A DNA stretch of 63,887 nt from an uncultured Oscillospiraceae bacterium (GTDB taxonomy: Bacteria; Bacillota; Clostridia; Oscillospirales; Oscillospiraceae): positions 1 through 63,887 of the forward strand of contig CANQFV010000013.1 in assembly GCA_947599875.1 (NCBI GenBank), read 5' to 3'. A model generated the notes under the pieces. It was not told where the DNA came from. It was given only the letters and a program-made list of their open reading frames with translations, and did not search any database. The translations under genes and the position numbers were made by a program. The stretch's first letter is position 1, and every line of letters begins with the position of its first letter. Shown here in pieces: positions 1-63,887 of this stretch.

Positions 1-125
1 CGGGAGGTGGAGATCACCGCCGTGGCCTCGCCGCTCCCGGAGAGTACCTGGTCGCCAAAGTGCAGCTCCCGCAGGGGCCTGGTAGACCCGTCCGCCATCG
101 TGATCAGCGTGTCGCCGCTGAGGCA
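1..125 (-). other. Hint/intein N-terminal block
   Basis: The Cys codon at 125-123 opens CLSGDTLITMADGSTRPLRE, followed by LHFGDQVLSGSGE. This matches the intein block A pattern: nucleophilic Cys1, then a D-T-L-I strand and a turn leading to GDxV. The residues before Cys1 (EIIDSYPP) would be the N-extein. About 41 residues are visible. Blocks B, F and G, including the terminal His-Asn and the +1 residue, lie beyond the window. It therefore cannot be decided whether this is a splicing intein or a C-terminal self-cleaving Hint domain. Confidence 0.75.
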
Positions 126-1487
126 CGGCGGGTAGGAGTCGATGATCTCCAGCTGCGCCGTGGCCTCCCGTGATTGCTCGCTGATAAACATAAGCACCTG
201 CCACGATCCCATCTGGAGCCGTGCGCCGGAGGTTTTGAAGTCAAACCGCCCGTTGCGGACAGCGCCGTAGCCGGCGATAAAGTCGTAGCTTGTGAAGTGG
301 CGCTTATAAAAGCCGCTGTCCAGCTCCAGGCCGGTGTGGCAGCATGTGTCGCACCCGGAGCCGTGGCAGATGGGGCATATGTTTTCCGGGTCTTGCGTCT
401 CGCTGCAATACTGTTGCCAATAGTCGTTCCAATCCTTGTCCGCCTCGGGGTAGAGCTGGATGTCTATGGTCGCGCCGCCTATCTCGGCTGTCGTCCACGC
501 AAAGCCCGTGGACTCTTTAAATTTTTCGGTGTCCACGACCTTGAGCGTGCCGGTGAAATCCGACCGTACCGTCAGGGAGAAGCCATTTTCCGTCTCATCC
601 CCGATCACCAGGGCGTCGGCTGTCCCGGACGCCGTATAATAGCTATAACGCCGGGAGTTTTGGGCCTTTTCGATCTCCATCCGATACATCCGCCCGGGCT
701 TGAGTCTGCCCGCGCCAATGGTTACGGCGGGATTCCAGGAGCGCGACGTAAGCTCCACGGAGCTGCCGGAGATACTGCCCGGGAGATTGCAGGTAAATGC
801 CCGCAGATACGGCACCCCGTAATTTCGCATGTACACCACGCCGGAATCCGCCGGGGCCGTCCCCGTGACGCGCACCTCCAACTCCGATCCGCCCAGCTCA
901 ACGCCCGTGGTGTTGGCCACCGTCACCGGGAGGAGGCCCAGCACCTTGACGCCGCTGTCCAGCTCCTCCATGACCTCCGTATCCGGCTCATAGTCAAAGC
1001 CCTCGATGGTGATCTTGCAGTTGGCCAGCGCCGTCGCCGTGGGGTCGCGCAGACAAAAGGCATATATCGTCTTCGGCCCGCCCACCAGCCAGTCCACGTC
1101 CACGCTCCAGTTGCCCGCCTCGTCCACCGTCACCGGCGCGTCCGTCCACTCGTTTGCCAGGAGATCCCCGGGGCGGTGGGAGTACTCGATATAGCTACAC
1201 GGCCCGGTGATATGCACCTTCTCCGTTACGGGCGACACCTTGCCGTACACCCGGTGTACCATGCCTTGGGCAAAGCTGCACTTGGCCATGACGATGCCGT
1301 AGGGCCGCTCCGTCACGCCCAGGGTGTATGTAGGCTCGCGGTAGCTCCCCTCCCCGTCCGCCACGAAAAAGCCCGTGCCCTGCATCTGGGTGTACCCCTG
1401 CTCCGTCAGATCGGGCATGTTGTACCGCACGGACATCATCTTGCCCACGCCCACCAGCATCCGTGAGTAATCGTTGTTACGGATCAT
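1..1487 (-). CDS. Phage tail protein entering a Hint/intein domain (partial)
   Basis: An open frame starts at ATG 1487-1485, overlapping the TGA of the collagen-like gene (ATGA), and runs off the left edge with about 495 codons visible. The N-terminal 450 or so residues are not a family I recognise. Two stretches look like beta-sandwich or Ig-like tail-tip domains. A cysteine cluster (CPICHGSGCDTCC) lies near residue 370 and could bind zinc. Near residue 455 the sequence changes to Cys-Leu-Ser-Gly-Asp-Thr-Leu-Ile, the classic first motif of inteins and Hint domains. Its place after the tail hub and fibre suggests a baseplate or receptor-side protein. The C-terminus is not visible. Confidence 0.8.
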   Translation of the reverse strand, partial: MIRNNDYSRMLVGVGKMMSVRYNMPDLTEQGYTQMQGTGFFVADGEGSYREPTYTLGVTERPYGIVMAKCSFAQGMVHRVYGKVSPVTEKVHITGPCSYIEYSHRPGDLLANEWTDAPVTVDEAGNWSVDVDWLVGGPKTIYAFCLRDPTATALANCKITIEGFDYEPDTEVMEELDSGVKVLGLLPVTVANTTGVELGGSELEVRVTGTAPADSGVVYMRNYGVPYLRAFTCNLPGSISGSSVELTSRSWNPAVTIGAGRLKPGRMYRMEIEKAQNSRRYSYYTASGTADALVIGDETENGFSLTVRSDFTGTLKVVDTEKFKESTGFAWTTAEIGGATIDIQLYPEADKDWNDYWQQYCSETQDPENICPICHGSGCDTCCHTGLELDSGFYKRHFTSYDFIAGYGAVRNGRFDFKTSGARLQMGSWQVLMFISEQSREATAQLEIIDSYPPCLSGDTLITMADGSTRPLRELHFGDQVLSGSGEATAVISTS

Positions 1488-3154
1488 TCCTCTTTCGTCA
1501 CCACCAAATCCTGTACGAGTAAGACCACGTCCCCCGCCTTGTACCGGCTGAAGTCCACATTGCCCACGGTCTGATTGACAACATACAGGCTCACGCCGTT
1601 GCCCGACCCCGCCTCGCTGGTGTAATGCAGCACCCCGCCTTGGACTTGGAGCCGGATGTTGCCGTGCATTAAAGAGATATCCCCGCAAAACGGCAGGGTC
1701 AGCGCGGACAGGCTGTTTTCGGATTGGATCGTCTGCATTACCGTTACGCCGTCCGCGTCCTTAAAGACAAGACGCCCCGTGCCGTCCCGCTCGTAGTATA
1801 CATACAAGTTCGTACCGTCGAGTGGCAGCGCCTCCTCAAGACGGACGCTCATATACCGCGGCGTCAACAAGGACGAGTGAGCCGGTGAGCTTGTGGGGTT
1901 GCCCAGTGTGAACCCGTCCGCAGCCTGTTGGAATAAGAAGGATGTAACATCCGCCGAATAGCACGCCACGGACGACGCGGAATAGGTCGTGAAAACAATA
2001 ACTACAGCCTTTTTCCCGCTCCGCTCCTCCGATACGGCCCGAACCTCGCCGTAGGCCCTATTGAAGAGGAGATTGCCGTCAAAATATGGGTCTTCGGCCT
2101 TGATCAGATACTCATTATCCGTTATCGTCAGCGTGGTGTCGATCACGTCCCCCACCCGGAGCATCCGGTGGATAGACTGCGCCGTCACCGTCACCGCCGC
2201 GCTGGTGCCGCCCTTGATCTCCACGTTAAGGGTCATGGTCAGCGCCTCTGAGCTTCCCCCACCCCCGGACGGCTTGACCCACATTTTACCCTCGTCGTCT
2301 ATGTGGACTTGCTCCGTCTCGGCGTTTGTTTTAGCCGGGCCTTTAACGCCGCCGATAGCGTTTGCGGAGGCCACCGGCAGGGTGTAACTGTCTCCCCCGC
2401 CGGAGGATGCCGCCGGGACGTACAGCTTGCCCTCCGCGTCAACGGCCACCTCCACGGTCTCCGCCTCGGTTTTGGCCTTGGCCTTGACCCCGCCAAGGGT
2501 CTCCGCCGACGCCACAGGGAGGGTGTACGCGCTCCCTCCGCCGCCCTCACCGTCCGCGCCGTCCTCGATGGTCGCCACATGCGCCCCCTGCTTGTCCGTG
2601 ATGGTGATGGTGGTGGTCTTGCCCACCTTTTCAATTTTCACCGTGGGCGAGAAGCCGTCCTCGCCGGGGTCGCCAGGGTCGCCCTTGGCCCCGTCTTTAC
2701 CGGGGGCGCCGTCCTTACCCGCCACGCCGTCCTTACCGGGAGTGCCAGCCTCGCCCTTCGGCCCCCGGATATTCATGGTCCCCGGTGCCTCGCCGGTATT
2801 TTTTCCCCAAGTAAGGTCCCCGCTCTCCGCGTCATAGCTGGGCACCCATGTATCCCCGGGGTCGCCCTTGGCCCCGTCCTTACCGGGGGTGCCGGGAGTA
2901 CCGTCTTTACCGGGCGCGCCGTCATTGATGGTGGAGGTGTGCTTGCCCTGGGCGTCGGTGATGGTGATCGTGGTCTGCGTGCCCGATTTGGACACCTCCA
3001 CCGTGGGGGACACCCCGTCCTTTCCCGCCGGGCCGCTGGCCTGGATGCTCTCCAGCTTGACCTTCGTGGTCTGCGTCTCCTGCCAGAGGGGGATGAGGTC
3101 GCTCCCCTGGGGCGACGCCGCCTCCGGCAACTGGTCAATGCGTTTTATGTCCAT
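1484..3154 (-). CDS. Collagen-like phage tail fibre
   Basis: This 556-residue protein has a short N-terminal head (MDIKRIDQLPEA) and then two blocks of Gly-X-Y repeats at about residues 41-100 and 130-170 (for example GKDGTPGTPGKDGAKGDPGD). The blocks are separated by beta-rich modules with similar sequences (SPTVEVSKSG and SPTVKIEKVG). Paired modules with YTLPVAS and IGGVK motifs follow, typical of siphovirus fibres, and then a beta-rich C-terminal domain. Gly-X-Y runs in fibres form collagen-like trimers, so a trimeric receptor-binding fibre is the likely role. It lies downstream of the tail hub, and its stop overlaps the start of the next tail gene. Confidence 0.85.
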   Translation of the reverse strand: MDIKRIDQLPEAASPQGSDLIPLWQETQTTKVKLESIQASGPAGKDGVSPTVEVSKSGTQTTITITDAQGKHTSTINDGAPGKDGTPGTPGKDGAKGDPGDTWVPSYDAESGDLTWGKNTGEAPGTMNIRGPKGEAGTPGKDGVAGKDGAPGKDGAKGDPGDPGEDGFSPTVKIEKVGKTTTITITDKQGAHVATIEDGADGEGGGGSAYTLPVASAETLGGVKAKAKTEAETVEVAVDAEGKLYVPAASSGGGDSYTLPVASANAIGGVKGPAKTNAETEQVHIDDEGKMWVKPSGGGGSSEALTMTLNVEIKGGTSAAVTVTAQSIHRMLRVGDVIDTTLTITDNEYLIKAEDPYFDGNLLFNRAYGEVRAVSEERSGKKAVVIVFTTYSASSVACYSADVTSFLFQQAADGFTLGNPTSSPAHSSLLTPRYMSVRLEEALPLDGTNLYVYYERDGTGRLVFKDADGVTVMQTIQSENSLSALTLPFCGDISLMHGNIRLQVQGGVLHYTSEAGSGNGVSLYVVNQTVGNVDFSRYKAGDVVLLVQDLVVTKEE

Positions 3155-3171
3155 ACAATCAGCTCCTCTTT

Positions 3172-3810
3172 TTAATTGGCCGGAATGTTTGCCCCCATGT
3201 ATTTGCTCAGCTCAGACGCACTCCTGAATACGGTGGGGCCGTAAACACAAGAATACGGGAGAGTGTAATATGACGTAAAGGCCACCGACGTTTGATAATA
3301 TTTTACATTCCCGGACACCGTGTAGTTGATGGTCGCAAAATCATCGCATCCGATCAGCTTGTCATTGTAGTAATAGCACCGGGCGCCTTTAAAGGTCTCC
3401 GTGTCGCTGATAATCGCGAATGTTGGAAATATTGCGGGATAAAAAAAGCCTATACTCCCTGTGTGTATGCAGACGCCGGACTTCTCGATCACCGCGCCGT
3501 CGTCCGCAGCGAAAATGACGCCGATCTCGTCATACGGCCCAAATTCTTGATGCTCCCATGGCGGGTTATTGATGGACAATATCTTGTGGATCGCCGCTCC
3601 CTTGGGCACCCAGCCGGGGAGTGCGCCAATGGCGCGCATCCAGGGCAAGTTGCCCCGGCAGGCAAATCCCGCGGCCATCCCGGCCAGAAACGACGCCTTG
3701 TCATAATCCCCGCTCCCGCCGCCGGCGCCGGCCGCCACGCGGGATGACTTATGCGCCCGGAGGCGAGACCCCACGATCCAGCCCTGCAAAAACACATTGT
3801 GATTCACCAC
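3172..3810 (-). CDS. Hypothetical phage structural protein
   Basis: The product has 212 residues and no family I recognise. It begins MVNHNVFLQGWIVGSRL, has a Gly/Ser-rich linker at about residues 28-36, and then a hydrophobic and aromatic C-terminal part. Its start overlaps the 3' end of the tail-hub gene by 7 bp, and it sits directly before the fibre gene. A small baseplate or fibre-adaptor role is plausible by position only. There is no signal peptide or enzymatic motif. Confidence 0.65.
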   Translation of the reverse strand: MVNHNVFLQGWIVGSRLRAHKSSRVAAGAGGGSGDYDKASFLAGMAAGFACRGNLPWMRAIGALPGWVPKGAAIHKILSINNPPWEHQEFGPYDEIGVIFAADDGAVIEKSGVCIHTGSIGFFYPAIFPTFAIISDTETFKGARCYYYNDKLIGCDDFATINYTVSGNVKYYQTSVAFTSYYTLPYSCVYGPTVFRSASELSKYMGANIPAN

Positions 3811-5933
3811 GTCACCGCCATTTCGTGGCCGTCATCGTCCGTGATCTTCACGGGCCGCCCCTGGCTGTCAAACTCCACCTTGTAGCTGTACGGCTCCGCG
3901 ATGCCCTCCACCGTCTCCGTAAACGTCCCGTCATCCCACCCGGAGAAGTCCAGCGCCGTGGTCTTGCGCAGGCCGTAGAGGTCAAGATACCCGTCGTCCC
4001 CCGCCACAAAGCCGATGTCCCCGTTGTCTGACAGGTGCATAAGCTCCAGGCCCTTGCGCCGCTTAACCAGCGTGGACTTGTGCCGCCCCTGGGGATTGCC
4101 CGCGCCGAAGGTGTCCACCGGCGTGTACGTCCCGTCGATGTCCTCAAAGCCGATGGAGCGCTTGACCAGCTCCTCATAGCTGTACACCATGACCGGCCAA
4201 TCCGTCTCCGCCGTAGTGGTGAAGATGCGCTCCCCGTCCCGGTAGGGGTAGCCGTCGGCCCCCAGGTCGGCCCCGTTGGGGTCTGCCTCCCAGTAGATGG
4301 GCATACCGGAGGGGTTAACCGCTTGCTCCGTGCTGCCGTCGGTCTCGCCGGACACAAACTCAACGTACTGGTCGTGGACGCGCACAAAGTTGTCGTCCGT
4401 GGTATCCCCCGCCAGGTACTTGACGATCCGGCGGGAGGTGGACAGCCGGTCAACGGTGAGGTCGGCGATGTCGCCCAGGGCGGCGTACAGCGCATCGGCG
4501 CTGAGCTGCCCGGACACATCGACATTGCCCTCCATCTTGATGTATCCGGAGTAGGCGTTTGGCCCGATCTTGATGGTGATCCGGGCGTAGACCTGCCCGT
4601 CCGCCCCGGCCTCCGTGGCCGTCTCCAGCCGGATGCCGTCAACCTTGGTCTCGATCTCGGACGTCCGCGCCTCCCCGTCCGTGATCCGCTGAGAGATGGC
4701 GTCAAGGGAGATATCTACCTCCGCCAGGGCGTTTGTAACGTCGTTTTGGACGTACAAACGCAGCTCCTCAGCGGATTTCTCAATGGCGCTGCGCGTCTGG
4801 GCCAGCTTGCGGTTGATCTCCTGCGTGTACGGGCCGGCGGACGGGAATTCCTCCTCCCTTTCCGCCTCGCCCGGGGCCGCGATATCCGGATACCCCGTGC
4901 CGTCATCGTCGATCTGCGCCAGCACGGAGCGGATGCCGTCCGCCTCCACCAGGTCCCCCAGCTCCGCCGCCGGATCGATGTTGACCGCCGTGGCGTCAAA
5001 CATCTGGTATTGATGCCCAGCCAGCCGATCCAGGATGGTGTCAACCATAGTCTGCGTGGCAAAGGGGCAATCCGCCGAAAGCTCCAGCCCCGTGTCGTCC
5101 CCCGCCGTGACCATGTTCTCATCGTCCCGCAGGAGCGTCACACGGGACACGGGCCGAAGGAGTCCGTTATTGTGCGCGCTTGTCAAGTCCTGCCCGGTCT
5201 CGTGGAGCGTCCGGCCACTGGCATCTGCCGCCGCATCCGCCCGCAGGGCCAGGAAGAACCCGCCAAAGTCCAGGGCCTCCCCGTCCTCTGTGCCCAGCAC
5301 CTCTACAGCCTGCTTTTCCAGCTTCTCCAGGGGCACCAGCCGCAATTTACCGTCCGGGGCCATGATAAAGTTGCCGCCGTGGGCCGCCGCGATCCACCGC
5401 CAGATCTGCCGGATGGTCGTATCCGTGGCCGGGTAGTCGATGGTATACGCCTCGTTAAGCTCCGTCCGCGGGTCGATCTCCACGCCGACAATGGCCGCAG
5501 TCACGCGCATGGCCTCCGGCATGGACATGGGGAATACAAGATCCTGATCCGGCTCCCAGGGGATCTCCGCCTTGAGGATCGCGTCAAAGCAGTGGAGCGA
5601 CAGGACGCCGGTCTCGCTGTCCGTTTCCGGGGTGTCCACATAAAAGGTACCCTTTGGCACCCACTCGCTTGACTCGTCCCCCAGGGTGAGCCGGCAGCTG
5701 AGCCTGACCTCAGCGCCCGCCGGGACGTCCCCTGGCATACAGACGTTGACGTCCGCCTGACGCGAGACCGCGCTGCCAATGCAAAGAGAGTCCCGCTCAA
5801 AGGCCCCTCCGTAGCTCTCCGCCGAAACAATGCGGGACTCGTCGTAGATCTCGCCGTTTATCACAACTCGCTGCTCTTTGACGTGCCCCGGATTCGCCAG
5901 GAGCCGTTTATAGAGATCGCTGGTCGCTCTCAA
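3804..5933 (-). CDS. Phage tail hub / tail-associated protein
   Basis: This 709-residue protein follows the tape measure and a Dit-position gene, the usual place of the tail-associated lysin or hub (Tal/gp27-like). The N-terminal 350 residues, with segments such as KGTFYVDTPETD and DDTGLELSADCPF, resemble the hub fold of siphovirus tail-tip proteins. A helical segment (about 370-430) links to a beta-rich C-terminal region. I see no clear peptidase or muramidase motif. It probably closes the tail tube and anchors the fibre encoded downstream. The start ATG at 5933 lies just after the preceding gene's stop. Confidence 0.75.
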   Translation of the reverse strand: MRATSDLYKRLLANPGHVKEQRVVINGEIYDESRIVSAESYGGAFERDSLCIGSAVSRQADVNVCMPGDVPAGAEVRLSCRLTLGDESSEWVPKGTFYVDTPETDSETGVLSLHCFDAILKAEIPWEPDQDLVFPMSMPEAMRVTAAIVGVEIDPRTELNEAYTIDYPATDTTIRQIWRWIAAAHGGNFIMAPDGKLRLVPLEKLEKQAVEVLGTEDGEALDFGGFFLALRADAAADASGRTLHETGQDLTSAHNNGLLRPVSRVTLLRDDENMVTAGDDTGLELSADCPFATQTMVDTILDRLAGHQYQMFDATAVNIDPAAELGDLVEADGIRSVLAQIDDDGTGYPDIAAPGEAEREEEFPSAGPYTQEINRKLAQTRSAIEKSAEELRLYVQNDVTNALAEVDISLDAISQRITDGEARTSEIETKVDGIRLETATEAGADGQVYARITIKIGPNAYSGYIKMEGNVDVSGQLSADALYAALGDIADLTVDRLSTSRRIVKYLAGDTTDDNFVRVHDQYVEFVSGETDGSTEQAVNPSGMPIYWEADPNGADLGADGYPYRDGERIFTTTAETDWPVMVYSYEELVKRSIGFEDIDGTYTPVDTFGAGNPQGRHKSTLVKRRKGLELMHLSDNGDIGFVAGDDGYLDLYGLRKTTALDFSGWDDGTFTETVEGIAEPYSYKVEFDSQGRPVKITDDDGHEMAVTW

Positions 5934-5939
5934 TCCCGC

Positions 5940-6299
5940 TCACCTCTCTTCAAGTGAGATGGAGCATCCGGAAAAATATGTAATTCCTCCCGCGACCTCT
6001 TCCGCGCCGCCGGAGAGATCCGTCACCAGAAAATAAGCGGTTCTCTCGCCCAGGGTGTCATCCACATACTTGACCTTGACCGGCCTCGTTGCAACGGCGC
6101 CGTTGATTGCGTACCAGACAACGTCACGCAGGCGGATAAATTTCGCGGAGATCCCGCGCTTGCGCTTCTCCACCAGGTGCTTCGTGCCGTCCAGAGTTAT
6201 CACGCTCCGGCTGATGCGCACGATCTCGGTTTGCGCAAGTCCGTCTTTCTCAAGCCAAAGGCTTACGTCATAGTCATTCAGGACAAGCTCCACGGTCAT
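5940..6299 (-). CDS. Small tail protein in the Dit position
   Basis: The product has 119 residues, is mostly predicted beta strand, and is located between the tape measure and the tail hub with only 6 to 12 bp between genes. This is where distal-tail or tail-completion proteins normally sit. The sequence (MTVELVLNDYDVSLWLEKDG at the start) does not let me name a family with confidence. Its function is inferred from position alone. Confidence 0.65.
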   Translation of the reverse strand: MTVELVLNDYDVSLWLEKDGLAQTEIVRISRSVITLDGTKHLVEKRKRGISAKFIRLRDVVWYAINGAVATRPVKVKYVDDTLGERTAYFLVTDLSGGAEEVAGGITYFSGCSISLEER

Positions 6300-6311
6300 A
6301 CTTTTCTCCCC

Positions 6312-8948
6312 TTATACCGGCACCGGATTCGCTCCCCGCGCCCTCGTGTCGTCTCCCTGGCGCTTTGTGACGATCTTGCCCACTCTGTGGCCGTCCATAA
6401 CGACGGCGGCGCCGTCGAGTCCCTTTGTCACCGCCTCGGCCAGACGATCATAGTCAATTTGGCCGCCCCCGTCGTCCTGATCCGTTCCGTCGGATCCGCC
6501 CGGGCCGCGGCGCTTGGTCACGGCGTTGGAGGTCAGCTCATCCATCGAGTATTCGATTCCTTTCTTCACGGCGCCGAATCCCTTCGCAAAATCGATATTG
6601 GCGGCGGAGAAATCAAAGGACAGCGCCTTGTCAAGCTGCGCCTGGACGAGCTTCGCGTTTTGTGCGATCCCCTTGGCGTAAAGCTCCATCATGTCGGGCG
6701 CATAGGTGTGAAAATTGGACAGCGGCCCTTCCTTCGGCTCCGAAAAGCCCAGGAAATCCTTGACGGTCTGGGCTACGCCCTTCACCTTTTCCTTCAGCGC
6801 GTTCCACTTTTCGGTGATACCGCCAATGAAATTTTTGATCAGATCCTTGCCCCAGTTTTTGGCGTCCTCGATTTTTTGTTTCACGCCGTCCTTTACGGAG
6901 GAGACGATTTCCTTTCCTTTTTCGACCAGCCTTTTGATCCCGCTCGCGATGCCCTCGATGAGCTTTAAGACTATGGTCAATCCACTCTCGATGACGACGC
7001 TAAAATTCGCGGCAATAGCCCCGACGATTGCCATAATGATATCCGGTATCGACTTCACCAGATCCGGGATGGCGGACAAGATGCCGAAAACCAGGTTCAT
7101 GAGGATCTCAATTCCGGCCCCGATGATATCCGGCAGGCTGCTCTGGACAAAGCCTGTGATGGACTTCATCACCTGCGGGAGCTGCTCCACGAGTGCCGGG
7201 ATGGCCTCCAGGATCCCGTTAACCAGGGAGTTAATGATCTGTACGCCCTGCTCCAGGATCATTGGCAGATTTTCGGTTATGTAATCTACGACTTGCGAAA
7301 TGATCTGGGGCAGCTTTGCGGCCAGATCCGGCAGCCCGCTCTCGATGCCCTTCGCCAGCTGGGCAAGCATCCCCATTCCCGCCGTCAGCAGCTGAGGCAG
7401 GGCCTCCAGGATCCCGGAGGCCAGAGTCGTTATGATCTGGCCCGCCGCAGTCAGGAGCATCGGCAGGTTTTGGATGAGCATGGACGCCAGCTCTGTTATG
7501 ATTTGGGACGCCGCGGACGAAAGAGCCGGGGCGTTCGTAACAATCGCCTCAAGGAGCGTTGAGATAATTTCCGTCCCGAATTTCCCAAGGTCTGGTAATA
7601 CGTTGGAAATAATACCGGTAATGACCGGTAAAATTGTCTTTGACAGCTCGGATATTTTACCTATCGTCGCTTCGATCGCTGACGATATCCCGCCGATCCC
7701 GCTGGAGATCATCTCGTCCGCGTAATCCTGGCCCGTCACAAGCCGGGTAATCCCGTCCATCAGATCGGTGAGTCCGGGCATAAAATCAGCGGTGATATTT
7801 CTCGCCGCGCCGGAAATAGCGGTTTTCATATCCTGGAGCGTGTCTTCGTACTTCGCGGCGGCCTCGACCGCCTCGTTGGACATGACTCCGCCCAGCTCGT
7901 GGACTTGCCGGCGCATCTCCTCCACGTCTTCGGCGCTCGTGTTAAGGAGCGGCCCTAACTCTGTGGCGCCCCTCCCCAGGAGCTGGCCGGCCAAATACGT
8001 CCGCTGCGTCTCGTCCTGCACCTGCTGCAGCGCCGTGATCGTGGCGGAGAAGAGCTGCTCCTGATCCATCCCGGCGATTTTATCCTGGGTCAGCCCCAGG
8101 GCATCAAAGGCATCGTTCCCGGTCTGGGCGGCGGTGGCCAGCGTCTTCATGCCCGACTGCATGGCATCGATGCTGGTGCCGCAATGCTCCATTATGGCGT
8201 CCCATTCCTGGTATGCCTCGGCGGACATGCCCAGTTTTTGGGACATCTTGTCGATGTTGTCCCCGTAGGACGCCGTATTATTGACCCCGTCCAGCAGGGC
8301 CTTACCCGCCGCCACCGTCGCCGTCGCCGCAGCCGTCACAGCGGCGGCCGCCGCTTTCGCCGCGGCCGCAAGCCCGCTCTTTAGCTTATCGGCAAATCCG
8401 GACGCTTTGTCCCCGGCGTCCTTCATGGATTTTCCGGCGTCGTCGGCGCTGTCCGACAGATCGTCAATATCGTCTTCGGCGCCGTCGGCGGCCTTCTCCA
8501 GCTCGCCGATCTCCCGCTCATTGCTCGCGGCTTCGCTGGTCATCTTATTGAGACTCGCGGTGGTGTTGTTGATATCGGCCTCCAGCTTGCTGCAGGCCGC
8601 CGCCTGGCGGTTGTAGGCGTTCTGCGCCTTTCCGGCTTCGGCGGAGTTCTCTCCAAATTCCGCCTTGGCTTTCTCCAGCGCGTCCCCCAGGCTGTCCAGT
8701 TTCGCCTTCTGCCGGTCGTACTCGCTGTTGAGGAGGCCCAGCTTTTCCTTTGTGGCGGCCATCTGCTTGTCCAGCACGGCGTTTTTTGCCGACAGAGACT
8801 CTATGCTCTTCTCGTTCTCCCCGAAGGCCGACGTCGTAGCCGCCATCTCCGCCGCAAGGGCCTTGATGTTGCCGTTTATCGCCTTGATCGCCGCGTCAAA
8901 CTGAGCCTCACCGTCAATTTGGAGCTTTGCTCCGATATCATAAGCCAA
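6312..8948 (-). CDS. Tail tape measure protein
   Basis: The product has about 878 residues. I chose the TTG start at 8948 because it has an AGGAGG ribosome site about 9 nt upstream and gives a standard tape-measure N-terminus (AYDIGAKLQIDGEAQFDAAI). An in-frame ATG at 8999 would add 17 implausible residues. Residues about 25-180 are strongly coiled-coil, followed by an Ala-rich hydrophobic stretch (AAAAKAAAAAVTAAATATVA). Long amphipathic repeats around Leu-Pro-x-Leu follow, ending in a FLGFSEPKEGPLSNFH motif common in Firmicutes tape measures. It sets tail length and assists DNA entry. It follows the G/GT genes as expected. Confidence 0.92.
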   Translation of the reverse strand: MAYDIGAKLQIDGEAQFDAAIKAINGNIKALAAEMAATTSAFGENEKSIESLSAKNAVLDKQMAATKEKLGLLNSEYDRQKAKLDSLGDALEKAKAEFGENSAEAGKAQNAYNRQAAACSKLEADINNTTASLNKMTSEAASNEREIGELEKAADGAEDDIDDLSDSADDAGKSMKDAGDKASGFADKLKSGLAAAAKAAAAAVTAAATATVAAGKALLDGVNNTASYGDNIDKMSQKLGMSAEAYQEWDAIMEHCGTSIDAMQSGMKTLATAAQTGNDAFDALGLTQDKIAGMDQEQLFSATITALQQVQDETQRTYLAGQLLGRGATELGPLLNTSAEDVEEMRRQVHELGGVMSNEAVEAAAKYEDTLQDMKTAISGAARNITADFMPGLTDLMDGITRLVTGQDYADEMISSGIGGISSAIEATIGKISELSKTILPVITGIISNVLPDLGKFGTEIISTLLEAIVTNAPALSSAASQIITELASMLIQNLPMLLTAAGQIITTLASGILEALPQLLTAGMGMLAQLAKGIESGLPDLAAKLPQIISQVVDYITENLPMILEQGVQIINSLVNGILEAIPALVEQLPQVMKSITGFVQSSLPDIIGAGIEILMNLVFGILSAIPDLVKSIPDIIMAIVGAIAANFSVVIESGLTIVLKLIEGIASGIKRLVEKGKEIVSSVKDGVKQKIEDAKNWGKDLIKNFIGGITEKWNALKEKVKGVAQTVKDFLGFSEPKEGPLSNFHTYAPDMMELYAKGIAQNAKLVQAQLDKALSFDFSAANIDFAKGFGAVKKGIEYSMDELTSNAVTKRRGPGGSDGTDQDDGGGQIDYDRLAEAVTKGLDGAAVVMDGHRVGKIVTKRQGDDTRARGANPVPV

Positions 8949-9002
8949 GAGAGGCCGCCTCCTTCCCTGAGTCGGCCCCTCTCGGCCCTTCCCGCCCACC
9001 TC

Positions 9003-9200
9003 TTAGGGCGAGGTATCGCTTTTTACTTTGTCCCGGGGTTCAACCCCGCTCCTGCGGACTCTGATCACCTTGACGCTCCCGTCCCGCATGGGGACGATCT
9101 CCGCCCTGTCCCCTTTCGACAGGACAAGCTCCAAGGAGTCCAAAAAATCACCGATATCCATCCCGCGGAATGTCCCTTCCCCTTTTTCGGCCTTTTCCAT
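9003..9200 (-). CDS. Small phage protein before the tape measure
   Basis: A 65-residue charged protein (MEKAEKGEGTFRGMDIGDFL) lies between the tail chaperone and the tape measure. It starts 13 bp after the GT stop. The middle (EIVPMRDGSVKVIRVRR) could form a small beta hairpin. I do not recognise a family. Compact spacing and a nearby ribosome site support its being real. Confidence 0.55.
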   Translation of the reverse strand: MEKAEKGEGTFRGMDIGDFLDSLELVLSKGDRAEIVPMRDGSVKVIRVRRSGVEPRDKVKSDTSP

Positions 9201-9213
9201 TTTCTGCCGCTCC

Positions 9214-9773
9214 TTACCCGTAGGCCCGTTGCATCTGCTCCATGAGCGATCCTCCGGTGGCCTTCTTCTCCCGGGCGCCGCACTCGGCGATCTGGTAGCA
9301 GGCTATCTGGTCAAAGACCATCCCCAGGGGGAGATTTTCGATCTCATCCCGGGTCATTCCGGCACGCTGGCCGTTGTAGTAGAGCCACGCGGAGCTTGGT
9401 CGTCCCGCGTGGCCTCCGCGTTTTTTGGCACGGTCTCGACTTCCCGCTCCGTGTCGCCCCGCATGGCGGCCAGGACAGCGCCCACCGCCTTTGCGGCGTC
9501 GGTGTCCAGCACGTCGATGGGGTCGCACGGCAGCTTGGGCGGCAGATCCGTCCCCAGGATGGACTCATAGCACCGCCCCGCCTTAATGAGGATCTTCAGG
9601 GTCTCGTTGAGGGTGTCCAGCAGAGTATCCATGTCGGCGCTGTTGGAGAGCTTCTCGCCAAGCTTACTGAGATCGCCGAATTTGGCGTTAAGCTCTTTGA
9701 CCGCCCTCAGCGTCAGGCGGATGGGGTGCTTCTGCCCCGCAAGCTCGATATACCCGGTTTTCCGCTCGCTCAT
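9214..9773 (-). CDS. Tail assembly chaperone gpGT (-1 frameshift product)
   Basis: The frame -1 to gpG is open past the gpG stop to TAA at 9216-9214. If ribosomes slip at A AAA AAC (9426-9420), the G sequence up to VETVPKN continues as RGGHAGRPSSAWLYYNGQRA and then GMTRDEIENLPLGMVFDQIA. The extension ends EQMQRAYG, so the fusion is about 186 residues. An extension of this size, ending just before the tape measure, is the conserved GT layout of siphoviruses. The T part usually recruits major tail protein. Confidence 0.85.
9354..9773 (-). CDS. Tail assembly chaperone gpG
   Basis: This 139-residue protein is encoded between the major tail protein and the tape measure, the invariant position of the lambda G-type chaperone. 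It begins MSERKTGYIELAGQKHPIRL and shows the small alpha/beta chaperone pattern (LTLRAVKELNAKFGDLSKLG). It overlaps the major tail gene stop by 4 bp. Its 3' part contains a slippery heptamer, which yields a longer GT product in the -1 frame. It is expected to coat the tape measure before tail-tube polymerisation. Confidence 0.85.
   Translation of the reverse strand: MSERKTGYIELAGQKHPIRLTLRAVKELNAKFGDLSKLGEKLSNSADMDTLLDTLNETLKILIKAGRCYESILGTDLPPKLPCDPIDVLDTDAAKAVGAVLAAMRGDTEREVETVPKNAEATRDDQAPRGSTTTASVPE
9420..9426 (-). promoter_or_regulatory. -1 ribosomal frameshift slippery site
   Basis: In the gpG reading frame the codons are CCA AAA AAC, giving the canonical X XXY YYZ heptamer A AAA AAC. 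Downstream sequence in the -1 frame is open for about 70 codons, while the zero frame stops at 9354. This is the standard programmed frameshift of tail chaperone genes. Confidence 0.88.
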
Positions 9774-10402
9774 ACCGCGCTCTCCTTAAACGTCTGCTGG
9801 ATGTACGCCAGCGCCGCCCGGAGCGTGGGGAACATGGCGCTCTCGTACCAGGGGCTGCCGTTTTTGTCCTCGCCGGCCACCTGTCCCGTGATCTCGGGCG
9901 TCTGCCACTCGATGGTCTCACCCTTTGTCTGGGCCGCCTCATTGGGCGGGGTGAATACCACCTCCCGGTAGATCACTACCTCGTGATAGCCGGCATCGTT
10001 GTCGATCTGGTGCTGGCGGACGTAGGCCGCGCCCACGGGGGCGGACTTCTCCGCGCCGGTGTATTTCAGGGCCTTGCCCTTCTTTTCCTCCTCGTTAAGG
10101 CCGGAGGACGCCTCCTCGTCGGAGATCGTCACATCCTCCACCTTGATGCCGAAGAGATCCGCCGCGGCGTCCCGCCCCAGGGTGTCCAGCGTCATCGTAA
10201 GCGTGCCGCCCGTGCCGGAGGTGGTGTCGTTCTCCTTGGGCCTGTTGTTGGCGTAGAGGGGACTTGCCTGTGAGGCGCGCCGCTCAAAATTGGCCGAAAT
10301 GGCCTCGCCCATCTGCTTCATGCCGCCGGTGTACCCGGTAACGACGCCGTCCTTCTTCACGCACTTGGCGTAATAGACGCCGTACATGCCGTAAACAGCC
10401 AT
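9770..10402 (-). CDS. Major tail protein
   Basis: The product has 210 residues and begins MAVYGMYGVYYAKCVKKDGV. The N-terminus and overall size match the major tail tube proteins of Firmicutes siphoviruses (phi13-type), with a conserved hydrophobic core segment (LTMTLDTLGRDAAADLFG). A central loop (DEEASSGLNEEEKKGKALKY) precedes the C-terminal beta strands. Location between the HK97 gp10-like protein and gpG is diagnostic. It forms the tail tube around the tape measure. Confidence 0.9.
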   Translation of the reverse strand: MAVYGMYGVYYAKCVKKDGVVTGYTGGMKQMGEAISANFERRASQASPLYANNRPKENDTTSGTGGTLTMTLDTLGRDAAADLFGIKVEDVTISDEEASSGLNEEEKKGKALKYTGAEKSAPVGAAYVRQHQIDNDAGYHEVVIYREVVFTPPNEAAQTKGETIEWQTPEITGQVAGEDKNGSPWYESAMFPTLRAALAYIQQTFKESAV

Positions 10403-10409
10403 GATTTGC

Positions 10410-10835
10410 TCATCCTTTCATAATTTTTTCCAATTCTCGGTCGAAGGCGTCCTGCATGGCGTCCACCGCCGCCTTTGCCGATCGCCGCTTGGCCGGCCCG
10501 ACGAAGGGATGCTTTGGGGTTTTGCTCGTCCCGCTCTCCATGATCCTCGCCATCATGGCGTTGGGGATCCCCCGGTCGTTGTACCCCTCAAAGCCCACCT
10601 TTACGTCGTATACCCCTTCCCGCTCGCCCACGGGGGAGATGCCAAGGCCCTCCTCAAGCCCGCGCTTGGTGATACCCGTGACCTCCGGCAGCCCCTGGAT
10701 CCCGCGGTTGATCTCGTCTTTGACGATGGCCGCGCCGCCGGTCAGGGCGCTTTCGATTGCCCTTTTGGATTCGTTCCCCAGGGCGTAGATCCGGTTGGCA
10801 AATTCAGCCCCCGTTTTGATCACGAATCTCGCCAT
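10410..10835 (-). CDS. HK97 gp10-family connector/tail protein
   Basis: The product has 141 residues. The N-terminus (MARFVIKTGAEFANRIYALG) and the C-terminal region with GTSKTPKHPFVGPAKRRS followed by a helix (AKAAVDAMQDAFDRELEKIM) are typical of HK97 gp10-like proteins, which act at the head-tail interface. It lies immediately upstream of the major tail gene and overlaps the preceding gene by 32 bp. Confidence 0.88.
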   Translation of the reverse strand: MARFVIKTGAEFANRIYALGNESKRAIESALTGGAAIVKDEINRGIQGLPEVTGITKRGLEEGLGISPVGEREGVYDVKVGFEGYNDRGIPNAMMARIMESGTSKTPKHPFVGPAKRRSAKAAVDAMQDAFDRELEKIMKG

Positions 10836-11166
10836 CCTCGATCTCCCACCCCCATTCGTAGTGGAGGAGTCCCGTGTCCTCCTCGTACTGTACGGACAGC
10901 AGCCTCCAGGCGCAAACCCCGTCCAGGGCCTCCTGGACGGCTTTTATCAGCGGCTCCCCGTCCCGGTTGCGGGTGAACAGGTCAACGGTGCCGGCCACGG
11001 ATCCCGCTCTCTTTCTCCCGCTGCCGAAAACCGTGTCCCCGGCGCCGTACTCCGCCCACACGATGTAGGGTCTCTCCCGGCTTTCCGGCTCCGGCATGGC
11101 CTTAAAATGCCAAACGTCTGGTGATACGGCCAGGAGCGCCTGCTTGATCCGCTCATCGTATGTCAT
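10804..11166 (-). CDS. Putative tail terminator / completion protein
   Basis: I chose the internal ATG at 11166 (MTYDERIKQALLAVSPDVWH), giving 120 residues. The longer frame to 11217 adds a Trp/Arg-rich leader inside the preceding gene. Size, the IKAVQEALDG helix and the C-terminal HYEWGWEIEDGE strand fit the tail-terminator family found between gp10 and head-closure proteins. The assignment rests mainly on position. Confidence 0.7.
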   Translation of the reverse strand: MTYDERIKQALLAVSPDVWHFKAMPEPESRERPYIVWAEYGAGDTVFGSGRKRAGSVAGTVDLFTRNRDGEPLIKAVQEALDGVCAWRLLSVQYEEDTGLLHYEWGWEIEDGEIRDQNGG

Positions 11167-11500
11167 AGTCCTTATCCAGCCTCCTGAGCGCCAGATCCAT
11201 GCAAGGCGGCTCCACATCCCGGGGGTGCTGGATCTGGGTGATCTGATACTGTTTCCCGTCGTTGGGGATCGCGATCTCCAGGGCGGAGACCGGGACTCTC
11301 TGGCACCGGAGTACCAGGTCCACCCGGTCGCCCGCTCTCAGCGCCTCATAGTGCCGCGTGACGCCTACCGTCCGCTCCTCATACCGGAGCGTCACCTCCG
11401 GCCGCAGGACAGGACGTGGGGCCTCTCCGGGCTTTCCGGCGTTGTGTGCGGAGTAGATCCGCACCACGCCGTCACAATAGCTCTGGGTGTTCTTGGTCAA
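11153..11500 (-). CDS. Head closure protein
   Basis: A 115-residue beta-rich protein (MTKNTQSYCDGVVRIYSAHN) with RAGDRVDLVLRCQRVP and YQITQIQHPRDVEP motifs, consistent with the small barrel-like head-tail joining proteins (SPP1 gp16-like). It overlaps the genes on both sides by short stretches, as is usual in translationally coupled connector operons. It is expected to seal the portal complex after packaging. Confidence 0.72.
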   Translation of the reverse strand: MTKNTQSYCDGVVRIYSAHNAGKPGEAPRPVLRPEVTLRYEERTVGVTRHYEALRAGDRVDLVLRCQRVPVSALEIAIPNDGKQYQITQIQHPRDVEPPCMDLALRRLDKDYDIR

Positions 11501-11774
11501 ACCGGCTCACCTCTCCTTCCGCCCGCAGCTCATTGAGCAGCGTGGCGTAGTCCCGGGCGAAATCCGCCAGCACATTGGCCCTGGCGTACCGGGCGTACTC
11601 AAAGAGCAGCTCCCGCGCCCTCGTGCCCTCGTCAAAGCTCAGCGTGCCCCCGCTCCGCCCCTCCAGATAGGTTTTGCCTCTGGCCAGGATCCCCAGGAGC
11701 TTTTGATCTCCCCCGGCGTCCTCCCAGGTGATATCAAGATAGTTCCGGAGCGGCGCCAGCAGCTCCTTATCCAT
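11472..11774 (-). CDS. Head-tail connector (gp6/gp15-like)
   Basis: A 100-residue all-helical protein: MDKELLAPLRNYLDITWEDA, then a LLGILARGKTYLEGRSG segment, then ELLFEYARYARANVLADFA. This is the pattern of HK97 gp6 or SPP1 gp15 connector proteins that bind the portal. It lies one gene downstream of the capsid cluster and overlaps both neighbours by a few bases. Confidence 0.82.
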   Translation of the reverse strand: MDKELLAPLRNYLDITWEDAGGDQKLLGILARGKTYLEGRSGGTLSFDEGTRARELLFEYARYARANVLADFARDYATLLNELRAEGEVSRFDQEHPELL

Positions 11775-12165
11775 CGGCTCCCTCCAGGGTCGCCCCGGAG
11801 AAGTCGAGTGTCGAGATGGTCTCGCCGGCGGCGGAGAACGTCACCCGGGTGCCCTTGATATTCTCCACCCGGATCGTCCAGTAGCGATCCGTCTCCGTCT
11901 TGGGCTTGCCGTCGCCGTTATCAACGGTGATGGGTACCCCCTCGTACTTCTCGGCCAGCTCCACGGGGAAGAAGTGGCCGGTCTTCTGCTTGGCGCTGAA
12001 GGCCGCAAAGTCCTTCTGCTCTTTGATGGTGCCCTTGACGGCTCCGTCCACGCCGCTCCACTCGATGGTGCAGTCAGCGCCGATCAGCTCCGACACCGGC
12101 TTTCCGCCCAGATAGTCCAGGGCCTGACCCTGCCCGGGCACGCTTACCCGGTCAGGCCCGCTCAA
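11767..12165 (-). CDS. Hypothetical head protein after the capsid gene
   Basis: A 132-residue protein starts at ATG 12165, overlapping the capsid stop by 4 bp. The N-terminus is Gly/Pro-rich and disordered (MSGPDRVSVPGQGQALDYLG). The rest is beta-rich with a KQKTGHFFPVELAEKYEGVP segment. Position fits a capsid decoration or minor head protein. I do not recognise a family. Confidence 0.6.
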   Translation of the reverse strand: MSGPDRVSVPGQGQALDYLGGKPVSELIGADCTIEWSGVDGAVKGTIKEQKDFAAFSAKQKTGHFFPVELAEKYEGVPITVDNGDGKPKTETDRYWTIRVENIKGTRVTFSAAGETISTLDFSGATLEGADG

Positions 12166-13334
12166 GGGTTTTCCACTACCTCCACCTTGAGGTTGGTGGG
12201 CTTGAGGCCGGAGATGTCCAGGTAGATAAAGGCGTTCTCGTCCATCGCCCGGCCGTAGCCGTAGAGGTGAACGGCGTATACCCGGTTGCCCTCCAGGAAC
12301 TGGTAGTGGTCGCTGTACTCGATCTTGCCGCCCTTCTGGGTGCCAAGGCCCATCAGGTACTTCTTGGGCAGTCCGAAGATCGCCTTGTTCTCCGGGACGG
12401 CCGCGGACTGGACGACGGTCGTCGCGAACGGGAACACATCCGTGGCGTACCTCCCGTCAGCGCTGCGCACCGTGCTGCCGGGGAAGACCTTGGTGAAGTA
12501 GTCCTTGGGATTGACGGCCAGCATGACGCCGGTCACGGCCCTGGACTTGCCGTTGGGGCCTTTGGTCAGCGTGGACAGGAGCGTCCCGTAGGTTGTGGGG
12601 CTGAGATCCGTCACGGTGACGGTGTCCTTGGCGGTGTAAACGCCGTCCAGCGCCCCCGTGAGCTTGCGGTTCATGCCGACGGGCATGTCCTTGCCGGTGC
12701 CGTCGATGATCCCCGCCTCCAGCTGTGTGGCCGTGGCCTCCCCCAGCAGCTCCCGGACGTACCGATCCATCCACTCCGGCCCCAGATCCAGCACATACTT
12801 GGGCACCGGGATAAAGGCCGTCAGCTGCGCCAGGGTGAGATTGGTCTCCGTAAACTCGGCGCTGAGTTCGTCGGTGATCTTCTTCCCCAGGGGTCCCCAG
12901 GCGGCCACGCCGCCGCTCTTGGAGGTCAGCATCTTGATCAGCGCCCCGGTGGACTGGAAGTTGACCAGGCTCAGCAGGGGGTGGTTCTCCCGCAGATCCT
13001 CAAAGACGGCGTCGATCACCGTCTCCGGGAGGACGGTGTTCACCCCCGTCAGGGCCTGCTGAGGCGCGTCGGAGCGCATCGCCTCCATAAGGCCGGTGTA
13101 GAAGGTGCGCTCCTGGCTGGTCAGGGCACGCACGCCCCGGGCGGTCAGGATCTCCGCGTCATGGGAGGCCTGCAGCTCCCGGATCTCCCCCCGGATGTTC
13201 TCCTCGATGTCCCCGGCCAGGTCGTCAAAGGCCTGGGCGAAGGCGTCGGCGTTGTCGTTTCTCACCGCGTCGGCAAGGCGCTGGAGGATGTCGTTCCTCC
13301 TGCTCTGCTGCGCGTCAAGGTTTCTCATGGGCAT
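12162..13334 (-). CDS. Major capsid protein, HK97 fold
   Basis: The product has 390 residues. The N-terminal 100 or so residues are a charged helical delta-type scaffold region (LAGDIEENIRGEIRELQASH). HK97-type motifs follow: VLPETVIDAVFEDLRENHPL, the E-loop region, LSTLTKGPNGK and the C-terminal FLEGNRVYAVHLYGYGRA. It lies directly downstream of the ClpP-like protease, which normally removes the delta domain during maturation. The cleavage site would be near residue 100-110 but is not certain from sequence. Confidence 0.93.
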   Translation of the reverse strand: MPMRNLDAQQSRRNDILQRLADAVRNDNADAFAQAFDDLAGDIEENIRGEIRELQASHDAEILTARGVRALTSQERTFYTGLMEAMRSDAPQQALTGVNTVLPETVIDAVFEDLRENHPLLSLVNFQSTGALIKMLTSKSGGVAAWGPLGKKITDELSAEFTETNLTLAQLTAFIPVPKYVLDLGPEWMDRYVRELLGEATATQLEAGIIDGTGKDMPVGMNRKLTGALDGVYTAKDTVTVTDLSPTTYGTLLSTLTKGPNGKSRAVTGVMLAVNPKDYFTKVFPGSTVRSADGRYATDVFPFATTVVQSAAVPENKAIFGLPKKYLMGLGTQKGGKIEYSDHYQFLEGNRVYAVHLYGYGRAMDENAFIYLDISGLKPTNLKVEVVENP

Positions 13335-13352
13335 ATTGTTTTCTCCTTTCGT

Positions 13353-14057
13353 TTACCTGGCGCCGAAGGCGCTCAGGAAGCTTTCAACTGTTTTCTTCGC
13401 CGGCGGCGCCGCCGGTGTCCTCTCCCCTGTCAGGAGCTTGGCCACCGTCTGCCTCACGGACTGCGTGGGCCGCCCCTCCCCGTCAAAGGGATCCTCGATC
13501 TCGGTGACAAAGCCCCACTCCAGGGCCTCCGCCGGCGCCATGAAGCGATCCTCCGTCATCAGGGAGACCACCTCGTCCCGGCTCCGTCCCGTCCTGGACA
13601 CATAGGCCGTCACCGACTGTTCCGTCACCGTGTCCAGATTGTCCGCCTCCGCCCGGAGCTGGGCGGCGTTGCCCGCCGCATAGGTACTGGCGGGGTGTAC
13701 AAGGATGCAGGAACAGCTCCTGGCGATCCTGCGCTCACCCGCCATCAGGATGACGCTGGCGGCGCTGCACGCAAAGCCGTCCACCACCGTGGTGACGTGG
13801 GCCGGGTGGGTCATCAGCGTATTCATAATTGCCAACGCCTCGCTGACCTCCCCGCCGTAGCTGTTGATGTGGACGCGGATCTCGTCGGCGTCGATCTTAG
13901 TGATCTGCGTGGTGAGGCGCCAGCTGGATACGTCGCTCTCCATCCAAGGGAAGCTTGTGATATCGCCGAAAATGTAGATATCCGCCTCCCGGCTCCCCTC
14001 GTCCTGCACAAGGCTCCAGTATGTGGCGCGGGTCTTGTTATTGGGCATCGTTTTCAC
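13353..14057 (-). CDS. ClpP-type prohead maturation protease
   Basis: A 234-residue serine protease of the ClpP fold. VHINSYGGEVSEALAI (about 62-77) forms the oxyanion region, GFACSAAS carries the nucleophile Ser98, and LVHPAS carries His121. It overlaps the portal stop region by 20 bp and precedes the capsid gene, the standard HK97-like order portal-protease-capsid. It is expected to cleave the capsid delta domain. An alternative start is Met4. Confidence 0.92.
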   Translation of the reverse strand: MKTMPNNKTRATYWSLVQDEGSREADIYIFGDITSFPWMESDVSSWRLTTQITKIDADEIRVHINSYGGEVSEALAIMNTLMTHPAHVTTVVDGFACSAASVILMAGERRIARSCSCILVHPASTYAAGNAAQLRAEADNLDTVTEQSVTAYVSRTGRSRDEVVSLMTEDRFMAPAEALEWGFVTEIEDPFDGEGRPTQSVRQTVAKLLTGERTPAAPPAKKTVESFLSAFGAR

Positions 14058-15198
14058 CTCCCTTCAGCTCCTCCAGAAGCTTCTCGATACTGGAGTAATT
14101 TTTTGTCATAAAATGCTCCCAGGCCCAGGCCTCCTGGATCAGCGGCATCCCCAGGATCCCGCGGATATCGTTGACGCACAGCACCCCGCTGGAGACCAGC
14201 TTGTCCACGCCGGCCGCCACGTCCAGCACGTCTATGTGCCTCATGGCGCTGGTGTCTATCCGGACGCAGGATCCGCCCAGGTAAGCGCCGCGCCCGTACC
14301 TCTTTCGGTTGATCTCCTCCTGGAGGAGATCCGCCAGCGGGTCAACGCAAAAGGTCAGCGCCTGATCCGTGGCGGACGCCACATCCTGCACCGTCCCGTT
14401 TACGATCTGCGCCGGGATCCCAAAGCCCCGGGCCGTGAAATCCGTCACGTCGTCGATAAGCGCCCGGATGTCCCGGGTGGAATCGTTGGTGTAGGTTTTG
14501 TGGGTCAGCTCCTGGAATTTCATCCCCTTGTACAGGGGCAGGACGGCGTTCTCCGCGTCAACAAATTTTTTAAACTCGTCGTTGCGGATGCTCGTGAGCC
14601 GGTCGTTAAACTGCTTGTTCCCGCTCATCGCCTGGTCAAGCTCCAGGGTGCCCTTCGTCCCGCGGGATCTCTGGTAGCTCTTCATCCCGTAGGTGATGAG
14701 CTTGCTGTAGGACTCGTAGAGGCCCTGCAGCACCTTGCCCACATCCCGGTCGTTGAGCCTGAAATATAAGACCTCGTTCCCCGGGAAGACCCGGGAGAAG
14801 GTAAAATCGTCCACCGTCACCTGGCGGAACACGTCGGGATAGAGGGCGTATGCCTCCCGGCTGTAGTCGTCCGCCACATAGAGACGGCCCCCATGCTCCA
14901 CCACCAGCGCCTCGTTCCGCCGGTAGAGGCTGAAGATGAGCTTGTGGAGGAATACGGAGCTTGACTGATTTTGATTCGGCTCCACATTCCAGAGGTAATA
15001 TTCCGGCCCCTTCACCTCCCGGCCGGAGCTGAAGGTTTTGAATTCGCACTTTGATATGGCGTTGGCCACGAAATTCACGCAGGCGTGGAAGGCCAGCTCC
15101 CGGATGTATGTATCCGTGTACAGGTCAAAAAACTCCTCCTCCGTGATCTCCTTCGGCTCATCTTTGCCGAAGAGCTTCCGGAAAAGCTTAAACGCCAT
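14038..15198 (-). CDS. Portal protein, HK97 family
   Basis: The product has 386 residues. The N-terminus MAFKLFRKLFGKDEPKEITE and the stretch HACVNFVANAISKCEFKTFS are typical of HK97 portals. Later motifs include PGNEVLYFRLNDRD and TARGFGIPAQIVNGTVQDVA. It forms the dodecameric ring through which the terminase packages DNA. It lies between the large terminase and the protease. Confidence 0.93.
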   Translation of the reverse strand: MAFKLFRKLFGKDEPKEITEEEFFDLYTDTYIRELAFHACVNFVANAISKCEFKTFSSGREVKGPEYYLWNVEPNQNQSSSVFLHKLIFSLYRRNEALVVEHGGRLYVADDYSREAYALYPDVFRQVTVDDFTFSRVFPGNEVLYFRLNDRDVGKVLQGLYESYSKLITYGMKSYQRSRGTKGTLELDQAMSGNKQFNDRLTSIRNDEFKKFVDAENAVLPLYKGMKFQELTHKTYTNDSTRDIRALIDDVTDFTARGFGIPAQIVNGTVQDVASATDQALTFCVDPLADLLQEEINRKRYGRGAYLGGSCVRIDTSAMRHIDVLDVAAGVDKLVSSGVLCVNDIRGILGMPLIQEAWAWEHFMTKNYSSIEKLLEELKGGENDAQ

Positions 15199-15216
15199 AT
15201 TCCACCGCCTCCTTCC

Positions 15217-16875
15217 TCATGCCGATATGACGCCCATATCCAGGCCGCCCTCCACATCCTCGTCGTTCGTCTCCTCCACGCACATGGAGGCGGCCAGCGC
15301 CATGAAGGGATCCGTCTTTCGGCTTTTTCCCTCGATTTTAGCGTAGTAGTAATTCCCCGTGTCCGTTCCGCCGCTCTTGCCGGCGCGGACAAGCTTGGTG
15401 TTATTGGCCGCCCACCGCAAGACCGGATCGTCCCCCCAGGCAAACAGCTGCTGGGAAAAGCAGCTGTCTATCACCGGCTGGACTCGCATGATGTCCGACG
15501 GCCGCACCAGGTAGACGTTGCCGTAGAGCTTGGGGTCAAAGCCGATGGAGCGCAGCGCCTCTTTGACCAGCGCGAAGCGGAAGCTGTCCAGGGCCACCGT
15601 CTTGATGTAGTGATTCTCCGCCTGGGCCAGGATCCAGTTGGCCAGCAGCTGCGGGGAGATCTCCACGTCGTCCACCGGCGTCAGGAGGCCCCGCTCCGCC
15701 CACTCCCTCCAGGGCGCCTTGATCCTCCCCAGATCCGGCGAGCGCAGGCAAAGCCAGGAGTGGTGTACGTCCAGGCGCCGGTCTCCGATCCGGCAGTGGA
15801 GGTTGGCGGAGGCAAAGTCCCGGACGGATGCGAAGTCTATGCCCACCGTGCAGACAAGCCCCGGGCGATCCACCCGGTTCGGCCTGCTTGTCGCGGCGAT
15901 GTTCGCCCACTCCGTGACGGCGATCTCCATGTTGGAGCGGGGCATGTTCATTCGCTTTGTGTAAAAATCCAGCTCCACCGTTTTGGAGTGGGGCATCTCG
16001 GCAAATTCCTGTTCCATCTCCACCCGCAGGGTGGGGAAATAGGGCAGGGATGGGTTGGCCTTTACCCACATCTCCCGCTCTTTGACCTCGTCCTCGCTGT
16101 CCACCTTGTAGATCAGGGGGCACAGGCGGCTTTCCGGGATCTCCCCGTCCAGGACGGACGCGGCCAGCGCCAGATCCGCGTCCAGGACGCCGTCGCGCAC
16201 ATAGCCGTTGGTGGTGATCTTAAAGATCCGGCAGTGACGCCGCTTGCCAAAGCCGGAGCGGAAAACCCGGATATTCTCGTCGGACTCGTACTCGTGTTCC
16301 TCGTCAAAGATGAGGCAGGCGGAGCGCTTTCCGTCCTTCGTCCTGGCGTTGGAGGTGTTAAACTTGATATAGCTGCCCGTCCTCAGGGACGTGATCTCTT
16401 CCTTCGTCCGGGTGTAAAAGCGCTGGAGCTTGTCCCAGTTGAGGCCCAGCATATCGTAGACATCCTCAAAGGACGTTCGCGCCTGGTCTTCGCTGTTGGC
16501 GATGATGTCCACGTTGTAGCCGGAAACGCCGTGATCCGGCGTCGTCAGGTACCAGGCCAGGGCGGAAATAAAGCCGTTTTTCCCGTTCCCGCGGCCCATC
16601 ATAATGAAAAATTCCGTGAAGACCAAGGTGTCGTCCGGGTAGTAGCAGTGGATCAGCGCCAGGACAAAAAGCTCCCAGTCCAGGAGCTTCATCCGGAAAT
16701 ACCGCTCGATAAGCTCCCGCGCCCGCTGCGTCTTTTCTGTGTCCACGGTCACGGTGGAATCGGACAGCTTCCGTTCCACAAGATCCATCGCCTTCAGCAT
16801 TTCCCGGCTGGCGGGGGTCTCCCCGCTCCGCAGTTTCTTGGCGTACAGGTCAATATAGGGGCATCCGGTGATCAA
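15217..16875 (-). CDS. terL: Terminase large subunit
   Basis: The product has 552 residues. The Walker-A-like motif MMGRGNGKNGF (P-loop about 94-100) and Walker B LIFDEEHE (188-195) define the ATPase. GIDFAS (345-350, Asp347) opens the C-terminal RNase H-like nuclease. It is of the group paired with P27-type small subunits. Its ATG overlaps the small-subunit TGA (ATGA at 16875-16872), so the two are translationally coupled. It packages concatemeric phage DNA into proheads. Confidence 0.95.
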   Translation of the reverse strand: MITGCPYIDLYAKKLRSGETPASREMLKAMDLVERKLSDSTVTVDTEKTQRARELIERYFRMKLLDWELFVLALIHCYYPDDTLVFTEFFIMMGRGNGKNGFISALAWYLTTPDHGVSGYNVDIIANSEDQARTSFEDVYDMLGLNWDKLQRFYTRTKEEITSLRTGSYIKFNTSNARTKDGKRSACLIFDEEHEYESDENIRVFRSGFGKRRHCRIFKITTNGYVRDGVLDADLALAASVLDGEIPESRLCPLIYKVDSEDEVKEREMWVKANPSLPYFPTLRVEMEQEFAEMPHSKTVELDFYTKRMNMPRSNMEIAVTEWANIAATSRPNRVDRPGLVCTVGIDFASVRDFASANLHCRIGDRRLDVHHSWLCLRSPDLGRIKAPWREWAERGLLTPVDDVEISPQLLANWILAQAENHYIKTVALDSFRFALVKEALRSIGFDPKLYGNVYLVRPSDIMRVQPVIDSCFSQQLFAWGDDPVLRWAANNTKLVRAGKSGGTDTGNYYYAKIEGKSRKTDPFMALAASMCVEETNDEDVEGGLDMGVISA

Positions 16876-17189
16876 AGGGTTTCATCCCCATTCAGCATCT
16901 TTGCCTTTGAGGGATCCATCCCCAGGGTGTCCAGGATCTTGAGCATCTGGCTGTTGACCTTCAAAAAATCCTGGAGGGAGTCGTTTGTCTTGAGATTGCC
17001 GGTGCCGTTGGCCATGTAGACCGTCACCTTGGCGCCCCGCTGCTTGATGTCCCGCAGCAGCTGCGTCTTGGTGTCGTAGAGGCTCATGTAATCCTCCACC
17101 ATGTCCTGGATGTGGGCAAGCTCCATCCCGCGCTGCCGCATGTAGTCCGTCAGCGCGTCCTTCACCTTTTTCTTCGCCGGCCTGGCCAT
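16872..17189 (-). CDS. terS: Terminase small subunit, P27 family
   Basis: I chose ATG at 17189 (MARPAKKKVKDALTDYMRQR), giving 105 residues and a GGTGAGG site just upstream. The frame stays open much further into the GC-rich repeat array, but that extension is Gly/Arg-repetitive and not protein-like. Conserved P27 features are the LYDTKTQLLRDIKQRG helix and NDSLQDFLKVNSQMLKILDT near the C-terminus. It recognises the packaging start site, for which the adjacent repeat array is an obvious candidate. Confidence 0.85.
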   Translation of the reverse strand: MARPAKKKVKDALTDYMRQRGMELAHIQDMVEDYMSLYDTKTQLLRDIKQRGAKVTVYMANGTGNLKTNDSLQDFLKVNSQMLKILDTLGMDPSKAKMLNGDETL

Positions 17190-17313
17190 CTTCCTCACCC
17201 CCCAAAAAATTCTGTGATCCGTAAAATGCGTCCGTCCCCGGCATACCCCCGGCATCCCGGCAAAGACTTCTCCGCCCGGCCTTCTCCGGCCCCAGCGTAC
17301 CGCCGGCATCCCG

Positions 17314-17593
17314 GCCGCCGTCCCAGGACTTGATTCCCGTCTCCCGGCATAGGCGTCCCCATCGGCATCCTGGCCGCCGTCCCCGGACTTGATTCCCGTT
17401 TCCCGGCATCGGCGTACCCATCCGGCATCCCGGCCTCCGTCCCCGGACTTGATTCCCGTTTCCCGGCATAGGCGTCCCCATCGGCATCCTGGCCGCCGTC
17501 CCCGGACTTGATTCCCGTCTCCCCGGCATCCCGGCCGCCGTCCCCGGACTTGATTCCCGTTTCCCGGCATCGGCCCCCGTCCGGCATCCCCCC
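17314..17593. repeat. Five tandem repeats of about 59 bp beside terS
   Basis: Five direct copies begin with GCCGCCGT or GCCTCCGT at 17314, 17373, 17433, 17492 and 17534, with unit lengths of 59, 60, 59, 42 and about 59 bp. Each contains the core GGACTTGATTCCCGT followed by CCCGGCAT. The unit length is not a multiple of three, yet the minus-strand frames stay open because stops are rare in this GC-rich sequence. The interval 17190-17732 holds no convincing gene. Its place between HNH and terS suggests a pac or cos recognition region. Confidence 0.9.
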
Positions 17594-17732
17594 GGGTCCC
17601 GGAAAAAATCCCCTCACGCGCCCGCGCACACGCCCGCGCATACCGCGCACACGCGTCGCCGCCATCTCTTGTCCTACCTGCAGTCGAGTAGGTCACAAAG
17701 GATTAAAACGCGTTTTTTCCGACCGGGGGGTA

Positions 17733-18047
17733 TTACCACCGCTCCGGTATTGACGACTCTTTTGGCGCATATTTTTTAACGCGCCCCGGGTGACACACCG
17801 TTTCGTGGCATTTTTTGCACACAGTTATCAGATTCCTCTCGCGCCGGCCTGTCCTCGGATCATCCACCCACATCATAAGGCCAAACTGGGGGTAATCCTC
17901 CAGGTGATAGGCGTGATGCACCATGAGGCACTGCTTTGTCAGGATCCCTTTGCTCTTGCAAATCTGGCACTCATAGTGGTCATACTCCATCACCTGGCGC
18001 CGCATCTTGCGCCATGCCCGGCTGTCATAAAATCCAATCTTAGCCAT
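17733..18047 (-). CDS. Phage HNH endonuclease
   Basis: About 104 residues from ATG 18047; a GTG two codons upstream is an alternative. HNH signature: two zinc-binding pairs, CQIC and CKKC, around MVHHAYHLEDYP and NLITVCKKCHE. Small HNH proteins next to terminase genes are required for cos cleavage and packaging in HK97-like phages. A 3' GC-rich gap with tandem repeats separates it from terS. Confidence 0.92.
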   Translation of the reverse strand: MAKIGFYDSRAWRKMRRQVMEYDHYECQICKSKGILTKQCLMVHHAYHLEDYPQFGLMMWVDDPRTGRRERNLITVCKKCHETVCHPGRVKKYAPKESSIPERW

Positions 18048-18092
18048 CGACACCGCCTGTAGTAATATTAAACACCCTTTTTTCCTTTACTT

Positions 18093-18116
18093 GGTACCCA
18101 ATTGGGTACCTGTCAA
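18093..18116 (-). promoter_or_regulatory. 18-bp perfect palindrome abutting a TTGACA -35 (late operator/promoter candidate)
   Basis: The sequence GGTACCCAA-TTGGGTACC at 18093-18110 is a perfect 18-bp palindrome. On the minus strand it follows directly after TTGACA (18116-18111), with an A/T-rich leader leading to HNH. The -10 is weak (AAGTAA region), so activated or repressed transcription of the packaging and morphogenesis genes is plausible. The adjacent XRE gene is a natural candidate for the binding protein. Confidence 0.6.
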
Positions 18117-18120
18117 AAAA

Positions 18121-18324
18121 TTATTTTTTAACCCCCAGGAGCCAATCCGCAGAGACATCCAACTCCTCACAGATCACTTTGACGGTCAATGCGTTGGGGA
18201 TCCTCTCCCCCCGCTCGTACCTCCCGACCATGTTGCCCGATAGACCGCATCGCTCACTCAATACTCTTTGCCCCAGTCTGCTCCTCAGTCTTGCCTTACG
18301 CAGGCGCACCGGGAAATCGTCCAC
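18121..18324 (-). CDS. XRE-family regulator
   Basis: A 67-residue helix-turn-helix protein starting at GTG 18324 with AAGGAGG about 8 nt upstream. HTH: LGQRVLSERCGLSGNMVGRY. The end is VSADWLLGVKK, typical of Cro/CI-like single-domain regulators. It lies at the boundary between early genes and the late packaging genes and ends 11 bp before the 18-bp palindrome, so it may control late transcription. Function is inferred. Confidence 0.85.
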   Translation of the reverse strand: MDDFPVRLRKARLRSRLGQRVLSERCGLSGNMVGRYERGERIPNALTVKVICEELDVSADWLLGVKK

Positions 18325-18409
18325 GCCGAGCCCTCCTTCCAGTTTTTCTCAGTTTGTTAAACTACGCGACCCATTTACAAGGCTAACTAACGGCCCGTCC
18401 CTCCGGGCC

Positions 18410-19147
18410 TTACCTCCTACAATTTTTATCTTTGGGCGGCACCTTAACATATTTAAAATATATAAATCCGTACTTGCCCGCTCTTGTATCCACCAGCTTG
18501 TACCCCTTTGGCGGCCGCGGCGGATTATGCTCCGTGTAATTGCGCTTGATAACTTTTGGCTCTTCGGTTTCCGGCCTGATCAGATTGTTAGTTTGCTTCC
18601 AGCGCCGGCGTCCCCCTTGCTCCGGTGTCCAGTGATCGTGCAAATATCGGGCCAGCCCGGAATAGTCCCGGCCATGATCTACCCCGTTATAATAATTGTG
18701 TTCCCTCAGAGGTTCCACTCGCTGGATCGTTCCATATTTCCAGTATTTTCTTATTTCCTCGGGCGGCACTCCGTCCGACACTATGTGATAGTGGATTCGA
18801 TGCGTGTGCTTACCGCGCCCCATCACCGCTACTAACCTCACATCCGGATAATGGTACTTTAGGACTCTTATGTAAGCATTTAGGAGGATCTTTGCCTCCT
18901 CAAAGTCGTGGCATTCGTCTTCCGGCCCCAGCGTCAGCGTGGAATAGAGCGCCGTCGCCGGGAAGCAGTTAAGGATCTTTGTAAATCGCCGGAGCGAGAC
19001 AGCGTTGTTAAAGCTGTCCCGCTCGTCTTGATTTGCAAATTTTGGTTTTCGCTCTTTCCTCCACAGGCTCCCGGAGCCGTCCTTGACGCTATAGACAATC
19101 TGCTCGCAAACGTCGCCGGCAAATTCCCGCCTCTTGACCCTGATCAT
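18410..19147 (-). CDS. HUH-type replication initiator-like protein
   Basis: A 245-residue protein with the layout of rolling-circle Rep or nickase proteins. A first strand motif YSTLTLGPE (about 68-76) is followed by the metal-binding motif RIHYHIVSDG (His119, His121) and then DYSGLARYLHDHW with candidate catalytic Tyr162 or Tyr168. Such proteins occur in Firmicutes prophages and plasmids. It is the only replication-initiation candidate in the visible early region. It overlaps the preceding gene by ATGA. Between its stop and the XRE start, the minus strand has a small GGCCCG hairpin. Confidence 0.75.
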   Translation of the reverse strand: MIRVKRREFAGDVCEQIVYSVKDGSGSLWRKERKPKFANQDERDSFNNAVSLRRFTKILNCFPATALYSTLTLGPEDECHDFEEAKILLNAYIRVLKYHYPDVRLVAVMGRGKHTHRIHYHIVSDGVPPEEIRKYWKYGTIQRVEPLREHNYYNGVDHGRDYSGLARYLHDHWTPEQGGRRRWKQTNNLIRPETEEPKVIKRNYTEHNPPRPPKGYKLVDTRAGKYGFIYFKYVKVPPKDKNCRR

Positions 19148-19413
19148 CCCTTATCGTCCTCCATCAACGTCTCCACTCTCGCCATCACACCCTCCGGCAC
19201 CTCCGGCAGCAGGCCGGGCGGCAAGTCCTCATATTGTCCCGTTGGCGCGAACCCCTTTTCCGTGGCGTCTGGCATTGTCTCGTGCAACCTCAGCGCCCCG
19301 ACGCTCTGTGTCACGTCTCCACGGCTCCGGCTGACGTACCTGGCCCAAGGGTAGGCGCGGCGGAGGATCTGGAGCAAAAGGCGGGAGTCGTCAGATATGG
19401 TCATTTTGGGCAT
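19144..19413 (-). CDS. Hypothetical phage protein
   Basis: An 89-residue protein (MPKMTISDDSRLLLQILRRA) with a helical N-terminus and a Pro-rich C-terminal half. Its stop overlaps the start of the HUH protein (ATGA), so the two are probably coupled. No family is recognised. Confidence 0.6.
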   Translation of the reverse strand: MPKMTISDDSRLLLQILRRAYPWARYVSRSRGDVTQSVGALRLHETMPDATEKGFAPTGQYEDLPPGLLPEVPEGVMARVETLMEDDKG

Positions 19414-19417
19414 CTAA

Positions 19418-19708
19418 TCAGCTGCCCCCTCTTCGCTTCTGCCTGGCGTCATGGGCTTTGTTTTCGCCGGCGAAAAGCCGGCTCACCGGCATGTAAAAGC
19501 AGGCTTGTCCCCCGGCCAGAGCTGACATGAGGGCGCCCATCACCTGCTTGGCCTCGTCCATGTCAGCATATCGAGCTATTGTCACCGCAGGACGGTCATC
19601 CCGGTAACTGGCCACCACCAGCACCACGTCCGTTTTGGGGGCAAGGCAGTACCGCTCCGGGATCTCCGCGTTTAGGATTTGTTTGCCGTCCTCACTCATG
19701 ATCCACAT
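19418..19708 (-). CDS. Hypothetical phage protein
   Basis: I chose ATG 19708 (MWIMSEDGKQILNAEIPERY), giving 96 residues. It has a GAGGGGAG site upstream and a 13-bp overlap with the previous gene. The longer frame to 19786 would lie inside the 3D-domain gene. The sequence is alpha/beta with YADMDEAKQVMGALMSALAG. It resembles small phage proteins of unknown role. No catalytic motif is seen. Confidence 0.65.
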   Translation of the reverse strand: MWIMSEDGKQILNAEIPERYCLAPKTDVVLVVASYRDDRPAVTIARYADMDEAKQVMGALMSALAGGQACFYMPVSRLFAGENKAHDARQKRRGGS

Positions 19709-20235
19709 GGCCGCCCGCTCCCCTCGTTTACCACCCACACCTTGTATCTGCCTGTCAGCGCGTAGCAATCGGCGTGGCTGGCACACGCCACATCGATTTT
19801 TCCCGGTCCAACGCCGCGATCCTCCACAGTGTAAAAGCCCATGCCCTCAATGTATATCTCCGTCCCAAAGGCAAATTGGTCACACATGGCCACTGTCCGT
19901 CCCACCTCAGGAGGGATGCCGGATGCCGTGACGCCCACCCATCGGCCTTGACAGTGTGCGCACCACAGATCATAGCCCGTGACGGTGTATGTGCCCAGGT
20001 ACTTGGCATTTTTAAGTTTTTGGCACCTCCACCACTCATCTGATAGTGCTTTGATGGCCGGATCGTCCTCCGCGACGCCCAAACTCCGCAAAAGCTCCGC
20101 CGCCGCGTGTACCTCTTCCTGCCGGGATTTGAGGCCGTCGCGATCTTCTGTTGCCCCGGCATCCGCGGCCAGCACAGCCAAGGATAAGGCGATAACCGCA
20201 GCTGCCGCCAAAATGTAAGCAATGATCTTCTTCAT
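19696..20235 (-). CDS. Secreted 3D-domain (MltA-like barrel) protein
   Basis: About 179 residues from ATG 20235 (GGAGG 7 nt upstream). A signal peptide or membrane anchor (MKKIIAYILAAAAVIALSLA) is followed by a short charged helix and a C-terminal 3D domain: GVTASGIPPEVGRTVAMC, FGTEIYIEGMGFYTVEDRG, GPGKIDV, then YKVWVV. The three conserved aspartates of the family map to TVED, KIDV and nearby positions. 3D domains occur in cell-wall lytic transglycosylases, so a cell-wall role is likely, but the timing and purpose in this early cluster are unknown. Confidence 0.85.
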   Translation of the reverse strand: MKKIIAYILAAAAVIALSLAVLAADAGATEDRDGLKSRQEEVHAAAELLRSLGVAEDDPAIKALSDEWWRCQKLKNAKYLGTYTVTGYDLWCAHCQGRWVGVTASGIPPEVGRTVAMCDQFAFGTEIYIEGMGFYTVEDRGVGPGKIDVACASHADCYALTGRYKVWVVNEGSGRPCGS

Positions 20236-20801
20236 TTTTCGTCCTCCAATTCGATGCAATCCCCCGACTTAACGGAGGGGAAAAGCCGTGCCTGGGTGCT
20301 GGATATACAGTCGCCAGGATTGGACGGAATGTAATACTCCTCGTAATCTTTGGATACTTTAGGCTTGTCCGACCATAGGTAAACATCGTCAAATCCTTTA
20401 TCCCGGCTCACCCACTTCGCCCCCACCGCCCGCATAATGGCGATTTCCGGCTCAGTGAGACGGGACAAATCCCAAAGATGAGGCCACGTTTTTGCCGCTT
20501 TGCAAATGCCTTTTTCTCTGAGTACGCATCCATCCGCATCTTCGCAAGCTCTCACTTCCAAACGTTCTCTAAAATCAATACAATACTGTTGTGCCTCATC
20601 AAGCGTCCACTCGCTCAGGGGCTTGTCCTGTTTTCCCATGTTGTCCTCCTCAGTTGGTGTATCCTCGTTTTCAGTTGGTGTTTCGGTTGACGAGTCGTTT
20701 ATTTCTTCCAGCTCAAGGCGCTCAAGCCCAAACCGTTCAACAAGATGGTCAAAATAGTCTCCAGAATATGTATCCCCGGTCTTCTTGTTTCTGTACCTCA
20801 T
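20232..20801 (-). CDS. Hypothetical phage protein
   Basis: 189 residues with a clear ribosome site (GGAGGTAACGAA before ATG). The N-terminal 30 residues (MRYRNKKTGDTYSGDYFDHL) look like a small adaptor. A Thr/Glu-rich linker (about 36-53) follows, then a Cys-containing part (CEDADGCVLREKGIC) and an Asp/Trp-rich end. An internal Met (MGKQDKPLSEWTLDEAQQYC) could be a second start. No family is assigned. Confidence 0.65.
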   Translation of the reverse strand: MRYRNKKTGDTYSGDYFDHLVERFGLERLELEEINDSSTETPTENEDTPTEEDNMGKQDKPLSEWTLDEAQQYCIDFRERLEVRACEDADGCVLREKGICKAAKTWPHLWDLSRLTEPEIAIMRAVGAKWVSRDKGFDDVYLWSDKPKVSKDYEEYYIPSNPGDCISSTQARLFPSVKSGDCIELEDEK

Positions 20802-21217
20802 TTCGTTACCTCCAAAAGCTCCGGGTTATCCCAGATATTGCCGACGACCTCCCAATCCTTGGGCCGTGATGTATCAAGCCTGTCCGGCATACAATTCTCA
20901 TGCTGCGTGTACCACCCCATTCCCCGCCAATGGACGCGGTAAGGCGTGTTGTCGTCCTGGTCGCCCGTGTACCGGAGCAAGTCTCCCTCGAATATCTTCT
21001 TACCGATCTTGTCCGGCATCCCCGTGTACTGGCCGATGGTGGCCGGGTCAACATTGTAGTACGCGCCGAAATCGTCCGGATCAACAGGCGGCGTCCAGAT
21101 GTACCAGGGGCCGGCGTAATCGGGCATCTGGATCGCCGAAGGCCTCCGCTCCAAGTATCCGTATACCCAGCCGCCGTTATCTGTCCGCTGGCCCCGGAAA
21201 AGTATCTCACGTTCCAT
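20798..21217 (-). CDS. YopX family protein
   Basis: 139 residues. MEREILFRGQRTDNGGWVYG at the start and IGQYTGMPDKIGKKIFEGD in the middle are the YopX signatures, found widely in Firmicutes phages (SPbeta YopX). The function is unknown. It overlaps both neighbours slightly. Confidence 0.92.
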   Translation of the reverse strand: MEREILFRGQRTDNGGWVYGYLERRPSAIQMPDYAGPWYIWTPPVDPDDFGAYYNVDPATIGQYTGMPDKIGKKIFEGDLLRYTGDQDDNTPYRVHWRGMGWYTQHENCMPDRLDTSRPKDWEVVGNIWDNPELLEVTK

Positions 21218-22334
21218 CCTTCTCCCTCCCCATCAGCTCCTTAACGGCATCGGATGCCGCTTCCAAGAAAGTCGTCAGCGCCTGGGCGAGTTTTTTCGCG
21301 TCCTCGCTTTTCCCGCTCCCCGCCATGTTTTCGACGCACTCAAGCATTTTGTTGACGCACTCCTGGCCCTGGGCAAACCAAAATTTAAAGCTCACTTTCT
21401 CCGGGCTGTCCGCCAGCGCCAATTTTTTCCTTAAATCCGCCAGCTGTTGGTTTGCGATCTCCTGGGCCTTTTTAGCCGTATCCTCAGCGCTGTCCTTTTC
21501 CAGTGTGGCTGCCTCCAGCTTTCGCTCCGCCTCGTTTTTGTCCTTGACCGCCTTGTCCCGCTCCTTCTCGGCCTTGGCGATCTTGGCCTTCAGCTCCTTT
21601 TCGGCGGCCTCCCGGGCCTTCTGCGCGGCCGCCTTTATCGCCTCCTCGTCAATCACCGTCTCGACGGCCACCTCCCGCGGCGCGTTTTGGAGTGCCTCAA
21701 GTTGCGCCTGAAGCTCTAAAATTTTACTGTTTTTGGAATCCAGTATTTTCGTGGTGGTGTAAGCCCGCTCTATCATGGCGTTTAGCTTTTCTTCTGCTTT
21801 GGCCACCCGGGCCTCCGCCTCCCTCGCATCGTCAGCCCTTTCGCTTTGTTCCAGCTCCAGCTTCAGCCGGTATCCTTCGGCCGTATTTTGGGCCTCCGTC
21901 AGCTGCTCCTCCCGCTCCCGGATAGCCGCTTTAAGCTCCCGGACAGAGAGTCCCTCTGCGCCCACCTCCTGGGCGAAGTCCTCCCGCTCCTCTGCCGGCA
22001 CCTCCAGGAGCGCCAAGGCCTTGGAATAGCTCAAATTACCAATCGTTTGGGAGTTTGCGGATGTCCCAAAGAGGCTGCCCTGGTCAGCGCCGTACTCGCT
22101 GTAAAGCCTCATAAAATTGTTGGCGGTGGACATGGAGTAGCCCGTCTCCCCCCGCACCCAGTTGCCAAAATCACCGTGAGGGAGCAGCTTTTTGGCCTCG
22201 GTAAACCGCCGGCCGATCTCCAGGATCCCGGAAAGCACAGATCCTGTCAGCGTCCGAATTTCCGCTGCGATAATATCCGGAGTACGCGCCGCGATGTCAG
22301 ATTCCGCGGTTACAGTTGTAAGATTATTATCCAT
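21207..22334 (-). CDS. DUF3102 family protein with long coiled coil
   Basis: 375 residues. The N-terminus contains ILEIGRRFTEAKKLLPHGDF and GYSMSTANNFMRLYSEYG, the DUF3102 hallmark resembling a DNA-binding helical domain. About 120 to 300 is a highly charged coiled coil (REREEQLTEAQNTAEGYRLK onward). DUF3102 genes are common in Firmicutes phages and integrative elements, often near ParB-like or replication genes. The start has AAAGGAG upstream. Confidence 0.88.
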   Translation of the reverse strand: MDNNLTTVTAESDIAARTPDIIAAEIRTLTGSVLSGILEIGRRFTEAKKLLPHGDFGNWVRGETGYSMSTANNFMRLYSEYGADQGSLFGTSANSQTIGNLSYSKALALLEVPAEEREDFAQEVGAEGLSVRELKAAIREREEQLTEAQNTAEGYRLKLELEQSERADDAREAEARVAKAEEKLNAMIERAYTTTKILDSKNSKILELQAQLEALQNAPREVAVETVIDEEAIKAAAQKAREAAEKELKAKIAKAEKERDKAVKDKNEAERKLEAATLEKDSAEDTAKKAQEIANQQLADLRKKLALADSPEKVSFKFWFAQGQECVNKMLECVENMAGSGKSEDAKKLAQALTTFLEAASDAVKELMGREKDGT

Positions 22335-22347
22335 ATGTAAGCTCCTT

Positions 22348-24345
22348 TCATGCCGCCGGCGTCCCGGCCGCCTTTTTTCTATCCACTTTTTTGATGTAGT
22401 TCAGCCACCGGCCCACAAACTCCAACACTTCCGGGCACGTCTCGTAACTTGCGTTGTATCGAGTCCTGCACTGTACAACTTTGCCACGGCGCAGCTCCAG
22501 CGTGTACCAAGGCTTTTCCGGCTCATCTTCTCGGCGGACGAAGAATATAGCCGTCTCTCCCTCTGACATGCTCTTGGCATATCTCCCGACGCAATGGGAA
22601 AGTGCCGTCCCCTCCCGTATGAGTTCCGCAGGCGTCGCCGCCGGCCGGATCAGGATCCCGCTCTCACTGTAGATATACCTTTCCAATGCCACGGAGCGTT
22701 TTCTAAACTTTTCCATATCTATTTTCTTTTCCCTGATTGCCACCAGCTCCGCCGTTCTGGCGTGCGCCTCGGAAAAGTTTTGCGGGAAAAGGATTTGACG
22801 GTTTTTTAAGCCCATCTGCAGCTCTCTGCACTCCTCCAGGTAGTCCCTGTAAAGCGATATCCCTTGTTTTTCGGCGTACTCTACGATTTTTCCCGCAGGC
22901 GCCTTTCCCAGCGCGGGGTAAATCCATTTAAGTACTACGTTTTCGCTTGTGATCAAAGCTACAAGTTCTTCGTCCTTCAGCTTCACCGGTTCCGGGTAAT
23001 CGAGACTACCCGTTATGATCTTCCAGAGATCCGCCATCCTGCTTATCCTATTTGTAGTCCAGTCCTCGCGTGGCAGGAGCTTTAAAAAACGTGCCGGGAA
23101 TTCCAACGAATCTCTTATGCTGTGCTTGCGCCAGTTAACCGCATTCCGCGTTTCCCTGCCCGTAACCCGTTCTCCTACCACTCGCTTATATCCCGCCTTC
23201 CAGTAAAGTTCGATGGCCGGATATCTGGCCCAATCCAGCAAAAAGCGGATCATATTTTTCTTCCCAGTCGATCTCTCGTATTGTGCCGCCTCACAATACC
23301 GGAGGCCTGTCCCGGCAAAAATATCCCTCCAGTTCTCCGGGAGATAAAAGTAGTATCTGTAGTCGGGGAAGTCGTTAATCTTGCCGTTGACTCGCGTCCA
23401 GCCGTCCAAGTCTTCTCGCCAAGTACTCATGCAGTAATTGTATTTGTGTTCGGCTTCCCATTTCGCGGCCTTATTCCCCCGGATCCCCCAGCGCACTATT
23501 TCCTTTAATTTTCCTGGTATATCCTTCCACTCGGCTGAGTTGTCCCTCATTAAGTGCCAAAACCGGACAAACACCGTTGCTCCATCCCGGCCCCGCTGAA
23601 CCGTTGCTATGTTACCCACATAGTTTGATTCAAAGCTTGCTCCCCCCATGAGGACGCATTGCAGCTCCTCCCCGCAGGCTGGGCAGATGGCAAATTCACC
23701 CTGCTTAAATCGTTTTCCGGCCTCTCCCGCCGTGATATGTGCCCCACACAAGCAGCAAGTCCCGCTCAGATTGCCGTGCTTGTAGAGGATAAATCTGTCA
23801 CTCCGGAGCATCATCCTCCGGACAAACTCCTCCAGCCCTGGCGGCAGCTCCTTCGGGCACAGTGCATAATCACCGTCGTCGAGTTCCCCAGCTGCCACCC
23901 TTCTCCTGTTTTCGGCTTCGTCCCTGGCGGAGCGGATCCAGGCGTCCAGCTCGTGCATCAGGCGCTTTTGGGGACGGGATTCCATTCCCAGGAATCCCGC
24001 TATTGTCTCTTTATCCCCTTTGCTCAACTTTGTGCAGCATGATTCTGGGTTTGTCGAGTAAGGACTCATTGCCTGCCGAAGGTCATGGCTTTTTGCGCGC
24101 CCGCCTCTCCACATTACATCAGCATCACTTTTTTCGGCCCCTTTCCGGCAGACGGCCCGAAATCCGCCGCTTGGGACAATTATCCATGAATTACCATATT
24201 TTACAGGATTCGGGACGAACGACACCGCCAGCCACTCTTCATCGCGGATCGTCAATTTCTCAGCGCTGACAAAAAAATTGATTTTATCGCTTTGTCCTGC
24301 CGCTTCCGGCCAAGGGAGTATCTGTATCTCTTTCGGTATTTTCAT
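22348..24345 (-). CDS. PcfJ-like protein
   Basis: About 665 residues from ATG 24345; GTG codons at 24357/24354 are alternatives that overlap the previous stop. There is a CLCGAH...CPACGEE zinc-ribbon pair near residues 195-230. The C-terminal PcfJ hallmark is LIREGTALSHCVGRYAKSMS, then TAIFFVRREDEPEKPWYTLE and a CRTRYNAS segment. PcfJ proteins come from conjugative plasmids and phages and are of unknown biochemical role. It is directly preceded by a PcfK-like gene, as in pCF10-type clusters. Confidence 0.85.
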   Translation of the reverse strand: MKIPKEIQILPWPEAAGQSDKINFFVSAEKLTIRDEEWLAVSFVPNPVKYGNSWIIVPSGGFRAVCRKGAEKSDADVMWRGGRAKSHDLRQAMSPYSTNPESCCTKLSKGDKETIAGFLGMESRPQKRLMHELDAWIRSARDEAENRRRVAAGELDDGDYALCPKELPPGLEEFVRRMMLRSDRFILYKHGNLSGTCCLCGAHITAGEAGKRFKQGEFAICPACGEELQCVLMGGASFESNYVGNIATVQRGRDGATVFVRFWHLMRDNSAEWKDIPGKLKEIVRWGIRGNKAAKWEAEHKYNYCMSTWREDLDGWTRVNGKINDFPDYRYYFYLPENWRDIFAGTGLRYCEAAQYERSTGKKNMIRFLLDWARYPAIELYWKAGYKRVVGERVTGRETRNAVNWRKHSIRDSLEFPARFLKLLPREDWTTNRISRMADLWKIITGSLDYPEPVKLKDEELVALITSENVVLKWIYPALGKAPAGKIVEYAEKQGISLYRDYLEECRELQMGLKNRQILFPQNFSEAHARTAELVAIREKKIDMEKFRKRSVALERYIYSESGILIRPAATPAELIREGTALSHCVGRYAKSMSEGETAIFFVRREDEPEKPWYTLELRRGKVVQCRTRYNASYETCPEVLEFVGRWLNYIKKVDRKKAAGTPAA

Positions 24346-24350
24346 TTTGT

Positions 24351-24701
24351 TCACCACAAATCATCCAGATCCAGAGACATTCTGGCCGGACGCTCTTTCG
24401 CTTTCGGCGCCGTCATTCCCACAGCCTTCCATTGGGCCGCCTCGTCCGACGGGAACCCAAAATACCGGTCAACTTCGCCAAAAACCTCCCCAGGCGTAAG
24501 CACCGCTGTGGCGCCCTGCTTCTTGCTTTGAGCGAGCTTATATACCGCTGACATAGCACCCTGCAGCGTTTTCGCGCTCGTAACGCTTTTCCTCGCCTCA
24601 GGCGCGGCACACCTGTCAATGACGTATTGCCCTATAATCTCAGTGTACCTATCGTCAGGCTTTTTTTGGATCTCCGCATTGATCCGCTCGATTACATCCA
24701 T
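24351..24701 (-). CDS. PcfK / AcrIIA9-like protein
   Basis: 116 residues from ATG 24701 with GGAGG 4 nt upstream. MDVIERINAEIQKKPDDRYT begins a compact helical fold. The family-like core is KTLQGAMSAVYKLAQSKK followed by VLTPGEVFGEVDRYFGF. PcfK-like proteins usually precede PcfJ, as here. The same superfamily contains the Cas9 inhibitor AcrIIA9, which raises the possibility of anti-CRISPR activity. That link is from memory of the family and is not proven for this protein. Confidence 0.65.
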   Translation of the reverse strand: MDVIERINAEIQKKPDDRYTEIIGQYVIDRCAAPEARKSVTSAKTLQGAMSAVYKLAQSKKQGATAVLTPGEVFGEVDRYFGFPSDEAAQWKAVGMTAPKAKERPARMSLDLDDLW

Positions 24702-24725
24702 TTTCCTCCATCCTTTCAAATTCTC

Positions 24726-24754
24726 TTGTTTTTTAAGGATGAATGCGGTATAAT
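24726..24754 (+). promoter_or_regulatory. Plus-strand promoter within the minus-strand early operon
   Basis: TTGTTT at 24726-24731, a 17-nt spacer and a perfect TATAAT at 24749-24754. It points rightward, opposite to all flanking genes. An intrinsic terminator follows within 60 nt. Confidence 0.6.
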
Positions 24755-24760
24755 CTCCTT

Positions 24761-24820
24761 GTAACACCCCCGCATTATCCCCCAGCCGCCGCGGTTCCGA
24801 CCCGCGGCGGCTATTTTTTA
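24761..24820 (+). ncRNA. Candidate short RNA (about 60 nt)
   Basis: A predicted transcript would start about 7 nt after TATAAT (near 24761) and end in the T-run after an 11-bp GC hairpin at 24784-24812 (AGCCGCCGCGG paired with CCGCGGCGGCT, then ATTTTTTA). The interval is between two minus-strand genes and contains no start codon with a ribosome site. It could be a small regulatory or decoy RNA. Confidence 0.45.
24784..24819 (+). terminator. Intrinsic terminator, plus strand
   Basis: Perfect 11-bp stem AGCCGCCGCGG / CCGCGGCGGCT with a 7-nt loop followed by ATTTTTTA. On the minus strand the stem is followed by GGGGG, so it should not work for the flanking minus-strand operon. Confidence 0.75.
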
Positions 24821-25237
24821 GCTCTCCAGGCTCCTGACCCTGGTCTCTCTCCTGCTGATCTTGACATTGCCCTTGGATGTCGCGCTAAGTATGGCGACGC
24901 AGACATCCGGCACCGTTATGCGTATATCGGATATGATATCCCCGGCGCAAACGTCCCCGGCCATGAGTTCCGCCGCCTCCCTCAAGTAGTCAAGGATGCG
25001 CCCCCCCACCGTCCTCTGCCCATATTCCGCGGCGCCGGCGCCAAAGATCCGGTCAATGTTTTTCCCGGCCTGCTCCACCCGCCTCTGGCGGTTGCGCTCC
25101 CTCGTGGCCCCGACGCAGTCGCATTTTTGGGCCGCCCGCTCGTCCGCCTCCTCCTGGGAGGCGCTGAACGACACGATCTGCGTCTGCCCGCAGTACCTGC
25201 ACGTCCCGCGGATAATATTGACATCATCTTCCGGCAT
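24818..25237 (-). CDS. Hypothetical phage protein with N-terminal zinc-ribbon-like Cys
   Basis: 139 residues. The N-terminal GTCRYCGQTQIV and KCDCVGATRER supply four cysteines that could form a zinc ribbon. A helical part (RRVEQAGKNIDRIFGAGAAE) follows, then a beta-rich C-terminus. It overlaps the upstream membrane-protein gene by 14 bp. No family is recognised. Confidence 0.65.
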   Translation of the reverse strand: MPEDDVNIIRGTCRYCGQTQIVSFSASQEEADERAAQKCDCVGATRERNRQRRVEQAGKNIDRIFGAGAAEYGQRTVGGRILDYLREAAELMAGDVCAGDIISDIRITVPDVCVAILSATSKGNVKISRRETRVRSLES

Positions 25238-25493
25238 ATTGAGTATGTCCCCCTTCTACGTTCTTCGCGTCGCAGATCTGGATGATCCTGTCAACGTCGT
25301 CCTGGCCTGCGTTGCTGATGTAGATGATGACCTCTTCGCCCATGCGCGAGATCTTGACCGTCCGCTTTCGCGACCTAAAGGCCTTCGCAACCCGCTCCGC
25401 GGCCTCCCCGATCGCCCAGACCGTCGCGGAGATGAGGGTCAACGTCCCCGCCCATGTCCAAAAGCTTGTCAAGGCAAATTTTATAAGTTCCAT
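25224..25493 (-). CDS. Small membrane protein
   Basis: 89 residues starting after AGGAGCAAAAAA. One N-terminal membrane helix (FWTWAGTLTLISATVWAIGE) is followed by a basic stretch and a soluble C-terminus (EEVIIYISNAGQDDVDRIIQ). Function is unknown; the neighbour overlap suggests co-expression. Confidence 0.65.
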   Translation of the reverse strand: MELIKFALTSFWTWAGTLTLISATVWAIGEAAERVAKAFRSRKRTVKISRMGEEVIIYISNAGQDDVDRIIQICDAKNVEGGHTQYAGR

Positions 25494-25550
25494 TTTTTTG
25501 CTCCTATCGTTTATTTTTCACCCATCATTGGGCTTGTCCCGCAGTCTCTC

Positions 25551-25772
25551 TTACGGTCTCATAGGGCACCACTCCGGCGGCACAACGTTAGCCGCCAGGT
25601 GATCAGCGCCGTCGTTTAGAGGCCTGTCCACGACACGCCCATAGGTACGGGTCCCCGGTTCTCCGGTCACTGGATCCAGGAGTCTCCCCTCCGGATTGCG
25701 GCAGCGGTAAAAGATCTTGCCCCGTACAGCTGCCTCCGGCGTTGCCCAGTGGCATTTGATGCAGGTCAGCAC
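25551..25772 (-). CDS. Small Cys-containing phage protein
   Basis: 73 residues starting at GTG 25772 after GAGGAGG. CIKCHWATPEAAVRGKIFYRC and the terminal PPEWCPMRP give a four-Cys arrangement that looks like a zinc ribbon. Proteins of this type are common in Firmicutes prophages and have no known role. Confidence 0.65.
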   Translation of the reverse strand: MLTCIKCHWATPEAAVRGKIFYRCRNPEGRLLDPVTGEPGTRTYGRVVDRPLNDGADHLAANVVPPEWCPMRP

Positions 25773-25788
25773 AGCTTTCGCCTCCTCC

Positions 25789-25989
25789 CTATCCGCGCAA
25801 AGTGGCGACTATTTTGCCATTTTCAGGGGCGAATGTCGCCCTCCCGGCAAATAGGCCGTTTAGGTACCGTGCCTTCAGCTCCAGCGCCGCCCTCTCCTTG
25901 ACCTCTGGCGGCAGATCCGCGAATTCAACAAGATCGCCGTTTTGTCTGCGTACATATGACCTAACTGTGATTTTTTGCTGCTTTTTCAA
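25789..25989 (-). CDS. Small hypothetical phage protein
   Basis: I chose the TTG at 25989 (then KKQQKITVRSYVRRQNGDL), giving 66 residues with a G-rich ribosome site upstream. The longer frame to 26142 would run through the divergent promoter region. The segment FADLPPEVKERAALELKARY resembles small phage proteins that carry a domain for counting or modifying host factors, but I cannot name one. Confidence 0.55.
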   Translation of the reverse strand: MKKQQKITVRSYVRRQNGDLVEFADLPPEVKERAALELKARYLNGLFAGRATFAPENGKIVATLRG

Positions 25990-26078
25990 CGTCCGCCGCC
26001 CCCCTTCACATATGGTATTTGAGATCCGGATTGTCCTATTCCGACTTGGATAATTCTTGCCTTTTTTTGCGGCAAGTG

Positions 26079-26108
26079 TTGCAATCTTTCTGTTTAGAGA
26101 TGTATAAT
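26079..26108 (+). promoter_or_regulatory. Promoter for the plus-strand gene at 26135
   Basis: TTGCAA at 26079-26084, an 18-nt spacer and TATAAT at 26103-26108, followed by AAAGGAGG and the ATG at 26135. Confidence 0.7.
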
Positions 26109-26134
26109 GGTGAAACGTAAAGGAGGCTTTCGCT

Positions 26135-26449
26135 ATGCACAAAAATGTCTATTATCTCCATTGTCAGGATCCGTTCCCAGATGATACCATCTATGCGGCC
26201 CTCCGCTTTGAAAACTTCCCGACAACATTGGATAGAATTTTTGATAATTCAGTTTTGATTTACACCGACGCCTCATTCAGTGATGTAAAAAACGCCCTTG
26301 TGACGTATTGTGCGAAGGTCAACCACATCGACCCGTATTTTCTTCTCAAGGTCAAACAGGGTACGCCTACGCTCACTCGCTTTCTTCAGCGTTCCACGCC
26401 CCCAACAGATCCAGGAGCCACTCCAGCCCCCGCTCCCCGTCAGGAGTAA
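26135..26449 (+). CDS. Single-gene plus-strand unit, unknown protein
   Basis: 104 residues (MHKNVYYLHCQDPFPDDTIY) with a strong ribosome site (AAAGGAGG 8 nt upstream), its own promoter and an intrinsic terminator at 26509-26537. The body is alpha/beta and the C-terminus is Pro/Ala-rich. It is surrounded by minus-strand genes and is independently controlled, as expected for a gene expressed from the prophage. The function is not recognised. Its 3' end overlaps the tail of the opposite gene at 26373. Confidence 0.7.
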   Translation: MHKNVYYLHCQDPFPDDTIYAALRFENFPTTLDRIFDNSVLIYTDASFSDVKNALVTYCAKVNHIDPYFLLKVKQGTPTLTRFLQRSTPPTDPGATPAPAPRQE

Positions 26450-26546
26450 GCTGGAGCATCCGCGTAGTGGCCACCCCCGCCGCCTCGACCGTGACTCTTA
26501 CGATTTTCCCGCCCGGCCCCGCCGGGCGGATCTTTTTTTCATCCAT
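26373..26546 (-). CDS. Small phage protein overlapping the plus-strand unit
   Basis: 57 residues from ATG 26546, preceded by GAGGAGGTGA. MDEKKIRPAGPGGKIVRVTV begins the protein and MLQLTPDGERGLEWLLDLLG ends it in an amphipathic helix. Its N-terminal codons coincide with the plus-strand terminator stem, and its 3' end overlaps the convergent gene by 77 bp. Confidence 0.55.
   Translation of the reverse strand: MDEKKIRPAGPGGKIVRVTVEAAGVATTRMLQLTPDGERGLEWLLDLLGAWNAEESE
26509..26537 (+). terminator. Intrinsic terminator of the plus-strand unit
   Basis: CCGCCCGG (26509-26516) pairs with CCGGGCGG (26522-26529) around CCCCG, then ATCTTTTTTT. It lies inside the coding region of the opposite gene. 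Confidence 0.8.
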
Positions 26547-26593
26547 CCCGCTCACCTCCTCTCTAATCCCGGGCAAGGATTTCCCCGCCGCTG

Positions 26594-26812
26594 TCAGGCC
26601 CCCTTTTCTACTAAAGTAGAGTTTTCGGCCAAAAGAAAATCAGCCACCGATATCCCTGTGATCCTTGCAATATGGTTGATTTGACCCACCGTGGCCCGCG
26701 AAACATCTTTTTCTATTTTTATATATGTACTCCGGTCCACTCCCAATCTTTCGGCCATGTCCGCCTGTGTCATATTTGCGTATGTGCGAGCCTGTTTAAT
26801 TGTAAATTTCAT
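26594..26812 (-). CDS. Cro-like XRE regulator
   Basis: 72 residues from ATG 26812 after GAGGAGGTGAG. The frame is open to 26872, but that extension lacks a ribosome site. HTH: TQADMAERLGVDRSTYIKIE. The C-terminus GISVADFLLAENSTLVEKGA is encoded across an operator-like TCTACT/AGTAGA site. It is transcribed from a consensus promoter and faces the divergent repressor gene, so it is probably the lytic-side regulator. Confidence 0.88.
   Translation of the reverse strand: MKFTIKQARTYANMTQADMAERLGVDRSTYIKIEKDVSRATVGQINHIARITGISVADFLLAENSTLVEKGA
26607..26620. promoter_or_regulatory. Operator-like dyad inside the cro-like gene
   Basis: TCTACT-AA-AGTAGA: perfect 6-bp arms matching the promoter operator at 26846-26859. 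It lies in the last codons of the cro-like gene. Confidence 0.6.
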
Positions 26813-26837
26813 CGCACTCACCTCCTCCTTGTCCCGC

Positions 26838-26866
26838 ATTATAACTCTACTATAGTAGATTGTCAA
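26838..26866 (-). promoter_or_regulatory. Lytic promoter with operator in the spacer
   Basis: Minus strand: TTGACA (26866-26861), a 17-nt spacer and TATAAT (26843-26838), a full consensus. The spacer holds the 14-bp perfect palindrome TCTACTATAGTAGA (26846-26859), so a bound repressor would block RNA polymerase directly. Confidence 0.85.
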
Positions 26867-26897
26867 GCGCAAAAAGAAGAAAAAGTAGAAAAATTAG

Positions 26898-26926
26898 TTG
26901 CTTTTTTCCCACATCTGAGTTATAGT
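26898..26926 (+). promoter_or_regulatory. Repressor promoter
   Basis: Plus strand: TTGCTT (26898-26903), 17 nt, TATAGT (26921-26926), followed by GGGAGG and ATG 26951. It is divergent from the lytic promoter with about 30 bp between the -35 boxes. Confidence 0.7.
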
Positions 26927-26950
26927 ACAGGATAGAGGGAGGAACGAAGC

Positions 26951-27349
26951 ATGAATATCTCCGAAAAAATATATCGCCTGCGTACCGAGAACAATTTAAC
27001 GCAGGTGGAATTTGGTAAAATTGCCGGTGCAACAGATAAGGCCGTTTCAACATGGGAACGTGGCGAAAAAGAACCCAGAATGAAGTCCGTGCAGAAGATT
27101 TGCTTGCACTTTGGGATTGATTTAAATAAATTTATAGACGCCCAGTCCGATGTTTATACACAGGACGAAGTGCAATCCATTAGTCATTACCCCGCATCGT
27201 TTATACGCGCCCTTAAATCTCTATCTGATGCTCTCGATCAGCTCAACGATGAAGGCCAGGAAAAACTCCTCGACTATGCCGATGACCTTGTCTCCTCAGG
27301 TAAATATAAAAAATATGACTCGGGTAGCATGGTTAAAAAAGAAGCATGA
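26951..27349 (+). CDS. Prophage repressor, XRE family
   Basis: 132 residues, ribosome site GGGAGGAACGAAGC. N-terminal HTH: NNLTQVEFGKIAGATDKAVS followed by TWERGEKEPRMKSVQKICLH. The C-terminal half (SFIRALKSLSDALDQLNDEG) is helical and may dimerise; there is no S24 peptidase domain, so it is not a LexA-type autocleaved repressor. It is divergent from the cro-like gene and upstream of lysogeny genes, so it probably maintains the lysogen through the TCTACT operators. Confidence 0.85.
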   Translation: MNISEKIYRLRTENNLTQVEFGKIAGATDKAVSTWERGEKEPRMKSVQKICLHFGIDLNKFIDAQSDVYTQDEVQSISHYPASFIRALKSLSDALDQLNDEGQEKLLDYADDLVSSGKYKKYDSGSMVKKEA

Positions 27350-27426
27350 CCGCCACAAATAGCAACGCTCCCGACGTCAATTCCCGGAGCGGGAATAAAA
27401 TAACATGAACAGATGGAGGGATCATA

Positions 27427-27783
27427 ATGAAAAAGCAGTTTAAGAAGTATTGGAAGGTAATAGTAGGTGTACTTTTTATCATTGGCGGCCTTGCTAATTT
27501 TGGCAATGACAACATTGCCGCCATATTTGGCTTAATAATAGGAGCAGGTTTTTCTGCGTGGTGGTTTGTTTCACGCAGGAAAGCAGCGCCCGGGCGAGAA
27601 AGTAACCCACCTGCTCAAAAAACAGGCTATACGTTTGTTGGTAGCACCGATTCAAACAAATATCACTGGCCTACATGCCCTTACGCCCAGAAAATACCTC
27701 GCGATAAACAAGTCTGGTTCAAGACAAAAACAGAAGCCGAAAAAAAGGGTTATAAACCCTGTGATAAATGTCGCATATCTTAA
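27427..27783 (+). CDS. Membrane protein with Ada-like zinc motif
   Basis: 118 residues. Two N-terminal membrane segments (VIVGVLFIIGGLANF and IAAIFGLIIGAGFSAWWFV) precede a soluble C-terminal module: FVGSTDSNKYHWPTCPYAQ, WFKTKTEAEKKGYKPCDKC. This Cys/His pattern is the Ada-type metal-binding fold often attached to exported or membrane proteins. It is expressed with the repressor side of the prophage, so a lysogenic conversion or surface role is plausible. Confidence 0.75.
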   Translation: MKKQFKKYWKVIVGVLFIIGGLANFGNDNIAAIFGLIIGAGFSAWWFVSRRKAAPGRESNPPAQKTGYTFVGSTDSNKYHWPTCPYAQKIPRDKQVWFKTKTEAEKKGYKPCDKCRIS

Positions 27784-27798
27784 TTCCACCCCCCTTGA

Positions 27799-27845
27799 AG
27801 GAGGTCACTGTCATGGATCAGCTTCTCCCCCCGTACCGTTGCGAT
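27799..27845 (+). pseudogene. Relic of an integrase start
   Basis: AGGAGG, ATGGAT, CTCCCCC and GTACCG occur here (ATG at 27813) in the same order and spacing as around the real integrase start at 28662. One extra C shifts the frame, so only about 17 codons can be read. This looks like a duplicated or left-behind copy of the integrase 5' end. Confidence 0.6.
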
Positions 27846-27893
27846 GATCTCCTTCGGTCAGGAAAATATCAACTTTGATGAGGGATCTTTACT

Positions 27894-28637
27894 ATGCAAA
27901 ATAACGGATTTGCAAAAATGCGGGACAGAATCTATGGGATCATTGAAGTGGCGCAAGAGCATGACCGTGCGAGCATGATTTATGACGCATGTATGATGAT
28001 CGTTATTTTTGCCAGCCTCGTCCCGCTCGCCTTTAAGGAGACCAATACGGTATTTGGTATTATTGACTCAGTTTCCGCAGTAGTTTTTATTGCAGATTAT
28101 CTTCTCCGATATTTGACGGCGGACAAAAAGCTCGGCAAGGGCTGTATCTCATTCCTTGTTTACCCCTTTACTCCTATGGCAATTATCGACCTTGCCGCTA
28201 TTGTGCCTTCTTTTACCGGCCTTTTCCCTGGACTCAGGCTTGTTAAGCTCTTTAGACTGTTCAGGACATTTCGGGTTTTTCGCTCGTTTAAAATGTTCCG
28301 GTATGCCAAAAGTATCCAAATCATTATGGACGTGATAAGAGAGCAGCGCGCCCCCCTTCTGGCTGTCTGCTCCCTTGCTACCGGGTATGTGCTTATCTCC
28401 GCTTTGGTTATCTTCAACGTTGAGCCGGACACCTTTAATAATTTTTTTGAGGCCGTCTACTGGGCCACCGTGAGCTTAACTACTATGGGATACGGAGATA
28501 TATACCCGGTAACAACTGTTGGGCGCATTGTGACAATGGTGTCGTCATTTGTTGGTATTGCCATCGTTGCACTTCCCTCCGGTATTATTACTGCCGGGTA
28601 CATGGATAGGCTTAATAATAAGCGCGACGGCGAATAA
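27894..28637 (+). CDS. Voltage-gated potassium channel-type ion channel
   Basis: 247 residues with six membrane segments. The S4 helix carries basic residues at exactly every third position: R115, K118, R121, R124, R127, R130, K133 and R136. The pore loop has TTMGYGD (196-202), the K+ selectivity filter, and S6 follows (VGIAIVALPSGIITAGY). The short C-terminus has no cyclic-nucleotide or RCK domain. It lies between a relic integrase start and the integrase, so it is probably a cargo gene (moron) expressed in the lysogen. Confidence 0.92.
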   Translation: MQNNGFAKMRDRIYGIIEVAQEHDRASMIYDACMMIVIFASLVPLAFKETNTVFGIIDSVSAVVFIADYLLRYLTADKKLGKGCISFLVYPFTPMAIIDLAAIVPSFTGLFPGLRLVKLFRLFRTFRVFRSFKMFRYAKSIQIIMDVIREQRAPLLAVCSLATGYVLISALVIFNVEPDTFNNFFEAVYWATVSLTTMGYGDIYPVTTVGRIVTMVSSFVGIAIVALPSGIITAGYMDRLNNKRDGE

Positions 28638-28661
28638 ACCGATAGTTAGGAGGCTCACGTT

Positions 28662-30137
28662 ATGGATAAGATGCTCCCCCGTACCGCTGCGGCGTACATC
28701 CGTGTCTCCACGGACGAGCAAGCAGATCAGTCGCCCGAAAGTCAACTTATTGAGATCCGCAAGTACGCCGGCGCCAACAATATCATATTACCAGACGATT
28801 TGATTTTTGTGGATGAGGGCATTTCCGGCAAGCGGAGCGAAAACCGCCCCGGTTTTCAGAAGATGATCGGCGCCGCAAAGGAAAAGCCCGCTCCTTTTGA
28901 CGTGATTCTGCTGTGGAAATTCAGTCGCTTCGCCCGAAACCAGGAGGAGAGCATCGTCTACAAGGCCCTGCTCCGCAAGCAATGCGGCATTGACGTTGTC
29001 TCCGTCTCTGAGCCTCTTCCCGGCGGCCCGTTTGCCTCCCTCATAGAGCGCATTATCGAGTGGTTTGACGAGTTTTATTCCATCCGCCTCTCGCAGGAGG
29101 TCAAGCGGACGATGCAAGTCAAGGCGGAGCGGGGGGAATTCCAGGCGTCGCCATCCTTTGGCTACAAAGCGCACATGGAGCCGGGCGAAAAAACGACTCT
29201 GGAGGTTGTCCCCGATGAGGCGGATATCGTGAGAGAGATCTATCGGCGCTTTAACGCCGGCGAAGGCTGCTATGTGATAGCCAAGTGGCTGAATTCCCAG
29301 GGGGTCAAGACACACCGCGGGAACCCCTTTGAAAACAGGACGATCGAATATATCCTGCGTAACCCGGTATATATCGGCAAGCTCCGATGGACGCCCACAG
29401 GCCGCACAAGGCGTGATTTTACAAATCCGGATACCATTGTGGCCAGCAGCTCCCATGAGCCAATTATATCAGAGGATGACTTTGCCGCCGCCCAGAAGCG
29501 GCTTGATGAGATCAAGGCGGTGTGGGGTTATAAGGCACGCCCCACTTACGAGCTTAAAGACTGGCTATCCGGGCTTGTGCGATGCTCAGAGTGCGGAGCT
29601 ACTCTGACCTTTACAAAGCCGCACTATTTTAAATGCAACAACTATGTACGGGGCAGGTGCAAAAGCTCCCAACATATCAATGTCGATCTATTGCATGAGG
29701 CCGTATTGGATAGGCTTAAAGCGGATATCTCATCGCCGCACCCCCTCAGTCTCTCCATATCACGCTCCGGCCCCTCCCATGATGATCTGACCAGGCTCCG
29801 GACGTTGCTCAATGATCTGCGGCGTAGAGACAGCAGGTTACTTGATGCGTATTTGAGCGGGACAATCGGCCTGGATCAGTTTACAATGGCAAAGCGGGCT
29901 TTGGATGCCCAAATCAAAGACGCTGAGGATGGCATCGCCGAGAAGGAGGCGGCTTCCACCTCACCGGAGAGGATCACGGCCGCGCTGTCTGAGAGCATCA
30001 GACAAGCGTATAATACTTTAATCGCCCCGGATACATCTTTGGAGGACAAAAATATGGCTCTCCGCAGCATAACCGACCGGATAACATTTGATAAATCAAC
30101 AATGTCGCTGGATATCATATACCGTTTTATTTTTTGA
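28662..30137 (+). CDS. Large serine recombinase (phage integrase)
   Basis: 491 residues, ribosome site TAGGAGG. The N-terminal resolvase domain has AAAYIRVSTDEQ with nucleophile Ser16 and LLWKFSRFARNQEE. The recombinase domain has FGYKAHMEPGEKTTLEVVPD and GCYVIAKWLNSQGVKTHRG. A zinc ribbon (CSECGATLTFTKPHYFKCNN then GRC) and a C-terminal coiled coil follow. Large serine integrases of this length integrate at attB without host factors and need a directionality factor to excise. The gene ends about 26 bp before the att junction. Confidence 0.97.
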   Translation: MDKMLPRTAAAYIRVSTDEQADQSPESQLIEIRKYAGANNIILPDDLIFVDEGISGKRSENRPGFQKMIGAAKEKPAPFDVILLWKFSRFARNQEESIVYKALLRKQCGIDVVSVSEPLPGGPFASLIERIIEWFDEFYSIRLSQEVKRTMQVKAERGEFQASPSFGYKAHMEPGEKTTLEVVPDEADIVREIYRRFNAGEGCYVIAKWLNSQGVKTHRGNPFENRTIEYILRNPVYIGKLRWTPTGRTRRDFTNPDTIVASSSHEPIISEDDFAAAQKRLDEIKAVWGYKARPTYELKDWLSGLVRCSECGATLTFTKPHYFKCNNYVRGRCKSSQHINVDLLHEAVLDRLKADISSPHPLSLSISRSGPSHDDLTRLRTLLNDLRRRDSRLLDAYLSGTIGLDQFTMAKRALDAQIKDAEDGIAEKEAASTSPERITAALSESIRQAYNTLIAPDTSLEDKNMALRSITDRITFDKSTMSLDIIYRFIF

Positions 30138-30139
30138 GC

Positions 30140-30169
30140 TGATATAATAGTCTGATGCAATAAGGTGGT
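30140..30169 (+). other. attR junction with outward extended -10
   Basis: Prophage sequence ends near GGTGGT at 30164-30169, where cotJC reading begins (GGT CCG GAC GGG GAG CTG). The codon before it is TAA, so there is no fusion to phage coding sequence. TGATATAAT at 30140-30148 is an extended -10 pointing into cotJC. Serine integrases cross over at a central dinucleotide; GG or GT here is the likely one. Confidence 0.75.
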
Positions 30170-30673
30170 CCGGACGGGGAGCTGGGCGCGTCTCTCCGGT
30201 ATCTGAGTCAGCGGTATTCCATGCCCTACCCGGAGCTGCAGGGGCTGCTCACGGACATCGGCGTGGAGGAGCTGGGGCATTTTGAGATGGTGGCGGCCAT
30301 TATCCACCAGCTGACGCGGGATATGACCCCGGAGGAGATCAAAAAGGCCGGGTTTGACACATACTTTGTGGATCACACCGCCGGGGTCTATCCCCAGTTC
30401 GCCTCCGGCACGCCCTGGACGGCGGCCACCATCGGCGTGAAGGGCGACGTGATCACGGATCTGACGGAGGATATGGGCGCCGAGCAGAAGGCCAGAACCA
30501 CCTACGACAACATCCTCAGGCTCAGCGACGACCCGGATGTGAACAACGTCATCAAATTCCTGCGCCAGCGGGAGGTCGTCCACTTCCAGCGCTTCGGCGA
30601 GGCGCTGGGCAAGACGCTGGAGAAGCTGGATCAGAAAAACGTGTACTACATGAATACGGCCTTTGATAAATAA
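30164..30673 (+). pseudogene. cotJC: cotJC, 3' part, separated from its start by the prophage
   Basis: In-frame translation from 30167 gives GPDGELGASLRYLSQRYSMP, then LLTDIGVEELGHFEMVAAII, GFDTYFVDHTAGVYPQFASG and KARTTYDNILRLSDDPDVNN, closely matching CotJC, a manganese-catalase-like spore-coat protein. About 169 residues are present, and the usual 25-30 N-terminal residues and start codon are missing. The frame immediately upstream is TAA from prophage DNA. The first internal Met is at 30221, too late to keep the N-terminal helix. The missing part should lie left of the prophage. Confidence 0.93.
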
Positions 30674-30689
30674 AGGTTTCCGGCCTCTT

Positions 30690-30713
30690 CCTCCCCTTCG
30701 GGGGAGGTTTTTT
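30690..30713 (+). terminator. Terminator after cotJC
   Basis: CCTCCCC-TTCG-GGGGAGG with a TTTTTTC tail; a tetraloop hairpin. Confidence 0.9.
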
Positions 30714-30792
30714 CTTTTGTGCCGGCGCGGGGGGTATTGCCGGGGGCGCCGGGTTTGCTTTGGGCAAAATATCACAAATTCGCATTTACCTC

Positions 30793-30821
30793 TTGCTTAT
30801 TTTCGTCAAATATTGCATAAT
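30793..30821 (+). promoter_or_regulatory. Promoter of the alpha-galactoside operon
   Basis: TTGCTT (30793-30798), 17 nt, CATAAT (30816-30821), about 55 bp before the transporter ATG. Confidence 0.6.
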
Positions 30822-30879
30822 AGGTGTGCGGCGCCCGGGAGAAGCGCCGTGGAAACGAAATGAATCGGGAGGAATGTTT

Positions 30880-32265
30880 ATGAAGCTCACGCGGTTTCAA
30901 AAGATCGCCTACGGCATCGGCGCCGTGGGCAAGGACATGGTGTACGCGCTGTCCGCCACCTATGTCATGTACTATTACAAGGATCTTCTGGGCCTGTCCT
31001 CCGCTTTTGTGGGGACAATCCTGATGATCGCCAGGGTGTTTGACGCCCTGAACGACCCGTTTATGGGGATCCTTGTGGCAAAGACCCGCACAAAGTGGGG
31101 GCGGTTCAGACCCTGGCTGATCAGCGGCTCCGTTCTCAACGCCTTTACGCTATATGCCCTCTTCACCGCGCCGCATGTGGAGGGTACGGGGCTTATGGTG
31201 TTCTTCACCGTGATATAAATCCTCTGGGGCGTTACATACACCATGATGGATATCCCGTACTGGTCTATGATCCCGGCCATTACCGACACCGCCCCTGACC
31301 GGGAGAATCTGTCCGTCATCGGCCGCACCTGCGCCGGCGTGGGTTCCGCGCTGATCACCGTGGGCGCCGTGAAGATCGTAGATCTCCTGGGCGGCGGAAA
31401 CGACCGGGTGGGGTTCAGTCTCTTCGCCCTTATCGTCGCCGTTATCTTCGTTGTGGCGGAGGTCATCTGCTGCCTCAAGGTGAAGGAGCATGATATCGGA
31501 AAGATGGAGACCTCCACCATTCCCCAGATGTTCAAGGCCCTGTTCCGCAACGACCAGGCGATGATCACCGTTCTGGCCATTTTGCTGATCAACTCCGCGC
31601 TGTACCTAACCAGCAATCTTGTGATCTACTTCTTCAAATATGACATCGGCGGCGCGGGCTGGAAGGACAGCTATACCCTGTTCACAATGGTGGGCGGCGT
31701 GTTCCAGATCCTGGGCATGATGGTGGTCTATCCCCTGCTGCGGAAGAAATTCGGCAACACCCAGATTTTCAAGGCCACATTGGGGACCGCCATGCTCGGC
31801 TACGCCCTGATCCTGGCCGTGTGCTTTGCGGGGTTTGCCGACAACATGCTCCCTATCTGCGTGTGCGGGGCGCTTGTCTTTGCCGCCAACGGCATATTGA
31901 CGGTACTCACCACCGTCTTCCTCTCCAGCTCCGTGGACTACGGCGAGCTGAAGACCGGCAAGCGGGAGGAGTCCGTGATCTTCTCCATGCAGACCTTCGT
32001 GGTGAAGGCCGCCTCGGGCCTTGCGGTGTTCATCACCGGGATCGGGCTTGACCTCATCGGCCTTGTGGGCAACAACGACACGGAGGAGACGGTGGTGGCC
32101 GTCCAGTCCGCCCAGACCATCATGGGGCTTCGGCTCCTGATGACGATCCTTCCCATTATCGGCCTTGTGACGGCGTTTATCTTCTTCGCCAAGAAGTTCA
32201 CACTCACCGACGAGCGGGTGCAGGAGATCACCGGCGTTCTGGAGGAAAAGAGGGAGGTAAAATAA
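30880..32265 (+). pseudogene. GPH-family sugar transporter (MelB-like) with an in-frame stop
   Basis: From ATG 30880 (after GGGAGGA) the frame runs 112 codons (MKLTRFQKIAYGIGAVGKDM, RVFDALNDPFMGILVAKTRT) to TAA at 31216-31218. It then continues uninterrupted in the same frame as ILWGVTYTMMDIPYWSMIPA and to the C-terminus LTDERVQEITGVLEEKREVK. The family has a Tyr at the stop (VIYILWG), so a single TAT/TAC to TAA change explains it. Without the stop it is a normal 461-residue, 12-helix glycoside-cation symporter. Its 3' end overlaps the alpha-galactosidase start (TAATG), suggesting alpha-galactoside uptake. Confidence 0.88.
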
Positions 32266-33863
32266 TGCTCTTTACCTGGAAGGCAGTCGTTGACACCGGG
32301 GATGGCTGCGCGGAGCTTACCGGGGAGCAGCTCTTTCAGTGGGGAGACACGCTGCATGTCCGGGCGGAGCTGCCCCAGGGGCATATCCGCTCCGTCAGCG
32401 CCCGGGTGCCCCTGTGCGCCCTGGACGGGGAAAAGATCTTTATGAACGGCTACCAGACGTGGACCTCCTGCCCGGAATACGGGGTGGATGACCGGATCAT
32501 CGGCCTTACCGCCCTGCCCCGGAGCCTGATCCAGGAGTTCGGCTACGACAGGTACGGGGACTACCACTTCGTGAAGTACCCCAACCGCCGGGGCGTCACC
32601 CACGGGGAGAGCTGGTGTTATTTCCGCGCTCTTGGGGCGTACAGGCTCATAGCGTCCCTGGACGAGAAGCCGGGGTACACCCTTTTTCAATATGACGCCC
32701 AGCAGTCCCTCCTCACGGTGAGGCGGGACTGCGAGGGGATCCGCTGCGGCGGGACGTATCCCCTCTTTGACCTCATCTGCCTGCGCGGCGGCGAGGGTCA
32801 GGTCTTTGACGGGTGGTTCGGCGCCCTCGGCGTCTCCCCCCTGCCGGCGCCGAAGCTGCGCGGGTACACAAGCTGGTACAACAGGTTTACCGCCATCACG
32901 GAGGAGACGGTACGGGCCGATCTGAAGGGGTGCGTCTCGCTCCTCTCCCCCGGCGATCTCTTCCAGGTGGACGACGGATGGGAACCGGCGGTGGGCGACT
33001 GGCTGGAGCCGGACAGGGAAAAATTTCCCTCCGGCATGAAGGCGCTGGCCGACGAGATCCACGCCGCCGGGTTTAAGGCGGGGCTTTGGCTCTCCCCCTT
33101 TGTGGCGAAAAACGACTCCGCCCTGGTCAGGGAGCATCCGGACTGGGTCTTGCGTGTCAACGGAGAACCCTGGTCGCTGGGGGCCAACTGGGGCGGGTTC
33201 TGCGCCCTGGATGTGAACAATCCGCAAGTCCTGGACTATGTCCGGCGCGTCCTTGACCGGGTGATCCACCAGTGGGGCTTTGACCTTTTGAAGCTGGACT
33301 TCCTCTACGGGGCGGCGCCCTTTGGGACGGAGACGGAGACCCGGGCGGGCAAAATGATCCGGATGATGGATCTCCTCCGCGAAATTTGCGGGGATGTGCC
33401 CATCCTGGGGTGCGGCGTCCCGGTGATGCCCGCCTTCGGGAGGGTGGAATACTGCCGGATCAGCTGCGACGCCTCCCTCACCTGGGACGGGAACCCCAGG
33501 GAGAAGTTTTGCCACAGGGAGCGGGTATCCTCGCGCCTGGCAATTTTGAATACCCTGTTCCGCCGGCAGCTGAACGGCCGCGCCCACATAAACGATCCGG
33601 ACGTGTTTTTCCTCCGGGACGACAATATCTACCTGACCCAGGAGCAAAAGCTCCTTCTGGGCCGGATCAACGCCCTTTTGGGCGGTGTCCTGCTCATGTC
33701 CGACGATCCCACCTCCTACACCTACGCCCAGAGGGAGGCATACAGGGAGCTTGTCCGTCTGTCCACGGCGGAGAATGTCCGCTTCGACCCGGACAGGTTC
33801 GAGATCACCTTTACGCTGGACGGCGAGGAGAACGTCCTGCCCATCCCGCTGGAGCTGTTTTGA
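32265..33863 (+). CDS. Alpha-galactosidase, GH36
   Basis: 532 residues. The N-terminal beta domain has FMNGYQTWTSCPEYG. The (beta/alpha)8 part has YTSWYNRFTAITEETV, FQVDDGWEPAVGDW and LLKLDFLYGAA, with nucleophile Asp345. CRISCDASLTWDG supplies acid/base Asp402. It is shorter than classical 700-residue GH36 enzymes but has all core motifs. It hydrolyses alpha-galactosides such as melibiose or raffinose-family sugars in the cytosol. It is translationally coupled to the broken transporter. Confidence 0.88.
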   Translation: MLFTWKAVVDTGDGCAELTGEQLFQWGDTLHVRAELPQGHIRSVSARVPLCALDGEKIFMNGYQTWTSCPEYGVDDRIIGLTALPRSLIQEFGYDRYGDYHFVKYPNRRGVTHGESWCYFRALGAYRLIASLDEKPGYTLFQYDAQQSLLTVRRDCEGIRCGGTYPLFDLICLRGGEGQVFDGWFGALGVSPLPAPKLRGYTSWYNRFTAITEETVRADLKGCVSLLSPGDLFQVDDGWEPAVGDWLEPDREKFPSGMKALADEIHAAGFKAGLWLSPFVAKNDSALVREHPDWVLRVNGEPWSLGANWGGFCALDVNNPQVLDYVRRVLDRVIHQWGFDLLKLDFLYGAAPFGTETETRAGKMIRMMDLLREICGDVPILGCGVPVMPAFGRVEYCRISCDASLTWDGNPREKFCHRERVSSRLAILNTLFRRQLNGRAHINDPDVFFLRDDNIYLTQEQKLLLGRINALLGGVLLMSDDPTSYTYAQREAYRELVRLSTAENVRFDPDRFEITFTLDGEENVLPIPLELF

Positions 33864-33900
33864 TTCGGAAAAGCCCGAAAATTATCCCATTCTTTAGTAA

Positions 33901-33938
33901 AACAAGACAGGGATCGATGATCCCTGTCTTGTTTTTTA
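33901..33938 (+). terminator. Terminator of the alpha-galactosidase operon
   Basis: AACAAGACAGGGATC (33901-33915) and its complement at 33919-33933 around GAT form a 15-bp stem followed by a T-run. Confidence 0.92.
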
Positions 33939-34007
33939 TGGGGCGTTGGATCCTTTTTCTCCAATCTGATTGAGTACTTTGTTAAAGTCATTTTAACCAA
34001 ATTTGTG

Positions 34008-34036
34008 TTGATTTCCGGAACTATTTCTGTTAAACT
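34008..34036 (+). promoter_or_regulatory. Promoter of the second transporter
   Basis: TTGATT (34008-34013), 17 nt, TAAACT (34031-34036), followed by AAAAAGGAGG and ATG 34066. Confidence 0.55.
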
Positions 34037-34065
34037 GTTGATATTGGGAAAAAGGAGGAAATTTC

Positions 34066-35409
34066 ATGGAAAAGATGAAGCTCAACAACAATCGGACGAT
34101 CCTTGTGGGGCTGGCGTTTCTCAGCATCAGCGCCTTCTGGCAGATGTACGACAATGTCATCCCCAAGATCCTGAAGCTGACCTTCCAGATGCCGGAGACG
34201 CTGACCGGCGCGATCATGGCGGCGGACAACATTCTGGCGCTGTTCCTGCTGCCGCTGTTCGGGGGACTTTCGGACAGGACAAAAACAAAGATCGGCCGCC
34301 GTATGCCCTACATCCTGGCAGGTACGGCCGGGGCGGTGATCTTGATGAACATCCTGCCCATCCTGGACAACAGCTACGCCGCGGAGGCCGCGCCCTTTAA
34401 GTTCGCCTCCTTCGTGGTGGTGCTGGGTCTCCTGCTCATCGCTATGGGCACCTACCGCTCCCCCGCCGTGGCGCTGATGCCCGATGTGACACCCAAGCCC
34501 CTGCGCAGCCGCGGAAACGCCATTATCAACCTGATGGGCGCCGTGGGCAGCATCATCTACCTGGGCGTGGCCGCCATACTCTACCCCAAATCCAAGGTGG
34601 AGGGGCTGGCCCATGTGGACTACCAGCCGCTGTTTATTATCGTCTCGGCCCTCATGGCCGTGGCGGTGATCATCCTGCTGATCACCATCCGAGAGCCTAA
34701 GCTGGCGGCGGAGAATCAGGCGCTGGAGAAGAAGCACCCGGAGTGGGATCTGGCTAAGGAGGACACCTCCGGAAACAAGGCCCTGCCCAAGCCCGTAAAG
34801 ATGTCCCTGATCTTCCTGCTGGCCTCCATCGCCCTTTGGTTCATCGGCTACAACGGCATCACCACCTGGTTCACCACATACATCGACGTGGTCATGGGCG
34901 AGGGCCTGGGCGGCGCGTCCACCTGCCTCATGGTCGCCACCGGCGGGGCCATTGTCAGCTACATTCCCATCGGCATCGTGGCCTCCAAGATCGGCCGGAA
35001 AAAGACGATCCAGGCGGGGGTCATCCTGCTGGCCGTCTGCTTCCTGCTGGGTGGCCTGCTGACAAACGTCTTTGACTCCATCAACATCATCATGTACATC
35101 GCCTTCGCCCTGGTGGGGCTGGCCTGGGCGGCTATCAACGTAAACTCCCTGCCTATGGTGGTGGAGATGTGCAAGGGCTCCGACGTGGGCAAATTCACGG
35201 GGTACTACTACACGGCCTCTATGGCCGCCCAGGTGTTCACCCCAGTCCTCTCCGGCTGGCTCTTACAGCATGTGGGCTACTGGACGCTGTTCCCCTACGC
35301 CGCCCTCTTCGTGATGCTGAGCTTTGTCACCATGCTGTTTGTCCGGCACGGCGACGTGAAGGCCGTGGCCAAGAAGGGGCTGGAGGCCTTTGAGGATATG
35401 GACGACTGA
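34066..35409 (+). CDS. MFS sugar transporter (SLC45/GPH-like)
   Basis: 447 residues with about 12 membrane helices. The signature loop after helix 2 is GGLSDRTKTKIGRRMPYILA. PAVALMPDVTPKPLRSRGNA and LVGLAWAAINVNSLPMVVEM are typical of sucrose/glycoside-type MFS carriers. It has its own promoter and terminator context, separate from the alpha-galactosidase operon, and 14 bp to the downstream GDPD. The substrate is not known; a disaccharide is likely. It could partly replace the broken transporter nearby, which is inference. Confidence 0.85.
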   Translation: MEKMKLNNNRTILVGLAFLSISAFWQMYDNVIPKILKLTFQMPETLTGAIMAADNILALFLLPLFGGLSDRTKTKIGRRMPYILAGTAGAVILMNILPILDNSYAAEAAPFKFASFVVVLGLLLIAMGTYRSPAVALMPDVTPKPLRSRGNAIINLMGAVGSIIYLGVAAILYPKSKVEGLAHVDYQPLFIIVSALMAVAVIILLITIREPKLAAENQALEKKHPEWDLAKEDTSGNKALPKPVKMSLIFLLASIALWFIGYNGITTWFTTYIDVVMGEGLGGASTCLMVATGGAIVSYIPIGIVASKIGRKKTIQAGVILLAVCFLLGGLLTNVFDSINIIMYIAFALVGLAWAAINVNSLPMVVEMCKGSDVGKFTGYYYTASMAAQVFTPVLSGWLLQHVGYWTLFPYAALFVMLSFVTMLFVRHGDVKAVAKKGLEAFEDMDD

Positions 35410-35423
35410 GGAGGCGGGAGAGC

Positions 35424-36263
35424 ATGAAAAAACCTTGGAAAACCGGACTTCTTGTCACATCCGCCGCCGCTTTAATGGCGGGAGCGGGGGCCGCGCTCCT
35501 CGCCCCCCGCACGGGCCAGCCGGGATGGGAGAGCTTCACCCCTTACCGCTACGCCCACAGAGGTTTACATAATGTTAGTGAGGGGCGGCCGGAGAACTCC
35601 CTCTCCGCCTTCCGGGCGGCGGTGGAGCGGGGCTTCGGCGCCGAGCTGGACGTACACCTGATGCGCGACGGCAATCTGGCCGTCGTCCACGACAGCGACC
35701 TTACGCGTGTTACGGGGAAAACGGCCATTGTTGAGGAGCTGACGGCTGAGGAGCTGGCCGGCTATCCCCTCACCGGCTCCGGGGAGATCATCCCCCTCTT
35801 CGGCCAGGTGCTGGAGGTGTTCGACGGGAAGACGCCCCTGATCGTGGAGCTGAAGACCCGAGACGGCAACGCCCAGGCGCTGACGGACGCCGCCATAGCT
35901 CTCCTGGAGGCCCACCAGGTCACTTACTGTGTGGAGTCCTTCGACCCCCGGGCCGTGATGTACCTAAAGCAGCGATACCCCCAGGTCATCCGGGGACAGC
36001 TGAGCGAAAATTTCCTGCGCTCCGGCTCGTCCGACATCTCCCCCCTCACCCGGGCGGCCATGACATATCTTGCCACCACCGGCCTGACAAAGCCGGACTT
36101 TATCGCCTACAACCACGCCCACCGGAATAACGCAAGCCTCCGGCTGATGAAGCGCCTGTACGGCGTCCACGAGGTCAGCTGGACTGTCCGGGACGCGGAT
36201 ACCCTGCGGGAGCTTGAGGCGGAGGGCGCCCTCGTCATTTTTGAGGGGTTTGTCCCGGAATAA
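35424..36263 (+). CDS. Glycerophosphodiester phosphodiesterase
   Basis: 279 residues. An N-terminal membrane anchor (LLVTSAAALMAGAGAALLA) is followed by a GDPD domain: YAHRGLHN (His45, Arg46), ENSLSAF (Glu57), GAELDVHLMRDG (Glu74, Asp76) and VVHD (His89). It releases glycerol-3-phosphate from glycerophosphodiesters, probably at the outer face of the membrane. It is in an operon with the MFS transporter upstream. Confidence 0.93.
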   Translation: MKKPWKTGLLVTSAAALMAGAGAALLAPRTGQPGWESFTPYRYAHRGLHNVSEGRPENSLSAFRAAVERGFGAELDVHLMRDGNLAVVHDSDLTRVTGKTAIVEELTAEELAGYPLTGSGEIIPLFGQVLEVFDGKTPLIVELKTRDGNAQALTDAAIALLEAHQVTYCVESFDPRAVMYLKQRYPQVIRGQLSENFLRSGSSDISPLTRAAMTYLATTGLTKPDFIAYNHAHRNNASLRLMKRLYGVHEVSWTVRDADTLRELEAEGALVIFEGFVPE

Positions 36264-36322
36264 CCCGACACTTTTCAGAATTCTGTCCATTAGAAATCCA
36301 CAGACCCACCAAATCCTGCCTA

Positions 36323-36351
36323 TTGTCTTGGGCGGGATTTAGGTGTATTAT
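36323..36351 (+). promoter_or_regulatory. Promoter of degV-like gene
   Basis: TTGTCT (36323-36328), 17 nt, TATTAT (36346-36351), then GGAGGTGTGAAT before ATG 36398. Confidence 0.65.
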
Positions 36352-36397
36352 GTACTCAGAAAAAGTGACACTGTGTATATGTAATGGAGGTGTGAAT

Positions 36398-37297
36398 ATG
36401 TCGTACAGAATTATTTCCGACGGCTCCTGCGATTTGCCGGAGGAGATGGCGAAGGAGCTGGGATTTCACATCGTCCCCTTCTATGTGACGATGGACGACA
36501 AGACATACATCAAGGAGAACGTGGATATCTCGAAGTCCGACTTCTACCAGTGGATGGTGGATCACCCCGACCGTTTCCCCAAAAGCTCCATGCCCCCCAC
36601 CAGCGACTTCCTGGAGGCCTTTCAGGAGGCGGCCAAGGCCGGGGAGGATATCATCTGCATCACCATCACCCGGAAGTTCTCCAGCTGCTACGACGTGGCT
36701 ATGGCGGCCCGGGAGCTGCTGCTGGACGAGTACCCGGAGCGGAAGGTGGAGGTCATCGACTCCACCGTGGACACGGTTTTGCAGGGCCTTGTGGTGCTGG
36801 AGCTGTGCAAGCTGCGGGACGCGGGCTTTGACTTTGATGAGACGGTGCGGCGCATCCGGGAGGTTCTCCCCACCGGGCGGATCTTTTTCACCGTGGGGAA
36901 CCTGGACTACCTCCGGGCTGGCGGCCGCATCGGCAAGCTGGCCGGCGTCGCCGGGGCGCTGTTGGGGATCCGTCCCCTCATCACCCTGAAGGAGGGGGAG
37001 ATCTTCCCCTCCGGCATCACCAGGTCGCGGAAAAAATCTATGGACATGGTGGGAAAGCTGGCCGCGAACTACGTTAAGGAGTGCTTCTCCTCCCCTGACG
37101 AATACGCCGCCACCATCGGTTACGGCTACGACTACGCCGAGGGCGAGGTCTTCCGGGACAAGATCCAGGAGCATTTGGCGGGGATCGGCCACAAGGTGGA
37201 TCTGCCCATTCACCACATCGGCGCGGCCATATCTGTCCACACCGGCCCCTATCCCCTGGGCTTCGGGATCCTGAAGAAGGCCTCCCTGACAAAGTAA
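36398..37297 (+). CDS. DegV family fatty-acid-binding protein
   Basis: 299 residues. RIISDGSCDLPEEMAKELGF at the start, SSMPPTSDFLEAF, ITITRKFSSCYDVAMAAREL and LDYLRAGGRIGKLAGVAGAL are DegV hallmarks. The C-terminus holds HHIGAAISVHTGPYPLGFGI. DegV/FakB proteins bind a fatty acid and present it to FakA kinase for phosphorylation. It is monocistronic. The earlier in-frame ATG (36351) lies in the promoter and was not used. Confidence 0.93.
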   Translation: MSYRIISDGSCDLPEEMAKELGFHIVPFYVTMDDKTYIKENVDISKSDFYQWMVDHPDRFPKSSMPPTSDFLEAFQEAAKAGEDIICITITRKFSSCYDVAMAARELLLDEYPERKVEVIDSTVDTVLQGLVVLELCKLRDAGFDFDETVRRIREVLPTGRIFFTVGNLDYLRAGGRIGKLAGVAGALLGIRPLITLKEGEIFPSGITRSRKKSMDMVGKLAANYVKECFSSPDEYAATIGYGYDYAEGEVFRDKIQEHLAGIGHKVDLPIHHIGAAISVHTGPYPLGFGILKKASLTK

Positions 37298-37307
37298 ACC
37301 CGGACTT

Positions 37308-38918
37308 CTATATTTCCCCCGCCGCGTGGAGCCGGCCTTCGTCCATTGTGTACACCGCCGAGTATCTTTTCGCGATCTCCGACGTGAGGCGGTGGGTGAC
37401 GCTGATGCAGGTAACATTGTCCAGGGACAGGATACTGCTCTCCACGGCGTTGGCGGTCTGCTCATCTAAAGCCGAGGTCGCCTCGTCCATCAGCAGCACG
37501 TCCTTCCCGCGAAGCAAGGCCCGGGCGATGGCTATGCGCTGACATTCCCCGCCGGAGAAGTTGCCGCCGTTTTCCTCAACCAAGGTATCAAGCCCTTGCG
37601 GCTGCTGCGCGATAAACTCCGTCAACCCCGCTCTCTTCGCGGCGTCCATGATTTCCGGTTCCGGATAAGACTTCCACATCGTGATGTTATTGCGGATGCT
37701 GTCCTTAAAGAGGAAGGTGTTTTGCTGGATCATGGCCACGCCGTCAGGCAGCGCCGCGGCCCCGTCGGTGCAGATCTCCCCGTCAAACCGGGGATAATAC
37801 CCCGCCAGGAGCTTCAGCAGGGTGCTTTTGCCGCTCCCGCTCCTCCCGATGACGGCGTACTTTTTCCCCTTTTCAAAGTCGGCGGACAGATCCCGCAAGA
37901 CGGCCCTGTCCCCATAGTGAAAAGTAATATTTTTCAAGGAAACGCGGTTCTTCACGGGAAGGATCGCGTTTTTTTCGGCCGCTTCGGGATGGGAGAGGGC
38001 GCAAAGTGTCTCAAGCACGGGCCTTGCGGATCTCAGCTCGCCGATCTTCGCCGAAAGCTCAAAGGCGGGAGAGATCACCTGGCCCGTAAGCTGTGTGACC
38101 GCCACGATACTGCCGATCGTGATGTATCCCTTGACCGCGAAAAGGCCGGCCAGGCCCATGACCAGAAACTGCACGGCGATGGAGGCGAAGCCGGTAAGGC
38201 CGTAAAGCTCCGCCATCCGCGACGAGAGCCGCTCCCTGCTCCTCTCCAGGCGCTTGGCGCACGATGAAAACTGGGTGAACATCTCCCCCGCGGCGTCGTA
38301 GGTCTTGATCATCTCAAAGCCGCCCAACAGGTCGCTGACCTTCTCGTTGTACGCCGTGGTGGATTCCATGACCGCCCCCGTGTCCCGGCCCAGCGCCTTT
38401 GTGAAGAGATTCGGGAGCAGACTTGGGATCGCCATTGCCGCGATGGAGATCACCGCGATCACCGGGTTCATCCGGATCAGCACGGCCACGGCGAGTACGA
38501 TGCTTATCACGGACTCCGTCAGGGAGATCCGGTTTTTCAGGACTTTTTCCTCAATCATGGAGAAGTTTTGGTTAAACGCCGTGACGTAGGGCGCGCTGCC
38601 GGTGTTCTCAAAATCGGCGATGCCCGTCTGTAGGGTGCCGCTTGCCAGGTCGTTTCGCATTTGAAGCAGGGACTTTCGTATAAAGTACGCCTTATACCGC
38701 CCGGAGGCGAAGATGAGAAGCCCCGTGCAGAGGCCATATAGGACGCTGACAAGCAAAATGTTTTTCAGATTACCGGCGTCTTGGGTGATGATGGACGTCT
38801 CCGCGGCGTCGATCAGGGCGTTCAGCAAAATCGCCACCCCCACGGACGCCGCGCTTGTGAGAAGCTGTAAAGCAAGGAGCGGGACATATTCCCATTTGAC
38901 TTTTTTGCCTCTTTTCAT
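37308..38918 (-). CDS. ABC transporter, fused permease and ATPase
   Basis: 536 residues from ATG 38918 with GGAGGGATCGGT upstream; the open frame extends to 39014 but is non-family-like. Six-helix permease (about 10-300), then an ATPase: Walker A GRSGSGKS, signature FSGGECQRIAIARAL, Walker B VLLMDEATSAL and switch H (VTHR). This is a half-transporter exporter that would homodimerise. It follows an Rgg-like regulator on the same strand, so it may export a regulated small molecule or peptide. The substrate is unknown. Confidence 0.92.
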   Translation of the reverse strand: MKRGKKVKWEYVPLLALQLLTSAASVGVAILLNALIDAAETSIITQDAGNLKNILLVSVLYGLCTGLLIFASGRYKAYFIRKSLLQMRNDLASGTLQTGIADFENTGSAPYVTAFNQNFSMIEEKVLKNRISLTESVISIVLAVAVLIRMNPVIAVISIAAMAIPSLLPNLFTKALGRDTGAVMESTTAYNEKVSDLLGGFEMIKTYDAAGEMFTQFSSCAKRLERSRERLSSRMAELYGLTGFASIAVQFLVMGLAGLFAVKGYITIGSIVAVTQLTGQVISPAFELSAKIGELRSARPVLETLCALSHPEAAEKNAILPVKNRVSLKNITFHYGDRAVLRDLSADFEKGKKYAVIGRSGSGKSTLLKLLAGYYPRFDGEICTDGAAALPDGVAMIQQNTFLFKDSIRNNITMWKSYPEPEIMDAAKRAGLTEFIAQQPQGLDTLVEENGGNFSGGECQRIAIARALLRGKDVLLMDEATSALDEQTANAVESSILSLDNVTCISVTHRLTSEIAKRYSAVYTMDEGRLHAAGEI

Positions 38919-39008
38919 ACCGATCCCTCCTGGATTATTAAGGGGAGGATCGGGCGGCTTTCCTGTCAGGTGAGATGCCTGCAAAAACGCCGCACCCCCT
39001 CCCCTTTT

Positions 39009-39049
39009 CTTCACAAGGTGAAGTATAGCGGAGGAAATGCGGCATTTCC
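39009..39049. promoter_or_regulatory. Two dyads upstream of the ABC transporter
   Basis: CTTCAC-AAG-GTGAAG (39009-39023) and GGAAATGC-G-GCATTTCC (39033-39049) lie between the regulator and the transporter. They could be operators or leader hairpins. Confidence 0.5.
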
Positions 39050-39098
39050 ATATCGCACGATGTATAGTTTCAACTTACGTCATCTGTTAAGTTCCCTA

Positions 39099-40037
39099 TC
39101 AGCTTTCAAAGAGTACCAGGTTCTCGTGGCGGCTCTCTTCGTGCTTTTGGTCGTCCAGATACTCCTGCGCCAGGTCGGCCATCCGGTCTTTTCCGATGAG
39201 CCTCATATAGGGGATCAGCGCCTCCATGCGGGCGCGGCACTCCTGGGATTTTCCCATATTATCTAAAATCTGCGCAATGCTGAATTCAATTTCCGGCAGC
39301 ATAAACTGCTCCGGCCCCCGGATGCTCAGCTTCTCCGCCTTCTTTGCGTATATAAGCGCCTCATCATACCGTTTTTCGCTTAACAGGTACTGGCCCAAAT
39401 TATGCGCGAGATTGATCTGGAAAATAGTAAATTCGGAGAGGCGGCTCTCGTTCCTGTCCAGCGCGAACATAACCTCTTCGCCCAGACGAATGGCTTCTAA
39501 AACCTTCCCATCCGTATATTTTACATTCGTCAGCATGACAAGAATATTGACCTCTGTGGGGGAAAACAGCTCCCCGCGGCAGTCATTCAGGTCGATGTTG
39601 GGCCTTGTCAGGCGCAGAGCGTTTTCCAATTCAATTTCTATGCTTTCATCGGCAGTGCCATCTTTTATATTGATTGCCGCAAAAAGCATTTTCGCGTGTT
39701 GAAGGCTGGCGGGATCCATCTTTTTTGCGGAAAGCTCCCGCAGTGCTGTCCTCGCCGATTTTAGATCGCCGGATGAGATCTGCGCCTCGATCTCATCCAG
39801 GGAACGGCGCAGGGAGGCCTGCTGTTCGCTCTCATAATAGACGTTGCAGAGCTGATAAGTCCCGGTACCGAGGCGCTCCAGAAGCTGTTCCAAGACCTTG
39901 CTCGATGGCATCTGGTTCCCGTTTTCAATGCGTGAGACGGATACGGGGGAGCAAATCCCCTCCGCAAGCGCCTCCTGGGTCAGGCCCGCCCTCTTTCGCA
40001 AGGTATAAATGATCTCTCCCAGGGTATTTGTTCCCAT
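39099..40037 (-). CDS. XRE regulator with TPR-type C-terminus (Rgg/RRNPP-like)
   Basis: 312 residues. N-terminal HTH: TLRKRAGLTQEALAEGICSP followed by VSRIENGNQMPSSKVLEQLL. The remaining 240 residues are helical repeats (ARTALRELSAKKMDPASLQH, NLAHNLGQYLLSEKRYDEAL, QILDNMGKSQECRARMEALI), the layout of peptide-binding RRNPP regulators. It lies directly upstream of the ABC exporter on the same strand. No cognate pheromone gene could be recognised. Confidence 0.8.
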   Translation of the reverse strand: MGTNTLGEIIYTLRKRAGLTQEALAEGICSPVSVSRIENGNQMPSSKVLEQLLERLGTGTYQLCNVYYESEQQASLRRSLDEIEAQISSGDLKSARTALRELSAKKMDPASLQHAKMLFAAINIKDGTADESIEIELENALRLTRPNIDLNDCRGELFSPTEVNILVMLTNVKYTDGKVLEAIRLGEEVMFALDRNESRLSEFTIFQINLAHNLGQYLLSEKRYDEALIYAKKAEKLSIRGPEQFMLPEIEFSIAQILDNMGKSQECRARMEALIPYMRLIGKDRMADLAQEYLDDQKHEESRHENLVLFES

Positions 40038-40085
40038 GACAAGTCCGTCCTCCTTTCCGGGCAGACACCTGAGGGGGCAGTCCCC

Positions 40086-41696
40086 TCACTTGCGCATTTT
40101 TTCCGTGAGAGACACGACCATCCCCGTGAGCCTGGCAAGCTCCTTGGTGGCCATCCCCTCGCAGTCCCGGGCGGCCAGCACCAGGCGGTTGACGGCGTCC
40201 ATCAGGCGGCGGTAGGCATCGTCGGCGCGGCGTCTCGCGGGGCTGACGGGCTTCTCCTTGCGCACGCGGACCCCCTCGGTGAGGCGGACAAACTCACCGG
40301 CCGCCAGGTCGAACTCCGTCCCGGAATAGGGGGCCATCGCGTCAAAGCCATGCTCCTCCCGGAGGCAGCGGGCAAACTCCTCGCAGGCCCCCTCGTCGCC
40401 GTGGTTGACGAAGATCTTCCGGATCCCCGGCTCAAACCCGGCGATCCAGTCCAGAAGCCCCTGCTTGTCCGCGTGGCCAGATACGCCCGGGAGATACTCG
40501 ATCCGGGCGTTGACGGCCACGTCGTCGTTAAAGAGCTTGACGGACTTGGCCCCGTCGTAGATAAGCCGCCCCAGGGTCCCCGCCGCCTGGTAGCCCACGA
40601 AAAGGATCATGCACTCCGGCCGCCACAGGTTGTACTTCAGGTGGTGGCGGATGCGTCCCGCGTCGCACATGCCGCTGGCAGAGATGATCACCTTCGGCTC
40701 CATGTCCGTGTTCAGCGCCCGGGACTCCTCCGTGGAGGTGGTGAGCCGAAGCCCGTCAAACACCAGGGGGTTCTCCCCCTGGGCCATGACGGCCCTGGTC
40801 TCCTCGTCCAGGTACTCCGCGTCGCACTGCATAAAGACGCCGGTGGCCTCGTTGGCCAGGGGGCTGTCCACATAGACGGGGAAGCCCTCGTGCCCCTTGA
40901 CAAGGCCGGCGTTTTTGATCTCCCGGATGAAGTAGAGGATCTCCTGCGTCCGGCCTACGGCGAAGGAGGGGATGATCACGTTGCCCCCCTGATCCAGCGT
41001 GGTCTGAATGAACCCCGCCAGGGTGTCGATATATTCCCGCCGCTCCCCGTGGAAGCGATCCCCGTAGGTGGACTCGATCATCAGGTAGTCGGTCTTGGCC
41101 ACGGTCTGGGGGTCCCGGATAATGGGCTGGTTTGTGTTCCCCACGTCGCCGGAAAAGACGATCTTCCGCTCCTGCCCGTTCTCGCTGAGCCACACCTCGA
41201 TGCAGGCGGAGCCTAAAAGATGCCCGATATCCGTGAAGCGCACGGCGATATTCTCGTTTAAGCGCAGGACCCGCCCGTACTCACAGCCCCGGAAGAGCTT
41301 CAGCACCCCCTCCGCGTCGTTCAGGTCGAAGAGCGGCGCCACGTCCGGTTCCCCGGCTCTCCGCGCCTTGCGGGTCTTGTACTCCGCGTCGGACATCTGG
41401 ATGTTGGCGCAGTCGCGAAGCATGATCTCGCAGAGATTTCTGGTGGCCTCCGTGGTGTAAACGCCGCCCCGGAAGCCGTTTTTGTAGAGCAGGGGCAGGT
41501 TGCCGGAGTGATCCACATGGGCGTGGGTCAAAAGGACGCCCTCGATGTCCTTCTCCGCCACGGGCAGCGGCACATTTTCAAAGGCCGTGGACCCCTGCTT
41601 CATGCCGCAGTCAACGATCAGGTGATGGCCCCCGGCCTCCAAAAGCGTGCAGCTGCCGGTGACATCGTGGGCCGCGCCAATGAATGTGATTTTCAT
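40086..41696 (-). CDS. Beta-CASP metallo-beta-lactamase-fold nuclease-like hydrolase
   Basis: 536 residues from ATG 41696 (GGAGGTGC upstream). Motifs: LLTHAHVDHSG (metal ligands), FSGDVGNTNQP, the beta-CASP motif VIIPSFAVGRTQEILYFI, SASGMCDAGRIRHHL and C-terminal SGHADKQGLLDWI with FVNHGD (RMMBL). This is the CPSF-like YSH1/RNase J-related family, so RNA or DNA cleavage is expected. It is monocistronic and divergent from the small gene at 41832. Confidence 0.9.
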   Translation of the reverse strand: MKITFIGAAHDVTGSCTLLEAGGHHLIVDCGMKQGSTAFENVPLPVAEKDIEGVLLTHAHVDHSGNLPLLYKNGFRGGVYTTEATRNLCEIMLRDCANIQMSDAEYKTRKARRAGEPDVAPLFDLNDAEGVLKLFRGCEYGRVLRLNENIAVRFTDIGHLLGSACIEVWLSENGQERKIVFSGDVGNTNQPIIRDPQTVAKTDYLMIESTYGDRFHGERREYIDTLAGFIQTTLDQGGNVIIPSFAVGRTQEILYFIREIKNAGLVKGHEGFPVYVDSPLANEATGVFMQCDAEYLDEETRAVMAQGENPLVFDGLRLTTSTEESRALNTDMEPKVIISASGMCDAGRIRHHLKYNLWRPECMILFVGYQAAGTLGRLIYDGAKSVKLFNDDVAVNARIEYLPGVSGHADKQGLLDWIAGFEPGIRKIFVNHGDEGACEEFARCLREEHGFDAMAPYSGTEFDLAAGEFVRLTEGVRVRKEKPVSPARRRADDAYRRLMDAVNRLVLAARDCEGMATKELARLTGMVVSLTEKMRK

Positions 41697-41831
41697 AAAA
41701 AGCACCTCCGGGTTGAAGTATAATGGGATATCATCCTGTGAGGAGGAATGTTTGGGAAGTCAACGCCGATATAGCGAAAAGACTTGCAAAATTAGATGCC
41801 TTGTGATACGATTCTTTTTGAGGTGATTTGT

Positions 41832-42314
41832 ATGGACACACGGCAAAAGATCAAAAGCTCCGCCGAGGCCAGGGCGTACAGAGGTAACTTCAAGGTTCTG
41901 ACGGCGGCGTACCTCTTCCTGCTCATTTTTATGGCCGCCCTGGTCTGCGTCTGCATGTCCGGGTTCCCGGAGGGCAGAAACACCCTGCTCCTTGTCTTTT
42001 TTGGGGTACTCACCGTGTGGTACGGCCCCTTTGCTTTCTACTACGGCGTGAAGTACGCGGCGCTTTTCAAGTTGCCGGAGAGCTATGTCTTCTCCGACCA
42101 GGTGTTGGAGGAATTTGAACACGCGGGCCTTTTGGGCAATCGCGTGACCTTCCGTGTCGCTGTCCGGGACGCCGGCGGGAACCCCGTCAAGGTTCAAACG
42201 AGGCCCGTCTACTGCACGAATTGGAAGCGGCCGCGCTACGGGGACTTTTTCCGGAAAGAGGTCACTGTGGGGTACAATGCCGCCACGGGTGAGGTCATTC
42301 TCATCGCGAAATAG
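41832..42314 (+). CDS. Two-helix membrane protein, unknown
   Basis: 160 residues from ATG 41832 (TTGAGGTGATTTGT upstream). Helices VLTAAYLFLLIFMAALVCVC and LLLVFFGVLTVWYGPFAFYY anchor a soluble C-terminal beta-rich domain (SYVFSDQVLEEFEHAGLLGN, FFRKEVTVGYNAATGEVILI). No family recognised. Confidence 0.7.
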   Translation: MDTRQKIKSSAEARAYRGNFKVLTAAYLFLLIFMAALVCVCMSGFPEGRNTLLLVFFGVLTVWYGPFAFYYGVKYAALFKLPESYVFSDQVLEEFEHAGLLGNRVTFRVAVRDAGGNPVKVQTRPVYCTNWKRPRYGDFFRKEVTVGYNAATGEVILIAK

Positions 42315-42316
42315 CC

Positions 42317-43303
42317 CTATCTCGGGAACATATCCATCGCCACGGGGGTGTAGAAGAGCTGCTCCACCTCCGGGGCGTTTTTTGTCTTGCCCAGGATCCA
42401 CATGAGCTTTGCCACAACGGCCTCCGTTGTCATATCGTAGGCCTCCAGGACGCCCAGGTCGCTTTTCAGCCTGTGCCCCACATGGTAGACGGCCAGGTCT
42501 GACCCCTCGTTCTCCACCTGGGTGGTGAGGACGGCCAGCCTCCCCCGGCCCTGCCACTCCCGGACTGACTCGAAAAATCCGCCGGCCTCGGGAAGTCCCC
42601 CCACGCCGAAGCTCTCGATGACAACGGCGTCGTTCTTTTCAAACAGGTAGTCCAAAACATCCCGCCGGACGCCGGGGATCAGCTTCAAAAGCGCCACGCG
42701 GGTATTCAGGGCGCCGGAGAATTCCGGCCTGTCCCCGCACTCCTGTCGGATGAAGCGCAGCACCGCCCCGTCCCGGATGACCCCCAGATCCGGATAATTG
42801 ATGCTCTCAAAGGCGGAAAAGCTCTTTGACCTGGTTTTCTTGGCCCTGGTGCCCAGGATGATCTTGTGGTCAAAGACGATGGAAACCCCCGGCATATCCG
42901 ACGCGGCGCAGGCGAAGGCGTCCCGGAGATTCTCCTTGGAGTCGGTGGAGTCCACGTCGATGGGGCGCTGTGCGCCGGTAAGCACGATGGGCTTGGGACT
43001 GCCCTTTACCAAATAACTCAGGGCCGCCGCGGTGTAGGCCAGGGTGTCCGTGCCGTGGGTGATGACAAATCCGTCAAAGGCGTCATAACGCTCCACGATG
43101 CACCTGGCGATCAGGAGCCAATGCTCCGGCGTGATGTTGGTGCTGTCCAGCCTTAACAGCTCCGCCGTCTCCACCTGAAAGCCCCGCCCCAGCCCCGGCA
43201 CACGGTCAAGTAGTCCCGCCGCCGAAATTTCCGGCGCCAGGCCCTCCCCCGTCTCCTCCGAGGCGATGGTCCCCCCTGTGGCGATCAAAAGGATCTTTTT
43301 CAT
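42317..43303 (-). CDS. ansA: L-asparaginase
   Basis: 328 residues from ATG 43303. The first catalytic Thr lies in ATGGTIAS (Thr12), and ITHGTDTLAYTAAALSY (82-86 THGTD) supplies the second triad. PIVLTGAQRPIDVDSTDSKE and ARAKKTRSKSFSAF-type sequences complete the type I-like fold. It hydrolyses L-asparagine to aspartate and ammonia. There is no signal peptide, so it should be cytosolic. Confidence 0.93.
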   Translation of the reverse strand: MKKILLIATGGTIASEETGEGLAPEISAAGLLDRVPGLGRGFQVETAELLRLDSTNITPEHWLLIARCIVERYDAFDGFVITHGTDTLAYTAAALSYLVKGSPKPIVLTGAQRPIDVDSTDSKENLRDAFACAASDMPGVSIVFDHKIILGTRAKKTRSKSFSAFESINYPDLGVIRDGAVLRFIRQECGDRPEFSGALNTRVALLKLIPGVRRDVLDYLFEKNDAVVIESFGVGGLPEAGGFFESVREWQGRGRLAVLTTQVENEGSDLAVYHVGHRLKSDLGVLEAYDMTTEAVVAKLMWILGKTKNAPEVEQLFYTPVAMDMFPR

Positions 43304-43397
43304 CTCTCTCCCCCGTTTTCTCTGTAGTCCGGCGAAACGGCCGTCATTCCCCGTTAATCCTTTAGAGACCGTCCCGTACTCCCTCAAAAATGCAAAA

Positions 43398-43646
43398 TCA
43401 ATAACGCTTGAAATACCATGTCGGCACCGGGTTGCGCATGTGGATCGGGCACTCCATACATTTCCGGATTTTGTGATCCAGCTTCCGGTTGAAACGGCTC
43501 TCCCAGTCCTCCAGCGTCTCCGGGGCCGGTATCGAGTGGATTTTCTGCAAAATCAGACCGGCATCCAGGCCGTAGGCGTATTGCCGGGCGTCCGGCAGGA
43601 GGGGAATCGCCCGCTCCGCCTCCTCCCCGTCGATCCAGGTCTGAAA
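43398..43646 (-). pseudogene. Truncated aminoglycoside-phosphotransferase-like fragment
   Basis: One frame reads TWIDGEEAERAIPLLPDARQ, YAYGLDAGLILQKIHSIPAP, ETLEDWESRFNRKLDHKIRK and stops at 43398-43400. This matches the middle of APH-fold kinases (linker and helix around DWESRFNRKLD). The N-terminal ATP lobe and catalytic loop (HGD) are absent and no start codon exists. Its 5' side abuts the stop of the AlkZ-like gene at 43650, so it is a relic cut by insertion or rearrangement. Confidence 0.75.
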
Positions 43647-43649
43647 TGT

Positions 43650-44696
43650 TCAAAGACTTTTGCCCATAAACCTTTTCGGTGTTTTACCGTAGTTGACCAA
43701 GCTAACAGCCTGAATGATTTCCTCTTTACGGCTTTCCGCGTTTTGTAGATCACAGACGATATCGTTTAAATCATACGGCCCATTTCGGAAATGACCGACT
43801 GCCGCGCCATGAAACTCGCCATCGATCAAAAGATACTGCAAAGGTTCGTGATCATACTCAAGTCCTTCGGTTAGCTGCTTTGCCTGTTCTTTCAAAATAT
43901 GCTCCTGAACCTTATAGATGAAGTCATTACGGTGAATCGCATAAACAAAGCTCATCTCCTTTGGCTCATAGCTTTCAAGCAGTTGCGCGTCACTTCTCAG
44001 CATATAGCCTGAACCTGATACCGCAAATTTGCCTTCAACGACCAATTCTCTCACTGCCCGTTTAATCTCTTTTTCCGGGATCCTGTAAAATGACTTTGCC
44101 ATCGCCGTATCAAACTGTACGGTTCTATACGCAAAACGCAGCAGGATGATTTTGAGCGCTTCAAGTCTGGTGTATTTATGCAGGTCTGCTTCCGGAAATA
44201 TCTCAGCAAATTTATACCAGCCGCGATCCCATTCACTGTCATACTGATCTTCATAAATCAGGAAGGCCTCCTGCAGACGGTGAAGAATCGGCGTAATCTG
44301 CTTCACGAGCAAACCGGTTTTTTCTTTGATCTGCTGTATATTGAACGGTCCTGCTTTTTCAATCAGCTCCAGAATCTGTAATTGCTCCAGCGTCGGTTTT
44401 GTAAGCGGCTTTTGGTAAAGAGCAGCAAACAATTCCATATCGCCAGGCTCAATCCAACCCAGGTTTCTACCAGCAAACCGTCCCTTAACCAGTTTGTGTT
44501 TCAGCTGCCGAGTCCTGTTAAATTCTATATCGTTAAAGCTCGCACGAAATGTAAGAGATGGCGGATCACCAAATCCGTTCCAATATACATTTTGTCCCGG
44601 CTGCATATCCCGATACAGCTCTACGTATTCAACCTCATCAGCCTTGTTTATAAAGCATTGGCGCTCCATACGAAGAGAGATTATTTTCGCATCCAT
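43650..44696 (-). CDS. AlkZ/YcaQ-like winged-helix DNA glycosylase family protein
   Basis: 348 residues from ATG 44696. The middle has FNIQQIKEKTGLLVKQITPI, LHRLQEAFLIYEDQYDSEWD and RGWYKFAEIFPEADLHKYTR, typical of winged-helix DNA-binding (AlkZ-like) proteins. I do not see the QxQ or QxD catalytic motif with confidence. It is followed by the APH relic and shares a lower-GC style with the next two genes upstream. Confidence 0.7.
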   Translation of the reverse strand: MDAKIISLRMERQCFINKADEVEYVELYRDMQPGQNVYWNGFGDPPSLTFRASFNDIEFNRTRQLKHKLVKGRFAGRNLGWIEPGDMELFAALYQKPLTKPTLEQLQILELIEKAGPFNIQQIKEKTGLLVKQITPILHRLQEAFLIYEDQYDSEWDRGWYKFAEIFPEADLHKYTRLEALKIILLRFAYRTVQFDTAMAKSFYRIPEKEIKRAVRELVVEGKFAVSGSGYMLRSDAQLLESYEPKEMSFVYAIHRNDFIYKVQEHILKEQAKQLTEGLEYDHEPLQYLLIDGEFHGAAVGHFRNGPYDLNDIVCDLQNAESRKEEIIQAVSLVNYGKTPKRFMGKSL

Positions 44697-44697
44697 T

Positions 44698-44979
44698 TTA
44701 ATTCTTTCCTTTCGACTCAGCATACCAACGCCTGCACTGCTCGATTCTGGCTCCCTGAGGAATGTCGCCATGCTCAGGATCGCAGGAATACTGCATTAGA
44801 AGCTCACAAGGGATATCCGGGCATTCACCGCAATGTACAATACCTTTGCCCTGGCAGCAAACTGCAACGGGGCATTCACCGTGGAACGGGTGCCCATTTG
44901 TTTCGATACAACCGCCGCAGCCGCAAGTCTCCTTATATTCACATCCGGTACAATGCAAACCACACCTTGAATCAACCAT
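44698..44979 (-). CDS. DUF3795 Cys-rich protein
   Basis: 93 residues after AGGAGG. Cys pattern: MVDSRCGLHCTGCEYKETCG, CPVAVCCQGKGIVHCGECPD, IPCELL. DUF3795 proteins probably bind metal or iron-sulfur clusters and are often encoded with WYL regulators. Its stop is 2 bp from the AlkZ-like start. Confidence 0.85.
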   Translation of the reverse strand: MVDSRCGLHCTGCEYKETCGCGGCIETNGHPFHGECPVAVCCQGKGIVHCGECPDIPCELLMQYSCDPEHGDIPQGARIEQCRRWYAESKGKN

Positions 44980-45036
44980 ATGGTTAACCTCCTGTTTTTT
45001 CTTTCATTGTACCGCTTCAAACACGACAGCAGTATG

Positions 45037-45939
45037 TCATGTTTCATATAAGTTTTTCATAGAATCCAATGTGGACTTCATTACTTTAACCATTTCCGGA
45101 GGGTCAAGGACTCTCACCTTATCGCCAAAACTCAGGAACCATTCCACAGCGTTTTTTTGTGTAGTAAATCCCCACTCCGTATACAATCTTCCATCTTTCT
45201 GTTCCGTAAAACAGGCAGGTCCATATTCTTCAATCAATCTGTATTTTACGCAGGGTTCATAAACAGCGGTAATCACATAATCATCCGTAATATGCGAACC
45301 AAACTGCTTTTTCTCCTCCGGAATGTCCCTGACGGCAAAGGATTCTTCCGTTGTTTGTAAGTTCCACATACGGCGGAGCTTGTACATCCGAAAATCCTGT
45401 CGTTCCCTGCAAAAACCGAATACATACCAGTCTGACCATTTAAAGACGATCAGGTATGGTTCGACCAGCTTATCTGCTTCACCTTTGTCGTAACAATAAC
45501 GGAAAGTGATGCATTGGGATCCTTTCATTGCTTTTTTGATTTCATCAATTTTATCAGCAAGGTCATCTTTATAAAATGAAGACAGGTCAATAACCATGTT
45601 ATCTGCCAATCTGATCGCTGAGCTGCCACCCATTTTCTGAACGAGCTTTTCTGCCAAGGCAGAGTTGGAAACACTGTCAAGCGATTTGAGGCCCGTAAAG
45701 ACAGCCGCGAGTTCCTGATCGGTAAACACGGTAGTATCAAGGGAAAAGCCTTCCATGATTGAAATACCGCCGCCCACACCCTGTGTTGTGACGATAGGGA
45801 TGCCGGCCTTGCAAATGTCCTCAATATCACGATTGATGGTACGCCGGGATACCTCAAATTTCTCAGCAAGGTAAGGCGCGGTCACATGCTTTTCCTGCTG
45901 CAAGGTCGTGATGATTCCAATAAGCCGGTCGATTTTCAT
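45037..45939 (-). CDS. YafY-type HTH/WYL regulator
   Basis: 300 residues. N-terminal winged HTH (RLIGIITTLQQEKHVTAPYL, then RRTINRDIEDICKAGIPIVT). The WYL domain follows: KLVEPYLIVFKWSDWYVFGF CREKR-type sequence. It probably senses nucleotides or DNA and controls the DUF3795 and AlkZ-like genes downstream. It begins the lower-GC block 43.65 to 46.0 kb, which looks acquired. Confidence 0.9.
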   Translation of the reverse strand: MKIDRLIGIITTLQQEKHVTAPYLAEKFEVSRRTINRDIEDICKAGIPIVTTQGVGGGISIMEGFSLDTTVFTDQELAAVFTGLKSLDSVSNSALAEKLVQKMGGSSAIRLADNMVIDLSSFYKDDLADKIDEIKKAMKGSQCITFRYCYDKGEADKLVEPYLIVFKWSDWYVFGFCRERQDFRMYKLRRMWNLQTTEESFAVRDIPEEKKQFGSHITDDYVITAVYEPCVKYRLIEEYGPACFTEQKDGRLYTEWGFTTQKNAVEWFLSFGDKVRVLDPPEMVKVMKSTLDSMKNLYET

Positions 45940-46017
45940 GCATTCATATCCCTCAGATATTTAGTTGACACACCATATTATAAATTCATTATCCTCCGGA
46001 GAAAAGTCAACGCGAAT

Positions 46018-47379
46018 TTACTTCGACTGGATTTCTCCCTTGGAAAGTTGAACGACCGTCTCCACATGTTCGGTTCTGGGGAACATGTCCACCGCCTCGG
46101 CCCGGGTGGGGGTCAGGCCCGCTTCGGAGAACAGCTTCACGTCCCGGGCCAGGGTGGCGGGGTCGCAGGAGACGTACACCACGCGGTCCGGGGACATCCG
46201 GACGACGGCCTCGATGACCGCCGCATCCAGCCCCCGCCGGGGTGGATCCACCACGACCACGTCCGGCCGGGTATTCCTGGCGGCAAGCCCGGCGGCGATC
46301 TCCCGGGCGTCGCCGCAGAGAAACTCCACATTCTCCACATGATTGCGCCGGGCGTTTCCCCGGGCGTCCTCTATGGCCTCCGGGACGATCTCCGCGCCGA
46401 TGACGTGCTTTGCCCTTTTGGCAAGGGCCAGGGTGATGGTGCCGATGCCGCAGTACAGATCCAGCACCGTCTCCCGCCCGGTAAGGCCCGCCAGCTCCAC
46501 GGCCCGTTCATAGAGGACCCGGCACTGATCCCGGTTGACCTGGAAAAAGGAGGGCACCGACAGCTCAAAGGTAAAGCCGCATAGTGTCTCCCGCAGGCGC
46601 GGCTCCCCCCACAGAGTCCTATAGGATTTGCCCAGGATCACGTTTGTTCCGGATGTGTTGGCGTTGAGGACGACCCCGGAGAGGCCGGGGACTTTGGCGC
46701 GCAGAGCGTCCACAAGCTGCGCCTCCCGTGGAAGAGGCGCGGACACAGGGGCGTTGACCACAAGGCACACCAGCGCCTGTCTGTCCCGGTTCGTCCGGAC
46801 ATACACATGGCGCACAAGGCCCCGGCCCTCCGTCTCATCGTAGGAGGACACGGCGTATTCCTCCATCCACCCCTTGACGGCGGCGCGTGCCCTTCCGGCG
46901 CTTTCCGGCTGGAGGAGGCAGTCCGGCACGTCGATCACGTCGTGGCTCCTGCCCCGGTAAAAGCCGATCCTCCCCTGGGATACGGGAAACTGGGCCTTGT
47001 TCCTGTAGCGCAGGATGCTCTCCGCGCCGTGGATCACCTCCACCGGGAGGTCAACCCCGCCGATGCGCCGCAGGGCGTCCTCCACCTTGCGCCGTTTAAA
47101 CCGCAGCTCCTCCTGATAGCTCATGTGCCGGGTGCGGCATCCCCCGCAGGCGGGGTAATAGGGACAGTCCACGTCCAGGCGCTCCGGGGAGGGCTCCAGG
47201 ATCTCCTCCACCTTGGCAAAGGCGGCGTTTTTCAGCACCTTCAGGATCCGTGCCCGGCACCGTTCCCCCGCTATTGCCCCGGAGACAAAGACGGCCAGCC
47301 CGTCAACCCGGGCCACGCCCATCGCGTCGGAGCCGTATCCGCCGCAGACAAGCTCCACAACATCGTTTTTCTTCAGCAT
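46018..47379 (-). CDS. rlmD: 23S rRNA (uracil-1939-C5)-methyltransferase RlmD
   Basis: 453 residues from ATG 47379. N-terminal TRAM domain, then the iron-sulfur cluster pattern CPYYPACGGCRTRH (Cys72, Cys78, Cys81 and a fourth in VPDCLLQP). FFQVNRDQ and LDLYCGIGTITLAL are SAM motifs, VSCDPATLARD holds the catalytic Cys. It methylates 23S rRNA. It could also be the RlmCD form used by Firmicutes for U747 and U1939. Confidence 0.92.
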   Translation of the reverse strand: MLKKNDVVELVCGGYGSDAMGVARVDGLAVFVSGAIAGERCRARILKVLKNAAFAKVEEILEPSPERLDVDCPYYPACGGCRTRHMSYQEELRFKRRKVEDALRRIGGVDLPVEVIHGAESILRYRNKAQFPVSQGRIGFYRGRSHDVIDVPDCLLQPESAGRARAAVKGWMEEYAVSSYDETEGRGLVRHVYVRTNRDRQALVCLVVNAPVSAPLPREAQLVDALRAKVPGLSGVVLNANTSGTNVILGKSYRTLWGEPRLRETLCGFTFELSVPSFFQVNRDQCRVLYERAVELAGLTGRETVLDLYCGIGTITLALAKRAKHVIGAEIVPEAIEDARGNARRNHVENVEFLCGDAREIAAGLAARNTRPDVVVVDPPRRGLDAAVIEAVVRMSPDRVVYVSCDPATLARDVKLFSEAGLTPTRAEAVDMFPRTEHVETVVQLSKGEIQSK

Positions 47380-47425
47380 TATCACTTCCCATGTAAAAGC
47401 CGGGGCAAGGCCCCGGCTTATTCCT

Positions 47426-49738
47426 TTACGCGATGATCACGGTGATAGCGTCACCCTGGGCGGTGAGGGCCACATGGGTAAGCTCACGGTTATAGTTGTC
47501 AATGAGATCGCTGGCCAGCTTATCCTCGATGTCCTTCTGGATGGTGCGCCGCAGGTTCCTGGCCCCGAATTCGGCGGAGTAGGACTTGCGCGTGAGGTAG
47601 TCCAGAACGGAATCGTCCCAGGTGAGGGTCATGGCGCGCTCGGCCAGGCCGTCCCGCAGCTCCTTGAGCATCAGCTCCGCGATGGATCGGAAATTCTCCT
47701 CGGAGAGCTTGTTGAAGTACACCACCTCGTCCACGCGGTTGATAAACTCGGGACGCAAAAACTCCCGCAGGGCCTTCATGACCCGCTCCCTGTCCTGATC
47801 CCGGGCGCTCCCGCCGAAGCCCACGGCCCCGGAGCCGCGCCTGTCGGAACCGGCGTTGGTGGTCATGACGATGACGGTGTTTTCAAAGTTTACCACCCTG
47901 CCCTGGGCGTCGGTAATTCTGCCGTCGTCCAGGATCTGGAGCAGGATGTTCATCACGTCCGGGTGGGCCTTCTCGATCTCGTCAAAGAGAACCACAGAGT
48001 ATGGCTTGCGGCGGATCTTCTCCGTCAGCTGCCCGGCCTCGTCATAGCCCACATATCCCGGGGGTGAGCCGATGATCCGGGACACGGCGAACTTCTCCAT
48101 AAACTCAGACATATCAAGCCGGATCAGGGACTCCGGCGCGTGGAAAAGATCCTCGGCAAGGCGCTTGACAAGCTCCGTCTTGCCCACGCCCGTGGAACCA
48201 ACAAAAATGAAGCTGGCGGGCTTGTGCTTGGCGGAGATCCCCACGCGGTTGCGCTTGATGGCCGCGCAGACGGCCTCCACGGCCTCATCCTGGCCCACGA
48301 TATGCTCCTTCAGCCTGTCGGACAGGTGGGCCAGCTTCTCCTGCTCGTCCTCCCGGATGCTGCTGGCGGGGATCTTCGTCCACAGCTCGATGATCCGGGC
48401 GAAATTGTCCAGCTTCAGCTCCGGCAGGCCCTCGCCCTGGAGCTTCAGCTTCTCGTCGGAGATGGTGATCTCCCTGCCGCGCAGCTTGGCCAGGCGTGCG
48501 TAGTCCTCCTCCGCGTAGGGGGTGGAATCCGTCTCCGGCCGCTCCAGCAGCATCTCCCGCTCCTTGGCGATGTCCGCCATCTCCTTGTCGATCTCGGCAA
48601 GGCGGGCGTAGTTCTTGCATTTCAGGTTCACGTCGGAGCAGGCCTCGTCTATAAGGTCGATGGCCTTGTCCGGCAAAAAGCGGTCGGTGATGTACCGCTC
48701 GGAGAGAAGCACCGCCTGGCGGCACATGGCGTCGGAGATCCGGACCCCGTGGAATTCCTCATAATAATGGGCGACACCGCGGATGATCTTGATGGACTCC
48801 TCGATGCTGGGCTCCAGGACCGTCACCGGCTGGAACCGGCGCTCCAGGGCCGTGTCCTTCTCGATGTGCTTGCGGTATTCGTTGAAGGTGGTGGCGCCGA
48901 TGACCTGGATCTCCCCCCTGGACAGGGCGGGCTTCAGGATATTGGCGGCGTTCATGCTTCCCTCCGCGTCCCCCGCGCCAACCAGGGTGTGTACCTCGTC
49001 GATGACCAGGATGATATTGCCCACATTTTTGATCTCCTCGATAAGGCCCTTCATCCTGGACTCAAACTGGCCGCGAAACTGCGTCCCGGCCACAAGGCTA
49101 GTGAGATCCAGCAGGTAGACCTCCTTATCCCGGAGCTTGTAGGGCACATCCCCGGCCTCGATCCTCTGGGCCAGGCCCTCGGCAATGGCCGTCTTACCCA
49201 CACCGGGTTCGCCGATGAGGCAGGGGTTGTTCTTCTGACGGCGGTTGAGGATCTGGATAACGCGCTCCAGCTCCTCCTCCCGGCCGATCAGGCGGTCAAG
49301 CTTGCCCGCCTTGGCCCGGGCGGTGAGGGATATGCAGTAGGTATCCAGATACTTGCGCTTCTTCTCCCGCTCCCGGGGGCGCTTCTCCGCGCCGCCTCCC
49401 TGAGCGCCGCCGTTTTGCGCGCCGTCGGACTCCTGGGCGCCGAAAAGCCGGCCAAGGAACGGGAAGGTGGCCGTCTTGCCGGACTCGTCGTCCCCCTCCT
49501 GCTCATTTTCCGCCAGCTCCTCCGCCCCGCCGAAGGCGTCCATCATCTCGCCGGCGATCCCCTCGATGTCGTCGTCGGAGATCCCCATCTTCTTCATGAT
49601 GTCGTCCACGGGCTTCATGCCCATCTCCCGGGCGCACTTGAGGCACAGGCCCTCGCTGGTGGTCTTGCCGTTTTCAATTTTCGTCACGAATATGACCGCC
49701 ACATTCTTGTGGCACTTGGCGCAAAGTGTAGGCTGCAT
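47426..49738 (-). CDS. clpE: ATP-dependent Clp protease ATPase, ClpE/ClpC type
   Basis: 770 residues from ATG 49738 (AAGGAAG 9 nt upstream). An N-terminal zinc finger ([22 protein letters not shown]; Cys6, 9, 32, 35) is a ClpE feature. AAA1: [22 protein letters not shown]-like middle. AAA2: [28 protein letters not shown] supplies the ClpP-docking VGF tripeptide. It unfolds substrates for ClpP. No CtsR operator was seen in the 160 bp upstream. Confidence 0.92.
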
Positions 49739-49900
49739 ACTATAAGACTTCCTTTCCATCCCCGCGGCCGCGGGACAGGGGCCGCTTCAGACCGCGCCTC
49801 CCGCCAACGGCGGAGAGGGTCACGGTGTAGCTTATGAGAGTCTCCATACGGAGTATAACAGGGGGATCAGGTTCCCGGCGGGGATCCCTCCCCCGGAGGA

Positions 49901-50626
49901 TCAAATCTTTAAAAGATCAGCCAGCTTGTTTGTTTCCACAAGCCGCTTGAAAATCACCGTGCCGTTCATGAGCTTGTCCGGGATGAGGATACCCAGATAC
50001 CGCCCCAGGCACCCCAGAACCACAAGGATCATCAGGCCCCGGATCACACCCAGCGCCGCGCCGGTGATGTGGTTCAGGTTCTCATGCCCCGGAAGGCCGA
50101 AGCTCAGGTCAAATACATTGCCGATGACGGTGAAGATGATGGCGATCAGGGCGAAGGCGATGGCGAACAGCGCCACATATGCCGCCCGGTCGCACAAAAG
50201 CTCCGTAAGCTGGTTGGACATCTCCGCGTTCACCCGGTCCTGCTTCTCCGCCGTGGCTCTGGCGATGGATTCCGCCGCGCCCCCGGCCAGGCCCAGGCGC
50301 TCCAGGACTGCCTTGGAGACGGTGTACACGTCCAGCTTCTCCACTTCCTCCACCGGCATATCCTTGTCGATGACGGGGCCGGTGTCCTCGTCGCTGTCGT
50401 CCTCCTTGTCGCCGCGCATCACGTTGTCCACAAAGCCCACGGCGAAGGGCTGCATCATCCCGGAAAACTCGGTGTAATAGGCGGTGGCGATCAGGTTGGC
50501 CCCAAAGATGGCGATCACAAGGGCGATGATCCACGAAACGCCGTTTATTATACCCGTGCGGAAGCCCCTCCAACCGCACAGGGCCACTATGCCCACCAGC
50601 ACAAGGTCAATGAAAACACTTTTCAT
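49901..50626 (-). CDS. CvpA family membrane protein
   Basis: 241 residues from ATG 50626. MKSVFIDLVLVGIVALCGWR and GFRTGIINGVSWIIALVIAI are the CvpA-like N-terminal helices. The inserted acidic loop (KEDDSDEDTGPVID) is large, and the C-terminal helices end with NLNHITGAALGVIRGLMILV. CvpA-like proteins affect envelope function and colicin V production. It overlaps the DUF5711 gene boundary. Confidence 0.8.
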   Translation of the reverse strand: MKSVFIDLVLVGIVALCGWRGFRTGIINGVSWIIALVIAIFGANLIATAYYTEFSGMMQPFAVGFVDNVMRGDKEDDSDEDTGPVIDKDMPVEEVEKLDVYTVSKAVLERLGLAGGAAESIARATAEKQDRVNAEMSNQLTELLCDRAAYVALFAIAFALIAIIFTVIGNVFDLSFGLPGHENLNHITGAALGVIRGLMILVVLGCLGRYLGILIPDKLMNGTVIFKRLVETNKLADLLKI

Positions 50627-50649
50627 ACCGTTCCCCCCTGAGGACAGGC

Positions 50650-51762
50650 TCACGCCTCGTCCTTCCCGTATACATACGCCGAGAAAGTCCCGGCGGCCAA
50701 AACCGTGCCGTCCGTGCGGAGAATGACCCGCTCCGCGCCGAAATCACAGGCGTACCGCTCCCTCTCCTGGAGATTCGGCCCGTAGACCGTGAGGACCCCG
50801 TCGGACAGCACGGCCCTGCGGTCGTCCATCACGTCCAGATCCGCCGCCTGGGCGTCCAGCTCCAACGATCCGGCGTTCTCCCCCTCGGCCGTAATGAAGC
50901 TCAGTGTCCGGCCCCCGCCCACCTGGAAGTCGGACAGGGACAGCAGGCACCCGGACGGAGACAGGCTGTAGTTCTCCAGATATCTCCCCTCAAAATCGGC
51001 CCGCCAGCGCTCCTCCAGCGCGGAGCTGAGACCGATCAGGTGCTGTGTGGTTATCGCCGCCACGCCGGCGTCGGTAAAGGCGGCGTCCAGGATAAGGCCG
51101 GGGTATGTATACTCCGCGCCCAGCTCCTCGCTGTCCAGACGCATAAGCAGGACCCGGCTGCCGCCGCGGCCCACCGTCACGACCATCAGCTCATCCCGCC
51201 CGGAGACGCAGGCTGTCAGGACCCGGTCGTTCCCGGCAGACCAGCGGTAAATGGCCGTGCCCAGGGAGTTGTAGACGGTGACGATGCCCCTGTTGTCCTG
51301 CTCGGTGCAGACGGCGGCATATCCCTGCTGGTTCACGCCCACGGCCACAACGGGATCCTCCGTGGCGATCTCCTTGATCACCTTGTCGTCGTCAAAAAAC
51401 AGGGCAAGCTTGCCGCCCACATCCCACGCCGCCCCGTAGTCCCCCTCCGTTTTCACGGCCGGGGACTGCCAGGTGTACAGTCGGGAATAGGTCAGCTCAC
51501 CCTCGCTGTCGTAGACGTAGAGGCCGGAATTGGAGGCCACGGCCAGGCCCAGATCCAGGGCGGCCACGTCTCCGCCGGAGGCGTTTTCAAAAAAGAACTC
51601 CTCCGCCCCGTTCTTCCCCCGCAGGCTCCGCCAGAAGGAGCGCAGCCCGCCCTCACGCTGGCTGCGCACGGCAAGAGCCACGGCAGCCACAGCCGCCGCC
51701 AGCAGGAGCGCCATACCCAGCACCCTGAGAAAGCCGTTTTTTCTCTTTCGCCTCTCGCCCAT
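50650..51762 (-). CDS. DUF5711 membrane-anchored beta-propeller
   Basis: 370 residues from ATG 51762 (GGAGAGGTCACT upstream). A basic N-terminus and one helix (VLGMALLLAAAVAAVALAVR) anchor an extracellular beta-propeller of repeating blades (SNSGLYVYDSEGELTYSRLY; TVYNSLGTAIYRWSAGNDRV; VTVYGPNLQERERYACDFGA). DUF5711 is common in Clostridia next to CvpA-type genes, as here; the role is unknown. Confidence 0.85.
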   Translation of the reverse strand: MGERRKRKNGFLRVLGMALLLAAAVAAVALAVRSQREGGLRSFWRSLRGKNGAEEFFFENASGGDVAALDLGLAVASNSGLYVYDSEGELTYSRLYTWQSPAVKTEGDYGAAWDVGGKLALFFDDDKVIKEIATEDPVVAVGVNQQGYAAVCTEQDNRGIVTVYNSLGTAIYRWSAGNDRVLTACVSGRDELMVVTVGRGGSRVLLMRLDSEELGAEYTYPGLILDAAFTDAGVAAITTQHLIGLSSALEERWRADFEGRYLENYSLSPSGCLLSLSDFQVGGGRTLSFITAEGENAGSLELDAQAADLDVMDDRRAVLSDGVLTVYGPNLQERERYACDFGAERVILRTDGTVLAAGTFSAYVYGKDEA

Positions 51763-51852
51763 AGTGACCTCTCCGCCCGGGCGGCCCTGACGCGAACCGC
51801 CCACAAGTATACTATCATATTATTATAGCACAAAGATTAACATTTTGCAAAT

Positions 51853-52647
51853 TCAGTCCGGATTTATCGCTTTAAATTCCTGTGAAGAAAGCATCATGTC
51901 CCCCACAGGCCCGTCATACCACACCCGGTTGAGGTATAGTCCCTGGGGCGGCACGGTGGGGCCGGTGAGCCGCCTGTCACGGCTGTCCAGCAGCGCCGGG
52001 ATGTCATGGGGGTCAAGCTTCCCCTCCGCGCAGTAGATCACCGTGCCCATAATGGCCCGAACCATGTTGTAGAGGAAGCCGTCGGCGCACACCCGCATGG
52101 TAATGAGGCTCCCCTCCCGCTGGATCTCGCACCAGTAGATGGTGCGGACGGTGGTCTTTGTCTGCGTCCCCACGCTCCGGACGGCGGCAAAATCGTGGGT
52201 GCCCACGAATTTTGAGGCGGCCAGCTCCATGACGGCCGTGTCCAGCGGCGCCGGGTAGAAATACGCCCTGTCCCGCTCAAAGGGGTCGCGGACGCGTGTG
52301 TTGCGGATGCGGTAGATGTACTCCTTCTTCCGGCAGGAGAGGATGGCGTTAAAATCCTCCGGGGCGTCAACGGCGTCAAGGCAGGCGATGTCCTCCGGGA
52401 GCCGGGAATTCAGCGCCAAGGGCAGGCGGTCTGCCGGGATGGAGCAGGAGGAGCGGAAATTGGCGCAGTAATTCAGGGCGTGAACCCCGGCGTCCGTCCT
52501 GCCGCAGCCGATGACCCGGACGCGCTCCCCGGTCAGCCGGAAGAGGGCGTTCTCCACCGTCTCGGCCACGGTGACGTCGTTTTTCTGAACCTGCCAGCCG
52601 TGATAATTTGTGCCGCTGTAGCGCAGCTTCACCGCGATGTTTCTCAT
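51853..52647 (-). CDS. truA: tRNA pseudouridine synthase A
   Basis: 264 residues. Catalytic Asp52 lies in GCGRTDAGVHALNY. ILSCRKKEYIYRI and ADGFLYNMVRAIMGTVI are conserved. It pseudouridylates tRNA positions 38-40. It is the last gene of the ecf-truA block, overlapping ecfT by 4 bp. Confidence 0.97.
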   Translation of the reverse strand: MRNIAVKLRYSGTNYHGWQVQKNDVTVAETVENALFRLTGERVRVIGCGRTDAGVHALNYCANFRSSCSIPADRLPLALNSRLPEDIACLDAVDAPEDFNAILSCRKKEYIYRIRNTRVRDPFERDRAYFYPAPLDTAVMELAASKFVGTHDFAAVRSVGTQTKTTVRTIYWCEIQREGSLITMRVCADGFLYNMVRAIMGTVIYCAEGKLDPHDIPALLDSRDRRLTGPTVPPQGLYLNRVWYDGPVGDMMLSSQEFKAINPD

Positions 52648-53453
52648 AGGCCGAACCTTCTAAGCACGGTCACCGCGGCGATCAGGAGGATGCCCAGGGC
52701 CAGGGTGAGGTAATCCCTGGTCTGCATCGTCAGCACATTCAGCCGCGTCCGGCCCTCCCCGCCGTGATAGCATCTGGCCTCCATCGCCGTGGCCAGCTCG
52801 TCGGCCCGCCGGAAGGAGGACAAAAACAGCGGAATGAGGATGGGCAGCATGGCCTTGGCCTTCTCGATAAGATTCCCGGTGTCAAACTGGGCGCCCCGGG
52901 CCTTCTGGGCGGACATGATCTTGTCCGTCTCCTCGATAAGCGTGGGGATGAGCCGCAGCGCCATACTCATCATCATCGCCAGCTCGTGGACGGGGACCTT
53001 GATCTTCTTCAGGGGGTTCATCAGCAGCTCCAGCCCGTAGGTGAGCATGATGGGCGACGTGGTGTACGTCAGCATAAAGGTGCCCATCACGAGCATCACG
53101 ATGCGCAGGACCATATAGATGGCCCGCCGGATGCCCTGGGCGGTGATCTTAAAAATCCAGAAGGTGAAGATCGGCTCCCCCGTCCCGTAGAAGAGGTTCA
53201 GCAGGGACGTGAGGACGACGATAAAGATCAAGGGCTTCATCCCCTTGAGCATCGCCTTCAGCCGGATCCGGGATACGGCGATGGACACGCCGAGGAATAC
53301 GGCCATCAGGGCGTAGCCGCCGGGGGTGTTGGCAGTGAACAGGGCGGCGATATACAGCGCCACCATGACGATCTTCGTCCTGGGGTCCAGCCGGTGGACC
53401 ACGGTGGTGCCGGGGAAATATTGGCCCAGGGTGATATCTTTAAGCACGGCCAA
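52644..53453 (-). CDS. ecfT: ECF transporter transmembrane component EcfT
   Basis: 269 residues. N-terminal VLKDITLGQYFPGTTVVHRL and the helix LDPRTKIVMVALYIAALFTA open the family pattern. Later ADELATAMEARCYHGGEGRT carries the two Ala-Arg-Gly/Ala-Arg-Cys coupling helices. It pairs with EcfA1 and EcfA2, encoded immediately upstream, and with varied S-components for vitamin uptake. Confidence 0.96.
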   Translation of the reverse strand: MAVLKDITLGQYFPGTTVVHRLDPRTKIVMVALYIAALFTANTPGGYALMAVFLGVSIAVSRIRLKAMLKGMKPLIFIVVLTSLLNLFYGTGEPIFTFWIFKITAQGIRRAIYMVLRIVMLVMGTFMLTYTTSPIMLTYGLELLMNPLKKIKVPVHELAMMMSMALRLIPTLIEETDKIMSAQKARGAQFDTGNLIEKAKAMLPILIPLFLSSFRRADELATAMEARCYHGGEGRTRLNVLTMQTRDYLTLALGILLIAAVTVLRRFGL

Positions 53454-54309
53454 GCCCCCTCTCCAGCTGCATCAGGGCGTCCACCATCTGCTCCACGGTG
53501 TACACCGTCCCGGGGAGCCTGACGCCAAGCCCGGCCAGCCTCTCCGCCACGTCGGTCATCACGGGGGTGTCCAGCCCCATCCGACGCAGCTCCGGCCCGC
53601 GGGAGAAGATCTGCTCCGGCGCGCCGTCCATAGCCACGCTGCCGTGGTTTAAGACGACCATCCGGTCTGCGTGGCGGGCCGCCTCCTCCATCGAGTGGGT
53701 GACGATGACGATGGCGGCGCCCGTCTTGTCGTGGTAGCTCAGGATATTCTCCATGATGCTCTCCCGCCCCGCGGGATCCAGACCCGCCATAGGCTCGTCC
53801 AGAACCAGGACCTCCGGCATCATGGCGATGACCCCGGCGATGGCCACCCGGCGCTTCTGCCCGCCGGAGAGATCAAAGGGCGAGCGCTCCAAAATCTCCT
53901 CCTCCAGGCCGACAAAGCCCGCGGCCTCCCGGACGCGCCTGTCTATCTCCTCCCCGGTAAGGGACATGTTCTTCGGCCCGAAGGCGATGTCCTTGTATAC
54001 CGTCTCCTCAAAGAGCTGATACTCCGGATACTGGAACACAAGCCCCACCCGGGCGCGGGCCTGGCGGATGGATGCCTTTGAGGCAAAGATGTCCTGCCCC
54101 TCTAAAAGCACCCTGCCAGAGGTGGGCTTTTGCAGGGCGTTGAGATGCTGGATCAGCGTGGATTTGCCCGATCCCGTGTGGCCGATGATGCCCAGGATCT
54201 CGCCCTTTCGTATCTCAAGATTCACATCCCGCACCGCCGCCAGCTCAAAGGGCGTGTCCGGCGCGTAGATGTGGGTCAGATGTTCGGTTTTGATGATAGG
54301 TTCGTTCAT
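53440..54309 (-). CDS. ecfA2: ECF transporter ATPase EcfA2
   Basis: 289 residues from ATG 54309 (AAAGGAAACGGC upstream). Walker A GIIGHTGSGKST, Q-loop, signature LSGGQKRRVAIAGV, Walker B VLVLDEPMAGLD. The frame extends to 54450 but that leader is not family-like. It overlaps ecfT by 14 bp. Confidence 0.96.
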   Translation of the reverse strand: MNEPIIKTEHLTHIYAPDTPFELAAVRDVNLEIRKGEILGIIGHTGSGKSTLIQHLNALQKPTSGRVLLEGQDIFASKASIRQARARVGLVFQYPEYQLFEETVYKDIAFGPKNMSLTGEEIDRRVREAAGFVGLEEEILERSPFDLSGGQKRRVAIAGVIAMMPEVLVLDEPMAGLDPAGRESIMENILSYHDKTGAAIVIVTHSMEEAARHADRMVVLNHGSVAMDGAPEQIFSRGPELRRMGLDTPVMTDVAERLAGLGVRLPGTVYTVEQMVDALMQLERGLGRA

Positions 54310-54353
54310 GCCGTTTCCTTTCGGTGAGATTCCTCTCCAAGGATACCTCCCGG

Positions 54354-55211
54354 TTATCTGTTTTGAAAATGATCCGCCAGCGCCTGGGCGCACTCCTGAA
54401 CGCTCAGGGTCGTGAGGGGCACATTCACCCCCCGGGCGCGAAGCTCCCACATGAGCCTGACCGTCCCCGGGACGGCAAGGCCAAGCTCGTCCAGCTCCCG
54501 GACCCGAGCAAACACCTGGCGGGGCGCGCCGTCCATGACGATCCGCCCGTCGGACATGACCACCGCCCGGTCGGCCCGGGCGGCCTCCTCCATGTGGTGG
54601 GTGATGAGAATCACCGTGGTGCCGTACTCCCGCCGGAGTCTGTCGATGATCTCCATCACATCCCGGCGCCCCCGGGGATCCAGCATGGCGGTTGGCTCGT
54701 CAAAGACCACGCACTCCGGCCGCATAGCCAGCACCCCGGCAATGGCGATGCGCTGCTTCTGCCCGCCGGAGAGCAGATGGGGCGCGTGGGTGCGAAACTC
54801 CGTCATCCCCACCATTTCCAGGGCCTCATCCACCCTGCGCCGGATCTCCGGCGAGGGAATTCCCAGATTCTCCGGGGCGAAGGCCACGTCCTCCTCCACC
54901 ACGTTGGAAACCAGCTGGTTGTCCGGATTCTGAAAGACCATCCCCACACGCCGGCGGATCTCCAGCGTCAGCTCCTCGTCCCTTGTGTCCATGCCGAACA
55001 CCTGCACCGTGCCGCCCTTGGGCAGCAACAGGGCGTTGAGATGCCGGGCCAGGGTGGATTTGCCCGACCCGTTGTGCCCCAGCACCGCCACAAAGGACCC
55101 CTTCTCCAGGGATAGGCTCACCCCGGAGAGTACGTCCTCCGGCGCCCTCTCCTCCTCACCGGAGGCGTAGAAGAAGGTGAGATTTTCGGTTTTGATTGCC
55201 GTGTTATCCAT
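54354..55211 (-). CDS. ecfA1: ECF transporter ATPase EcfA1
   Basis: 285 residues. Walker A VLGHNGSGKST, signature LSGGQKQRIAIAGV, Walker B CVVFDEPTAMLD. It is the first gene of ecfA1-ecfA2-ecfT-truA and forms the asymmetric ATPase pair with EcfA2. Confidence 0.96.
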   Translation of the reverse strand: MDNTAIKTENLTFFYASGEEERAPEDVLSGVSLSLEKGSFVAVLGHNGSGKSTLARHLNALLLPKGGTVQVFGMDTRDEELTLEIRRRVGMVFQNPDNQLVSNVVEEDVAFAPENLGIPSPEIRRRVDEALEMVGMTEFRTHAPHLLSGGQKQRIAIAGVLAMRPECVVFDEPTAMLDPRGRRDVMEIIDRLRREYGTTVILITHHMEEAARADRAVVMSDGRIVMDGAPRQVFARVRELDELGLAVPGTVRLMWELRARGVNVPLTTLSVQECAQALADHFQNR

Positions 55212-55246
55212 AAACGCGCAAGCTCCTATCGATCTGCCGGCGCCGG

Positions 55247-56125
55247 TCAGGCTCCGGCGGCAGGGCCGTCAAATTCCATCCTGCATGTACTGCCGCAGGG
55301 CAGGACAAGTCCCGTGGCCGTCACGGGAAGGCCCAGCTCCTGACTCTCGGCGCGGCCGCCCCGGCCGGCGAAGGCCGTCTCGGCCACATAGCCGATGGTG
55401 GAGGCCGACAGGCCCGTGGTGTAAGAGTTGATCATAACGAAAAGCGGCCTATCGCTGAGGACTCCGGCGCAAAGGCGCACAAAGGGGAAGAGATCCGCCT
55501 CTAATTTCCACACCTCGCCCCCCGGTCCCCGGCCGTAGCTGGGGGGATCCATGATGATGGCGTCATATTTCCGGCCCCGGCGGATCTCACGTTCCACAAA
55601 CTTGGCGCAGTCGTCCACGATCCACCGCACGCTTCTGTCCGCCACCCGGGAGGCGGCGGCGTTCTCCCTGGCCCAGGCCACCATGCCCTTGGCCGCGTCC
55701 ACATGACAGACGGACGCCCCGGCCGCCAGGCACGCCGCCGTGGCGGCGCCGGTATAGGCAAATAGGTTCAGCACGCTCACGCTCCTTCCGGCGGAGCGGA
55801 TCTTCCGCATGGCCCAGTCCCAGTTGACGGCCTGCTCCGGAAAGATCCCGGTGTGCTTGAAGTTCATGGGCTTTACGTTGAAGGTCAGCTCCCCATAGCC
55901 GATCTGCCAGCTCTGGGGCACGTCCCTCTTGTCCCATGCCCCGCCGCCGGAGCCGGACCGCTCATACCTGGCGTCCGCCTGACGCCAGCGGATGTCCCGG
56001 CGCTGGGTGTCCCAGATCACCTGGGGATCCGGGCGGATCAGGATCTGATCCCCCCACCGCTCCAGCCTCTCGCCGCGTGAGCAGTCGATCAGCTCATAGT
56101 CCTTCCATTTGTCGCTTGACCACAT
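55247..56125 (-). CDS. RlmI/RlmK-like SAM methyltransferase
   Basis: 292 residues. LNLFAYTGAATAACLAAGAS is the SAM-binding motif, IIMDPPSYGRGPGGEVW the catalytic loop. The N-terminal part (YELIDCSRGERLERWGDQIL) is a short pre-domain instead of a full PUA domain. It probably methylates 23S rRNA at cytosine or guanine; the exact target is unknown. Confidence 0.85.
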   Translation of the reverse strand: MWSSDKWKDYELIDCSRGERLERWGDQILIRPDPQVIWDTQRRDIRWRQADARYERSGSGGGAWDKRDVPQSWQIGYGELTFNVKPMNFKHTGIFPEQAVNWDWAMRKIRSAGRSVSVLNLFAYTGAATAACLAAGASVCHVDAAKGMVAWARENAAASRVADRSVRWIVDDCAKFVEREIRRGRKYDAIIMDPPSYGRGPGGEVWKLEADLFPFVRLCAGVLSDRPLFVMINSYTTGLSASTIGYVAETAFAGRGGRAESQELGLPVTATGLVLPCGSTCRMEFDGPAAGA

Positions 56126-56289
56126 AAAAATGACCTCAACTCAACAGAATATTCCAAATATATAGAATAGCATTTCAGTTCTTTAAAGTCAACTGTTTTG
56201 TTTGCCTTGATTTTTTCAGAAAAAGTTCCGAAAATTATTGATTTCGACCTATTCATCGTGTATTATTAGCTTTAGAGGGGCTGATTTTT

Positions 56290-56823
56290 GTGCTTTTTGA
56301 GTTTACCGAGTACTCTCAGCTGAAGAAAAATAAATTGATGGAGATCTACCGCCAGGGAAATCTGGAAACCGCCGACCGGCTCTACCCCCATGTGGCGGAC
56401 AGGAGGTTTGCCCTGCGTCTGGCTGAGCGGGACTTTATCGACTTCCTGGCCAGGGATTTTTTCCGCCCCGGCTGCTCCTATATGGTCCTGGTGGTGGACG
56501 ACGTGTGGCTCTCCGCCCTGCGTCTGACCCTGGTGGAGGAGGGGCTGTACTACATTGAGGCCCTGGAGACGCGCCCCGACCGCCGCCGGGAGGGCAACGC
56601 CGTCCGGCTGCTGCGGGCGGTGATCACCGTGCTGTCCCACCGGGGGCCGTTCATCCTCCGGGACTGCGTCAGCAAGGAAAATCTCCCGTCCCTCCGCACC
56701 CACCGGAAGGCCGGCTTTACGGTGTACTCCGACGTGGGCTATGATTACCTCTCCCGGGAGCATAAGCCCCATTGCTACGGGCTGGAGTACCGCTTCACCC
56801 CGGAGCGGGAGGCGGAGCCGTGA
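56290..56823 (+). CDS. GNAT-family N-acetyltransferase
   Basis: 177 residues starting at GTG 56290 after AGAGGGG. LFEFTEYSQLKKNKLMEIYR opens, and GLYYIEALETRPDRRREGNA then VRLLRAVI is the acetyl-CoA binding region (R-x-x-G-type pattern in RRREGNAV). The substrate is not known. It is single and divergent from the methyltransferase. Confidence 0.8.
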   Translation: MLFEFTEYSQLKKNKLMEIYRQGNLETADRLYPHVADRRFALRLAERDFIDFLARDFFRPGCSYMVLVVDDVWLSALRLTLVEEGLYYIEALETRPDRRREGNAVRLLRAVITVLSHRGPFILRDCVSKENLPSLRTHRKAGFTVYSDVGYDYLSREHKPHCYGLEYRFTPEREAEP

Positions 56824-56862
56824 GAAAGCTTTGACGGTTTGGGAATATTTCCATATCTACGG

Positions 56863-56894
56863 CGAGGGCCAGGTACAGGTGTACCTGGCCCTCG
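56863..56894 (+). terminator. Hairpin after the GNAT gene
   Basis: CGAGGGCCAGGTAC pairs with GTACCTGGCCCTCG (56881-56894) around AGGT: a perfect 14-bp stem. The following T-run is short, so it may terminate only partly. Confidence 0.6.
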
Positions 56895-56962
56895 GGGGTT
56901 TGTATCGTTTCGGAGGGATGGCAACGGGGAATCAGCCAAAATGTGTCATGTTACGACGTGGT

Positions 56963-57264
56963 TGAGACAAAAGAACCGTCCCGGTGTATCTCTTTCGTCC
57001 GCCGGTGCTACATGGGGACGGTTCCGCAGTCACACCTTCGGTGCTACAGCGAAACCGTCCCCAAGTCACACCTCCTCAGAAGAACGGACGTAAAAAATCT
57101 TTCGATGACAGAGCGGTTTCCCGCGGGACTGAGGGACGGTTTTTTTGTCACACCGAAGGTGGGACTAAAGAACCGTCCCTCTGTCACGCCCGCAGGGGGT
57201 TGGATTATATTATGTCAGGCTGTGACGAAGTTGGGACAAAAGAACCGTCCCGGTGTACGCCCCA
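56963..57264. repeat. GGGACGGTT / AACCGTCCC hairpin repeat block, left copy
   Basis: Six copies of AACCGTCCC or its complement with flanking TGTCACAC or GTGGGACTAAAG elements. The best pair (57133-57181) folds AGGGACGGTT onto AACCGTCCCT with a 7-nt loop. A nearly identical block sits on the other side of the pilin gene. No convincing gene lies in 56824-57326. Confidence 0.85.
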
Positions 57265-57326
57265 CACAATTTTTCCTCGCTCACCTCCTTCCAAATAACA
57301 CGCACGCGAACCAGATCACCCTAAAG

Positions 57327-58817
57327 TTAATGGACCTCGACATGAACTGTATAAATAGGCTGCTGCCCGCCTCTTTTTTCTGGGCCTTTAAATGTTATAG
57401 TAGCGCTTCCTTTACCCACAGCCGTCACCGTTATTATTTTCCCGGTTACACTAATCGACACAACACCTTCTTTGTCTACGGTCGGATCACCTGTAATGGT
57501 CAAAGACGAGTTGATTGTCCCGGTTTTATAACTTTCATCTTCAAGACTCAACACCAACGTGCCTTTATCGCCGCTGCCTTGATTTTTACTTCCAATCTTT
57601 ATGGTTTTGTTATATTTTACTACAATCTCCTTCTCCCTTGGATCGGCGTCCTCTGAAACAACGCCATTGAGCGGAACCGTTAAAAGCCCGTCAACAGATT
57701 TTACATTTATTATAACTCCGTCTGTAACACTGCTCAGGTTATAATCTGGGCTTATCAAATTTTCCGGTGTAATATCGCCGCTCAGAACGGAACCAACCAT
57801 CGGGATATAGCCAGACATAGCACTCAGGTAATCATCATCTTTGAGGGGAGTACCGCCTTTGGCTGTCTTCACTTCCTTGGCGGCCTGCATCAGTGCAAGG
57901 AACGCCTGCGCGTCCTGCTCAGCCTTATTGCTGTTTTGGTAATCTGAGATGATTGTACTCCAGTTACCAGACGATTTGAAAGATGCGCTAAAGTAGTCGT
58001 AACCGCCCTGCACTCGAAGTTTTTCCAAATCTTCCTTCATGTCCTCTGTGAGGCTCGGATGGGTTTTTGCATAGAGGTAGAAAGCATAGTTTCTGGTCAA
58101 TGTTGCGCCAAGCTCGGTTGAAGTTGCCCGCTGAGTTTTACTCGGGTCAGAGGGGACAGGCTCAAACAGCTCAAACGCACTGCCACTCTTCCACGCATTC
58201 AAAAATGTTGAGCTGTCAATCGTTGTGGTTTTTTCCACAATCCTTTCAAGGTAGTCATTCGCGCCCTCTGTGTCAACCTTTACGCCCTCAAACATGTCGG
58301 CTTTTCCGTTGAGACCGTTTACAAGAGTGGATACGATGTCCCAAATCTCATCGACGCTTCCGGCAAAGGAGCTTGCGCCCTTCGTCTCGATATTGTTCAA
58401 ATATTTTTTTACAGTATCGTTATTTTGGATTCCCGAAACAACGGAATTAAGGTCAGCAGGAACGGGATTGCCCCACTTGTCATAGGTCAGCCGTATGCTG
58501 TCTATGTCTCCAAACGCATCAGTAAGAGCGGCTTTCACCTCCTCACTGGCAGAGCCGAGAATTTTAGGAGCGCTGTCTGCTGTTAAAACGATCATGGCGC
58601 TGCCCGTGGAATCGGGGTAAGAGTAGCCGGCAAGATCAATCGCGTGGATGATCTCACCAACTAAATCCTTGTCCACGCCCTTGTTGGCGTAGTTGATGTA
58701 CCCCGTGTAGGCCACAGCGCCCACGGCGGACAGGATCGCCAGAATGGCGATCACGACGATCAGCTCCACCAGCGTGAAGCCCTTGGTTTTGCGTTTTTGT
58801 GAAGAATTTTGTTTCAT
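57327..58817 (-). CDS. Large type IV pilin-like protein with C-terminal Ig-like domain
   Basis: 496 residues, start after AAGGAGAGCAACC. The basic leader ends KTKG and the prepilin site is Gly13-Phe14, with FTLVELIVVIAILAIL as the conserved first helix and Glu18 at position +5. An exceptionally long ectodomain follows (most pilins are 120-200 residues). The end (TITGDPTVDKEGVVSISVTG, then ITVTAVGKGSATITFKG and YTVHVEVH) resembles a bacterial Ig-like (BIG2) adhesion domain. It is on the minus strand and its upstream region is an invertible promoter segment. GC and codon use are lower than neighbours, suggesting acquisition. Confidence 0.88.
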   Translation of the reverse strand: MKQNSSQKRKTKGFTLVELIVVIAILAILSAVGAVAYTGYINYANKGVDKDLVGEIIHAIDLAGYSYPDSTGSAMIVLTADSAPKILGSASEEVKAALTDAFGDIDSIRLTYDKWGNPVPADLNSVVSGIQNNDTVKKYLNNIETKGASSFAGSVDEIWDIVSTLVNGLNGKADMFEGVKVDTEGANDYLERIVEKTTTIDSSTFLNAWKSGSAFELFEPVPSDPSKTQRATSTELGATLTRNYAFYLYAKTHPSLTEDMKEDLEKLRVQGGYDYFSASFKSSGNWSTIISDYQNSNKAEQDAQAFLALMQAAKEVKTAKGGTPLKDDDYLSAMSGYIPMVGSVLSGDITPENLISPDYNLSSVTDGVIINVKSVDGLLTVPLNGVVSEDADPREKEIVVKYNKTIKIGSKNQGSGDKGTLVLSLEDESYKTGTINSSLTITGDPTVDKEGVVSISVTGKIITVTAVGKGSATITFKGPEKRGGQQPIYTVHVEVH

Positions 58818-58897
58818 GGTTGCTCTCCTTGTATAAATATTTATAGAAAGCGGTCGTGCCGCGATCTACCGGGTTTTGCGTCTACGGGGGCCGGTGT

Positions 58898-59165
58898 GAC
58901 ATGGGGACGGTTCTTTAGTCCCACCAGTGTGCGCACTGGTGTTACGAAATAACCGTCCCCACTGTCCCACCTCCTCAGTCACAGAAGACTTCCCCGCGGG
59001 ACTGAGGGACGGTTTTTTTGTCACACTGGAGCGTAAGCGGAAGTGGGACTAAAGAACCGTCCCTCTGTCACGCACGGCAGAGAGTCTGTCCTGTCCCCCG
59101 AAAACAAAAACGGGGGCGTCCCCGTGTCCCACCTGCGGTGGCACAACGGAACCGTCCCCAGGTTT
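58898..59165. repeat. GGGACGGTT / AACCGTCCC hairpin repeat block, right copy
   Basis: Five further AACCGTCCC-type copies. The sequences around 58993-59026 and 59043-59073 repeat those at 57120-57153 and 57159-57189 almost exactly, in the same orientation. They lie in the leader that would precede the pilin mRNA in the inverted state. Confidence 0.85.
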
Positions 59166-59229
59166 GCCCCGTCAAAACGCACAAAAAATCTGCTGAACCT
59201 CTCGTTTACCCGCCCCTCCCCACCGGATT

Positions 59230-59253
59230 ACAGGACATTATTGATATAATGTC
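59230..59253 (+). repeat. Inversion site, left
   Basis: 24-bp sequence whose core is GGACATTAT, TGAT, ATAATGTCC (59233-59254): 9-bp dyad arms and an asymmetric 4-bp spacer, as in tyrosine recombinase core sites. Its exact reverse complement is at 59542-59565. Confidence 0.93.
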
Positions 59254-59274
59254 CGATTCGGCGTGCCGCAAGAA

Positions 59275-59302
59275 ACAAAAAAGCGCGGTGTTTTCACCGC
59301 GC
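59275..59302 (-). terminator. Intrinsic terminator, minus strand
   Basis: GCGCGGTG/CACCGCGC stem with TTTT loop (59283-59302); on the minus strand it is followed by TTTTTTGTTTC. In the present orientation it ends leftward transcripts coming from the recombinase. Confidence 0.88.
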
Positions 59303-59348
59303 AGAGCTAATTCGGCCTGATCAAATCGACGGAAAAGCCATTTTTGGG

Positions 59349-59414
59349 CACGCCGCGACGCCCCCACCGGCCTTCCAATTTTTTCGGAAGCCCGTGAGGG
59401 CGCGTCGCGGCGTG
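59349..59414. other. Long GC hairpin inside the invertible segment
   Basis: CACGCCGCGACGC (59349-59361) pairs with GCGTCGCGGCGTG (59402-59414), and the stem continues inward with few mismatches to GGCCTTCC/GGAAG around AATTTTTTC. It could insulate transcription or fold in the pilin leader. Confidence 0.75.
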
Positions 59415-59464
59415 GAAAGTTTATGTAGCCATTAGAAATTTTTAGTGAAATTTTTCAAAATCTC

Positions 59465-59492
59465 TTGACATTTTAGGCGAATCGCCTATAAT
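59465..59492 (+). promoter_or_regulatory. Near-consensus promoter in the invertible segment
   Basis: TTGACA (59465-59470), 16-nt spacer, TATAAT (59487-59492). The spacer and -10 carry TAGGCGA-A-TCGCCTA, a 15-bp dyad that could bind a repressor. It currently reads toward the 3' end of the recombinase gene. Confidence 0.85.
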
Positions 59493-59541
59493 GGGAGACG
59501 AAGAATTTCGTTAGGCCTGCGCTTTCCCGCCGGATGAACGA

Positions 59542-59565
59542 GACATTATATCAATAATGTCCTGT
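59542..59565 (-). repeat. Inversion site, right
   Basis: Exact reverse complement of 59230-59253. Its last base is shared with the TAA stop of the recombinase gene, so inversion leaves that gene intact. Confidence 0.93.
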
Positions 59566-60488
59566 TATCTTTTCGACCGTTTTGACCGTTTGCCCTTCCT
59601 GCCCTTGTGGGTATGGCGGGGCTTTTTTGTTGTCTCCGGTGCCGCCTTTGGCCATTTCGGCACAAGTCCAAGCGAGTTCACAAGCCGCCGATGCTCCGCG
59701 CCGCTGGTCTTGATATAAATTCTCGTCGTCTCGATGCTGCTGTGACCTAAAACGTCGGAGAGCTTGGTCACGTCCCCGCCGTTCTCCACGAAAGTCCGTG
59801 CAAACAATTTCCGGAGATTATGCGGGAAAGCTTTTGAGCCGCTGACCATAGCGCGGAGGGCGGCCATTTTCACGATGAGCCAGATCGTCCGCCGGTCTAA
59901 GGGGTTGCCGTGCTTGCTCCGGAAGATGATCCCGGAGGTGATGTTCTGCTCCTGGGCGTATGCCTCTAAAGCTAAGGCCAGGTCGTCCGGGATCATAATG
60001 GTGCGAATTTTCCGCTTGCAGGTAACCTGAATTTCCCGTTTATGCACGGCCTCCACGGTGAAGTATTGCAGCTCCGAGGCCCGGATGCCGGAGGAGGCTA
60101 ACGACCATATGACCAGCCGGTCACGCTCGTTTGCCGCCGCAGCCATCGCCCGGTAGTCCGCCTTGGTGAGTTCCTTGCTCTCCGGGCAGTAGGCGTCCTT
60201 CTGGATGTTCATCCGCTGCGTCCCGCACCCTGTCCAATCCATGAATTTGAAGAAGGAGAACAGTGAGGCCAGCATGGTGTTGATGCTGGAGGGCTTGTAG
60301 GCCCGCTCAATGAGCGTTTGTTTGTAGGCGCAGGTGGTCTCGCTTGTCACCTCCCGCCCGTCGAGAAAAGAAGCGTAGACGCAGACGTCGTGCAAATACT
60401 TCTTGATGGTGTGTACGCTCCGATCGAGGCGGACGAGATGCGCCCGAAACTCCCCCACAGCCTCCGGTGTGATGATTCTTGTGTTCAT
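59565..60488 (-). CDS. Tyrosine recombinase (phase-switch invertase)
   Basis: 307 residues from ATG 60488 (AAGGAGGAAATTTTT upstream). N-terminal SAM-like core-binding domain (VHTIKKYLHDVCVYASFLDG). Catalytic set: SSGIRASEL (Arg136), CKRKIRT (Lys), FPHNLRK (His223, Arg226), LGHSSIETTRIYIK (His249, Tyr258). The C-terminal tail is strongly basic (KKPRHTHKGRKGKRSKRSKR). Being adjacent to paired core sites, it is the expected enzyme for the inversion, like FimB/E or RecV. A transposon or integrase role is less likely since no other element ends are seen. Confidence 0.92.
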   Translation of the reverse strand: MNTRIITPEAVGEFRAHLVRLDRSVHTIKKYLHDVCVYASFLDGREVTSETTCAYKQTLIERAYKPSSINTMLASLFSFFKFMDWTGCGTQRMNIQKDAYCPESKELTKADYRAMAAAANERDRLVIWSLASSGIRASELQYFTVEAVHKREIQVTCKRKIRTIMIPDDLALALEAYAQEQNITSGIIFRSKHGNPLDRRTIWLIVKMAALRAMVSGSKAFPHNLRKLFARTFVENGGDVTKLSDVLGHSSIETTRIYIKTSGAEHRRLVNSLGLVPKWPKAAPETTKKPRHTHKGRKGKRSKRSKR

Positions 60489-60648
60489 AAAAATTTCCTC
60501 CTTGCGTGTATTTTGCCCCATATGGGTGTAAACAATCTAACACGCAAAAGAGGGGGATGGTCAAGAGGAAGATTGCCTTGCATTTTTCGCCGCCGCGTGC
60601 TACACTGGGACAAAACGACATAAATCCACGCGGATCAGGAGTGATTAC

Positions 60649-61422
60649 ATGATCAAGAAATGGCAGGTTTACCTCCCGGAGCTTACCGGAGACAAGCCCC
60701 GGTACGCCTACGTCTACCTCCCCCGGGCGGCCCAGGAGGACCCCCAGGCCCGGTTCCCGGTGCTGTACATGTTTGACGGGCACAACGTGTTTTTTGACCA
60801 GGACGCCACCTACGGCAAGAGCTGGGGGATGAAGGAGTATCTGGAGGCCACGGACACCCCGCTGATCGTGGCGGCTGTGGAGTGCAACCACGGCAATCAC
60901 GGGGAGCGGCTTTCGGAGTACGCGCCCTTCAGCTTCCAGGCGCCCAAGCTGGGACGGAAAAAGGGCCTGGGCCGGGAGACGATGGAGTGGTTTGTCAACT
61001 CCTTCAAGCCCATGATCGACGAAAATTACCCCACCCTGCCCGACCGGGCAAACACGTTTATCGCCGGAAGCTCGATGGGGGGCCTGATGAGCCTTTACGC
61101 CGTGACGGCGTACAACAGCGTCTTCTCCCGGGCGGCGGCGCTGTCCCCCACCGTGATCGTGGCGCCGTCCAAGCTGGACGAGCTGCTGCGCACAGCGCCC
61201 CTGGATCCGGACACCGCCGTGTATATGGATTACGGCTCCGAGGAGCTGCGCCATCTCCCCGGCATGGCGATGGCCCGGCGCTTCGGCAAGACGGTGTCCA
61301 TTTTGATGGAGCGTGGCGTCTTTGTCACCGCCCGCATCGTCCCCGGCGGCCAGCACTGCGAGGCCAGCTGGGAGAGGCAGATCCCGTTTTTTATGAACGT
61401 ACTTCTGTCGAAAACGCCCTGA
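60649..61422 (+). CDS. Alpha/beta-hydrolase esterase (Esterase_D-like)
   Basis: 257 residues. AYVYLPRAAQEDPQARFPVL and YMFDGHNVFFD begin the fold. IAGSSMGGLMSLYAV contains Ser142. VPGGQHCEASW supplies the His, and MDYGSEE the probable Asp. This is the enterochelin-esterase-like family with unknown natural substrate. It lies downstream of the recombinase on the opposite strand. Confidence 0.88.
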   Translation: MIKKWQVYLPELTGDKPRYAYVYLPRAAQEDPQARFPVLYMFDGHNVFFDQDATYGKSWGMKEYLEATDTPLIVAAVECNHGNHGERLSEYAPFSFQAPKLGRKKGLGRETMEWFVNSFKPMIDENYPTLPDRANTFIAGSSMGGLMSLYAVTAYNSVFSRAAALSPTVIVAPSKLDELLRTAPLDPDTAVYMDYGSEELRHLPGMAMARRFGKTVSILMERGVFVTARIVPGGQHCEASWERQIPFFMNVLLSKTP

Positions 61423-61517
61423 CGGGCTTTTCCCGGCGAATTTGTCCGGAATTAAGTTTCGTGCTTTTCGGCAAACTGTATTGCGGTATCTCATGTTGAA
61501 GGAAGCGTTTTTGTACG

Positions 61518-62711
61518 GTGAAAAACATCATTTTTATCTCCCCCAACTTCCCCGCCAACTACTGGATCTTCTGCCGGGAGCTGCGGGCCAACGGCATGAA
61601 CGTCCTGGGCATCGGGGATGAGCGGTACGAGCGGCTGAGTCAGGGGCTGAAGGAGAATCTCACCGAGTATTACAAGGTGGACAACCTGGAAAATTACGAC
61701 TCCGTCTACCGGGCCGTGGCTTTTCTCATCTTCAAATACGGCCCCATCGACTGGCTGGAGTCCAACAACGAGTATTGGCTGGAGCGGGACGCCCGTCTGC
61801 GCACGGCCTTCCACATCACCTCCGGCTTTCAGGAGGCGGACATGCCCGCCATCAAGCTGAAATCCCAGATGAAGGAGTATTACCGCCGGGCCGGCATCCC
61901 CACCGCCCGGTATCACCTGGTGGAGGGGCTGGAGGATTGCAGGGCGTTCATCCGGGAGGTGGGCTGGCCCGTGGTGGTCAAGCCCGACAACGGCGTCGGG
62001 GCCTCCGACACCCACGCCCTGCGGTCGGAGGAGGAGCTTGTCCGCTTCTGGGAGAAGCGCCGGCCGGAGATCAGCTATATCATGGAGGAGTACGTCCACG
62101 CGGAGGTCAACTCCTACGACGCGGTGTATGACTCCAAGGGCCAGCCCATGTTTGAGGCCGGGAACGTGACGCCCGTGTCCATCATGGACATCGTAAACGA
62201 CGGGGACAGCTCTATCTACTATATCCTCCGGGATCTGCCGGAGGACACACGGGCCGCCGGGCGGGCCACGGCCAGGGCCTTCGGCGTGAAGAGCCGGTTC
62301 ATCCATTTTGAGTTTTTCCGCCTCACCCAGGATCAGGAGGGGTTGGGAAAGCGCGGGGATCTGGTGGGGCTGGAGGTAAATATGCGCCCCAGCGGCGGCT
62401 ACACCCCGGATATGATCGACTTTGCCCACGGCACCAACGTCTACAAGGTCTGGGCCGACATGATTGCCTTTGACAAGACCTCCCTCCCGGAGAAGGACCA
62501 CTATTTCTGCGCGTACCTGGGCCGCCGGGACGGGAAAAAGTACGTCATGAGCCACGAGGACATCATGGGCGAGTACGGGGCCAGGATGCGCCTGGTGGGC
62601 CGCATCCCCCAGGTTCTGGCCGGGGCGATGGGCGACCAGATGTATATCGCCGTCTTCCCCACCCGGGAGGAGATGGACGGGTTTTACCGGAAGACCCTGG
62701 CCTGTCAGTGA
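61518..62711 (+). CDS. ATP-grasp carboxylate-amine ligase-like protein
   Basis: 397 residues from GTG 61518. VVVKPDNGVGASDTHALRS is the ATP-grasp hinge loop, YIMEEYVHAEVNSYDAVYD and VGLEVNMRPSGGYTPDMIDF contain the metal-binding Glu and Asn. The N-terminus (IIFISPNFPANYWIFCRELR) is a pre-ATP-grasp domain. It could form an amide or dipeptide-like bond; the substrate is unknown. It may be in one transcription unit with the esterase. Confidence 0.85.
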   Translation: MKNIIFISPNFPANYWIFCRELRANGMNVLGIGDERYERLSQGLKENLTEYYKVDNLENYDSVYRAVAFLIFKYGPIDWLESNNEYWLERDARLRTAFHITSGFQEADMPAIKLKSQMKEYYRRAGIPTARYHLVEGLEDCRAFIREVGWPVVVKPDNGVGASDTHALRSEEELVRFWEKRRPEISYIMEEYVHAEVNSYDAVYDSKGQPMFEAGNVTPVSIMDIVNDGDSSIYYILRDLPEDTRAAGRATARAFGVKSRFIHFEFFRLTQDQEGLGKRGDLVGLEVNMRPSGGYTPDMIDFAHGTNVYKVWADMIAFDKTSLPEKDHYFCAYLGRRDGKKYVMSHEDIMGEYGARMRLVGRIPQVLAGAMGDQMYIAVFPTREEMDGFYRKTLACQ

Positions 62712-62727
62712 AGAAAAAGAAAAAAGT

Positions 62728-62851
62728 GAGCCGCCGGCGAATGCCGGCGGCTCACTTACGGTCTGTGGGAAAAGCCCTGTGGGCTTTTTCCGCAAAGGGG
62801 ACGCGTGTGGAAAATGTCTCTGAATTTTGCGAAATTCAGAGACATTTCCCT
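62728..62851. other. Three consecutive hairpins
   Basis: GTGAGCCGCCGGC/GCCGGCGGCTCAC (62728-62757) has a T-run on the minus strand and would end leftward transcripts. GGAAAAGCCC/GGGCTTTTTCC lies near 62768-62790. AAATGTCTCTGAATTT/AAATTCAGAGACATTT lies near 62812-62849. No gene is in 62712-62900. Confidence 0.8.
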
Positions 62852-62900
62852 GCTGCCGCTTGGTGGGCGCTTTTGATCTTAATGTGACTATCCACCTTAC

Positions 62901-63415
62901 TCATATAATTGTGGAGTTCATTTCTATATCGATCTCTTTGAGAAATGTTTCCATAAACGCGTGTCGGGATTCTGCTATGTGTTTTGCCTCATCCGTATTC
63001 ATTTCGTTTTTTAACCGTAAGAGTTTCTCGTGAAAATGCCGCATCGACGCTTCTAACGGCCGGTCACATCTGCCGCCGAAAGCGAATGTCCGTGCGATCC
63101 CAATTGCGCCAATCGCATCTAATCTGTCAGCATCCTGCACGATTTTCGCTTCAATGCTTTTTGGCGTTTTCCCCCTGTTCATACTGAATGAGACGGTGTT
63201 AATGGCATTGCAAATTTGCTCTCTTTTTTCCGACTCGATGTGGTGCATTTCCAAAAAGCGCCGTGCATTTGCATTGTTTTCTGTGGCAAATAATTTGTGG
63301 TCATCCACGTCGTGCAGCAAAGCCGCTAAAGCAATTATCATCGTATCACAATTCGGATAGTATCCTGCGAGGTACATTGCGTTTTGATATACCCGTATAG
63401 AATGGTTTGCGTCGT
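62901..63415 (-). pseudogene. Truncated HD-domain phosphohydrolase
   Basis: The main frame from Met 63377 reads MYLAGYYPNCDTMIIALAAL LHDVDDHKLF, with the HD pair and later VQDADRLDAIGAIGIARTF. The conserved first HD-family motif lies upstream in the same frame (SDGHDANHSIRVYQNA), but a TAA precedes it and no start codon exists. About 20 to 40 N-terminal residues are therefore lost. Confidence 0.8.
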
Positions 63416-63471
63416 GTCCGTCACTGATGGGGTTTTACCTCGCAAATAATCCGCACGTCCTCCTGTCAAAA

Positions 63472-63509
63472 AGAGAGCCGCCAAGCTGGCGCTTGGCGGC
63501 TCTCTTTTT
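63472..63509 (-). terminator. Terminator of rpmE
   Basis: AGAGAGCCGCCAAG (63472-63485) pairs with CTTGGCGGCTCTCT (63492-63505); T-runs flank both sides, so it may work in both directions. Confidence 0.88.
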
Positions 63510-63511
63510 GC

Positions 63512-63712
63512 TCATTTAAGGCCGAACTTTTTGTTGAACTTATCAACGCGGCCGCTGGTATCGACAAGCTTCTGCTTGCCGGTATAAAAGGGGTGACACT
63601 TGGAGCAGATTTCGACCTTGATGTCACTCTTTGTACTGCCGGTCTCAATGACCTCTCCGCAGGCGCACCGGATAGTGGTCTGCTCGTACTTGGGATGGAT
63701 GCCCTCCTTCAT
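63512..63712 (-). CDS. rpmE: 50S ribosomal protein bL31 (zinc form)
   Basis: 66 residues from ATG 63712 (AGAGGTGAACGCA upstream); upstream in-frame Met codons are ignored. [20 protein letters not shown] and [20 protein letters not shown] carry Cys16, 18, 36 and 39, the zinc form. FNKKFGLK ends the protein as in Firmicutes. Confidence 0.97.
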
Positions 63713-63753
63713 TGCGTTCACCTCTTTCATAAATTCATTTTCACGCAAAGGTT

Positions 63754-63782
63754 ATTCTAACATGGGATGCGGGCGTTGTCAA
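63754..63782 (-). promoter_or_regulatory. rpmE promoter
   Basis: Minus strand TTGACA (63782-63777), 17-nt spacer, TAGAAT (63759-63754). The remaining sequence to 63887 shows no gene. Confidence 0.85.
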
Positions 63783-63887
63783 CCATTTTTTTATTTTTTC
63801 CGCCCTACAGCTTGTCGGGTTTACAATGATGTGTGACAAGTAACAAAAAAGGTAGCGAATAGGAAGTACCCGTGTTAAGGTATAGTT

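Follow-up and report, generated by a model that had tools for sequence, protein, structure and literature searches.

A probable phase-variation cassette with an invertible promoter beside a tyrosine recombinase and a large prepilin-like gene in an Oscillospiraceae genome

Invertible promoters adjoining tyrosine recombinases are already known. In the fim switch of Escherichia coli, with FimB/FimE, an invertible promoter adjoining a tyrosine recombinase drives a fimbrial subunit. Type IV pilin variation through DNA inversion takes place in Moraxella, where Piv is the recombinase, and in Bacteroides fragilis the capsule varies combinatorially through many invertible promoters. To our knowledge, the nearest precedent for variation of a type IV pilin by a tyrosine recombinase is the shufflon.

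Among gut clostridia, the portion of PMC5386303 available to us describes the cwpV and flg switches of Clostridium difficile with RecV, including 21-bp inverted repeats at flg; it also mentions 13 or more switches of B. fragilis under one recombinase. The accessible part of PMC11892184 reports tyrosine-recombinase invertons in Clostridia, with inverton group 139 (33 invertons, 32 of them from Clostridia) linked to invertase group 35. The same part describes an inverton of Intestinimonas butyriciproducens, with 241 bp between the repeat starts, whose orientation shifts with passage and with growth on a mucin carrier.

The window, that is, the whole stretch of DNA analysed here (63,887 nucleotides), is the complete contig C13 of an Oscillospiraceae genome of 2.73 Mb in 89 contigs. 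The closest named relatives of its recombinase come from Oscillospiraceae MAGs named Lapin, presumably of rabbit gut origin. The cassette consists of an intact tyrosine recombinase gene, a putatively invertible segment and a gene for a prepilin-like protein, in this order (Table 1). A sequence-only reading of this DNA had proposed two perfect inverted 24-bp sites, a TTGACA/TATAAT promoter and a terminator between them, and a complete tyrosine recombinase at one end. The sites were recovered by sequence inspection, repeat search and a chance-match check, and the promoter and terminator lie inside the segment as described; the recombinase is likewise complete.

Table 1. Features of the candidate cassette, in window coordinates.
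Feature	Position	Strand	Evidence
Large prepilin-like surface protein, 496 aa	57327..58817	-	PF07963 E 9.5e-09; TIGR02532 30.1 bits (cut-off 16.3)
Leader, 412 nt, left site to prepilin ATG	58818..59229	-	Sequence, repeats, terminator scan
Left recombination site, ACAG-GACATTAT-TGAT-ATAATGTC	59230..59253	+	Sequence, repeats; 20-mer core repeated genome-wide
Putative invertible segment, 288 bp	59254..59541	.	Homologous segments in opposite orientation among relatives
Predicted intrinsic terminator	59273..59302	-	Terminator scan; -15.9 kcal/mol, z -4.2
Long hairpin behind promoter	59350..59414	.	-55.1 kcal/mol, z -7.5
Predicted invertible promoter TTGACA-16-TATAAT, facing recombinase in sequenced (OFF) state	59465..59492	+	12/12 consensus
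Conserved sequence directly past -10 (GAAGAATTTCGTTAGGCCTGCGC...)	59500..59534	+	Many invariant or near-invariant columns in 17-segment alignment
Right recombination site, reverse complement of left	59542..59565	-	Sequence, repeats
Tyrosine recombinase, 307 aa	59565..60488	-	PF00589 1.6e-24, PF02899 4.7e-06

The catalytic motifs of the recombinase (SGIR, HNLRKLFA and LGHSSIETTRIY) are intact, and residues R136, H223, R226, H249 and Y258 are invariant across the seven rows of recombinase alignment A1. Its ATG at 60488 is preceded by a good ribosome-binding site, and the third base of its stop codon (TAA), at 59565, is also the outermost base of the right site. The best solved relative is the XerC-like structure 4a8e (1.9e-38). 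Assignment to the XerA, XerC or XerD equivalogs was rejected (131.7, 107 and 98.7 bits against NCBIfam cut-offs of 220, 335 and 330), as was that to the FimB/FimE-type DNA invertases (27.1 and 31.3 bits with PRK09870/PRK09871, cut-offs 221 and 222). The description of the switch as self-contained fits this anatomy, in which the recombinase probably acts on the flanking sites.

The promoter, predicted from its match to the consensus, points in the sequenced state away from the prepilin gene and into the 3' end of the recombinase gene. The terminator would block read-through into the prepilin in this orientation. Promoter direction and terminator position thus bear out the earlier view that the sequenced state is OFF. 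Inversion would place the -10 element at 59303-59308, directed toward the prepilin, with transcription expected to start in the conserved stretch past this element. The terminator hairpin is the same in module C45 and has a changed loop in C36; visual inspection revealed no window-like terminator in the B-type segments, and it is therefore no general part of the design. The long hairpin, in turn, remains behind the promoter whichever way the segment lies, and its stem is conserved across the 17 aligned segments with weak covariation; it is a possible insulator or terminator in both orientations. In the OFF state both the terminator and this very stable hairpin separate the recombinase gene from the prepilin. 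Besides REP-like hairpins, the leader contains one at 59125-59110 that resembles a terminator and whose fold is unexceptional (z -1.0). As a possible attenuator, the latter could stop ON transcripts, and too simple a model of the ON state is therefore disfavoured.

The product of the target gene had been called a pilin-like adhesin. The N-terminus agrees with the first half of this name: it comprises a class III signal and a hydrophobic helix, GFTLVELIVVIAILAIL, in accordance with the F1/E5 criterion. The profile matches pilin chains across the N-terminal part only. A structure model (pLDDT 68) has a helical middle and a C-terminal beta domain, and no PDB match below E 0.001 was obtained; on this model, the body has no recognised pilin fold. 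Because its pilin character is recognisable in the signal and helix only, 'prepilin-like protein' is a better term than 'pilin', and its role in adhesion is presumptive. The genome encodes PilB-, PilT-, PilC- and PilA-type genes (PF00437 and PF00482 matches) and two genes of the prepilin-peptidase family (PF01478). Type IV pilus machinery is thus present, and we propose that the 496-aa protein uses it.

Related genomes were searched for the opposite orientation, and it was found. The segments of the relatives L072 (ON) and L070 (OFF) are 98% identical and oppositely oriented: against L070, L072 has 281/288 matching columns when the former is reverse-complemented and 74/467 in direct orientation. 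Its comparison with OFF module C61 of the host genome gave 282/288 columns after inversion and 73/468 directly. The flanks of L072 nevertheless align directly, on the left with L070 (255/326) and C61 (265/316) and on the right with L070 (241/315). The window segment itself, once inverted, matches that of L071 (ON) in 230/293 columns, compared with 75/472 directly, with flanks that align poorly on the left (136/406) and moderately on the right (194/317). Inverted segments of L067 and L068 also resemble L072 (269/290 and 268/290) and have good right flanks (281/306 and 287/302), but their left flanks do not align (109/438 and 114/433). The recombinases of L067 and L068 belong to another branch of the tree than that of L072; the modules therefore look mosaic, with an L072-type segment beside a recombinase of a different branch. 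Homologous segments thus occur in nature in opposite orientations, the pairs representing different species or paralogues and the window locus being known in one orientation.

Within the host genome, the promoter faces the prepilin in modules C1 and C2 (ON) and the recombinase in C13, C45, C36, C6, C7, C12, C25, C42a, C61 and C67 (OFF). These ON and OFF paralogues, together with the oppositely oriented segments between collinear flanks, support phase variation by promoter inversion, as had been suggested. Altogether 30 prepilin-type modules, 12 from the host and 18 from named genomes, comprise 23 OFF, 5 ON and 2 ambiguous cases, C61 being included although its contig end hides any prepilin. 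Among 48 modules with other cargo, 27 are OFF, 12 ON and 9 ambiguous. The modules are related and not independent, and the excess of OFF states is therefore only suggestive.

The framing of the locus as a single switch proved too small, as the C13 cassette is one of 12 site pairs in the genome. Inverted pairs of the site core, with TGAT, AGAT or AAAT spacers, were located at 12 places, and further sites or part sites at contig ends; an identical 20-mer core with TGAT is common to nine loci. Relatives of the C13 recombinase (47-100% identity) are encoded at 15 places; a fragment of 53 residues (C12:38239-38397) and four matches of low identity (29% to 31%) are not included in this count. None of the 15 copies has an internal stop, and the C42b copy runs to the contig end. 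Each of the 12 site pairs adjoins an open recombinase gene. The genome also contains 18 large prepilin genes coding for proteins of 408-544 aa, one of which lacks its start at a contig end; their signals and helices are alike and their bodies strongly different. Eleven modules are complete on one contig and all have the order recombinase, site, segment, site, prepilin; the contig of C61 stops two bases past the right site of its module. The remaining seven prepilin genes begin 0-479 bases from a contig end.

In the B group, the recombinase gene ends within its own site, with the stop codon TGA falling in the spacer; this is so in 7 of the 15 recombinases, and one more is cut by a contig end. 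Five B modules were compared at the DNA level: their recombinase genes are 90-94% identical and their prepilin bodies 62-65%, and they share an invariant block of 456 bp that begins shortly ahead of the left site and runs into the start of the prepilin gene. Exchange between loci could explain this block, as could an error in short-read assembly. In the A group, to which the window belongs, no identical block of this kind spans the segment.

A scan of named genomes yielded 352 relatives of the recombinase, the best 80 of which were kept; 66 of these loci, with at least 1,100 bases past the recombinase stop, entered the inverted-repeat test. Within this broad family in Clostridia, an inverted-repeat pair was present at the 3' end of the recombinase in 63/66 relatives (absent from L101, L107 and L134) against 3/316 control placements, and with a stricter score in 56/66 against 1/316. 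The sites of prepilin-linked modules read ACATTAT-N4-ATAATGT and those of most modules with other cargo ACATAAT-N4-ATTATGT; the exceptions L098, L103 and L110 combine the former sites with other cargo. Among this other cargo, of which 10 of 48 targets were scanned with Pfam, are surface proteins (BspA-type LRR, VWA, LPXTG and Cna_B) as well as helicases carrying HA domains.

In a 91-row tree of recombinases, prepilin cargo is clustered by lineage. The prepilin label, carried by 33 rows, needs four changes, compared with a mean of 27.0 after shuffling (0/500 as low), and the starred branches force at least two. Twenty-eight labelled rows fall in one starred branch and five near the base of the other side; three unlabelled rows among them have fewer than 90 bases of downstream sequence. 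All 15 host recombinases were labelled as prepilin-linked, including the contig-end copies C8, C17, C42b and C61, which have no visible prepilin, and the tree omits L075, whose recombinase runs off its contig, and L080, L116 and L138, with an in-frame stop in the reading used. Thirty further loci of the genus (L144-L173) stand outside the orientation, repeat-pair and tree counts: 12 share their sites and N-termini with modules included in the counts, and another 18 encode more distant recombinases (39-49%) with no prepilin within their short flanks. In the genus of the host, the recombinase family is found in 19/34 genomes (E up to 1e-40) and the large prepilin profile in 8/34 (E up to 1e-15); one of these eight, G031, is an exception, with no close recombinase of the C13 branch among the matches listed. 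A draw of 300 genomes from the family, spanning 106 genera, found the profile at E up to 1e-30 in at least 3 genomes, from 2 genera, with at most five candidates scored per genome.

We consider the window locus, with a probability of about 0.9, to be a phase-variation cassette with an invertible promoter, a figure that does not extend to independence of the cassettes or to adhesion. The adjoining recombinase would invert the 288-bp promoter segment between the inverted sites, and in one orientation the promoter would drive transcription, and hence surface display, of the large type IV prepilin-like protein. A fixed segment with coincidental repeats is hardly credible: the exact window locus shows a single orientation, but its perfect 24-bp sites have no chance matches, and homologues lie in opposite orientations. 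The many similar copies at different places in the genome could instead reflect a mobile element, among which tyrosine recombinases are common, that disperses the module and owns both recombinase and sites, apparent inversion being a by-product. This is quite improbable, as the sites enclose the promoter segment only and not the module, the geometry is conserved over a wide family with different cargo, and the orientation varies while the flanks stay put. It is also unlikely that the main product of the promoter in one state is an RNA antisense to the recombinase, as feedback on switching, with the prepilin controlled elsewhere. The OFF-state consensus promoter does point into the recombinase 3' end, and 23/30 prepilin-type modules are OFF; the promoter scan, however, found no further promoter-like match in 58800-60600, all 11 modules complete on one contig have a prepilin gene on their ON side, and the layout is unchanged in relatives with other cargo.

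Given a phase-variation cassette of this kind, the cassettes of the genome may switch independently of each other, and type IV pili would therefore display different combinations of large subunits on shared machinery. A tentative extension, somewhat short of even odds, is a combinatorial, self-diversifying pilus-subunit system of up to 18 independent recombinase/invertible-promoter/prepilin cassettes, whose promoter-leader blocks are homogenised by exchange while the exposed prepilin bodies diverge; the exchange would be gene conversion or site-specific swapping, as the 456-bp B block and the L072-type segments of L067 and L068 may indicate. Alternatively, genuine inversion could be brought about in trans, with a single recombinase or a small number of them serving several or all cassettes, like Mpi or RecV, leading to co-regulation of the cassettes. 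The identical TGAT core at nine loci and the close similarity of the five B-group recombinase genes point this way, and such control is possible, if doubtful. Against this, all 12 site pairs adjoin an open recombinase gene, spacers and outer bases vary with recombinase lineage (TGAT, AGAT, AAAT), and ON and OFF modules coexist in one assembly, although the ON modules C1 and C2 lie outside the A and B lineages.

Like the window locus, the E. coli fim switch has an invertible promoter beside a tyrosine recombinase and a pilus subunit as its target, but it serves chaperone-usher pili in one operon, and the C13 recombinase scores only 27-31 bits on tyrosine-type invertase models (cut-offs 221-222). 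Moraxella Piv resembles the window locus in varying a type IV pilin and differs in an unrelated recombinase and one coding inversion. The capsule of B. fragilis is similar in its combinatorial use of many promoters, but Mpi is a serine invertase that acts globally and in trans on the capsule loci. The shufflon rearranges the coding ends of one gene, whereas the window system would rearrange the promoters of many genes; the two share the diversification of a type IV (minor) pilin by a tyrosine recombinase, for the shufflon Rci acting on PilV (PMC9045228, available part).

The C. difficile RecV switches, as far as the available part of PMC5386303 covers them, likewise occur in a gut clostridium and have a tyrosine recombinase, short inverted repeats and, upstream of a surface structure, a small invertible segment. 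RecV, however, is one recombinase for several switches with dissimilar repeats, while here the sites resemble each other and every pair has a recombinase beside it; at flg, control is exerted after transcription has been initiated. Inverton group 139 with invertase group 35, compared by description only, is compatible in size and taxon, with a tyrosine-type recombinase near an invertible segment in Clostridia; the accessible main text of PMC11892184 does not contain the words pilin, pili or prepilin, nor does it describe a repertoire of one gene family. The literature searched contained no description of dispersed prepilin cassettes with their own recombinases, and the scale and layout of this system, with a recombinase at each switch, seem new.

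With so many copies of the switch-plus-prepilin unit in the genome, a single cell line could present a variety of surfaces, and, if the combinatorial reading is true, one strain could assemble many kinds of pili with the same type IV machinery. The system offers numerous natural copies of one switch in which recombinases and sites co-vary, useful for studying what determines site specificity and independence. The finding may explain a class of Clostridia invertons that shift orientation on mucin surfaces, if the families are the same (PMC11892184, in its accessible part). If true, it would mean that a commensal Gram-positive gut bacterium has combinatorial surface variation built on type IV prepilins, on a scale comparable with capsule switching in Bacteroides, but with a recombinase gene for each cassette.

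Exchange between the cassettes, each comprising a tyrosine recombinase, an invertible promoter segment and a downstream target gene, may have taken place. Five cassettes of the B group of the genome itself (L009, L010, L011, L013, and L015) carry an identical 456-bp block, covering the invertible segment and the leader, between differing flanks. This block could have originated by gene conversion, by site-specific exchange or through an assembly error. The invertible segments of loci L067 and L068 are 92–93% alike to that of L072, a relative with the promoter in the ON state, in inverted orientation, and the right flank is also common. The recombinases of L067 and L068 belong to a different branch from that of L072, and this combination makes the modules appear mosaic, as though recombinase genes had been swapped.

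Exact occurrences of the REP-like repeats GGGACGGTT/AACCGTCCC number 12 in the window, against a mean of 0.9 and a maximum of 3 in 50 base shuffles. All but one flank the prepilin gene on its two sides, some of them within its leader. An IS200-like transposase near module C45 of the same genome may be their partner.

Locations of the pilus cluster, repeats and transposase
Feature	Location	Strand
Type IV pilus-type cluster (PilB, PilT, PilC, PilA types and others)	L061:6545-18102 = C2:86544-98101	
REP-like inverted repeat clusters, GGGACGGTT/AACCGTCCC	window 56974-57251 and 58904-59158	
Y1_Tnp (IS200-like) transposase	L016:10689-11507	-

Module C2 is in the ON state; the pilus cluster starts about 3.4 kb beyond its prepilin, and one of the proteins encoded in the cluster combines N_methyl and CHAP domains.

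Small secreted proteins are found about 630–830 bp downstream of modules L080, L090, L100, L104, L125, L127, and L130. Their N-termini resemble LLLSxCAxLLVAxSVxGTxAYLT, and they are reminiscent of TasA/CalY-like biofilm fibre proteins; the two scanned, those of L080 and L104, had no Pfam match.

In five relatives (L076, L077, L099, L103, and L110), helicase-like proteins are encoded downstream of the same recombinase-inverton module. Pfam scans of two of them, from L077 and L099, identified PF03457, ResIII and DEAD domains, and partial PADLOC matches extend across the helicase part in L076, L077, L099, and L110 (best E 1.7e-17). The helicase-linked modules possibly represent phase-variable nucleic-acid processing or defence.
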